DNA of 64,000 nt from Patiria pectinifera. Taxonomy: Eukaryota; Echinodermata; Asteroidea; Valvatida; Asterinidae. The position numbers were made by a program, and so were the translations under genes. The stretch lies in NCBI GenBank assembly GCA_029964075.1, contig CM057144.1, positions 15,957,281 to 16,021,280 of the forward strand, written 5' to 3'. Below are positions 1 through 64,000 of this stretch, in pieces. Within the stretch, counting starts at the first letter, position 1; every line of letters begins with the position of its first letter. The notes beneath the pieces are model-generated. The model had not been told where the DNA came from, ran no database searches, and saw only the letters and a program-made list of their open reading frames with translations.

Positions 1-3000
1 GTTGGTTTACAGTAGAGAACCTTGTAATTTAAAAGATATATGTTTTCTAGACCAGGCAAAAAGAGCTTCTTCGGAAAATAAATAGACTTTATACTGTTTT
101 TTTGTCTTCACATAGATGCGTTGCACTCAGCACAAGACGAAATTATAACAAAAATGAATAATGTGAGCCATGTCAATCGAACATATTTTATACATTTTAT
201 ACGAGAAGAAAATAGTTTTAGTGTACATTGTACGTGCACCTCAACAATATTTACCGAGTTCTTGTATTTTCCCATAAATTGTCAACAAATGTTATTGTTT
301 TGTAGCCTGATTTAATTTTTCTTAAGTCTCCACAATTTTAATAGGCGTATCAAATCAGCACTGGGCCATTGTAGTGCATGTACCCTGTATAAAGTGCATA
401 ATGGCAGTTCATGAACTCAGGTTTAGGGCATATTATGTTTGATGATATAAGCACAGATGCCAGAAGGCAAAGCGATCAGCTCCCAAGATTATCGCTCAGA
501 AATTCCTTCTCTGTACTGTACTTGAGCAAATATTTGGCAAACAAATAATCTTGTTTAGACTGCCAGATACAATCAGAAGAACCCAAGAAGCTCTGCACAA
601 GTGGTCATTGGTTGGCTTCTTGATCTGATATTTGGGAATTGTGAAGCATACACAGAAACAACTTGGACACTTTGTGTACATGATTTCAACCTTTGTAGCA
701 TCAATTATGATTATTATTAAGGGGATAATAGTGTGACATGACAGTTATTTAGCGTGTGGTTTAGGTGCCTGGTCGCTGATTATCAGCTACCGGTAGGCCT
801 ACCAAGCCCCAAACCAGTTTTTTTTAATATGCTCAGCTTTTTTATCAACCAGCCAAAATTCTTGATATTCTTAATAAATTTCCCATAAGGTTGTAAGAAA
901 GGGATTCCTTTTGAGCAAAATGTGTTTGCAGTTGCATTCAAGCTTTCATTTGCTGACTACATCATACATGTAGAAAGCTTGTAGTGCAGACATGTTTCCT
1001 GTGACCTCTTGTGACCTGAACTTTGACCTTCGTACTTGCCCTTACCTTGTGACCCTTCACAATCCAAACCCCATTGTTTTACGGTGGAGGTTGCTCTATT
1101 AAACCCCCACAGCTGTTGCCAACATTTTATCCTTATGATAAAACCTTAAAGTTTGACACATGTCAAGTAGGTGAAATTACAGTCATACATCAGAAATGTT
1201 CTTACTGTTGGTAATATTTGTCCCAAACAAAGTTGAAGGTGTTGATGTTTGCAGTGTTAGCCCATTCTACATTAGTAAAGGAATTCAACTCTCAATTGGT
1301 CTTGCTACCGGTACATGTAGTTCATTTTGTTGGAGAATTTTCGGTGTCAAAATTGTACGTGAACCTAAAAATAAAAAAAAATCCCTTAAATGTTCCTCTA
1401 ATTAAAGGGGGAAAAAAGAGCTTTGAATTGGTTGGATTTGTTTTTTAATCCCAAAAGAAAAAGGTAAAAAGCTTTTGGTATTTTGATTGCAGAAAGAATG
1501 TCTTTAAATTCAAGTGTCTTTAATTTCAACTGTAAAATGTATGTTGCAATTGAATCTAAGCCCAAAAAGTGATTGGAAAAAAATTAATGGCGTGTACTGG
1601 TACAAGTGCTCCTTTTGTACATCATTTACATCACGTAAATAAGATGGAGGTTTTAGGCTATATTCCTGCTCAAATCATTTTTAACTGCCTGTGCTTCAAT
1701 TGCAGCATCCTTCAGTGACATAATCATAACTGCCTCCATTCAAAGCCCACCCCCCTTAATTTCATTGTGCAGTTCATTCCCATTGTGCTTTGGGCATAGT
1801 GTTTACTTTGGTTGGGAGTCTGCCTGTTAGAGAAATCATTGAGGCTTGCTGTCGCTGACAGAATCCAGAAAGGATGAGAAAAATAAAACTGACAACAACT
1901 AGACTACTATACTAAAACTCTCAGTTGGTTGGAACATGGAGGTAGACCATTGTCTCGGAGATCGTGCTTTACCCCCAAAATTCATTGCCAACATGGCTGA
2001 AAGGTCTGGTGGCTGGTTGAGTGTGCTGTAAGAATTGTTTTTAAAATATGATAATGTTTGGATCACTAGTGAACAGAAAACAGGCTCATCCCTGAGAAAC
2101 CTTGCCTTCTCTTGACCACTCTATATAGTTAATCCTCTTCTAGCAGCTTAAAAAGTTAATCTTGGAGTATAGGGTAGCCAGATCAATAAAGGCATTGCTA
2201 TAAATTATGGTTCCCTGCTTTTTCCCTGTTTTCCTTTCATGGGCAATGGCTCATATAAAGTTGTATCCGGGTAGTGTTTGTGCACACAAATGTGATTTTA
2301 GGGACCCACATGGCGTGAATAATCTGTGCTAGATGTGGGGGGGGGGGTAAAAATGATGATTGTGAAGTTAATGACCCCCTAGCCCTCATGACCCGAGGTG
2401 ACTACGGTAATTCGGGGTTGGGCCCCTTTATAATAAAATAAAATAACTTTAACAACCTTTGAAGCAATCTTCTTTAAATTCCAATGACCCTATCTGTTTG
2501 TATTACCATGCGAATCAACATGGTTTTGTACAGTACATTTATTGTGCATTGCCTTGAGCACCGTCTTTATTTAAGTGGTGGGTTTGTGTTTGTCTGTTTG
2601 TCGTTGTCATGTTACCCCAAAATTTTCCTCCAAAATTGAAAAGCTTCCCCTTGCCATAAAATTCCGAGTGTAAAAGGGTTTCCTGAAATCTTTGTGTTAG
2701 ATCCGGGTCCAAAACAGAGATTTAGGATTGTGTGAAACTGAAAGGCCCTTATAATGTATATTACGGTAAGTTAGGTCTGTATTTCAAGGTACAATGTATT
2801 GCACGATTGAGTGATTTGGTACATTACCCTGAAGTACTTGCACTTTGAGGATGTTTGCCCTGGAGGATACACTTCATTAAACCCTGATTATAAGACTCAC
2901 ACCCTTTTCATGTTGCTGGCTCTTGTAGTCTACAGTAAATATCTGGGGCCTTGGGTATTTGAAGCCAGTGAAGCTTCATAAATGCTGGCAAGTTAGTGTC

Positions 3001-3678
3001 AAATATCATAACAAGGTTCAACGCCTGATAGACAGCTGGAGAGAAAAAAGTTGCGTGTTCCCCTACTGTGTGGTAAATTGGTGTCATGGCAACGCTAACA
3101 CAGAACAACAGGAAGTTGTACACTGTACATTGTGCTTGTTCCTGTGAACAATAATGTACATCACATACAAAGACAATGATACAGATGTATGTGTACATGG
3201 TACCTATCGTAGAGCACACACGCAGGCACCATCCAAGTTTACAATTTATAAAATAGATTTAAGGAACACGATCGAAAATGGCTTCCTCATGAATACGTGT
3301 CTGTTTTTGAACCAAAAATTGTATGTAAAGTACCGGTTCACACTTAAACCAGAATATACATGTATATGGACAAATAAATAGCTTTTATTTTTATCAGAAT
3401 ATTGGCAACACAATCTAACTTTTTTTTTCCATGGTAATGTTTTTGTTTTGGGGTGGGTTTTTTTGGTGATGATTCCAGGGAAATTTATGATATATCAAGT
3501 CTCCAATCTTAATTTTATTCAGTTAACTTAGTTTAATTGTTAATTGTTGAATGATTGGAGTACAGTTTACCAGTATGTCACATTTTGAAAAGTCCAAAAT
3601 CTAAGGATTTAACATTTGAATGACATCTATTCAACATAATCCACTGATTTTGTGTTTTCCTTTGTTTTTACTTTCAAG
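1..3678. other. Presumed PRKX-like intron (or upstream) sequence
   Basis: No exon for the kinase N-terminus was found on the plus strand. Short ORFs here have no recognisable domains. A cluster of TGACCT-type hexamers lies at 1008-1063 and a short G run near 2338. Confidence 0.6.
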
Positions 3679-22313
<18,635 letters not shown>

Positions 22314-22649
22314 TGACGGCTTTGGAGCGGGCTCGACTTTAGACAGACCTATAGATCATTTTCATTTCTGTGTGTTTAGACGGAAGGGTTATTTTGTTTC
22401 CTGGAGTAATTTTGTCTCATCAGTTACTCTGAACAAAATTTATGTGCACACAAAAAGTACACATTTCAGGTTGTCCATGCATAGTTACTTGGCGCTGTAT
22501 ATGAGGGACATATACTTAACACACCAACTTACTGCTGTGTTTACTTAGAGATGTATTCTTCGTGCTATTTTCGAGTTTCATCCCGAAAATAGATTCCATT
22601 TCTAAGTTTGTTTTCTTTTCTAGCAATTAACACCCTACATTTTGAATTA

Positions 22650-22870
22650 TTGGCAGCCAGATAATAATTCTGTTCTCGCAGAGTAGGCTGGTTCCCGCCC
22701 CACAATCAGTATTGATAATGTGTGGACCGGGAGCCAGTCTGCCCACAAAGCGGATCTATTTGTGCCCAAACAAAACAAAAAAATTAGAGAATTGTAGAAG
22801 TGCAAACAACAAAAAAAAGGAGATTGTTGGTTTTTTAAAATAAAACATTAAAAAACTAGCTGAAAATTTG
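22650..22870 (-). repeat. Hairpin-bearing dispersed repeat (family B), inverted
   Basis: The plus strand shows GGCAGCCAGATAATAATTCT, GGCTGGTTCCCGCCCCACAA and CGGGAGCCAGTCTGCCC, the reverse of the other two copies. It lies in the PRKX-like 3' region. Confidence 0.65.
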
Positions 22871-25489
22871 TAAATAGGAAAAACATACTCAGATTTGTTG
22901 AAGAGCACGTGACACATGGGATGCAGCGTTAAGATCGTTTACTGCAGTTTTACAAGGGTCAAGTTCATCAAAAGAGACAACTACCTTAAGCAGACTGTGT
23001 AATTTTTGGGCCATCTAAGCTATTTCAGGTCAAGCAAAAATTAAAAATCAACACAGGGTCATAACATGAGCAGCAAAACCAAAGAGGCATCAAAACACCC
23101 TTAAAAGTAGCGATATAAAGATTGGAGATAAAGATAAATGGGACATAAAGGTGAATTCAAAGGATTGCATTATAAAAACAAAACTATTTTACATTGGCCC
23201 TTTATAAGGGTGGTGTGGATTGTCCCAATTGGATTCATTGGAATCATAAAAGAATGTGCGCCCACGTTTCCATGCGCAGCAGTTGCGCAACTGGACTGAC
23301 CTGTGAAATTGTTGGCAAGAATTTCTCCAAGGGCATTTGTGCACATCTGGACATCTGCTGTGCACAAATACACATAAACTGCCTCATTCCATTGTAGGCC
23401 GTAACTATTTAGTAACAGTGGAAAAAATTGCACCGTTTCGCCTTAACAGTTGGTAAAAGATGTCAGGGTATTAACGCAAGTGATGTTTCAGGTACAAACG
23501 TCATCTTACAAATGATTTGCTTGTGGGAAAACTACAGTCAGCTGGGGAAGACACACCCAGCTTGGGTTTTTCTAAAGATTACTATAAATTGCCATGTTGT
23601 ATTATGTAACATAAATTCTTCAAGTTTACTTTAATTGGCCTTGTTTTTCAACGAACGAGGGCGCTCTAACAATACCATTTTCAGGGTAATGATGCTGGGG
23701 GGGAAAAAATCCCATTTTTGAACTTTTAGCAGTGTTTGAACTTACACCAATTGGCCTTCCTTTTAGGACTCTTTGTACCCCCAACATGGCATCGTTATGG
23801 CACCCTCGTTTGTTCAAGAATAAGGCTTATAGACCTGCGTTTTCTTTAACAATGATATTATTCTTCCAACGATTTTTTTTTACTCTGTTGTACATATTTA
23901 TTCCAGCCTAACTTAATGTGAAATGTACAGCACAATTTGTTGTACGGTATGCCTGAATGGTAACGGCTGAATGTGATTGCATTTTTTATTTAAAGATTGT
24001 ATTTTGTGTGATAAAAAGTTTTATTTTCATAGAGATTGTCTTATAAGCTGTGTGACTGCAGATTGCTTTAAGAGATTTTGTAAGTTTCCTTTTTTTCTTT
24101 TTGGTTGAAAGCAATATTTTTTGTATTCTTGCAGCGTTGAGTTTAAAATTTACAGCATTTGCTTCCTCTTTTAACATATCTGTGTGTGTGTGTGTGTTTT
24201 ACCTCATTCGTTGTACAAATAATTGCTACGCATTTGTCTAGAAATTAATTCGAGCCACACAATCAAATTAAACGTTTGGTTCTGTGAGAATTTAGGTTTA
24301 TTCCTGATTGTTAATCTTCTGTGTTTTTTTTTTTTTTTTCACTCGCCTTATGTGTTGCTACAAACTTGATTGTTTCGCACAGTTGCGGGATCAAATCAGA
24401 ATAGATGGATTGCATGCTGCAGTCATCTTTGTGGTGTGTTTGTTATGTTAATTCAGTAACAATGAATGCACAAGCGGTCTACTCATGCATATCCCTATTG
24501 TACAAAAGCGCACACCTCAAACATGGCTGCCGTGTAAACGGTCTATAGAGAAATCATGTGTATATCCTGCCAGGGTCTACTCTGTATTGAGGCTGAAAGT
24601 ATACCCTGGGAACGAGGTTGGAGAAAGTTGAAGTCTTTTTTATTATACAGCTCTATGGTTGAAGTACATTTTTACAATGCACTATGTGGTGACCAAGAAT
24701 GAATGATTGATGTTGGCAAAGCTGGTTCGCAGGTGAGGGACCTGGGGGCCAGACTAATCTCACACAAAGGTGAAACTTGCAGTTCAGACATTCAAAGAAT
24801 CCTAGCCTGGGCAGTGAGTTTCACTGCAGGCTGTGTGTGGATAGAAGGCTAGACAAGGCTTGCGTTGGTTTGGATAGGCAATGAGTTATGGTTGTATCAT
24901 TAGTACTTGACAACACGCAATGTTGGTCGTAGTCTCGCCATGCAAGACCAGACAGCCTACTTTACATCACTGTCAAGCTGTACTTTGCTTAAAGGTACAT
25001 ATGATCATTCATTTGTGTCTGATTTCCCCCCCCCCCCCATTTTTTAAGTGACGTAATTGCAGATTAAATCTTCACATCTGATTTGATTTTTTTGACAAAT
25101 TTAGTTTTTGTTAGTGCTTTTACCTTTGGTTTTGTTTTTTTTAAGTTTTTGTTATGTTTTCTTCAAAATTTGAATAAAACTTGGCACTACGCACATATAT
25201 ATTTATAATCGATCTTCTTTCAAGAGTATTAATTAAAATAGCTCAAAGCTGTTTGTTTAGTCGGCAAAAGAAGAAAAATTCTGTGCCTGTAAACTTTCTG
25301 TGATGCCACGAATGTTGTTATATTAGCAGGTCATTGTATCTGACTCCCACATGAAGATGCTTGAGATTGTGCACATTAGGAATGAAATGTACTTAATTCA
25401 CGTCATATGCATGGGAATATTAGTTAATGCGATGTTTCTCCCACTGGGGTGTGCACAGAACCCATTCGCTCTGAGCACAAACAGAGATG

Positions 25490-25615
25490 TGTACAAAGCA
25501 ACGGTGTCTTTGCGTGATCATCAGGCGTTGTCAGTATGTAGTCCGAGTGGTCTCCTCCAACTCTCTGATTTTTACCAATGAGGGGGTACTTGTGCACGGA
25601 CCCAATAGTTTTTCA
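25490..25615 (+). mobile_element. Family A MITE copy, partial
   Basis: It contains GTCTTTGCGTGATCATCAGG, CGTTGTCAG and GAGGGGGTACTTGTGCACGG in the order of the family. Confidence 0.6.
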
Positions 25616-28062
25616 TATGAGTACAAGGCCTATGGCTGTCACATTCAATTGTTTGTCATATTTGTCACTAAGGAACTTGTGGATAAAAAAAAAAAATGGG
25701 CTTTTGTGCCGTAACTTCAAAATTTCCAGGCATTGCCCCATACACAGAATTCATAATATGGCAAGAACTCGAATATCAAAATTCAATTTTCAAAAACCGT
25801 CCAATATATCTCCGTCAAAAGCAGGGTGTTTACAAAAATATATTATTCTTCCTTTCTGCTCATACCAAATGTCTTTTGTGTCTAATTTAAATGCCAGACT
25901 GATTAAAAACTATTATTATATTTGTATGTAAGAAGTTTGTGAATTATTTTCATAACACTGTATTTTGTATATAAAAACAAAAAGACATGTTGATGTCATT
26001 GGTGCAGTACTGTGGGGAATTCTGTGAAGTTAGTAATGTTTTTTGAAGTGCTGAAAATTCTGATGGCGATCGTGCTATTTATGTATTTGGAAATTGATAC
26101 AAAAGAAAATTGTGTACTACTATTTTGAAAAATTATACACAACTTTTACTGTATAGATTAACTAGCATTTAGAAATCAGACAAAAAAAATTGTAGATCAC
26201 AAGAAACTTTGGGTTGTTGGTTATCGCCGCTAGGAAATAAATATATGTATTTTTTAATCAAGCAAATCTGTGGAATTTCCTACCTAGTAAGCACTGACGC
26301 CTTAGTTGCATTATGTGTCTGATCTAGAGTTCTGTGATAATTTCTTTAAATGCTCACGTTTATACTATTAACTGTCGTGTGATTAACCCATTAGACCCTG
26401 TAACCCTGCAGGCCTACTAAGTGTCACGCCTCGTGTGTGTCCCAAGCCTCACAGTCAATTCGCACGCCGGACAATCGTAATCATACGCCTCGCGCTTAAC
26501 TGTTCTATTAAAATAAATTTTGGGGTTGTTTTCGTGTTCAGGGTAAAGCGTTTTTGTGACTTCGGTTCTGTGCATAGATCATATAGCGCAACGCAGTGTA
26601 GTTCTACGTGAATGACAGTGGTAGTTCTACCACAATTGTTTCGCAATCAGAATTACTTCAATCAAACATGCTTCTGGTATTATGGTCGCAAAAACAACCC
26701 CCAACGTCATCGTCAAAAGAAACACCCTCGTGCCTAGGCCAGCCAAGGTTACATTATGATGACCTTTGCCGCTCGCACTGTCACGCTCTCAGCTATTGTG
26801 TGATCTTGACATCTCTGGCAACCACCCTGTCCAGTCTGCTAATTCCCGTCATGCCAGAAATTGAATAAAGCACTGTATGGTTTCTGTGAATTCATCAGTC
26901 AATGAATACAATGTGATACAATGTAACACAGGTGCTGATAGGTTACGAGAACCAAACTTACTGATATTTAAGATGGTGCTATTGCCTTGTTCTGTAGTGG
27001 TTCACTTGTTTAAGTCAGGGAGCTCAACCTTGGTCAACCATATTAACTGTTCTGCACAGAATTACAATGTATTTCATAGCATAATGACGATAGTCACACT
27101 GGTGCTCGTTGTTTGTAGTATAAGTACACAGGCTTGATGGTACTTTGCACTACGGATACGGTTTTTTTCACCAGTATGTACATGTGAATTGTATTCAGAT
27201 TCAAATGTCGAATATTTTATGACATAATCCATGTAAAAAAGTATCACAAATATTGAAGCATATAATTTTTTTTCTTTTTCAAACTGTCTTTCAGAGGACC
27301 ATTTTTAAAGAAAACCTACTTTGTGATGTAAAACTCCCCCAAACTTTTTTTTTTACTGCTGCGAGAACTTAAGTGCATTTAGTAATGGGAATTATCATAA
27401 ACTACTTTATGATTGGAAATGTTTTGTATTATTAGTGTAGTACTAAGTAACCAAATTAGCCGTTGGCTTTATTTTCTACATTGTATAAATTGTGTGGTGC
27501 TTTTAGTAATACAATACACGAAGTGTGTAGCTTACATAGGCATATTCTGTACTCCCAAACGTGGTGAATTTTTGGAAAGTGCCTTTGTTTGTTTTTAATG
27601 TGGCAGAGCACGGTGCACATTTCACATTTCAGGGACTTTTTTTGCACTGTCATATGTCTAGAAACACTTGTGTAAATAGTAAATTAAAAGAAACAAGTGA
27701 TGGTAAAAAGCAGTTCATGAATGGAAGGAACTTTGTTCTTGCTGTCTTTGTTCTGCACGCTTCCACCAGACAACATAATTTTAATATACAAAATGTTTAT
27801 AATACAATGAAAGGCTTACCATACGGCAAAAATTAATTCTACAAACAAATAACCCGACTTTGGGCTTATTTAGAGATTAAAGTACTCGACCACTGCAAGG
27901 TAGTTCCAGACACTGTATTTTTTCTGGTCGTCTTTTTTAAACATATTTTTGATTGATTTAAGTCCATGTTTCATTGAACAGGTCAATATCTAAAGTACAT
28001 ATTTTACTTCTACATGTACTTCCAATAGCAAAGTTCAGTTCATTACAGACCTTTAAAATTTT

Positions 28063-28665
28063 TGAACCCAAATCCTGTTGAAAACACTGTTGGCTTTGAA
28101 GTAGAAAATACTTCATGGACAAATTCAGAATTTAACTCATAACTCCCAGTAAGCCTTTAAATTACCCTGCCTGTTACTCCCTGTTCTGCCCTAAACCACC
28201 CAAGCACTTTATGGTTTAATGGATTCATCTAGAAAATAGAAATAAATCTGACGTAAAAAAAATTAGTTGTGACTAACCCTAACTACCTTAAATCTACAAA
28301 TGCAATCTTGTGCAATATATTGTTGGGGAAAAAACATGGAAACAATAATATCTCTGCCACTGTTGATTAACCCTAACAGCCCATAACCAATCAAACTCCA
28401 ACAGTAGGTTAGTGTTTAAATCTGTTGGGATAGGTACAGTACCCCTAAACAGATGGGTCTTTTTACATGGGGGGGCATACCTCCTCCACTAAAAGTCCAA
28501 CAACAGTGTGTGTGCACAATGTGGAATTTGGTGAATGCCTGAATGGCTGGGTGGCTCCTAGTAAATTAGGCTAAATTTCTGAACCCAAATCCTGTTGAAA
28601 ACACTGTTGGCTTTGAAGTAGAAAAAACTTCATGGACATGGAAACAATGATATCTCTGCCACTGT
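28063..28665 (+). repeat. Local duplications
   Basis: A block of about 57 bp starting TGAACCCAAATCCTGTTGAA is at 28063 and again at 28580 with very few differences. A second block, CATGGAAACAATAATATCTC, at 28336 recurs at about 28635 directly after the first. Confidence 0.8.
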
Positions 28666-28795
28666 TGATTAATGTGTTCAAAACCTTTCAACTTCCAATT
28701 ACAATCCATTCTCATTTTCTGTACAGGGTTGCATTTTGGCAGATCAGGAAAGCTTCTCCAATAAAAGTTTAGAGTTAAGTAATTCCCAATTTTCC

Positions 28796-28801
28796 TTTAT
28801 T
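28796..28801 (-). promoter_or_regulatory. Candidate MFSD1 polyadenylation signal AATAAA
   Basis: A minus-strand AATAAA lies about 780 bases downstream of the MFSD1 stop codon. Supported by position only. Confidence 0.3.
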
Positions 28802-29581
28802 ACACAATGGCAAACATTTAGGCAGACATTTCAGACAACAACAGGTAGCCCTTTATGCTTCCAGTAAACTGGGTATAATTTCCCAAAACCATCAATTTAT
28901 AAATTTAGGTATTTTAATCAACTGCAGTATATATTTAAAGTGGCCTTAAATGTGCTAATTATACGAAAACTTTAATATTCACTGAAAAGAACAGTAATTA
29001 TAAATTGCTAAGTTCTATAAAGGCAAATAATATCAGCCTTATCTCTATTCTTCTTTAACTTACAATATTTTTTTACTTCCAAGCCCACAAGCTGGTAGTC
29101 TGAGTATCACCCGTTATCCACAGAGCCAAGTCTCCTGTATAACGTCTGATATGTCTAGACATTTTACAAAATAATGTGATATACTATACAAATCTTGACT
29201 GCTCTGACTAGTGTGTCTTCCCGATGCGTAGCCGGGGGACATGGAACAGTATATATCACTGAGGGAGGCTAGTTTTACTACGCCACGAGAAAAAGCAGTC
29301 AATATTTGTTTTATAATACCTCACCAACAGATTCTGCATGACTTTGAGTCATAAATTGATTTAACCAAAATCCAATATGCTTTTCTTCAATTTCAATACA
29401 AAAATAAGTTGAAAGTTACTTGCACTTATCTAAACTACCCTTTCATGAAATGTTTGAACCCAACTCTGCTGTGCATGGGAACAACATGCACAGCGAGCAA
29501 CAAGCACACCCGTATGCATGCGCACACAGAACGCCAGTTGCTACAGTTTTACAACTGTTTCTTAGACTTACTTTGTTATTC

Positions 29582-29718
29582 CTAATCACAACTGGTTTGC
29601 ATTTCCTTCTCTCGTTTTTTAGCCTCCTTGATCAGTCTGCGCTCCTTGGCGGAGAAGTTCAGCCCGGTTCCGCGGGAGGCGTCGATGAGGTACAACACTA
29701 CGCTGAACATGATTGCCA
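29582..29718 (-). CDS. MFSD1: MFSD1-like last exon: helix 12 and C-tail
   Basis: It encodes AIMFSVVLYLIDASRGTGLN, then FSAKERRLIKEAKKREKEMQ and TSCD before TAG at 29584-29582. The lysine/glutamate-rich tail is longer than in human. Confidence 0.92.
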
Positions 29719-32700
29719 CTGAAGTGCAAAAAGAAGACAAAATTACGGTGTTATTTATTTTAAAGAAAAAGGTAAATGTAAAACTTTAAATAAAGAAATA
29801 ACTGATGGTAGCCATAAGAGCTTTTTCCGAGCCAATTTGACTCATCAGGCTCGATATTTATATCTCCAGTTTCTTTGGCAAGAAATGACTGAGAATATGT
29901 GAGATGTGCTGGCGAAATGAGATAGAACTGAGCACAGACCATAACGGAGAAAAATGCGAAAACTTTATGAGGGTGATTTTTCCCCCGATTTTCAAATGTA
30001 TTGATATTTGTAATTTTCAATTTGTCTATGACGCATATTTTAAAGAAATAGTATAAAAATCACAGAATGCAAGGGTTTGTAAGGAAAAAGAACTGGCATC
30101 TTTCATTTTCACAACTACAAAACTTTAAACTTAGCATTTTACTTTGTTGACATGTCCATAAATGCAGTTTAAATAGCCATCACAGAATGTCACTTGCAAT
30201 GCAACAAACAGTATTGCAAGGAGAATTGTATTTTCTTTCCTAATCCCCACAATCCCTCATTTTCACCTCTGCCCATTTCTGTCTCACTTTGCCAGAACAC
30301 CTCACATATTTCCCCCTGGATTGGATGCCAGTCCACCACAGATTACTGCTCAGCTAATGTCAGCATCCGTTTTATACTCATGAGCAGATCGAGGCCAATG
30401 AAGGTAAAGTAGCCTGCCCAAGGACACACCATATAGCAAGCTGCTGGATTTAACCCTTTTCTTCAGAGAAGTACCATGATTTTGCGATATCCATGATTAT
30501 GTTGAAAATTTCACTCCAAAATCTTTTATTTCAAAATCTGTTTATTGTATTTCTCACAGACTGGGCCCTAGGGTTTAAGAAAGTGGGACGTCTTACCACA
30601 CAGCATGGCACACATGAAGACTTCTAAGATCAGGTAGCCGCTTCCATCGACTATGACACCCACGATGATGGACACCACAGCCAAACCAAGGTTCTGAATA
30701 GACTGCATACTGTGTAAACAGTGAAAAGAAAGGCTGTATTAACTATTTTGACTACTTTTGAGAGACACATGGAAGGGACACACTGCGTATGCATTTTGGT
30801 TTGTATAGCATACAGTACACACTATGTATTTGATTCTGAATCAGCACAAAGCTAAAGCGTCTTTGCGTGAGTGTCAGGCGTCGTCAGCAATGCGATTGAA
30901 TGTCTCTCCCAGTGGTCTCCCCCAACTCTCCCTTTTCTTACCGTTGAGGGGGTACTTGTGCGCGGAGACAGTAGGCTTTCTTTGAGTGAATGTACGGCGC
31001 TGTCACAATGTCATTTTAAGTTTGTTAACAGACATGAAAAGTCCACCTTCGCCATTTGCATATTATGAAAGTACATAAGACAAGCGGCACCAGCCAAATT
31101 CACACGTGGTGCGGATGCTACATCGCATACATAAAAGCGCAATCATAGTAAAACTGGTCCCCGATCAGTGTAATTCACAAGTGACAGTCAGTGAGTGAGA
31201 TAGGTAACCAGTGTAAGTCTTAAGTGACAGACAGACAGTGAGGTAGGTAACCAGTCTAAGTCTGAAGTTAGTCAGTCAATCAGTCAGGCACGCAAAGAGG
31301 ACTCTAGCCAGGATTGCCACCTGGGACAGCCAAAAAAGGGGGCACTCACAAGCCATAGGAAGTGCCGAGTTGGTGTTCTGGCATGATGAAAGCAACCAGT
31401 GGCCAGAGAGAACACGCCAGGATGGAGTAGGCTAGTCCCATCACTGACTGGAAATCAAACAAAATACAAAAACAAAAAGAAGAAATCAATCATTGTCTCT
31501 AAGGTACATAGGATCATTTTCTCTTGATCATTTTCTGGTTGGAAGCAACGACATGGCACATAATCTGAAGAAGGGAGCATAACAACTAACTTGTTGAAGT
31601 TTCAGCTCAGTGGGTATTTCAAAATTTTCAAAAGAAAAACAGAGAAAACGTATATGCACAATTTCTGGGGTAAGAAGACATTTGTGCCCGCAGCAACACT
31701 CTCTTAAACCACTTTCAATGATTGCTTTCTTCCAAATTATACCATTTCAAATGGAATACTTTCACAGGGTATTTGTTACCAGTCCCATCTTCAAGCAAGG
31801 ATTTTCTCGTAAAATCGGTAGGTGCGTTTCCGAATAATTGCAAATGTTCCTAAATGCCTTTCATTGGCAAACTGATTCAAGATGTATAACCTGCATACGG
31901 TATGGTATTTTAAAGAATAAATCAGTGCTTGATTTATTCATAGAAATTATCATTTTGACCCAAAAACCAACAAAATACAAAACCAAAATGACCAACTCAC
32001 CATGACCACGAAGGGCGTGATGAAAGTAAACGCCAGAGTTAGGTGGCACCCCAGGGTGATGACTGTTCCTATGATCACCCAGAAGATGTTGCGTCCCGTC
32101 TTGTCCACAATGAAGCCGAAGATTGGAGAAGCGCCAGCAGAGATGAAGTACACCAGGCTGTTGACGATGTTTGCCGCGGCAGGAGTCAGCTCGTACTTCT
32201 CCGAAAAGAAGACTCTGAAAATGCCAAATAACATATATTTTTTTAAAGAAATATTTAAAAGACTAACTTTGCAAAATGAAAGCGCTATAGACTTATTTGG
32301 CAACAGCCATTTTCTGGGTTGTGCTCAGGTAGTAAGTATACTCTATGGGCTCCTTCCAATAACATGCTTACCAAAATGTGCACACCTTGTCTTTTAGAAT
32401 GCGTGTGGCACGTGAACGGACGTGACTCCACCTGAAAATTAGCTTTGGATTCTGTTTGTCGGATGATTTAATACTGGCACAAATTAAGAGGCACACACAA
32501 GAGGAGTACCGTGTTTATTGGAGTAAATTTTTAGATTTAGTTACTTCTTCCTCCATCTCAGCGCAAAAATATAACTTTGAATTCTAGTAACTAAACTTGG
32601 GTCACTCAAATATAATTCACATCTGTTTACACTTGTGTTAAAGCCCAAGTAATTAAAACTCAGCCTAACTTTCAATTCTAAGTCTAAGTGCTAAACTTGG

Positions 32701-35700
32701 TTGCAGTGTGAATTGTTCTACAACCACAATGCAATTACAATTCCACTCAACTGACACACTTTCAAACTTGCACTCTCCTCCAAATCTTAAGGCCCTGCAA
32801 CATGTTTACCAATTTCATTGACCAATTTGCATGAATTTCTTTTTGGTTCTTACACTCCAATTGTGATGAACGGAAAGACTGTGATGTAGTAGAAAACACA
32901 GATGAGAAAGATCAGCCACAGATTGGCCGGGAAATCCTTGATGTCACGAATCCGGATAACTTCTCCTGATGGTCCAGACAAAAAACAAAATGAAAGAGTT
33001 ACAGCCGAATTGTTGAACATTATTAGCAATAAACTAGAACCCACAAAGAAGTCTTCAGAAATATATTTGCCCCATAAGGGGAACGCTATGGAGTTTGAGA
33101 TTTCGATAGGAACAAAGGAAAACAAAAGAAGGGAAACAAAGGTCTTCCCCACAAGTATATGTATGTAGGCTGTGTGCTCTGATTTCTGCATATTTTCTTC
33201 AGGTTTCTGCAAGCTTTCAAGTTTAACAAATGCATTATGTGTGCTTTTGCTGAAATCCATATTTCTCAATTATTACATTCAGTCAATATTAATTTTGCAA
33301 CACGGAGAAGACATTTTTGAAAAACACAAACCTGTGCTGGCCTTATTTCTGTTCAAAAGTTTCTCAGCACGGAAATCCAGGATACCGATAATAATCCCGC
33401 AAATGACAGAAAACACACACATCGCAACACCTGCAGCAAATAATAAATACAAATACACAAAAGAATTTATGAAAAGGGTTTACAGTTGAGCATAAATTTG
33501 AAGATAAATCTATTATTTTTTTCACTTCTAATCTAGTTGGGCAACGTTAGACATTTAGACTTCATATACACAAGAACAGTGATGGACACCCACATTCAGA
33601 TTTTGTATGGGTTCTCTGCGCAAGTACCCCCTCAACGGTAAGAAAGGGACAGTAGGGGGAGACCACTGGGAGAGACATTCGATAGCATTGCCGATGACTC
33701 CTAACGCTCAAGCGAACACGCTATTGCTTTGTATACATTCAGCATAAAAGAAGTCCTGCAAACATCGCACTATACGTGCGCAAACCAGAACGTGCACGCG
33801 GTGTGGCCCGTCCACAGGGCTTGGCGAAAGTGGTAAAAAAGAGCCCATATTAGAATTAAGCTAAAGGAAAAGTATTTTGACAAGCCCTAATGAGATTCTT
33901 TCCCCCTTACCAACAAGAAGAGTGTATCCCAGACGTTGGTATGGTAACAAGTCATTGTTGATCGAGTCATAAATTGGCTTGTTGACATTCATGTTCAATG
34001 TGCTGCCCTGTAAAAAAAGAAAATTTAAAATTTAAAAATACAAAGTATATTATGACCCCTGACTTTCTGGCAAATTTGTGTCCTTAAACTCTTAATTGTA
34101 CAGGAAAGGAACATCTTAAGGATGCACTGAAAAACACACTGACAGGTTCTACCATCATTGGTAAGTATTTAATCTCAGAAATAGACTTTTGATAGTCTTG
34201 TGAGGACTTGTGGTGGGCTTGTCAGTTGTGATAGACTTGTGAGGAGTTGTGAGGACTTGTGATAGACTTGTGAGGACGTTTGAAAGACTTGTGAGGACTT
34301 TTGATAGACTTGTGCTTAGGACTTATAACAACTTGTGACAGATTTGTGAGGACTTGTGATAGACTTGCCAGGACTTGAGATTGTGATGACAACACAGCTT
34401 CCTTAAAAAAAATCTGGAAAAAAAGATGTGGCTCAACGCCAATATTGACAAATTGAAAATCAACACAATATTTGGTTTGATCTACTCACAATTCTAGAAA
34501 AGCTGAGCTGTAGCCCAAACACCATGTTCAACTCTTTCTCTTTAAACCATGTGACTGCATACGTATTCTGTGCAACAGCTAGATTCTCACCACCAAGCCT
34601 AGAAAAAAAACACCCAAGCAGCAAAGTTAAATAATTATTGTATTCATAAATCTCATTTGCCAAATTTTGTACTACAGGTTTTTTTGTAACCCGAAATTGG
34701 CATTACGGGTTATTCCTATACAACAGCATTGCCTGGCTCACAAGCGACAGTCGTCCGGTCGTACAGTTGGTCGGTCGGTCAGATTGGTGCAAAGAGGACA
34801 TTGTATGTTGGCCCTCTGAGGACCATCAAAAAGGCTATGGAGTCTAAAAGTGTTTCACGCTAGACCCTCACCCGAAAACAAATCGTCCGGCGACCATGCA
34901 GATCCAACTGTCGAACAGAGCTCCAAGTGCAAAGATCAACTGGTGATAATTACAACAACAAAAAAAATCTTTATGAACTAAGTTTTCACTCCAGAAAACA
35001 CAGAAGACAAAACATTTAACAGGTATCTGTGCAATACACATTATACAAGCTGGTGAACATTATAAGTCAAAATGAGAAATGTACTGATACAGATCATGTA
35101 TGTTGACCTCAAGATCTACAACGTGTAGGCCCTATAACGTCATATTTTTTTGGCATTTATTGTGGCCTGAGTAGGCTTATCCAGTCAAGGGCAATATTTG
35201 GGCTCTGTGAAAGTAAAGAAAGTATACTGAAAATATTGCGAATGGATGACTATAATAAAATGAAAATCACAAATATGAAACTTCTTTTTTTTGGAAAATA
35301 AGATAGGTTTACCTGTCCTGTAAGGACGAAACCACCAAAAACGAGAGTTCCAATTCTGTAGGGAAATAACAACAACACAAATATCAAAGTCTGATTTGGA
35401 TAAGTTAAAAACAAAAATTCCCCCCTCCCCCTCTAAAAAAATCAAATAAATAAATAAATTTAAAAAATTAAATGTACAAAAATAAAAACCCAAAGGTCTG
35501 AACTATACAACAATGTAACTCACGTACATCTGTAACTCTATTTATATGACAATTTATTTATTTCTTTGTTTGGGATGTTTAGTGTTTTCTTACCTGATGC
35601 CAAACACTCTGTCCAACAGAAATCCTCCAAAGAAACAAAGCACTACGTTTGGCCATGAGTAGAGGGAGTATAACAGTTCATAGGTTGATGTATCAATTTG

Positions 35701-36839
35701 CATATCCTGCAAAAAAAATTAGTGTTGAAGTATAAGGCAAAGTAACAAAATAAACAAATCCCCCCCCCCCCCGCTTCCTTTTTCCCGCTCACCTCCTTTT
35801 TAAAATTCATTTATTTGCAATAATTTTGCAAATATATTGTAGCTACGTAGAAGGGGTTACAGCTCCTTTGGACACAATTTTGTATTCAGTAAAAGAGGCC
35901 AGAAAATGGAATCTTGGAAAATCTGCCATCTTAGGGGAAAAAAAGGGGAAACAAAGACAATCCTGCCTTCTTCTTTTTTGAAGCCTGGACTTTGGTTTTT
36001 ACTCAGCCTTTAACACTTTATTCCAGAGATGTAATAGCTATGTATGCAAAGTTCAAAATCATGTGGAAGGGTGACAGCCCCTCAGGATGAAAATGAATCA
36101 GCAAAAGGGTCGAGAAAATGGAAGAATCCATCCGCCATCATGGAAAATTTAGGAGGAAAAAGAGGCCTCCTTCTGTTTTTTTAATGCCGGATGAAAAAAC
36201 AATTTTTTACTCTGCCTAGGCTTAAGGCTTGAGGTATACTAGCTTAAGTAACTCCAGCTCTAATGCAATAAACATTCGAGCTAGAGTTACTCAAACAAGA
36301 GGTATACAATTGTAACCTCCAGATTATGTGACTCACGTCTTTGATGACTTCCTCCAGTGCAGAGGGGGTGTCGTAACAGTAGTAGCTTCCTGCATATCAA
36401 GCAAAGAAAACAAAGTATCAACATGATCAAGGAAATTGAAGAGAAACATTTCAAATTTTGTTAGGAAATACTCTCCCTAAACTTTGTACACAACCACTGA
36501 AGTGGCGTCAGCAGAAGGAAACTATATTCTTTCCAAAGCTAGATTATAGACGGGTCCTAAGTCATCATAATATCTTTTTCCCGACTCACCGAAACTGAGT
36601 AGACAAGTTAGAATCAGTATGAAGGTGTAACGGTGCCAGGCGCTCCGCGGGTCACAGAGCTTCCATGCCCCGCAACCCGTCAGCGGGCCCCGGTACTCGA
36701 CATCGTCGCAACTCGCTCCCCGCGGAACACCGCTTGACAACAACGGCGAATTTTCATCGGATTTCTCAAAATCATCGTCAAAGTTTGAGTTGATACTGTG
36801 GGGGATACCCTGGGGATGATGATTACCGTCGTCTGCCAT
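29582..36839 (-). CDS. MFSD1: MFSD1-like lysosomal major facilitator transporter, complete, 13 exons
   Basis: Reading minus-strand exons 36839-36590, 36389-36337, 35706-35594, 35355-35313, 34939-34872, 34598-34490, 34007-33911, 33430-33332, 32965-32854, 32214-32001, 31447-31350, 30709-30597 and 29718-29582 gives 1506 nt, 501 residues. All phases agree and all junctions are GT/AG. Diagnostic blocks shared with human MFSD1 (465 aa) include the LCDP near residue 61, YSWPNVVLCFFGGFL, GGENLAVAQNTYAV, GEVI..KDF, MPEHQLGTSYGFMQS and LNFSA. Major-facilitator motif A appears as GGFLLDRVFG in the N half and GFIVDKTGR in the C half. MFSD1 is a 12-helix lysosomal dipeptide uniporter that works with GLMP. 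An acidic dileucine signal, ENSPLL at residues 29-34, fits lysosomal sorting. The head-to-head neighbour is PBK. Confidence 0.95.
29910..30300 (+). repeat. Dispersed repeat shared with PRKX-like intron
   Basis: Same order and orientation of blocks as 21500-21920, with scattered substitutions and small gaps. Confidence 0.7.
30597..30709 (-). CDS. MFSD1: MFSD1-like exon 12
   Basis: It encodes MQSIQNLGLAVVSIIVGVIV and DGSGYLILEVFMCAMLC, matching human MQSIQNLGLAIIS. Confidence 0.95.
30765..30990 (+). mobile_element. Family A MITE copy
   Basis: It shares GGACACACTGCG, GCGTCTTTGCGTGAG, CAGGCG.CGTCAG and GAGGGGGTACTTGTG in the same order as the 43610-43862 element. Confidence 0.6.
31165..31330 (-). 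repeat. ACTG-family dispersed repeat (family E), inverted
   Basis: Reverse-complemented, it reads GGCTGTCCCAGGTGGC, GAGTCCTCTTTGCG, GACTGATTGACTGACTAAC and two ACTGGTTACCTA blocks, so part of the unit is doubled. Confidence 0.65.
31350..31447 (-). CDS. MFSD1: MFSD1-like exon 11
   Basis: It encodes SVMGLAYSILACSLWPLVAF and IMPEHQLGTSYG. The PEHQLGT block is nearly identical in human MFSD1. Confidence 0.95.
32001..32214 (-). CDS. MFSD1: MFSD1-like exon 10: helices 8-9 and C-half motif A
   Basis: It encodes VFFSEKYELTPAAANIVNSL, then SPIFGFIVDKTGRNIFW and a long hydrophobic run ending FVVM. It is the longest internal exon, 214 nt. Confidence 0.95.
32854..32965 (-). CDS. MFSD1: MFSD1-like exon 9: central loop and helix 7
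   Basis: It encodes EVIRIRDIKDFPANLWLIFL and ICVFYYITVFPFITIG. The donor is taken as GTAAGA at 32853 so that a split valine joins to VFFSEKY. Confidence 0.93.
33332..33430 (-). CDS. MFSD1: MFSD1-like exon 8
   Basis: It encodes VAMCVFSVICGIIIGILDF (hydrophobic, helix 6 region), then RAEKLLNRNKAST. The donor is GTTTGT and the acceptor CTGCAG. Confidence 0.91.
33610..33825 (-). mobile_element. Family A MITE copy, inverted
   Basis: It reads in reverse the AGTACCCCCTCAACGGTAAG, CATTGCCGATG and GGTGTGGCCCGTCCACAG blocks of the 43610-43862 element. It lies in an MFSD1 intron. Confidence 0.6.
33911..34007 (-). CDS. MFSD1: MFSD1-like exon 7
   Basis: It encodes GSTLNMNVNKPIYDSINNDL and LPYQRLGYTLLV, aligned with human GSTVNMNLM...TLGITLMIG. 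Confidence 0.92.
34195..34380 (+). repeat. ACTTGTGA minisatellite in MFSD1 intron
   Basis: Roughly 18-22 bp units of GACTTGTGAG and GACTTGTGATA type repeat about eight times with variants. Confidence 0.75.
34490..34598 (-). CDS. MFSD1: MFSD1-like exon 6: GGENLAVAQNTYAV
   Basis: It encodes the most conserved MFSD1 stretch, LGGENLAVAQNTYAVTWF, followed by KEKELNMVFGLQLSFSRI. It ends in phase 0 before donor GTGAGT. Confidence 0.95.
34725..34830 (-). repeat. ACTG-family dispersed repeat (family E), inverted and diverged
   Basis: Reverse-complemented, it reads GTCCTCAGAGGGCCAAC, TGTCCTCTTTGCACC, GACCGACCGACC and GACTGTCGCTTGTGAG. Confidence 0.55.
34872..34939 (-). CDS. MFSD1: MFSD1-like exon 5
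   Basis: It encodes LIFALGALFDSWICMVAGRF and VFG, matching the human VVFALGGIF...FGRFVFG. The donor is GTGAGG. Confidence 0.92.
35313..35355 (-). CDS. MFSD1: MFSD1-like exon 4 (43 nt)
   Basis: A short exon encoding IGTLVFGGFVLTGQ of helix 3. The acceptor is CCCTACAG and the donor GTAAAC. Confidence 0.9.
35594..35706 (-). CDS. MFSD1: MFSD1-like exon 3: helix 2 and motif A
   Basis: It encodes DMQIDTS, then YSLYSWPNVVLCFFGGFL and LDRVFGIR. The GGFLLDRVFG segment is the N-half major-facilitator motif A between helices 2 and 3. Confidence 0.95.
35830..36215 (+). repeat. Diverged direct duplication in MFSD1 intron
   Basis: Two units of about 160-180 bp (about 35830-35990 and 36040-36215) share GGTTACAGCTCC/GGTGACAGCCCC, AGAAAATGGAA and a GCCTTC/GCCTCC-TTCT block. 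Confidence 0.5.
36337..36389 (-). CDS. MFSD1: MFSD1-like exon 2
   Basis: A 53-nt exon encoding SYYCYDTPSALEEVIKD, matching the human SYFCYDNPAALQ region. It is too short to stand out as an ORF, but both splice sites and its phase fit. Confidence 0.93.
36590..36839 (-). CDS. MFSD1: MFSD1-like exon 1: cytosolic tail with dileucine signal and start of helix 1
   Basis: ATG is at 36839-36837 and the donor GTGAGT follows 36590. It encodes 83 residues plus a split glycine: an acidic tail with ENSPLL, then AWKLCDP and hydrophobic YTFILILTCLLSF. Confidence 0.94.
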
Positions 36840-38537
36840 GCCGATCGCCGGTGAAATTTGTTGAAATTGTTCGGTCTAACGTCCCTAAAAAAAACCTCGA
36901 TTCTTCATCCGTGTACGCGAATCAAGGCAATTGAGTTTTTGTTGCAGGAAGTATGCACCAGACTATTTTCACACCAGGTAACCATCTATACCTAGAGACG
37001 GGATGCCTGACCAATAAAAGTCACGTGCGTGTTTGCATAGATTTTATCCTTGAACTTTTTTGTGGCAACATAATTCCTCTTGAATATGGAATTTTCATAA
37101 GCATAAAAACCCCATATCAAAGCACCAAAATACTATTGAAAATGGCAAAACGAAAATAGAAAATGAGGTAACATTAGACACAAATTTAAGTGCATTTCAA
37201 GAATTGCATTAAAAAATGCATTTCATGCGCAATCTAAGTACCATTTTTGGTGAGGGCTCAGTCATTAATATCGCGCGGATGCGATTTGAAGAAGAAAAAT
37301 CTTATTTTTTTTCAAACATATATATACAACAGAATGTCTGTATATTGATCAATCCTATCAGACTATACATGTACTTATTAATAACCACTCTTTAGGAGGT
37401 GTTTGCGCAGTAACCACCAGAACCAGAACCCGAATTGCACCCCCATTTTTGTAAGTGGATTATTCCTAAAGTGATCCTGCCAGCCAGATGCACGTTATAT
37501 GCAAATTATTTGATTCACCTGCACTGGTCACGTGCAATAACTATTTCCTTTCCACGGACGTTTAAATAAACAGCCACTCGCGAAAAGAAAGGGTTTGGGT
37601 GAAAAATACGCACAAAATCGCGGGAAAAAGGGTTTTATGTTGTACTAGCTAATCATGGCAAATACGGCTGTGTTTTTTCTCCGGATGCCAAATTTCCAGT
37701 GGGAGGAAGGGGGGGGGGATTGGGGGCGCGAACTTTGAGTTCGGAATGGTTGCAACACGGTTAATAACGATCACATGCTCAACCATGAATCGTACCTCCA
37801 TGGCTCAACTGATGTGAGTGGCTTCAATGACGGTGTATGGCGAAGGAGTGACATCGGATCAGCAACCTATATTAAATTATGTGCTCGAAACTAACGACAC
37901 TGTGTATAAGCGTGGCATTGATACATTGATATACATTTTTGGTGAAAATTTCTCCGGATGCCAATTTCCGGGGGGGGGGGAACTGGATCGTTTTTTTCAA
38001 GATGGCTACTTTTCCGCTTTGGAGAAAATAGGGGTCGTCTTCTTTGGGTGAGAATATCTCCAAAAGTCAATGTTTAACCATGGGTTTAACCCACCAAAAA
38101 ATGAAAAGCAAATGAAAGATGACATATTGATCATCAGTTTTCTGTGTAGCTTGAATACCTGTGAGAGTTCCGAGTATTTTAAAAAGAATTTTGAAGTATG
38201 CTCATTTAGCACTATATAGTGTCTATGGGATTTTTTTTGGAAGGGTTGCACAGTTGCGCCCTTATTGCGGCACGCCCACGAAAGTTGAAGGGCGCCACCT
38301 ATATATCTTTGAAAGGAGTGTTTTGAGTTTTGAGTGTGGTGCCTTGGCAAACGACAACATTTTCGTTCAAATTGTGTTGTAATATCGTTCCAGACGTTCA
38401 GGTGCCAGCACAAAGCAGAAAAACTGCGAAATTCGAACCGAAAGCAAACTCGAGTTTAATTCCCCACGGTGAATAAACATTTCAAACCGCACAATTAGAC
38501 CGCTAGCGCAAAGTAGCAGACTGTAGACAGGGTAGAT
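36840..38537. other. Head-to-head MFSD1-PBK intergenic region
   Basis: The starts of the two genes are 1.7 kb apart and diverge. TCTCCGGATGCCAA appears twice (near 37679 and 37950), each followed by a G run. Just before the PBK ATG there is TTTCAAA (38480-38486) and GCGCAAAG (38506-38513). No exon seen; the short ORF at 37818-38051 runs through the G tract and is not supported. Confidence 0.5.
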
Positions 38538-38773
38538 ATGGCTGCTTTTGTCAAACCAGACGATTTTTCTAGTCCAGCATCGATTAAAATCCCAGCGACA
38601 AATAGAATACTGTCGGGTATCCGCAACAGTTCCTTTACTTCGCCGGCGGCACGTTCGTCGTGCAGCAGTCTAGACTCACCACTTTCTGGCCGTGTAACAG
38701 CGGCGATTCCCCCATCACCTTTCATGGAGCGAATAGGCTACGGCACAGGAGTTTCGGTGTATCTGTTTCAAAG
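38538..38773 (+). CDS. PBK: PBK-like exon 1: Ser/Pro tail and glycine loop
   Basis: The first ATG is at 38538. It encodes 78 residues plus a split arginine, including SSP, TSP and DSP sites and [10 protein letters not shown]. The donor is GTAAGA at 38774. Confidence 0.92.
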
Positions 38774-41700
38774 GTAAGACAGGCAGAGCTAGAAAGGGAA
38801 AGAATGTTACAACCTGACGCTGCTTTTTTTCTTCTTCATGTTTATAGCATCCATTGCGAAAATGATGATAAGACATGAATTTTGGACCGAGAAACATTTC
38901 CAATTTTAATTGTTAGGAAATACTTTGAAGATTTTCTTGACTCTCCGTAGACTTTGTACACAACCCGTGAAGTAGCATCAGGTTGCAAGATACACTTTGT
39001 ACACAACCGCTGAAGTAGCTTCAGGTTGAAACATTCTTTCCCAAGTCAAGACTGCAGTTTTACGACACCAGTAAATTGGCGGAAAGATTTCCATATCTGG
39101 CTATCACTTTTCACCCTGTGCACAAACCGTATGAGACTGGTCTGAAAATTTCTAAGTGTTTTCTCAGTAAAAACTTCAATATTTTCCTTGCTAAATTTGA
39201 CTTTTTACTGACATATTATCACTTTCTCATGGCTGATACTTAAATTCTTAGTGATACCAGTAGAACTTTTCAAAGGAAAAAAAAATTGACTTACCGCACT
39301 AGATAAAAGGTAGGGTTTTAAATTTTCTAGGGATATTTGGGAGTAAAATGACAACGAAAAAATGCAACACAAAAATAGAGATCTATGGGAATCACCACAG
39401 GATGTACCGTGAATGTGCAAGGCGCGTTGAATCGCATGGCACCAACTGTAAACCTTAGTTATTTTTATTAACCCAGACTAGAAACCGATTAATTTCTACT
39501 CGACCTAAATAGTCATATGCCATAGTTTTAGCACCTCTTGGTAATATCTACATGTACCTGTTATATTTTATTTAACAGAGGTTCGAAGTCAGATGGTTCA
39601 GGATTATCCCCATGGGCCATCAAGAAAACCAGGGCCAGAACCTGCAACAATGGCAACGCGGACAACAAACAAGACAAAGTGGAGAAAATGCTTGCAAAAG
39701 AAGCTCAAATTCTCAAGGTAATCTGATTATGTGGCATGAGCCAATCCACATTGTAACTTGTGGCATGCCATGGTCTTGAATAGCAAGTGCAACATTCTGG
39801 TGGTTGCAGGTTCCTGTCCGCGGATTTTTTTCCAAGGAGGGTTGGGGCCAAGTCATGCATAATTCAGTTTTTCCTTTGAATCATTGCAAGACACTTAGGT
39901 TCTTGAACCAGGGACCTTTGTATCCATAGCTCATCCACTAGGCTACTGTGCGTCAGCTCGACGACAACCGTTCTTTTAAATGCTTTAATGTAACTGGTTG
40001 ATCAAATAACAACAATGCTCTTGATATCATTGTTCTGCTCTCATGAATAAACATACTGGCCCTATCAAAACTACTGAATTATTCATGACTTGGCCCCAGC
40101 TGTCCTGGGAATAAAATTAACACTCCCTGAAGTTCCTGTCCAGCCTGGGGATGTGGTGCATGTGTCCTTGGGCAAGTCGCTTTCACTATTATTTCCCAGC
40201 TAGCGGTAAATGGGTACCTGTGAGGGCAGTGATAGACCCTTTTATAGAAAGCATCAAGGCCGGAAATGTGCAGTATGTTACACTACATTGTTGGATCCCT
40301 GCTCATCATGCAAACTATCCCAGGATACAATGCACAGCATTCCTTCACTGCACACTTCCAATAAATCTGTAAAGGGGTCCATGGTTAATGTGACAGATTT
40401 TGCTGCATTGTGCCAAAACGGCAGCATCAGGCTGTGTATTCTCCCCTCCCCCTAGCCCTCCCCCCCCCATCCATCATCCCCAGGAGATGAGATTGTCATT
40501 GCTGTATATAAACCGCCTTGTTACTAATCAATGAATACCAACATGTCTACAAATCTCAAATCAGCAAATTGAGAAAAAAAATTGTTCCATGTATGTTAAT
40601 CTCTCTCATTTCAGATATTTTCAATTTTCAATTTGGCTTTTTGATTATATGACAGGAACTGAAGCATGATAATATTGTCGGGTTCCGAGCTTTCAGCCGG
40701 AATGTCGACGGTAGTCTTTGCTTGTCTATGGAGAATGGGGAGCAATCATTGTGTGACCTGATTGAAAGAAGAGACGAAGAAGACCTGGGTAGGAGGTCAA
40801 TGTTTTCTTAATCAATGGAATAATCTTAAAACCCTCCCCCTCTCTGAACAATTACAGAGAGTTAAAAAATGAAATCCATCATCCCTGCCATGCCTTAATA
40901 ACAGAGTGGGTAGGCACAGCTAGCTTATCAATCACCTACTGTCAAGGCATAATGTACTAAGTTACACTAATGTCACAGCTAATTAATCCTGTGTATTTTT
41001 TTGTTTTATTTGAAAAAGAAAAAGAAAACAATTTATATCTATTCTGCTAGTGCTGTGCATTTTCAAATAATTTGGTATTTGATTATTCCATTACAAGTCC
41101 CTGCAAGTCCATCACAAGTCCTCTGTTCTCAATTCAACTCACAAGCTATTCAAATGAGCTTTGAAAAAGGCATTCCTTTGTTATTACTGCTCATCCAATG
41201 CTACTTGTGACTGGACTTGTGATTTACTTTTGACAGGACTTTTGTGATAATGTACTTTTGACTGGATTTTTGTGATAATTTACTTTTGACTGGACTTGTG
41301 ATTTACTTGTGACTGGACTTGTGATTTACTTTTGACAGGACTTTTGTGATAATGTACTTTTGACTGGACTTGTGATTTACTTTTGACTTTACTTGTGATT
41401 TACGTGTTATGGACTTGTGATTTACTTGTGACTGGACTTGTGATTTACATGTCATGGACTAGACTTCATCCCTGCTCAGGAACTCAGGAAGCTTCCTTAA
41501 CTAACAAAATGTTAACATTTTTGAGCAATTTATTTGCTTTCCTTCAGGCCCCTTCCCTGCTTCCAATATCTACCATGTTGCCCTTGCCCTTGCCAGGGCT
41601 CTTAACTACCTCCACAATGAGAAACATATCCTACACGGGGACCTCAAGAGCGGCAACGTGCTGATTGGCGCTGACTTCCAGTCTGTCAAGCTCTGCGATT

Positions 41701-42939
41701 TTGGTGTGGCATTGAAACTGGAGAAGGACCTGACTTGCACGCAGGTACGGATTTGGGATTTGTATGATCCTTTGTTTTTAGGTGCGGGTAGCAGCTTGAC
41801 AAATCATCATGTCTCTCTCTTAGTCCGTATGTAAATCAGTTGGTTAGTTAAGAAAAGTTGTGCCTCTAGCTGCAATGTCATTAACTGTGACCTATTGAAC
41901 AATTGTGTTTGACTGATTTGTAGGATGCAGACAACCACTACATCGGTACAGAACCCTGGAGCGCTCCAGAGGTCATCCAAGAGGATGGTGCAGTCACAGA
42001 TAAGGCAGACATCTTCTCCTACGGTCTCGTCCTCTGGGAAATGATGGCAGTGACTCTCCCTCATGTGCATCTACTGAGTAATTCAATAGGTCAGAACATG
42101 TCCCAATTACTTGACTATGCCAGCCAGTTGCATATCTGGGTTTTGTGTCCAGTATTAAGAGGGGGGAGGGGCAAAGTCATAGGTGTCAACAGACCATTGT
42201 GAATGGGGGTATGACAATAAATTTGCCAGCAATTCACTCTGTACTGGAAGGTAGCTGGGGAGTTTTTTGTACAGACACCCAGCAATCGCAAATTTAAAGT
42301 GGGGAGGGGGCGTGTTGTTGGGTTGGACAACATCTGACTAATGGGGGCGCTGCTCAAAGCAGACGGTGAGCAAGTAGGGCGAGGACTATGCTTAACCACA
42401 GCTTGACTAACTTCACTAGAATGCAGGATGGTTGGACTGCTCTAGTTGACTAATTACATCCGGACCACAGGGCACGGTTGCACCACTGGTTACCAATAGC
42501 TGTGCGCTTCATAAAGCACAGCAGGGAGCCAGGATCGAGACGTTTTGTGATGGCATTTGGCCATAGACACTCGTAAAGGCATTTGTAAATTTGGTTTAAA
42601 GCAGGGAGGGTAGTACGACTAGTATTCCTCAAAAAAATCACCTTTTATACCTTCACATTCTCCATATCAGATGACAGTGCAGAGGATGAAAGTTTTGACG
42701 AGTCGCTCTACGAGGCCAGATATCAAGCAGCTCTCGGCACCAGGCCCCCTCTGCCTGACTACCCTCTAAGCCCTGCCTACAACTTCGCAATCAGTCTGTT
42801 CTTGGCGTGCACGGAAGACCTTCCAGCCAAAAGACCGTCAGCCGGCTTCATTGTGGAGTTGCTGGAGTCCATTCCAGTTCCTTCTGATCACAGCGCAGCC
42901 GACTTCATAGAGGATAAGGAAAATGTGCCCATGGACTGA
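38538..42939 (+). CDS. PBK: PBK/TOPK-like mitotic MAPKK-related kinase, complete, 6 exons
   Basis: Exons 38538-38773, 39579-39717, 40656-40788, 41548-41744, 41924-42089 and 42671-42939 join in phase to 379 residues (human 322 aa). Motifs: a Ser/Pro-rich N-tail, [12 protein letters not shown] with the glycine loop at about 67-76, the ATP lysine in PWAIKK at 94, the alpha-C glutamate at 120, the catalytic loop HGDLKSGN at 199-206, DFG at 220-222, GTEPW at 243-247 and APE at 249-251. The HGD in place of HRD is a TOPK signature. The acidic [12 protein letters not shown] insert and AALGTRPP also match vertebrate PBK. The family acts in mitosis downstream of CDK1. The human C-terminal PDZ ligand ETDV is missing; this protein ends DKENVPMD, which contains a KEN sequence. 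The N-tail is about 30 residues longer than the human one. Confidence 0.95.
39579..39717 (+). CDS. PBK: PBK-like exon 2: ATP lysine and helix alpha-C
   Basis: The frame requires the acceptor ending at 39578, not the AG two bases later. It encodes GLSPWAIKK and [10 protein letters not shown]. The donor is GTAATC. Confidence 0.93.
40145..40520 (+). mobile_element. SINE body related to 52451-52812, interrupted
   Basis: It shares TGTCCTTGGGCAAG, GGGTACCTGTGAGGGCAG, TTGTGCCAAAACGGCAGCAT and a TGTATATAAACC-type tail with the other SINE. It is interrupted by 40233-40382 and lies in PBK intron 2. Confidence 0.55.
40233..40382. mobile_element. Candidate small inverted-repeat element nested in a SINE
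   Basis: The left end GACCCTTTTATAGAAA and the right end, reverse-complemented GGACCCCTTTACAGATT, are similar. It splits two blocks that are contiguous in the SINE at 52451-52812. Confidence 0.5.
40656..40788 (+). CDS. PBK: PBK-like exon 3: [10 protein letters not shown] and hinge
   Basis: It encodes [16 protein letters not shown], then [20 protein letters not shown]. Human has HHPNIVGYRAF and [20 protein letters not shown]. Confidence 0.94.
41090..41465 (+). repeat. ACTTGTGA foldback-like repeat in PBK intron 3
   Basis: The left arm has TCCATCACAAGTCC blocks; the right part repeats GACTGGACTTGTGATTTACT, the inverse sense. A related left arm and right arm lie at 45165-45310. Confidence 0.7.
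41548..41744 (+). CDS. PBK: PBK-like exon 4: catalytic loop and DFG
   Basis: It encodes the catalytic loop [11 protein letters not shown] and CDFGVALKL. Human has DVG where this protein has DFG. The donor is GTACGG. Confidence 0.95.
41924..42089 (+). CDS. PBK: PBK-like exon 5: activation segment
   Basis: It encodes [15 protein letters not shown], then [17 protein letters not shown] and TLPHVHL. The donor GTCAGA at 42090 is unusual but is needed to keep the frame into DDSAEDE. Confidence 0.92.
42671..42939 (+). CDS. PBK: PBK-like exon 6: acidic insert and C-tail with KEN
   Basis: It encodes the acidic [20 protein letters not shown] block, [15 protein letters not shown], and a C-terminus reading EDKENVPMD before TGA at 42937-42939. 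Confidence 0.95.
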
Positions 42940-43609
42940 AATAAGTGAATGGAGTTGTCACGATGCAGTGTGCAGGTAGTGATGTACTATTGGTCCTAGA
43001 CTTGATTTGCAGGTAGTCCGTAACAAGCGCAGTAAAGCTGTCGTGGAGGTCGCATTCAACACGATTGGCAGTGCTACCCGGGGAAATAGCATGAGCATAC
43101 CTCAAAAGCATGCATTTAGTTTGATACAGTGCACTTGAGTCTGCTCCAAATTTCCTGGGTAGTGCTGCCAAGTTCCCAAAACTGGATTTGATTAGCAATC
43201 TGTAACACCAATGGCAGCTTTACATCGTTTTGCAAGGCCAAACATGACCAAACTGGGGTAAACAACCTGATTTTTTTAAACTTAAAATACATTCCTTCCA
43301 GAAATTACATGGCACAATCATGTAACTCATGCATGAACACGAATTTGTTGGCCCGCAGCTTCCGAGATATTTTCGATCAAGCTTGTTTACTTCACCAATC
43401 ATGACCAAAATGTAAATAGCTGTAAATGTGATATCTGTACTGTAGTATTTGCTTCATTCCTTGGTGATTCAGTGAAGGTTCTTTAAGGTTTCTTTTAAAA
43501 GAAACAGCCAGCATTTACAACTTAAATGCTCATACTTATCAGATGTTTGTATATGTATATATATTTGTGTACAGTACGCTGTAACTTTAAGATTAGAATA
43601 GAAGTGCTA

Positions 43610-43862
43610 TGGGCTCCGTGCGAGAACAAGACAGGTTTTTTTTTACCACTTTCTACAGCTCCGTGGACAGGACACACTGCGCGGACGTGTACTGGCATGA
43701 AGAATGCACACCAAACTTTATTCCGCGTGTACAGAAATAAAAAACCTTAGCGTCTTCGCTTGAGCATCAGGCGTTGTCAGCTATGCGTTCGCATGTCCCT
43801 CCCAGTGATCTCCGGCAATTCTCCTTGTCTTGCCATTGAGGGGTACTTGTTCATGGAGCCCA
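43610..43862. mobile_element. TA-flanked MITE (family A), 253 bp
   Basis: The ends TGGGCTCC and GGAGCCCA are inverted, with a longer imperfect inverted match to GAGAACAAG, and each end is flanked by TA (43608-43609, 43863-43864). This fits a Tc1/mariner-type MITE. Related copies occur near 25490-25615, 30765-30990, 33610-33825 (inverted) and, degraded, 11975-12030. Confidence 0.7.
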
Positions 43863-44278
43863 TAACAGAAACCTTTTTTACAACTGCTACTTTTTTTTAT
43901 ACACATCACTTCATGTCAAATTGAATCTTGTATTATACATAACATTGAAGCGCAAGGCTATGGTACAGCTCATTCAACAAACATGATGACAAGTTTATTC
44001 ACAAGAGTCAAGGCTAAAACTGCTACACGGCACAGATTGCAGTTTAAAAATGGGAATTTTTGAGGGACTTAAAAAATTCTGGTTGTCGCATCCAAATACA
44101 AAGACACTGGTTCCCTTCACAGAGGTTAATTTTGGAGAATCTGGAGTTCTGTTGAATTCTTCAAAAATCTTTATATGTTATTATGTACATTTACCTTCAA
44201 TTAAAAGCATTTTGAATTGAAACTTTTTGTGAAACCTTTTGCCCAGTGTTTTGTTTCACTAAGTACGGACACAACAAT

Positions 44279-44284
44279 TTTATT
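44279..44284 (-). promoter_or_regulatory. Candidate BAP18 polyadenylation signal AATAAA
   Basis: Minus-strand AATAAA about 340 bases after the BAP18 stop; position is the only support. Confidence 0.35.
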
Positions 44285-44345
44285 GTGCTGGTCCCAGAGG
44301 GAGGCTAATGTCCTCTTTGTACTTATCTCGCTGACTGACTGACTA
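44285..44345 (+). repeat. ACTG-family dispersed repeat (family E), partial
   Basis: GCTGGTCCCAGAGGGAGGC, then ATGTCCTCTTTGTAC and CTGACTGACTGACT. Confidence 0.6.
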
Positions 44346-44620
44346 ATTATCACTATATCAGTGCTGTATTTCTACGTAATGCCAATGAATGGGCTAAATC
44401 CGGCCCACTCTGTAGGATAAGACTTCCAGTGAATAGCCATTTCTGAACCAATTGGATAAAATTTGTGCACTCTGGGACCAGCTTTTCTAGTCTTGCCTAG
44501 TCTTACTTTTCAAAAGGGTATTTTCAGAAGTGAACTTATGCGTCCAGGGGGAAATCCTTGGCCCTACTCCCTGCTGTTATCATCACTGGTACTCGGTACT
44601 TCTGAGGATTCCAGCAGGTT

Positions 44621-44685
44621 TCACCTCTGTAGCGACTCAATATCTGAGCTTGGGGCAATCAGATTGGCGTCGAGATTAAGCTCTT
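44621..44685 (-). CDS. BAP18: BAP18-like last exon: C-terminal extension
   Basis: The acceptor is CTTTTTCAG. It encodes ELNLDANLIAPSSDIESLQR and TGA at 44623-44621. Phase fits but there is no human counterpart. Confidence 0.7.
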
Positions 44686-47600
44686 CTGAAAAAGTAAACA
44701 AAAACAAACAATACTAAATAAGACAAGAAGAAACCAAATTTGACATACTTTGTTCCCCTACCTCATACATATTCATTAGCATGAGCCAAATTCCTACTGG
44801 TCCATCACGTGTTGCCGCTAGTTTTGCTATTTACCAAGTGCACATGTGAGGATCTGCGCACAGGATAAATATGTAGATGCAATCATGGAACTATCGCACA
44901 AGGGTAGTGCAGTGCACACGCTAGAACATTGCCCTAGCTACATGAACAGATAGCAGCACATGCATAGCGAGGTTTGGCCAAGATAACGATGCATAACTTG
45001 ATGAACATATGAGGTGTGGTAAAACAAATATAACATGGCATATTTAGGGTCAATGGTCGATTTAAGCACCCCTCAGTTTTGCCTCCTCGAAATTAGTTTG
45101 TTGACTTCCAATACCGAGGGGAGCTAACGTCAACTATCCACCCTCAACCAAGTTATACTTGTATACTAGAGTCCATCACAAGTCCTCGCAAGTCAATCAC
45201 AAGCAATCGAGTCCCAAGTTCAAGTTAGTTAAGAAAAAGGCATTTCTTTGTAACTGTTCATCCCATTTTACGCCTGACTGGACTTGTGAAAGGACTTGTG
45301 CTTTACTTGCAACCGACTCAACTACAGCAATTTATTGAACGATGTGACTTTAAGTTTCACTTTTATTTATATGAGTTCTCCCTGTACCTTGGTCAGCATG
45401 GGAGGACAAGCCGAATTCCAGTTTCTTCATGGCAGTTTCCTCAAGTCCTTCAATGTCCACTAGCGAGTCGCCTGGCGTTTCCGTTGAGTTCAACATATTC
45501 AAGGTGACCTCTGCAGGATTGCACGACACATACCTCAGTTTAAATCCACTGCTAAAGACCAGTTCACACTCGGCCCCAAAGTGAATGCAACTGTGAATTT
45601 GTGATTATTAGTCTAGTATTCCCACTGCGAATTTGCTGTCCAATGGCATGTGCAAAAGAAAAAGTACAGGTTTACTCTGGTGGGACTCGAACCCACAACT
45701 TCCTGCTTACTAGTGCAGAGATATTACCGCTCTACAACCATTGGTTGGTTTGTAACTTGATATAGCATTGTGTATTGAGGGCACGGGTGAGAATATGGGA
45801 AAACATTTTTAATTGTACCTGACTGTTTTTGTTTCTTCAGCGGTGGTTCGTCACTAGAGGGCGCTGTGCTGTTCTCTTCGGGTCGGTTGTCCATTTGCGT
45901 CTTCCTCTCTGCGTCTTGTTTCTGGGCCGCTGCCTGCTCGTGAGCTTTCTTCTTCATTGCTGTCCTGATTTGAGATCTGGAAGGACACAAAAAAATCTTG
46001 AACATTTTGATCAACTTTCCAATTTCAACAAGGGGATCTGATTGGCACGGGCTCCGTGCGCTACCAGAGAGGGTGTTGTAACTCTGGTTTGAATCTCGCC
46101 AGGTGAGGGGCAAACATGTTGATTGGGGTCTCAGTCCCTACAAGACTCTGTGGATTTTCCTCCCGCTTCTAACAGTCATTTCCTTCATCATCACCTACCA
46201 AGTGAATGCGGAATAGCAGCTTGCATGAAGACTTCAATTGACTTACACTGTTCTCGTCTTGATGGTTTCACTGATCTTCTGGAGATTGTCACCAAAAGTC
46301 TTGATGGACGACCTCAGCATTTCAATTTCCTCATCTGTCCATTTGCCACTGTCAAGAGAAAAATTACCAAATAATCAAAAAATGTATATCTTAAAGGGTC
46401 ATCATATAATTTGAATGTTTGAAGACTGATCCGACAGAATCTAATAATATTGTGAAACAATTCAAACTTTACAAGCATACATTGTAAATATAGACCTTTT
46501 GCATGGCGGCCATCTTGGATGTGCAGTGCTTTTTATTTTTTGTTTTACATCTGAAAGTGCATTCCTTGTTATTGAATTACAATTACCACAACCAATGACC
46601 TCCAAGATGGCAGATGTATGCTTATTGTCTATTTATGAATTTCTTCATTTCATCAGTTCTTCCGTGTAATGTTTTAGCACAGCATGGGCTACTCCATCAG
46701 TACCACGTAACTATCACAATTACAGCACGATTGTTGTTGAAAATGGAGAAATAGGTCTAATGCCCAACCTTGTTGGGGATGACTCTGCCATAGGATGTAG
46801 CTGCATAGTCAGCTCCCCCAAGCGACTGAATGCTACTCCAGCAGCGGAGAAAATCTCACCAACCTGCAACCAAAATTTAGGAATGTGAACTGTTTTTGTT
46901 TTTTTCAATTTATAATAATAATCAGCATAAATTTAGAATTCTTACACATTCATAGTCTTTATTCCTGACATGCCTGAGTTGACAATTTAATAAATTAGGT
47001 CACGTCATTCGAACTGCGCATGCTTTATAAACAAGGATAATCAATTTGTGCGAGGTCCAACATTGCGCTTAACACTAGCACTAGCCATTAACAGTAGCAG
47101 AAATGATTCAATATAAATGGTTGTCATTGGTAACTTTCGCTTTTAATATTATTATGTTCACTTTTTTAATAAAGTAGCCAGTCACATAAAATTAAACCTA
47201 CCAAGCTGCCAAGCGATCAGATCAGTGACAATTATCAGAGCGATGTATAACGTACCCTGTCGCTATAGTAATTTACTAATCATGCTAATATTATATAGTT
47301 AGTACATGTCTTATTAATAATGCAAATTGCAATCATGAACTGATGAAGTTTTCACAGTTACAGCTAGTTGGCTAGCCAGCTAGTTGGCTAGCTAGCAATG
47401 GAGGACTGGCACTAGCCTCAAGCATGTGTCAAGTCAAAGTATTTGTTTGTTTGTGGGCCATCATAAATAAACATGATAAATACTACATTATTACTAGACC
47501 CGTGAACGTGGCGTTGTATACAACGGGGTGTTGGGTACTCACCTAGAAATCTAAATTTGCCCGTCCGATTGTTTAGGCTGTGTAATTTCGACGAAATTTG

Positions 47601-49238
47601 CCCATCAGTAAAGACCCATACGAACGTGTAGAAATTAGATTTTAACCTGACCCTGACAAATAACCCCGGACGCGTCAGAGTCGCTTGGACAGATTGACGG
47701 CTGTTTCATGTCGCAACCCCGAAAAAAAAAAAACCCCGCAGACGATTGGCTGCTCGGCTCATCTAGCTCGTGTACAGTACTAGTGTGCGCACACACACGC
47801 GGGCGCACGTGCGACCACGTGCGGTGCGGTGAGAGAGGAAAGGACTTGAAACTTGTCTAAAACGATGTCTGTTTTAGCTGCGACAGTGTCACGCCCCAAC
47901 TATCGCATCGGTCCCAACTATAGTTGGGACTGTCCCAACTATAGTGCGGCAGTTGGGTCGGCCCAACTATAGTTAGGACTGGAGTTGCGCCGGATGCTTC
48001 ATGCTTGATAGATCTTGTTGGATTGAATGTTCCGCGGCGCTGGCACCGTGTATTCGTCGTGCATGCATGCCGCGCCGCAAGGCTGGCCGGTCACGTGGTA
48101 CTGCCTAGTTGGATGAGTTGTCCAGCTGCTGGGTTTTATTATCCAGCAACATTTTGCAAAATTCAAAGATTGCCATGGCCGGCCAACTATAGATGGGCCC
48201 CACCCATAGCATAGCTAATGTCAAAGGTCCCAAGTCGGACATGTAATCAGAGCTGTAGAGAATGTTTTATAGTCGTACATCAATGTAAACTATAGTTGGG
48301 ACTGCCAAATAAAAATATTGCGGTGGCCCAACTACAGATGGTCCCCACCCATAGAACATTTCATTGGTCCCCAGTAAAGTCAGATGTGTATTAGAGTTGT
48401 AGGGAATGTTTTATAATCGTATAACAATGTACACTATAGTTGGGACCGCAAAATAAAAAGATTGGGGTGGCCCAACTGTAGATTCGCCCCATCAATTGCT
48501 AATTTCAGTGGTCCCCAGTAAAGTCAGACGTGTATCAGAGCTGTAGGGAACGTTTTATGGTTGTACATCAACGTAAACTATAGTTGGGACACCGCAAAAT
48601 AAAAAGATCGGAGTGGCCCAACTATAGATGGGCCAGCCCAACAATGGAACTTACAGTTGGGACAGGCCCAACTATAGTTGGGACAGGCCCAACTATAGTT
48701 GGGCCAGCCCAACTGTGGAACTACAGTTGGGACAGGCCCAACTATAGTTGGGACAGGCCCAACTATAGTTGGGACCGATGCGATAGTTGGGGCGTGACAA
48801 CAGTAAACAGCCGTCGAATCATACGAAAATAAAACGCAATGCGCATGCGTCAGTTGGGAGAAAATGGCAGCTAGCAGCAGTAGCGGACGGACTTCATGAA
48901 CCGGGGCCAGAATTTTCCTCAATTTTCGTCAAATGCAAGTTTTGACGTACAAATAGAATTCAAGACAGCTTCATCGTGTTCATATGTGAGTACTTATTAC
49001 ATGGGCAAAATAAAGTCCAGTGTGTGTAACGGAGGGAGTCAGAGGGACACGTTCGCCAGGTTCGAAAATACACAACAGCGTGGCGTAGTTTACAAGCCAC
49101 GTTCACGGTCTACATTATTTTATGAGACGATGAGTACTCCAGCTCCACCTCCCATTTGGCATGTTTAAGAAACTTTGGAATTGAAACAATCTGAGCTTGT
49201 TTTCAAATATCAGAACTCACCTTTGACACAGAGCTCAT
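44621..49238 (-). CDS. BAP18: BAP18-like SANT-domain chromatin complex subunit, complete, 6 exons
   Basis: Minus-strand exons 49238-49221, 46863-46769, 46348-46247, 45976-45819, 45510-45388 and 44685-44621 join in phase to 186 residues (human BAP18/C17orf49, 172 aa). The N-terminus KVGEIFSAAGVAFSRLGELT, with MQLHPMAESSP, is nearly identical to vertebrate BAP18. Residues 39-71 (GKWTDEEIEMLRSSIKTFG onward) start the SANT domain. A basic AMKKKAHEQAAAQKQ segment and PPLKKQKQ follow, then VTLNMLN, LVDIEGLEET and KKLEF, all matching the human C-terminal order. BAP18 is a nuclear component of the MLL1/WDR5 and NURF complexes that helps read active chromatin. Coding exon 1 has only 18 nt. The exon 2 donor (GTTGGG) is weak. 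The last exon, ELNLDANLIAPSSDIESLQR, is an extension relative to human and is the least certain part. Confidence 0.92.
45165..45310 (+). repeat. ACTTGTGA foldback-like repeat in BAP18 intron
   Basis: GAGTCCATCACAAGTCCTCG and AAAAAGGCATTTCTTTG, then GACTGGACTTGTGAAAGGAC, follow the layout of the 41090 copy. Confidence 0.65.
45388..45510 (-). CDS. BAP18: BAP18-like exon 5: VDIEGLEET
   Basis: It encodes VTLNMLNSTETPGDSLVDIE and GLEETAMKKLEFG, aligned with human VTLSALN...VVDIEGLGET..KKLNF. Confidence 0.92.
45665..45760 (-). mobile_element. tRNA-derived SINE head or tRNA relic
   Basis: The minus strand has a perfect T-arm (GTGGG, TTCGAGT loop, CCCAC) with B box GGTTCGAGTCC at 45693-45683 and an upstream GTAGAGCGG. 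The acceptor ends do not pair, so it is not a working tRNA gene. A sister copy lies at 20341-20410. Confidence 0.55.
45819..45976 (-). CDS. BAP18: BAP18-like exon 4: basic and KKQK segment
   Basis: It encodes SQIRTAMKKKAHEQAAAQKQ and ends in PPLKKQKQS. The PP.KKQK motif, a likely nuclear import signal, is shared with human. Confidence 0.92.
46247..46348 (-). CDS. BAP18: BAP18-like exon 3: SANT domain
   Basis: It encodes GKWTDEEIEMLRSSIKTFGD, then NLQKISETIKTRT. The spaced tryptophan and hydrophobic residues match a Myb/SANT repeat. Confidence 0.94.
46490..46632. mobile_element. Small inverted-repeat element in BAP18 intron 2
   Basis: The left end ATAGACCTTTTGCATGG continues into GCGGCCATCTTGGATG. 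The right end, reverse-complemented, reads ATAGACAATAAGCATAC, then CTGCCATCTTGGAGG. The similarity spans about 32 bases with mismatches. A TA duplication is possible. Confidence 0.55.
46769..46863 (-). CDS. BAP18: BAP18-like exon 2: conserved N-terminal helix
   Basis: It encodes VGEIFSAAGVAFSRLGELTM, then QLHPMAESSPT and a split serine. The donor read is GTTGGG; the frame into GKWTDEE supports it. Confidence 0.95.
47887..48799. mobile_element. Composite TIR transposon with internal tandem repeats
   Basis: The left end TGTCACGCCCCAACTATCGC and the right end are inverted copies over about 40 bases. ACAG lies directly on both sides (47883-47886 and 48800-48803), a 4-bp target duplication. Inside are three tandem units of about 145 bp starting near 48181, 48325 and 48469, with a partial fourth at 48615. 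Many copies of the palindrome GTCCCAACTATAGTTGGGAC, some variant, cluster near both ends. No transposase ORF, so it is non-autonomous. The superfamily is unclear; a 4-bp duplication with TGT...ACA ends would suit Ginger- or Academ-like elements. Confidence 0.85.
48181..48614 (+). repeat. Three tandem units of about 145 bp
   Basis: Each unit starts GGCC(C)AACTA(T/C)AGAT, continues through a GGTCCC(C)AGTAA-type block and AATGTTTTATA, and ends AACTATAGTTGGGAC plus AAATAAAA. Units begin near 48181, 48325 and 48469 with moderate divergence. Confidence 0.8.
49221..49238 (-). CDS. BAP18: BAP18-like exon 1 (18 coding nt)
   Basis: It encodes MSSVSK and then donor GTGAGT. Human starts MTSASTK, so this tiny exon is the expected start for VGEIF. 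Confidence 0.85.
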
Positions 49239-49894
49239 GTTTATGTGTAAGAAGAAAGGACTTAAAATACCACAATGAATAATGTAGTAAACTTCTGAAC
49301 TAAAGACCGCGCTCCGATCCGTGTCGAAAACAAAAATACATGTGAAGCTGTAAAACACCGGGACGTCTCGTGCACAATTTCAATGTCATTTACTGAAACA
49401 ACCCCCACCAGACTGATGATCGCAGCAGAAGCGCCCTCTATCGGCAGACAAGAGCCAGTGGAACACTTGACTCACTCTTTTGGCCAGTTTGGGTGGAGTT
49501 CAGTCAGCTGTCCTGTCGAAGCAAAAAACCTTCGAGAATTCATGCTTTCCGCTTTTGACCGCGTTCACACTTTGTGACTGGGTGAAGGATATTGCATGGA
49601 TGTTCACAGGCAAGTATAACGGCGCGTCACCGTTGTTTGTTGACGCCGTTTGGCCTGCTTGGGCAGATTGTGGAATGGAGATTTTGACAATTTGGAGAGA
49701 GCATGCTGTATGTATCGTGTGGAATAGCACAATCACACATGATGCACATCATGCATCACTCATCCATAGGGAGGCTAATAATATAATTGTTTTTGATGTG
49801 GTTTTCTCACTAAATGCTTCAATATTTTCCGTACAAAGTTGACTTTTACGACATGTTATCATTTTCTGGGCGATCGTGTAGTGTACTATAGTCG

Positions 49895-50520
49895 TGTTCC
49901 TTAACGTGGCTCACTTCGAAGCTTACCCGAATTTCCTCGTGTAGTGTTGCCAAACCTCTTTGTTGACAAACCTCAAATGCATGCAGTAAAATACTAGTAG
50001 GCCTACTTTTACCTTTTTAATGCTTGCTATTTAACCTCTGTGAACAATTTCGGTTTCATAAAATTTAATCCGAAATTCAAAAACGGTGGCGTCCGGAAAT
50101 TGGGCACAAATTGGCGGAGTGTTCCCTAACGTGGCACACTTGAATAAATCTCAGAAAATTTCAAATCAACATTTCAGAATTTCTGTAAACTTGATAAATT
50201 CTGATAAATAATTGTTATCTCTACTTACATACCCAGCCAGATGTTTGTCAGAAAATTATTTTCTTATTTTTCGGGGCATTTTTAAAGGGTTCACTTTGCA
50301 CTTGAAAATAAAATTGGAAAATCACACCATTAGGCATTATAAATTTTTCTTCTAACTTTGTTAGTGGTTAATAAACTCGTGATTTATGCACAGGAGTGTT
50401 TAGAACTTGATGAAATTTCACTTTCTGTGAAATTTCAGTTAAAACTTTTGCTCTAGGTAGGCGCTACAGGCGAAAAATCAAAGTGCGCCACGTTAGGGGC
50501 CACGCCACGTTAAAGTACAT
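49895..50520. repeat. Inverted and direct CCTAACGTGG repeats
   Basis: TTCCTTAACGTGGCTCACTT (49897) and TTCCCTAACGTGGCACACTT (about 50121) are direct copies. AAGTGCGCCACGTTAGGGG (50481) and CCACGCCACGTTAAAG (about 50500) are inverted copies. This may mark the ends of an old element. Confidence 0.5.
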
Positions 50521-51060
50521 CAACAATACTAGCCAGGGCCCCTGTTTTGTTTCGATCAAATGAGATTAAAATCAAGAAATTTTTTTATTATTAAAAACTT
50601 TATTTGCATCTCATAATTTACATGAGTACAAGGTGATAGGCAGATAATAAATACAATTAATAGAGATGCGGAATCCATAAGAAGCTTAGCTTGTGGGTAT
50701 GGTCCCCAATAATTAGCATGATTATATACACAGACAAATGGATTATAAACACAACAAACATGAACGAAACAAGAAAATGGGGATGGAAGGCAAACCGAAA
50801 TAAATGGAAATAAATTACAATAATGTGTAGGTAAAAATGATGATAGAACAAAATCATTTGCATAATCAAGAAGAACACCTCTGATCAGTAGCTAAACGTT
50901 AATAGTGAAAAAGACTCAAAGTTGAATTAAACAAGAGAAAATGTCAACCTAAAGTACATGTAGACTTCTCTAAATGTAATGACACCTTTTTTGGTAATTT
51001 TTGAACAGTTTCTTGGGGTAGAAATTACGATTTTCCTACACGTTTTACGGGCCGTTATCA

Positions 51061-51156
51061 TCATGGCCTGATATTGATAAACAGGGGTAATACTTGTGAA
51101 GTGCTTTGAGGCCTTTGGTATAAAGTGCTATATAAGCACCACATTATTATTATTAA
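51061..51156 (+). mobile_element. SINE 3' tail
   Basis: GTGAAGTGCTTTGAGGCCTT, then TATAAAGTGCTATATAAGC and ATTATTATTATTA, form a tail of the type common in SINEs of marine animals. The head is not recognisable. Confidence 0.5.
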
Positions 51157-52450
51157 CCTGGTCATCAGTATTTCAGTATTTGATAGCATCGTCATGTGAT
51201 CGGTATTCAAAAAAATATCGTCCCTACATGGTAATATTTATACATAGACCATAGTCCAAGTCTAGATATATTATAAGTATTCGTGGCCACAGAGTACAAT
51301 TTACATACCGATGGGCTGATGGGACTTTTTGTCAACAAGTCTTATCAGTGTGTACATTGTCAATAGCAACTTCCACGTATAATGTGATTATTTCACAGAT
51401 AACAATCTTCTGATCAAAGAATCCAGTGATGTCATTTGCAAAAACATACAGCTGTTGGAGTGCTGGTCTTTATTTCAGTCACAAATGTTTTTCTTTGTAA
51501 TTGCTTTAAACCAATGGTGCCATGCCACTATTATGAAAGGTAATTTCTTGCAGCGTTCTGGCGCCAGTTTGGAGTTGACAGTTTGGAACATAATTTGATG
51601 GTTTTATTTGCTCCTGGAAATAAGTTTGGCAAGGCAAGAAAATGGCTCCAATGTTAGATGTAAACAAGCTGCATTTTTCAACATTTGCTTCATAAATGAT
51701 AGAGACATCATGTGGGTTTTCTTCAACCAGACTTTAGAAGTGTAATTAGTAAACAATGAGAAAACACTTAATTTAGACGATCTTGAAATGAATATGTTTG
51801 AGTACCTCACCTCAAGCTACAAAACACTAATAAACTGTAGTTATTAAGTAGTATGAAGTACTTCAGCACTGAGTGTGAACAACACTCACAGTATTCTGTA
51901 GTACTCAGTTCTTTATCCCAAAGTAATGGCTAGGATTTTAGGGTTAATCTGAACTTGTATCTTTAATGCTAACAACATGCATACGTGTACATCCACAGGA
52001 AATGCTTTATGACTGAGTGAAGGTCTCCGAGTGTCCATGGTTCAAGTTGAAGTCGCGCAACTTTGTTCTTGCCCGTGAGAAGAAGACTTGGTTGGATTGC
52101 TCGAACGCCATCGTAGCAGCGACCATATTCTGAGCTTCCTTTTGACTGGTACCCTGCCTTGACTGGTGTCCAGCAGCGGCCAACTAGTGGTCATCATTAA
52201 AATAGCTGAATAGAGCAGGTACAGTAAGTTAGTGCTAATCCCTATCTCTTCATATTGCACTTTGGCAGCCCAAAATTTGTGTCACTTAGCACATTTAGTG
52301 CTGTGCATTTTCAAATAATTTAAGTATTCGATTACTAAAACTTGGATTTAATCGAAAATATTCAAGCATTGATATTGAGGTGAACACTTTTTCTGAATAT
52401 CATGCATGTTTCAATGTATATTTTTTTGCTGAGATAGCTAACTAGCTGAT

Positions 52451-52812
52451 GGTGCCGTGGCCTCGTGGTCTAGAGCATTGAATTTGTGGTCTATGAGTAA
52501 TTCTGCAGGTTGTGGGTTCGAGTCCAGCATGGGGTTATTGTGGCTGTGCCCTTGGGCAAGGCACTTTGTCACATATTGCTTCTCTCCATTAGGGAGTTTA
52601 TTGGGTACCTTTGAGGGCAGACGTGGTTATTTTTGTGATTGATTTTAGTTGCAATGTGCCAAAATGGCAGCATTGAGCTGTATATTCCCCTGGGAGCTGA
52701 GATAGTATTTGGAATGTTTCATTGGCCCAATGATCAGGGGTAATAATGAGTAGCACCTTCAGCACCAATACTGATGGATATGTGCACTCTATAAATACCC
52801 ATTGTTATTGTT
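52451..52812 (+). mobile_element. tRNA-derived SINE
   Basis: The head has an A-box-like TGGCCTCGTGGTCT and a perfect B box GGTTCGAGTCC (52515-52525). The body contains TGCCCTTGGGCAAGGCACTT and GTGCCAAAATGGCAGCATTG. The tail ends CTCTATAAATACCCATTGTT plus ATTGTTT. This is the usual layout of pol III-transcribed SINEs. Confidence 0.75.
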
Positions 52813-55800
52813 TAAAGTGGCTGTTAACAGGAAAAAATGGCATGTGACAAACAATACAACCACGCAACTTGTACGAATAAAATAACTTTTTCGTCAACTT
52901 CTATCGACAGCTCACTTCTTTTTAATTTGGTTAAATACGATTCTGATATTCGGTGGATTATCGATAATTCGCATATTCGGTATACTCAGTACAGCCCGTG
53001 TATTAACAGTTGCATGAAAATACACACTGCAATTCAATTGCCGGGCCGTGAATTTTACTTTGAACTTCCTGTTTGACTGCTGTGATAGCATTGTGTACAC
53101 TCTGATGAAGAGCTGAGGGTACAATGAACACACAGTGCTCTGTGTTTAGGGAAATACATGTAGCTGCTATGTGTAATGTACCTAACCCAATAAGACCTAT
53201 GTACATGTACACTTATAGGGTGTCATCACTCATAGGGTGAAATGCCTGCGCATTAGATTGGACCATCCTTTACGCATTGTGAAATCGCAATCTTGTGTTG
53301 TCAACAAAAACTGAAAGTAAATTAGAAAATGAATCCCAAAAGTGCAGGAAACTGAAACATTGTCATTAAGGTTGTTAAAACATGATACACATTTACCTTT
53401 GCAATTCTACAAAATCCTGCAACACTTTTTGAGGATAATGGAGGGTTAGGGTTTACACGTGAACTTGATATGAGCGCAAAATTCTAACTGGAACTTATAC
53501 ATTCTAACTGGGTGTACATGTTCATGTTCATGTACCGGTATAGAGTAACTCACCAAATAACTCTGTGATTATAACAAAAGTATAATTTACAGTTAATAAC
53601 TGTTACAGGAAGGCACCTTAAAACCACCATGTGGAAAATAGCAATCAAAAGACTAGATAAGAAAAAAAAAATGATATTTTGGAATTTTTAAAAATGTTTT
53701 TGTTTGTAAATTAATGACCCCTAAATAGGACCAGCAACCTCGTCTTGTGATTTCTGCTAACCATTATCCCAATCTTGATTATTAAACCCCGGATCAACAG
53801 ATGTGCGGTATAACCCTGCCAATGTGGCAACATTTATCTGTGTATAATGTTTTATGAGAACACACAACACTTCCTCTATTGGCAAGACTTTCCGTTTCCC
53901 ACTGCCTTTGCGCTGAGATAGATTTCATTTTTCTTTTCATAAACAGTTTTCATACATTGAACAAGTGTTGTTTAATTTCAATAGCTTCAACCAAGCATGC
54001 AATTGAATGTACTGTACATGACTGATCAACAAAACACATGCATACATGTAGTAAAGTTACTGCCCCTAGTATGTTGTTTTAAGATCTTTTCATATTCATC
54101 GTTGGTTGCCTTTGTTTATTGAACAAATTCTGATCATTGACTGGGAGAGATTCTATGAGGAAATAAAGTCTATTTTAATGTGAAATCAGGAAAACTCAGT
54201 GTTAGTTTTTTCACTTTCTTAAAGGGAATGTACTACATTTGCTTTTGCTGCCATTTTCAGAAATAAATGGATTTGGAGGATTAGTATAGCAAATATTGTT
54301 TCACTGCCTTGTTTCACGTTTTGGTTTCGTAGATGCTGGAAAAACCAAGAAAACCAAACATATTCTTGTAGTGTGGTTCCCTGACCCCACTTAAGATGAA
54401 ATGGAGCAATTTATAGACTTTGGGGAAATGTAAGATAAGAGAATCAGTCTAGCAGGCTTGTAGTCTTCACAGGTGTGTAATCGGTTGCAAAGAAAATGCA
54501 GACAAACTGAATATGAAAAAGCATGAACACTTTTCAAAAAAAGCCAGTTTTCTCCAACGTTGGTCGGCTGACCAGTGTTGGAAAAATACAATTTTTCTTG
54601 AAAATGTCAGCACACCAAGAGCCGCAACTTTACTGGATGCTTTAGACTGTCATTTCCTAACAATCCAGTAAGATTTTTCGTGATAGTTTGATCATTTTGT
54701 TTTTTGATGTTTGCAAATGTTGTATCTTCCCTTTAATCTTTTAAAACACACTATTTATTGAGCTTGCAAGCACACTCAATGATTGCTTTGAAAACTTACT
54801 GTACGGTACATCCAAACCATTCTTTTGAAGTTTTAATCATATAAGTTGCATAGTTTCATTGTTCATCAAATGCCACACTTTTGGTGAAATCTACTTTCGC
54901 ACATGATTTGGTAGCTTCCATTAGGAACGTTAGCTTAAATTTCTTCTGAGTAATTGGTGAAAAATTGGCCATTCTGCCACTCTTCTTGATATATTACTTG
55001 AATTACGATCTTTGTCAATTTTCAACAAGTGCAGCACGCGCGAACCCCAGTCAGCAGCCAGTTTAGGCTGGCTCATGGTAACACTTGATTAGCACATTTC
55101 AAATATTCAAATATTCAATCAAGTCCAACTTAGAATAAACAACTTCTAATGGTAGATTATTCAAGAATGCACAGCAGTACAGCTCTGAACCCTCCGGTAT
55201 GATTGTTAACAGGAAACATTTCCACACACACACAACTTAACCAGTATTTCCGGCTGCGGTGTTCTTTCATGAGGTCATGGGCATGTACAGTACCGTCTGG
55301 TAACAGACCAGCTACATGTACTGTACAATGGCCAATTGTGGTTTGCTTAGTCAGGTGTACAGTCAATGTCAAATTGGGCAGAAAACTTCTGTGTGTCAGG
55401 TGGAGTTTGCCAAAATGAACAGGAAAAATTAAAAAGCTATATATAGCCTGCTCTGTGAAGCTATATAATCAGGAGCTGTAGTATGGTACACATACTTATA
55501 GACCTACTTCAAGTACTGGTACTTATAGACATGACTTCGTACAAGTACAGAATATTTAGGTGAACGTACGGTATAGTGGACCTCCACATTTAAACTGTAA
55601 GTTTCCTTTGTGTTTTTTAAAGTTTAAAAGTGTGTCAAGTAATAAAACATATCTAGATATAACTGTAGGTACATGTAGGTATGTATTTCACCAAGGCTTG
55701 AAGCAAAAAATAATAATAGCAAAGTAAAAAAAAATTTAATCAAATTCAATATTTTTCTATAAAATTAAAATATTTTCCATAAAATTAGGATACCCTCTCT

Positions 55801-56041
55801 TCCCTACACAATCATAATTAAACTTCTGTAGAAAAACAAAAAGCAAAAAAGAAAGCTCGAATACTCGAAATCATTTACTTTAAAAATCCCAAAATCTAAC
55901 GAAGATAGCATTCCCCTCCATCTTGTAAAGCATGCTGTACATGTACCTACAATTAAACTATTAAATAACCCATTAGCGCCATCACTACATTGTATTACAT
56001 TGTGTTTATTCTCTGAGCAATCGTTAAAACCATAGATAGGC

Positions 56042-56100
56042 GGGGTGGTTTTGGGCGGGATGGTTTTGGGCAGGGTGGTTTTGGGCAGAGTGGTTTTGGG
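56042..56100 (+). repeat. Minisatellite, four 15-bp units
   Basis: GGTTTTGGG recurs every 15 bases at 56047, 56062, 56077 and 56092 within GGGTGGTTTTGGGC-type units. Confidence 0.85.
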
Positions 56101-57234
56101 TGCTACAAGGAGTGTATAGGCAGGGTGGTACAGTGACTTAAGTGTTAAAAGGTGCTCTCTTTGATATGTATTGGGATATTCCGCATGCACATGGCGGCAT
56201 GCATCACACACGTGAGATATGACTAAGGTTGTGATTAGATGTGGCCTACTGTACATGTACATGGAGCTTTTTATTCTATGAGTAATCAGCCAAACAGTGC
56301 TGTACAATACATCGGTCGAGAGAGAATGAGCAGATTACTGCCGACGGCGAGGAGAAACAAAATCAATTCAACACATTTTGAGGTCACATGTGAAAAACAG
56401 GCAACTGACTTTTAAGGTTACTCATTTGAATGAATTTGAATATTTGTATAAATTTGTATTTTTGTTTGGGTGAAGTTGCTACCGGTCAGCCAGAGACGTG
56501 CAACACATGGAATAGTGTCTGTTGAACGGCCTCAATGACTCATTTCCAAAGGCATAATTTGCATTAGCCTAGAGTTGTCTGAAAGTGAAATCTATTTGAT
56601 TTGAACTTGGCAGTTTCACTTATTGATCTATTCATGTTCTTGCATTACGTGGTATACAATTTAAATATGTGTCCACCAATTATCACAGAAAAGGTCCCCT
56701 TTCACATAAAAGAAATATCTTTTTGCACAAAAATTCCCCTTCTAAAATAAACTGCAGATTTTTAAACAAAACCATCAGATGTAACACACTTTTCCCAAAA
56801 CTTCCAAGTTATGTGCCAGAGAAGGATTTTTTTATTATCTTTCAAAAGCCCTTCCCTGTCACCCTTCAAAATAAATCAATTGTTGATATTTTGCAAAGAA
56901 ATGCTTAAACCCCCCCCAAAAAAAAAATATTAAAAACCTGTATCTGCAAATGATGTACAATGTACCATCTAATTCCACCTCCATGAATGTATTAAACTTG
57001 TACATCCAATGTTGACCTCAAGCTAAGGTCATCCTTATTGTGGTAACTAATAACGAGCACAGGCCCATACAAGTCTATGGGTGCAGCTCGATTGTATGAA
57101 CATTGTACAGTTACTCTCCAGGAAGGTGTTATTTCTTGCAACATGCATGGGACACGATCAGTGACTCATGGGACTGTGTGTGATTGGGTCTGTGGCTTTC
57201 AATCTGAATTGTGTGTCATGTTTGTACACTGAAC

Positions 57235-57415
57235 GTGTACACTTGTACCTAGTACAAAGTACATGTACATTTGATGTGCATGTACATTATACACTGCATG
57301 TATTTACATGTGCATGCACAGGGTAACGGATGTACATGTACATGTATGCACATGCTTTTACCGTACATTATCTACATGTACTTGTACCTATTTACAAGTA
57401 CTGGTTCCGTAGGTG
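57235..57415. repeat. Alternating purine-pyrimidine ATG/TAC tract
   Basis: Dense TACATGTA, GCATGTAC and GTACATGTACATGTATGC strings run up to the MITE at 57418. Many are self-complementary. Confidence 0.7.
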
Positions 57416-57417
57416 TA

Positions 57418-57561
57418 AAGCCCGGTTCATACTTCATGCGAATGCGATGGGAATTTGACGTCATCAAACATTCGCTGCGAAATTTGCCCGAGTTGAAATA
57501 TTTTCAACTTTTATGACTCACAAATTCTTTTTCGCTTTCATGCCGAGTATGAATCAGGCTT
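57418..57561. mobile_element. Short TA-flanked MITE, 144 bp
   Basis: The ends AAGCCCGGTTCATACTT and GAGTATGAATCAGGCTT are imperfect inverted repeats, flanked by TA on both sides (57416-57417, 57562-57563). The interior has GCGAATGCGATGGGAATTTG with a weaker inverted match. No coding capacity. Confidence 0.7.
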
Positions 57562-57993
57562 TAAGCCAATAATTTACCGCCAAAGTTGAGAATGAATGGG
57601 AATGGAATTGGGCTTTGAAAGACAATGTGACACGGATCCCTACCTCTTAGAGCTTTTTGCTACGACCCTTCCCAAATATCCTCCAAATCCCCAACAGATG
57701 CTTTAGGTTTCAAACATGTACAAGTATAAACATCTACAACCCCTCTCTGACAACCAGCAACAGCCCTGCTTATCCAACAGCAGTCATACAGTGTAGCTGG
57801 ATTGGATTAAACAAAGCAGTAAAACAAAGGTTTTGGACATTTTATTTCCCCTTCATTGTAAATCTTGAAGACATTGGCAGTATTTTGTAGTCAAAGAATG
57901 TAAATCAAGAGTTATTTGTTCATGAGTTACACTTCTATCAGTTTATACATGATTGGTAGCTATTAATTCTTGTTCTGTTTTCTTTACTCACAG

Positions 57994-58037
57994 GTTCATT
58001 GTGTCTGATTTTATGGACCCAGATCCAACACTTGAAG
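57994..58037 (+). CDS. Rho GTPase exon 1: candidate start MDPDPTLE
   Basis: The acceptor is ACTCACAG and the donor GTAAAC at 58038. ATG 58013 opens MDPDPTLE. Because an acceptor precedes it, at least one upstream exon, probably 5'UTR, is missing. Confidence 0.7.
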
Positions 58038-61000
58038 GTAAACTTTCGTTTAGAGCATGAACATTCACACAACTGTACCTTTGAAAATGTAATTACTGCA
58101 CAAAGACAGCTTACAAAAAGTATTGTGCAGTCCTTCTGATTTGAGAATCACAGGCATGTGGAAAAAGGCACGCCTGGATTTTTCTAGGCGTGTGATTTTT
58201 CTATTCGTGTGATTTTTCTATTCGTGTGATTTTTCTAGGCGTGTAATTTATGAAGGCGTGTGATTTTTCTAGGCTTGTGGTTTTTCTAGGCGTGTGATTC
58301 TGTGGTCCAAGCTGGGACTGAACAATCTGGTATTTTTCAAGAGCTCACAGAAGTATAACTATGCCGTAAATGTATGCCGAGGTGTGTGGTACAGCGGGAT
58401 TCAGGCGTGCGATTATTTCCACTTCTCAGGAAGCATTCAGGAGTGTGATGGTGTGGGGGTGTAAATTCTTGTTTCATAGTTGTGGGGACGTACACTCGTC
58501 CCCACGAGGTATTTGTGGGGACCGAAAATGCTATGGGGACAGCAGAAAGTCCCCATAACTCGGTCCTAATTTCCCTAACAATAAAAAACTTCCCCATAAC
58601 GCGGTGTATGCCTACCTGCGAACGCACACCTCAAATCAGAAGGACTGTTGTGACAAGTGATCTGCTTTACACACCTGTTGTAAACAACTGTTTGCCCAAA
58701 ATAATCCCATTGTTCTTAATCTGGTTTATATTTGTAATGTTGCTCTTTCCACAGCGGACAACGGAGCCATGACCCACGCTACAGCGCGGAACATCAAGCT
58801 AGTGGTAGTCGGCGATGGTGCCGTGGGCAAGACCTGTATGCTCTGGTCCTACACACATAATGCCTTCCCTAAAGAATATGTACCCACTGTGTAAGTAGCT
58901 CCCCAGTGCAGACTGGTGTACCAGTGTTAACTCGTCTGTGGGGTCGTTCTGAACAACTCCAACAGTTGATCTTTCGAGGCATTGCATCAGAGGCTGTTTC
59001 AAACTGTTTCAAACACATAACATGATTCAAATTCTAGAGATTGAATTTGTTTGTTTTTTCCCGTCAGGTTTGATAATTTCTCACAACTGATCAAAGTGGA
59101 CGGTGTGTCAGTCAACTTGGGATTGTGGGACACAGCCGGGCAGGAGGATTACGACAGACTCCGACCGTTGTCTTACCCACAGGTAAATCAAATAATCAAG
59201 TCAGTTCAGTGCCAATACGGCTCATCAGGCCGACATTTATTTCCAGCTTCCGAGGTATCAAAAAACTTAGAAAATTTCTTTTCCACCCTTGAGGGGATGC
59301 CAGTCCACCACAGGTACGCTCGCTTCCTAGCCAATGCTGGTACTTTCACTCCTAGGTTTGAATAGACAGTTTTGGATAAAGCAGCTTGTTCAGGGACTCA
59401 ATATAATGCCAATAGCAGGTTTTGCAGGTCAATCCCCACCTAATTCTGGTATCCATCTGTACACCGTGGTGGGAGAGAAGCAAGTTGGGGTAAAATGACT
59501 TGCCCAAGGACAACATTTGGGAAGCATTGGGATTCAAACCCCTGACTCTCTAATAATAGGAATTTTTTCTGAATTCTGCAACAAATACCCAATGCAGCGG
59601 GCCTATTGAGGATGAACTTTTCCACAATTTTGTTTTGACTTTTTCGTGTGTATTTTGTTCTCAACCCACAGACCGATATATTCCTAGTTGCCTATAGTGT
59701 AGAGGGGCCCACCTCATATGCCAACGTTCAGTCTAAATGGATCCCTGAGTTGCAGCACCATGCTGCTGGAGTGCCTTTCATTCTCGTGGGTGAGTTATTT
59801 ATTTGTTTTTGCTGGTCCCAGAGGGCCAGCTAGAGTCCTGCTTGCACCTGACTCAATGACTGACTGACTGTGTTGTGTTCACATTTCAGTTTTGGCATGG
59901 CGCCTCTGCATCTGTGTATAGACCATTGTCATGTTGCCAAGCTTGATTTTTCCCCATTCCAATCAACATAACCAAGGCGAGGCTGGAAGGGAAAATAGTC
60001 TGGTTCCTTTTTGCACAAAAAACATCATTTAGTACTGTTATTGAATACAGGGAACATGACTGAAATGGTGGCAGCATGATAAAGGTCTGTTGTTGCTGAG
60101 GAAACCAAGTCACAATTTTATGCCACGAAAAGCTCAAAATGCGCAAAACACTTAGGAAAAATTCACTCTGAAGAGCTTCAAATTGCAATCAGACAAGTCT
60201 GATACATTGGAAACAGAGGCTTATAGAATTACAAAGTTGGAAAAGAAATTTTGACAGAAAAGACGGAAATTCATACCTACGGACCCTGTGCAATCAGCTT
60301 CAACATGCATTTCCCATGTCACTTTTGCATATCACGTATAAGAAGAAAGCATGAAGTGATGACGTCACGCTAGAAATTGAAAGGTATACATGATATGGCG
60401 TGAATTTAAAATCTGCCAAAACACTGTCTATTGGCTTTGAATCTGTTCCCACTTTACAGGAACGAAGATTGACCTGCGAGAAGACAAGGAAACGATGGCC
60501 AAGCTGGCGCAGCAAGGCAAGGCTCCCTTCAAGAAGGAGCAGGGGGAGAAGTTTGCAGCCAAGATGGGCGCCGTCAAGTACATGGAGTGCTCGGCGCTGA
60601 CGCAGAGGGGGCTGAAGCTGGTAGGGGCAGGTTCTAATTATCGGCTATTATATGGCTGACAGTTACACACATGACTATGGACAGCGGCTGCAGCTGCCTC
60701 CATAGGTGCGTGTGTAATTGTCAGCCGCAGCCAACTAATTCAGCAAGAGCGGGTAGTTTGTCATCATGACAAGAAACACAATATGATTACCCGGTCAAGA
60801 CTGGATAATATTTTATTGATAGAAAAATAGCGATTTAAGAATAAAATCTGGGGTTTTTTCCAAGGTTGAAAAATTGCACAGACAGTAGATGGGAAATTCC
60901 TTACAGGGACAGCTTAATTCAAATCAGAACTACTTGAAAAATATTTCAGTGATATTTCCACCATGAACCCATTAGAAATAAGATAAAAGTGCGCTGATTT

Positions 61001-61635
61001 ACATATTTATTTATGAACTTGGTTGCCATGGTACAGTCGGCTCTCGTAATACAAACTTCAGCGGGACCTATCCAAAATGTTTGTTATATCAGAATTTTGT
61101 ATTAAGAGGAGTGCCAGTCCCATTCATTGTGCACATAAATGCACAGTCGGGACCACAGGTTTATGTTTGCTATAACCAGAATATGTATTAACAGTGTTTG
61201 TATTAACGAGAGTCGACTGTAGTTTGGATATGGAACAGGAATTTCCCGTGCTTTTTCCAAAAGGGTTTTTGCCGATCCCGTTATCAGCAATTCATGTCTT
61301 AAACTTGACTAACTTGTAGCTTTGTTTTGCATAAATATTTCCAAAGAACTTGTAAGTATTTGTAAATATTACTGATCCTAGTCTGTTCCACCAAATCAGG
61401 TTTTCCTTGTGAACTTAACCTTGCTTAACTTCATCCAATAATATGTATTGTATAATATCCAGGGCCCAGATGGAAACCAGTTTTGAACTTTTTAGACATA
61501 TGCTGGCTGAAGAAATGGAATAAAATATCTGTTGTCTGGTTTTCCTGAATACAGGTCTTTGAAGAAGCAGTGAGGATAGTTTTGACACCCAACGCGGCTC
61601 CAAGACAAAAGAGGCACAAATGCAACATATTGTGA
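57994..61635 (+). CDS. Rac/Cdc42-like Rho-family small GTPase, divergent
   Basis: Exons 57994-58037, 58755-58890, 59068-59182, 59672-59789, 60460-60620 and 61555-61635 join in phase. From ATG 58013 they give 211 residues. Visible are P-loop GDGAVGKT (28-35), switch I YVPTVFDNF (50-58), switch II DTAGQED (75-81) with the catalytic Gln79, TKIDLRED, the Rho insert helix, [10 protein letters not shown], a basic RQKRHK tail and CAAX box CNIL, whose leucine predicts geranylgeranylation. It mixes Rac features ([11 protein letters not shown]) with Cdc42-like ones and is not clearly any one vertebrate member. Trp39 sits where Rac1 has Ile21. The frame is open upstream of ATG 58013 to the exon edge, so translation could begin in an unseen upstream exon, or at ATG 58770 (NGAMTHA). 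The role is expected to be a membrane-anchored actin/polarity switch. Confidence 0.9.
58128..58647. mobile_element. Non-autonomous TIR element carrying a minisatellite
   Basis: Perfect 18-bp inverted ends CAGTCCTTCTGATTTGAG at 58128-58145 and 58630-58647. TTGTG flanks both sides (58123-58127 and 58648-58652), a 5-bp target duplication. It contains the 17-bp repeat array 58187-58305 and a short GTGGGGACG/CGTCCCCAC palindrome near 58485. No coding capacity. It sits in intron 1 of the Rho gene. Confidence 0.85.
58187..58305 (+). repeat. Minisatellite, seven 17-bp units
   Basis: Seven consecutive units of exactly 17 bp, consensus GGCGTGTGATTTTTCTA, with substitutions but no length changes. Confidence 0.9.
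58755..58890 (+). CDS. Rho GTPase exon 2: P-loop and switch I
   Basis: It encodes [20 protein letters not shown], then [13 protein letters not shown]. The donor is GTAAGT. Confidence 0.95.
59068..59182 (+). CDS. Rho GTPase exon 3: switch II
   Basis: It encodes [20 protein letters not shown], then [18 protein letters not shown]. The last block is invariant in Rac and Cdc42. Confidence 0.96.
59210..59550. mobile_element. SINE-like sequence in Rho intron 3
   Basis: It holds GGGATGCCAGTCCACCACAG (also near 30322), CTTGCCCAAGGACA, and on the minus strand a degenerate B box GGTTTGAATCC at 59540-59530. Confidence 0.45.
59672..59789 (+). CDS. Rho GTPase exon 4
   Basis: It encodes [20 protein letters not shown], then [19 protein letters not shown]. 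The donor is GTGAGT. Confidence 0.95.
59805..59870 (+). repeat. ACTG-family dispersed repeat (family E), partial
   Basis: TGCTGGTCCCAGAGGGCCAG, then AGAGTCCTGCTTGCACCTGA and GACTGACTGACTG. Confidence 0.6.
60460..60620 (+). CDS. Rho GTPase exon 5: base recognition and insert helix
   Basis: It encodes [20 protein letters not shown], then the [18 protein letters not shown] block with the guanine-contacting SAL. The donor is GTAGGG. Confidence 0.95.
60654..60726. repeat. Long palindrome beside Rho exon 5 donor
   Basis: Arms GGCTGACAGTTACACAC (60654-60670) and its inverse at 60710-60726 match 16 of 17. An inner pair CTATGGA/TCCATAG (60675-60681, 60699-60705) and a central GCAGCTGC extend the stem. 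The whole could fold as one hairpin. Confidence 0.85.
61555..61635 (+). CDS. Rho GTPase exon 6: C-terminal helix and CNIL box
   Basis: It encodes [20 protein letters not shown] and HKCNIL before TGA at 61633-61635. Confidence 0.95.
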   Translation, partial: VFEEAVRIVLTPNAAPRQKRHKCNIL

Positions 61636-62724
61636 GTCTCTCTTCCATTGTAGAGACATGCTGGATTGAAAAAAGAAAACTGCAGCTCTCACAAAATGGC
61701 CTCAACCACACCCCCTCCAAGTTTCCTGGAGATGCTAAGCAAATAACACTGCTTAGCACATTTTTATGCTCAGCAAAAATCAGCCAATTACCAGTCTCAT
61801 GCAATATGAATTGCGTGACACTTTGGTTGGTAACCTGATTTTTCTAAGCAAATAGTTTGTGTTCTTAGCAGCTCGCTAAAACTGGCATTTTATCTCTAAA
61901 TGGTTGCATATGTCAAAAAAAATTGAGGGTTGCCCTAATTATTAAGCCATTTTATGTCAGTCCAAACTCGCTGTTCTGCAACCCACTAAATGTAAAATTA
62001 AAATTTTAAAAGATAGTGTTGTGGTTTCATTCAAGCTCTGTGAATATTAAAAAAAATTAGTAAAGAGGGTTCTTGTCCTGGTAATCAATATTTTATTTCT
62101 TTTTCCATTGGTAAGTGTGATTTTCAGGAGCGAGTACCAGCTCTCTTCAAAGTTGGTGCCCAAAGCTATGTGAATGTTTGTCTATAGGGTTTTCCCGGTA
62201 CTGCTTTTGGTTTAGAAGAAAAAAATGGGCCATCTAGTCCCATTTGCAATGAATTTCTATCCAAATTTGTTTAGAATTTTTTTTTTGAAAATTACACACA
62301 GTTTTCACAAAAATACAACCCTCTCCTGAAAACTGTAAGCACTCTCACAAAAAAGAAATTAACTTTCCAGAAAAGACATTCCTTAATTTTTCGGCAAATA
62401 ACCCCGGGCTAGACCGACTTTTCGAAAAAGTATATTACCACACACAATAAGTTGTGACTGTTACCAAATATTTAGCCCTCAAAATCAATGCACAGGAAAC
62501 AAATTCACTGTTAAAGTGTTGGCTCTGACCATTTTTTTTTTCAATTTATTTTGTTTAACTTGAGTTAGTCGAGTGATGGAGAAGGATTGAGATTATGTGG
62601 TCGTTTATTGTATACTTGAATGTGACACAGAAATTACTTTTGCACTTTTTGTAATTTTCTACTTTTTTTGGCCTGAGTTTTCACCAATTCTTTTCTGTTT
62701 ATAAGCAACAAGTTTTTCTTTTAA

Positions 62725-62730
62725 AATAAA
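62725..62730 (+). promoter_or_regulatory. Candidate Rho gene polyadenylation signal AATAAA
   Basis: AATAAA about 1.1 kb after the stop codon; position is the only support. Confidence 0.3.
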
Positions 62731-62787
62731 GAGGCATTTTCATATGTCACAGAGCAACCAAAAAAAGACTGCATGGCAGCTATATAT

Positions 62788-62802
62788 AGCGCCCTCTACT
62801 GG
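62788..62802 (-). promoter_or_regulatory. CTCF-like insulator motif
   Basis: The minus strand reads CCAGTAGAGGGCGCT, which fits every position of the bilaterian CTCF core consensus CCASYAGRKGGCRSY as I recall it. Occupancy cannot be judged from sequence. Confidence 0.4.
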
Positions 62803-64000
62803 TAAGCCAGTTTTGCAAAATTGTAGTGTGTGTGCGAATCATATTATGATCCTTGGTTTTTTATAGTCGAAAAATGAGATATGTAGACTTGAAAGGGAAT
62901 GGGCATTTTGTTGTATCATACAATGCATTGTTATTGAAATGATCTGGAATGCTGAAGCCCACAATGCAGCAAAGTATGAAGAATTTTTGAGGTATATCAG
63001 CTCTTTTTCAATCTCAAGAATTTGATATTTGTAAAGTTTTATTTGACATGAAATCATGCACGTGTAGTAAAATGCGTAGGTATTGTGTGTAAATACTTCA
63101 TATATTTTTCCCCTTTTTCTGTTTTGGTTTGATATTGGTATGCGAATATATCTAATTTACTGCAATGTAATCTTTGTGTAATTTATTGATAAATGTTCAA
63201 TCCTCGGTGTTTTGGGGGTTGATGAACATGTACAGTTAATGGCAGGGTTGGAAAGGTTTCCTCAAACACACAGTGAAAGGGTATGGTTATTACAAAACAA
63301 AATAAACATAAACCAGATTCACCAAAAACCAAGATACTTTTGACGTTTATATAATCCATTTTACAATAGTCTATTTTCAGGCTATGAGCAGGGAAAAAAA
63401 AAAACATTTCTTGAAGTTTCTGAGTTAAGTTACTTGAAGTACCTCTGTTGTAACAAGTCACTGAAGTATGTGACTCGGGTGGAGCCATTGAAAAAAAAAT
63501 GCCCTTTTTGGACTCAGTCTTACTTCGAGATCTGCTTTTATGTCAATCCAAGAGTACCAACGTCAGGCTGGAATTACAGTCTCTAAAGTTGCAATCAGAT
63601 AAATAACTAATTATGTTATAGACTTCATATAAAATTGATATTTGGGTTCACTTCAGCTTTTCCGCTATCCGGCCGCCATAATTGTCCGTTTCTTGGAAAG
63701 AACAGTGCATGCATGTGACGTATTTCCACCACTGACTCTGCTCCACTAGCAGGGTCTATGATGGCTGATCGGGTTAGCCCCGAGAATAACTTCAGAGCTA
63801 ATGGAACGGCACAGGGCTATCCCAAGTCAACCTGGGTGAGCTAATCGAACACACCCTGTAGGTGCTTCACAAGCACAAGCAAGATTTACAACTTGACAAC
63901 AACATCAAGCTATGATTGTACCATAAATCACCGCAATTATTTAATGGCATTTTATTATCATCGGATACAAGTGTCAAACCATTTGCTCATGTCGAGTCAA

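What the first reader, a model, noticed from the sequence alone, without database searches (positions are those of the whole stretch)
47887..48799. Composite transposon built from a 20-bp palindrome and 145-bp tandem units
Seen directly: inverted ends of about 40 bp, a 4-bp ACAG target duplication, three tandem units plus a partial fourth, and many copies of GTCCCAACTATAGTTGGGAC. The palindrome is present in the ends and also closes each tandem unit, so ends and interior appear to be made from the same module. I do not know a named family with this plan. It could show how a foldback element seeds satellite DNA, or reflect repeated binding sites for its transposase.
Basis: partly seen in the sequence, partly recalled or inferred. 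Interest (0 to 1): 0.75.

Follow-up and report, generated by a model that had tools for sequence, protein, structure and literature searches.

The report
Young miniature transposon with tandem core
This is one of roughly two hundred recent copies of a small gene-less jumping element in what looks like an animal genome; its ends and its short internal repeats share one palindromic DNA motif, a layout already known from other miniature transposons.

Summary
47887-48799 is a complete 913-bp insertion with 59-bp inverted ends (98%), a 4-bp ACAG duplication, and three 144-bp tandem units plus a partial fourth. It is not a local expansion: the terminal 25-mer occurs 407 times in the genome (<=2 mismatches; backwards control 0). 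The 241 exact ends form 92 facing pairs, median 901.5 bp. Of 60 distinct insertions read, 40 have an exact 4-bp duplication, none 3, 6 or 8 bp. The target is a sharp palindrome, TR-N4-YA (29 of 40 exact sites; 2.2% background). A related empty site of the window insertion has ACAG once. Forty aligned copies lie about 1% from their consensus; units within the consensus differ by about 17%, so the array is older than the burst and travels as a block. No satellite array showed among the 100 listed of 312 unit-marker hits. Lengths step by about one unit. No copy read encodes a transposase; three long ones are the same element split by other inserts. TGTCA ends and 4-bp duplications fit Ginger integrase-type transposases, unproven. 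The plan (miniature element, tandem core, shared motif) has precedents: Tetris, Galileo, pearl/DTC84. Ordinary kind, new family.

The parts
47883..47886 (.). left target-site duplication ACAG
   Evidence: single ACAG in the related empty site
47887..47950 (+). left terminal inverted repeat (TGTCACGCCCCAACTATCGCATCGG + palindrome)
   Evidence: 407 genome ends with <=2 mismatches
47911..47930 (.). exact 20-bp palindrome GTCCCAACTATAGTTGGGAC
47980..48182 (+). left-hand spacer, non-coding; an 18-nt anchor from it is found (<=4 errors) in 57 of 60 copies read
48183..48634 (+). tandem core: three 144-bp units plus a partial fourth
48615..48773 (+). right subterminal array of the palindrome (21/49/70-bp periods)
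48736..48799 (-). right terminal inverted repeat
48800..48803 (.). right target-site duplication ACAG

Best explanation
A recently amplified, gene-less (non-autonomous) DNA transposon family. Shown: defined inverted ends, 4-bp target duplications, precise insertion into another repeat, a palindromic target TR-N4-YA, and 407 dispersed ends, about 200 copies. Inferred: a transposase made elsewhere recognises the TGTCACG ends and moves the element, probably by cut-and-paste, with a 4-bp stagger, and is most likely an integrase-type (Ginger-like) DDE enzyme. Inferred more weakly: the palindromes near the ends and in the units are dimeric binding sites for that transposase or for a host factor; and the tandem core was assembled before the burst, then copied as a block, with occasional gain or loss of whole units by slippage or unequal exchange.
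For: 407 ends, control 0. 241 exact ends, 92 convergent pairs, median 901.5 bp. TSD of 60 distinct insertions: 4 bp exact in 40, one mismatch in 11, 5 bp in 1, 3/6/8 bp in 0. TR-N4-YA complete at 29 of 40 exact sites, background 1394 of 64000 window positions; the single 5-bp case (L048) keeps TG before and CA after it. Related empty site of the window insertion in L066 6750-7008, 84% over 264 columns, with ACAG once. Median non-CpG distance from consensus 0.95% in 40 aligned copies against about 17% between units. Length classes near 600/750/900/1050. Ginger termini TGTNR, 4-bp TSD, TIRs 40-270 bp (PMC2836005 passages).
Against: No transposase-bearing partner was found. The target differs from both published Ginger preferences (CCGG/CCGT; RTATAY): TATA is the duplication in only 2 of 40, CCGG, CCGT or ACGG in 0. 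Motif conservation is weak: ratio 0.73 against the rest outside the terminal 60 nt, with 42 of 782 circular shifts as low. 9 of 60 insertions have two or more mismatches in the 4 bp, as decay or rearrangement would give; one of the nine is the 5-bp case L048. The 40 aligned copies were taken from copies found by exact ends and kept if 820-1060 bp long (L007 and L048 left out), so the age is biased towards young; single copies reach 3.6%.
Confidence: 0.6

Rival explanations
1. Same kind of non-autonomous element, but mobilised by a transposase of some other or undescribed superfamily with a 4-bp stagger.
For: No partner found; TR-N4-YA matches neither published Ginger target.
Against: TGT...ACA ends with 4-bp TSDs and 59-bp TIRs are the published Ginger combination; the R before and Y after the TSD match the outer positions of the Ginger2 target.
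Confidence: 0.33
2. A derivative of an LTR retroelement (solo or miniature LTR) inserted by a retroelement integrase.
For: TG...CA ends and a 4-bp TSD also fit LTRs; the genome holds many rve integrase matches (1962 candidates, 150 scored).
Against: A 59-bp inverted repeat at the ends; no copy read shows these sequences as two direct repeats around coding DNA.
Confidence: 0.05
3. A locally expanded inverted satellite array, not a transposon.
For: Repeats and palindromes are dense.
Against: Dispersed copies with the same ends, TSDs and a related empty site.
Confidence: 0.01
4. A Helentron-type non-autonomous element (HINE, like pearl) with satellite-like core.
For: Tandem core between two modules and palindromes.
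Against: True terminal inverted repeats and 4-bp TSDs; for Cg_HINE no TSD and preference for TT are reported (here).
Confidence: 0.01

Closest known systems
Tetris (Drosophila virilis foldback element with TIR-220 tandem repeats; PMC4079207, passages seen)
   Same: Non-autonomous; tandem repeats share sequence with the terminal domain; extra transposase-binding sites suggested; no autonomous copy found.
   Different: Tetris repeats lie inside the inverted arms, TSD is 8-10 bp (authors suggest Mutator), and its repeats also form kb-size arrays; here the units lie in the middle in one orientation, TSD is 4 bp, and no arrays were seen among the hits listed.
Galileo (P superfamily, Drosophila; PMC3688188, abstract seen)
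   Same: Repeated transposase-binding sites in internally repetitive ends.
   Different: Binding was shown there by footprinting; here it is inferred. P superfamily.
pearl / DTC84 / Cg_HINE of bivalves (PMC7492417 and PMC5139131, passages seen)
   Same: Short non-autonomous elements with a central array of a few ~160-bp repeats; DTC84 has a conserved palindrome near the repeat junction.
   Different: pearl and Cg_HINE are classed as Helentrons; Cg_HINE has subterminal inverted repeats and no TSD. Here true TIRs and 4-bp TSDs are present.
Ginger1 / Ginger2 DNA transposons (PMC2836005, passages seen)
   Same: TGTNR ends, 4-bp TSD, TIRs of 40-270 bp, R/Y just outside the TSD as in RTATAY.
   Different: No integrase gene found here; TSD core not CCGG or TATA; the passages I saw name no Ginger miniature element with a tandem core.

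Membership tests
TIR DNA transposon, non-autonomous (MITE-like) | terminal inverted repeats shared by dispersed copies | tested here: met
TIR DNA transposon, non-autonomous (MITE-like) | fixed-length target-site duplication | tested here: met
   4 bp exact in 40 of 60, 0 with 3, 6 or 8 bp, 1 with 5 bp
TIR DNA transposon, non-autonomous (MITE-like) | empty site with one copy of the target | tested here: met
   paralogous empty site of the window insertion, L066 6750-7008; no orthologous site could be tested
TIR DNA transposon, non-autonomous (MITE-like) | no transposase gene inside | tested here: met
   window copy: no ORF of 150 aa or more; stop-to-stop frames touching it reach at most 116 aa. 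Longer frames in other loci lie in inserts or outside the ends
Ginger1/Ginger2 | TGTNR termini | tested here: met
   TGTCA at both ends of the window copy; copies were sought by this end, so their number is no independent test (definition)
Ginger1/Ginger2 | 4-bp (or 4-5 bp) TSD | tested here: met
   definition
Ginger1 | TSD CCGG or CCGT/ACGG | tested here: not met
   0 of 40 exact TSDs
Ginger2 | target RTATAY | tested here: not met
   R and Y flanks hold at 38 of 40, but TATA core at only 2 of 40
Ginger1/Ginger2 | Gypsy-integrase-like transposase on a partner with the same ends | tested here: inconclusive
   none among copies read; 166 of 407 ends (1-2 mismatches) were not sought out and 14 of 57 single exact ends were not read
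Foldback element | long inverted arms made of tandem repeats | tested here: not met
   arms about 59-71 bp; the 144-bp units are direct repeats in the middle
Helentron HINE (pearl, Cg_HINE) | no TSD, insertion at TT | tested here: not met
   definition

The most novel reading that the evidence does not exclude
The family is driven by an undescribed integrase-type transposase lineage with an unusual 8-bp palindromic target, TR-N4-YA, and the repeated palindrome in the ends and core is its dimeric binding site, so the tandem core is a binding platform that lets a gene-less element out-compete its own autonomous parent.
Probability: 0.2. Interest if true: 0.5.

Novelty: new member of a known kind. 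Interest (0 to 1): 0.3.

Why it matters
It is a clean natural case in which a miniature transposon carries a short satellite-like array that travels as a block: units differ by about 17% from each other, aligned copies by about 1% from their consensus. That separates 'a transposon spreads a ready-made array' from 'a transposon seeds satellite growth'; only the first was seen here, on a partial listing. The sharp TR-N4-YA target gives a fingerprint for finding the missing transposase.

Tried and rejected
Satellite seeding: not seen in what was listed (312 marker hits, 100 listed, one pair within 200 bp; the listed hits are exact matches of the middle-unit type, so arrays of other unit types are not excluded).

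Autonomous partner among long copies: pairs of 11.2 kb (C8), 16.4 kb (C11) and 7.9 kb (C13) keep exact 4-bp TSDs but are the usual element split by other inserts. The C8 insert has frames matching Helicase_C and DUF6589; the C11 insert has a frame with matches to Transposase_21 and DUF4218 below Pfam's cut-offs; the C13 insert was not identified. Single ends: of 57 unpaired exact ends, 20 were read with 8 kb, 20 with 600 bp, 3 lie in other fetched loci (L007, L027, L031), and 14 were not read. L085 proved split by an insert with 41-bp inverted ends; L072 keeps only 26 bp of the end, with no second end within 6.1 kb. The 166 ends with 1-2 mismatches were not sought out; some were read as partners of exact ends.

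Other end variants: TGTCACGCCCCAACTA followed by a base other than T gave 3 hits, one already known (second end of L052), two unread; the 25-mer followed by a base other than T gave 0. The rve family search did not help: 1962 candidates, 150 scored, not sorted into Gypsy and Ginger. Viral contigs: 0. Papers: three sequence strings from the element gave 3 papers, whose titles are unrelated; listing only.

TIR conservation was not used as evidence, because copies were found by exact TIR match. The stable single-strand fold (z -16) follows from the inverted ends and palindromes and was not taken as function.

Full report
What is there. At 47887-48799 is a 913-bp element: inverted ends of 59 nt at 98% (64 nt at 95%), ACAG on both sides, a 203-bp spacer, a core of 144-bp direct repeats from 48183 to 48634, and a right subterminal array of the palindromic motif. 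The exact 20-mer occurs once; with up to 3 mismatches there are seven hits including it, 0 expected. The full units hold only a degenerate part of the motif.

It is a dispersed family. The terminal 25-mer has 202 forward and 205 reverse matches with up to two mismatches; the pattern read backwards has none. Splitting by the flanking bases lists 241 exact ends (46+63+42+90). They form 92 convergent pairs, median 901.5 bp, and 57 singles. Of the 92 pairs, 64 are 850-960 bp, 4 are 500-640, 7 are 690-790, 2 are 1000-1100, and 15 lie between or above these. That suggests steps of one unit and fits marker counts: 43 of 60 copies show three units by the larger of two markers. At least two insertions are in the assembly twice (L002/L003, L049/L050), so 407 ends slightly overstates the number of sites.

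Insertion. I read 60 distinct insertions: 62 rows, 2 duplicates dropped. Forty have an exact 4-bp duplication, 11 have one mismatch and 9 have two or more. One of these nine (L048) has an exact 5-bp duplication; none of the 60 has 3, 6 or 8 bp. At the 40 exact sites the base before the duplication is R in 40 and the base after is Y in 38; T stands at -2 in 35 and A at +2 in 35. The full TR-N4-YA occurs at 29 of 40, against 1394 of 64000 window positions; the window insertion itself is one of the 11 exceptions (CG-ACAG-TA). Joining flanks in a script found related uninterrupted sequence for several insertions. For the window element, L066 6750-7008 matches over 264 columns at 84%, with ACAG once. 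So the duplication is a real TSD and the insertion was precise, into another repeat.

Age and history of the core. Forty near-full-length copies (820-1060 bp, L007 and L048 left out) were aligned. Median distance from their consensus is 0.95% outside CpG, range 0.2-3.6%; the copies were found by exact ends, which favours young ones. Within the consensus the 144-bp units match at 83%. The array therefore predates the burst and is carried as a block. A marker for the units has 312 hits; among the 100 listed, all exact and of the middle-unit type, only two lie within 200 bp of each other, in a four-unit copy. No long satellite array appears in that list; 212 hits were not listed.

Is the motif a binding site? 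Outside the terminal 60 nt, palindrome positions vary at 0.73 times the rate of the rest, and 42 of 782 circular shifts of the mask are as low. That is weak. The idea rests mainly on analogy with Galileo, where footprinting showed repeated transposase sites (PMC3688188, abstract), and Tetris (PMC4079207, passages).

Which transposase? Published Ginger elements have TGTNR ends, TIRs of about 40-270 bp and 4-bp TSDs (PMC2836005, passages); a later paper gives 4 bp for Ginger1 and 4 or 5 bp for Ginger2 (PMC10045372, passages). This family fits on all three. It fails the published target cores: CCGG, CCGT or ACGG 0 of 40, TATA 2 of 40. No copy read carries a transposase of its own. The three longest exact pairs, with exact TSDs CAGC, ATAG and TAAC (the last is outside the 60), are the usual element split by other inserts. 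I therefore say it works like a Ginger-mobilised miniature element, and I do not file it as Ginger.

Known or new. Miniature elements with a short tandem core, and ends sharing motifs with repeats, are known (Tetris; pearl, DTC84, Cg_HINE: PMC7492417 and PMC5139131, passages). This is a new family of that kind with a different TSD and a sharp target. A literature search with three sequence strings found three papers with unrelated titles (listing only). Word searches showed no title or abstract start that I recognised as this family: 20 of 31 papers listed, 7 of 7, 10 of 54, 12 of 52, 12 of 484. Repbase was not available to me.

Noticed in passing
window 47497-49112: The element sits inside another dispersed repeat whose ends look like inverted repeats by eye (TAGACCCGTGAACGTGGC ... 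GCCACGTTCACGGTCTA); related sequence occurs beside or around other insertions (L013, L046, L054, L066).
   Followed up: partly
L009-L010 (C8 insert): An insert of about 10 kb splits one copy, with about 14 bp of the element on both sides of it; its frames match Helicase_C and DUF6589, and one looks PHD-like by eye but has no Pfam match. Possibly AcademH-like, from recall only.
   Followed up: partly
L012:2013-4274: A 754-aa open frame with sub-cut-off matches to Transposase_21 (tnp2) and DUF4218 lies in a 15.5-kb insert that splits another copy, with about 3 bp of overlap; perhaps CACTA-like.
   Followed up: partly
L052:201-367 and L088: Very short derivatives (167 bp, and about 238 bp) keep only ends and palindromes, suggesting that core and spacer may not be needed to move; L052's flanks ACAC/ACTC differ by one base.
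   Followed up: partly
L026, L027, L028, L043, L081: These loci share one repeat family around the insertions; L028 and L043 have the same target GGGC in the same flank.
   Followed up: no
window 41197-41460, 34197-34377, 58177-58299: Other short tandem arrays, with no resemblance to this element that I noticed.
   Followed up: no
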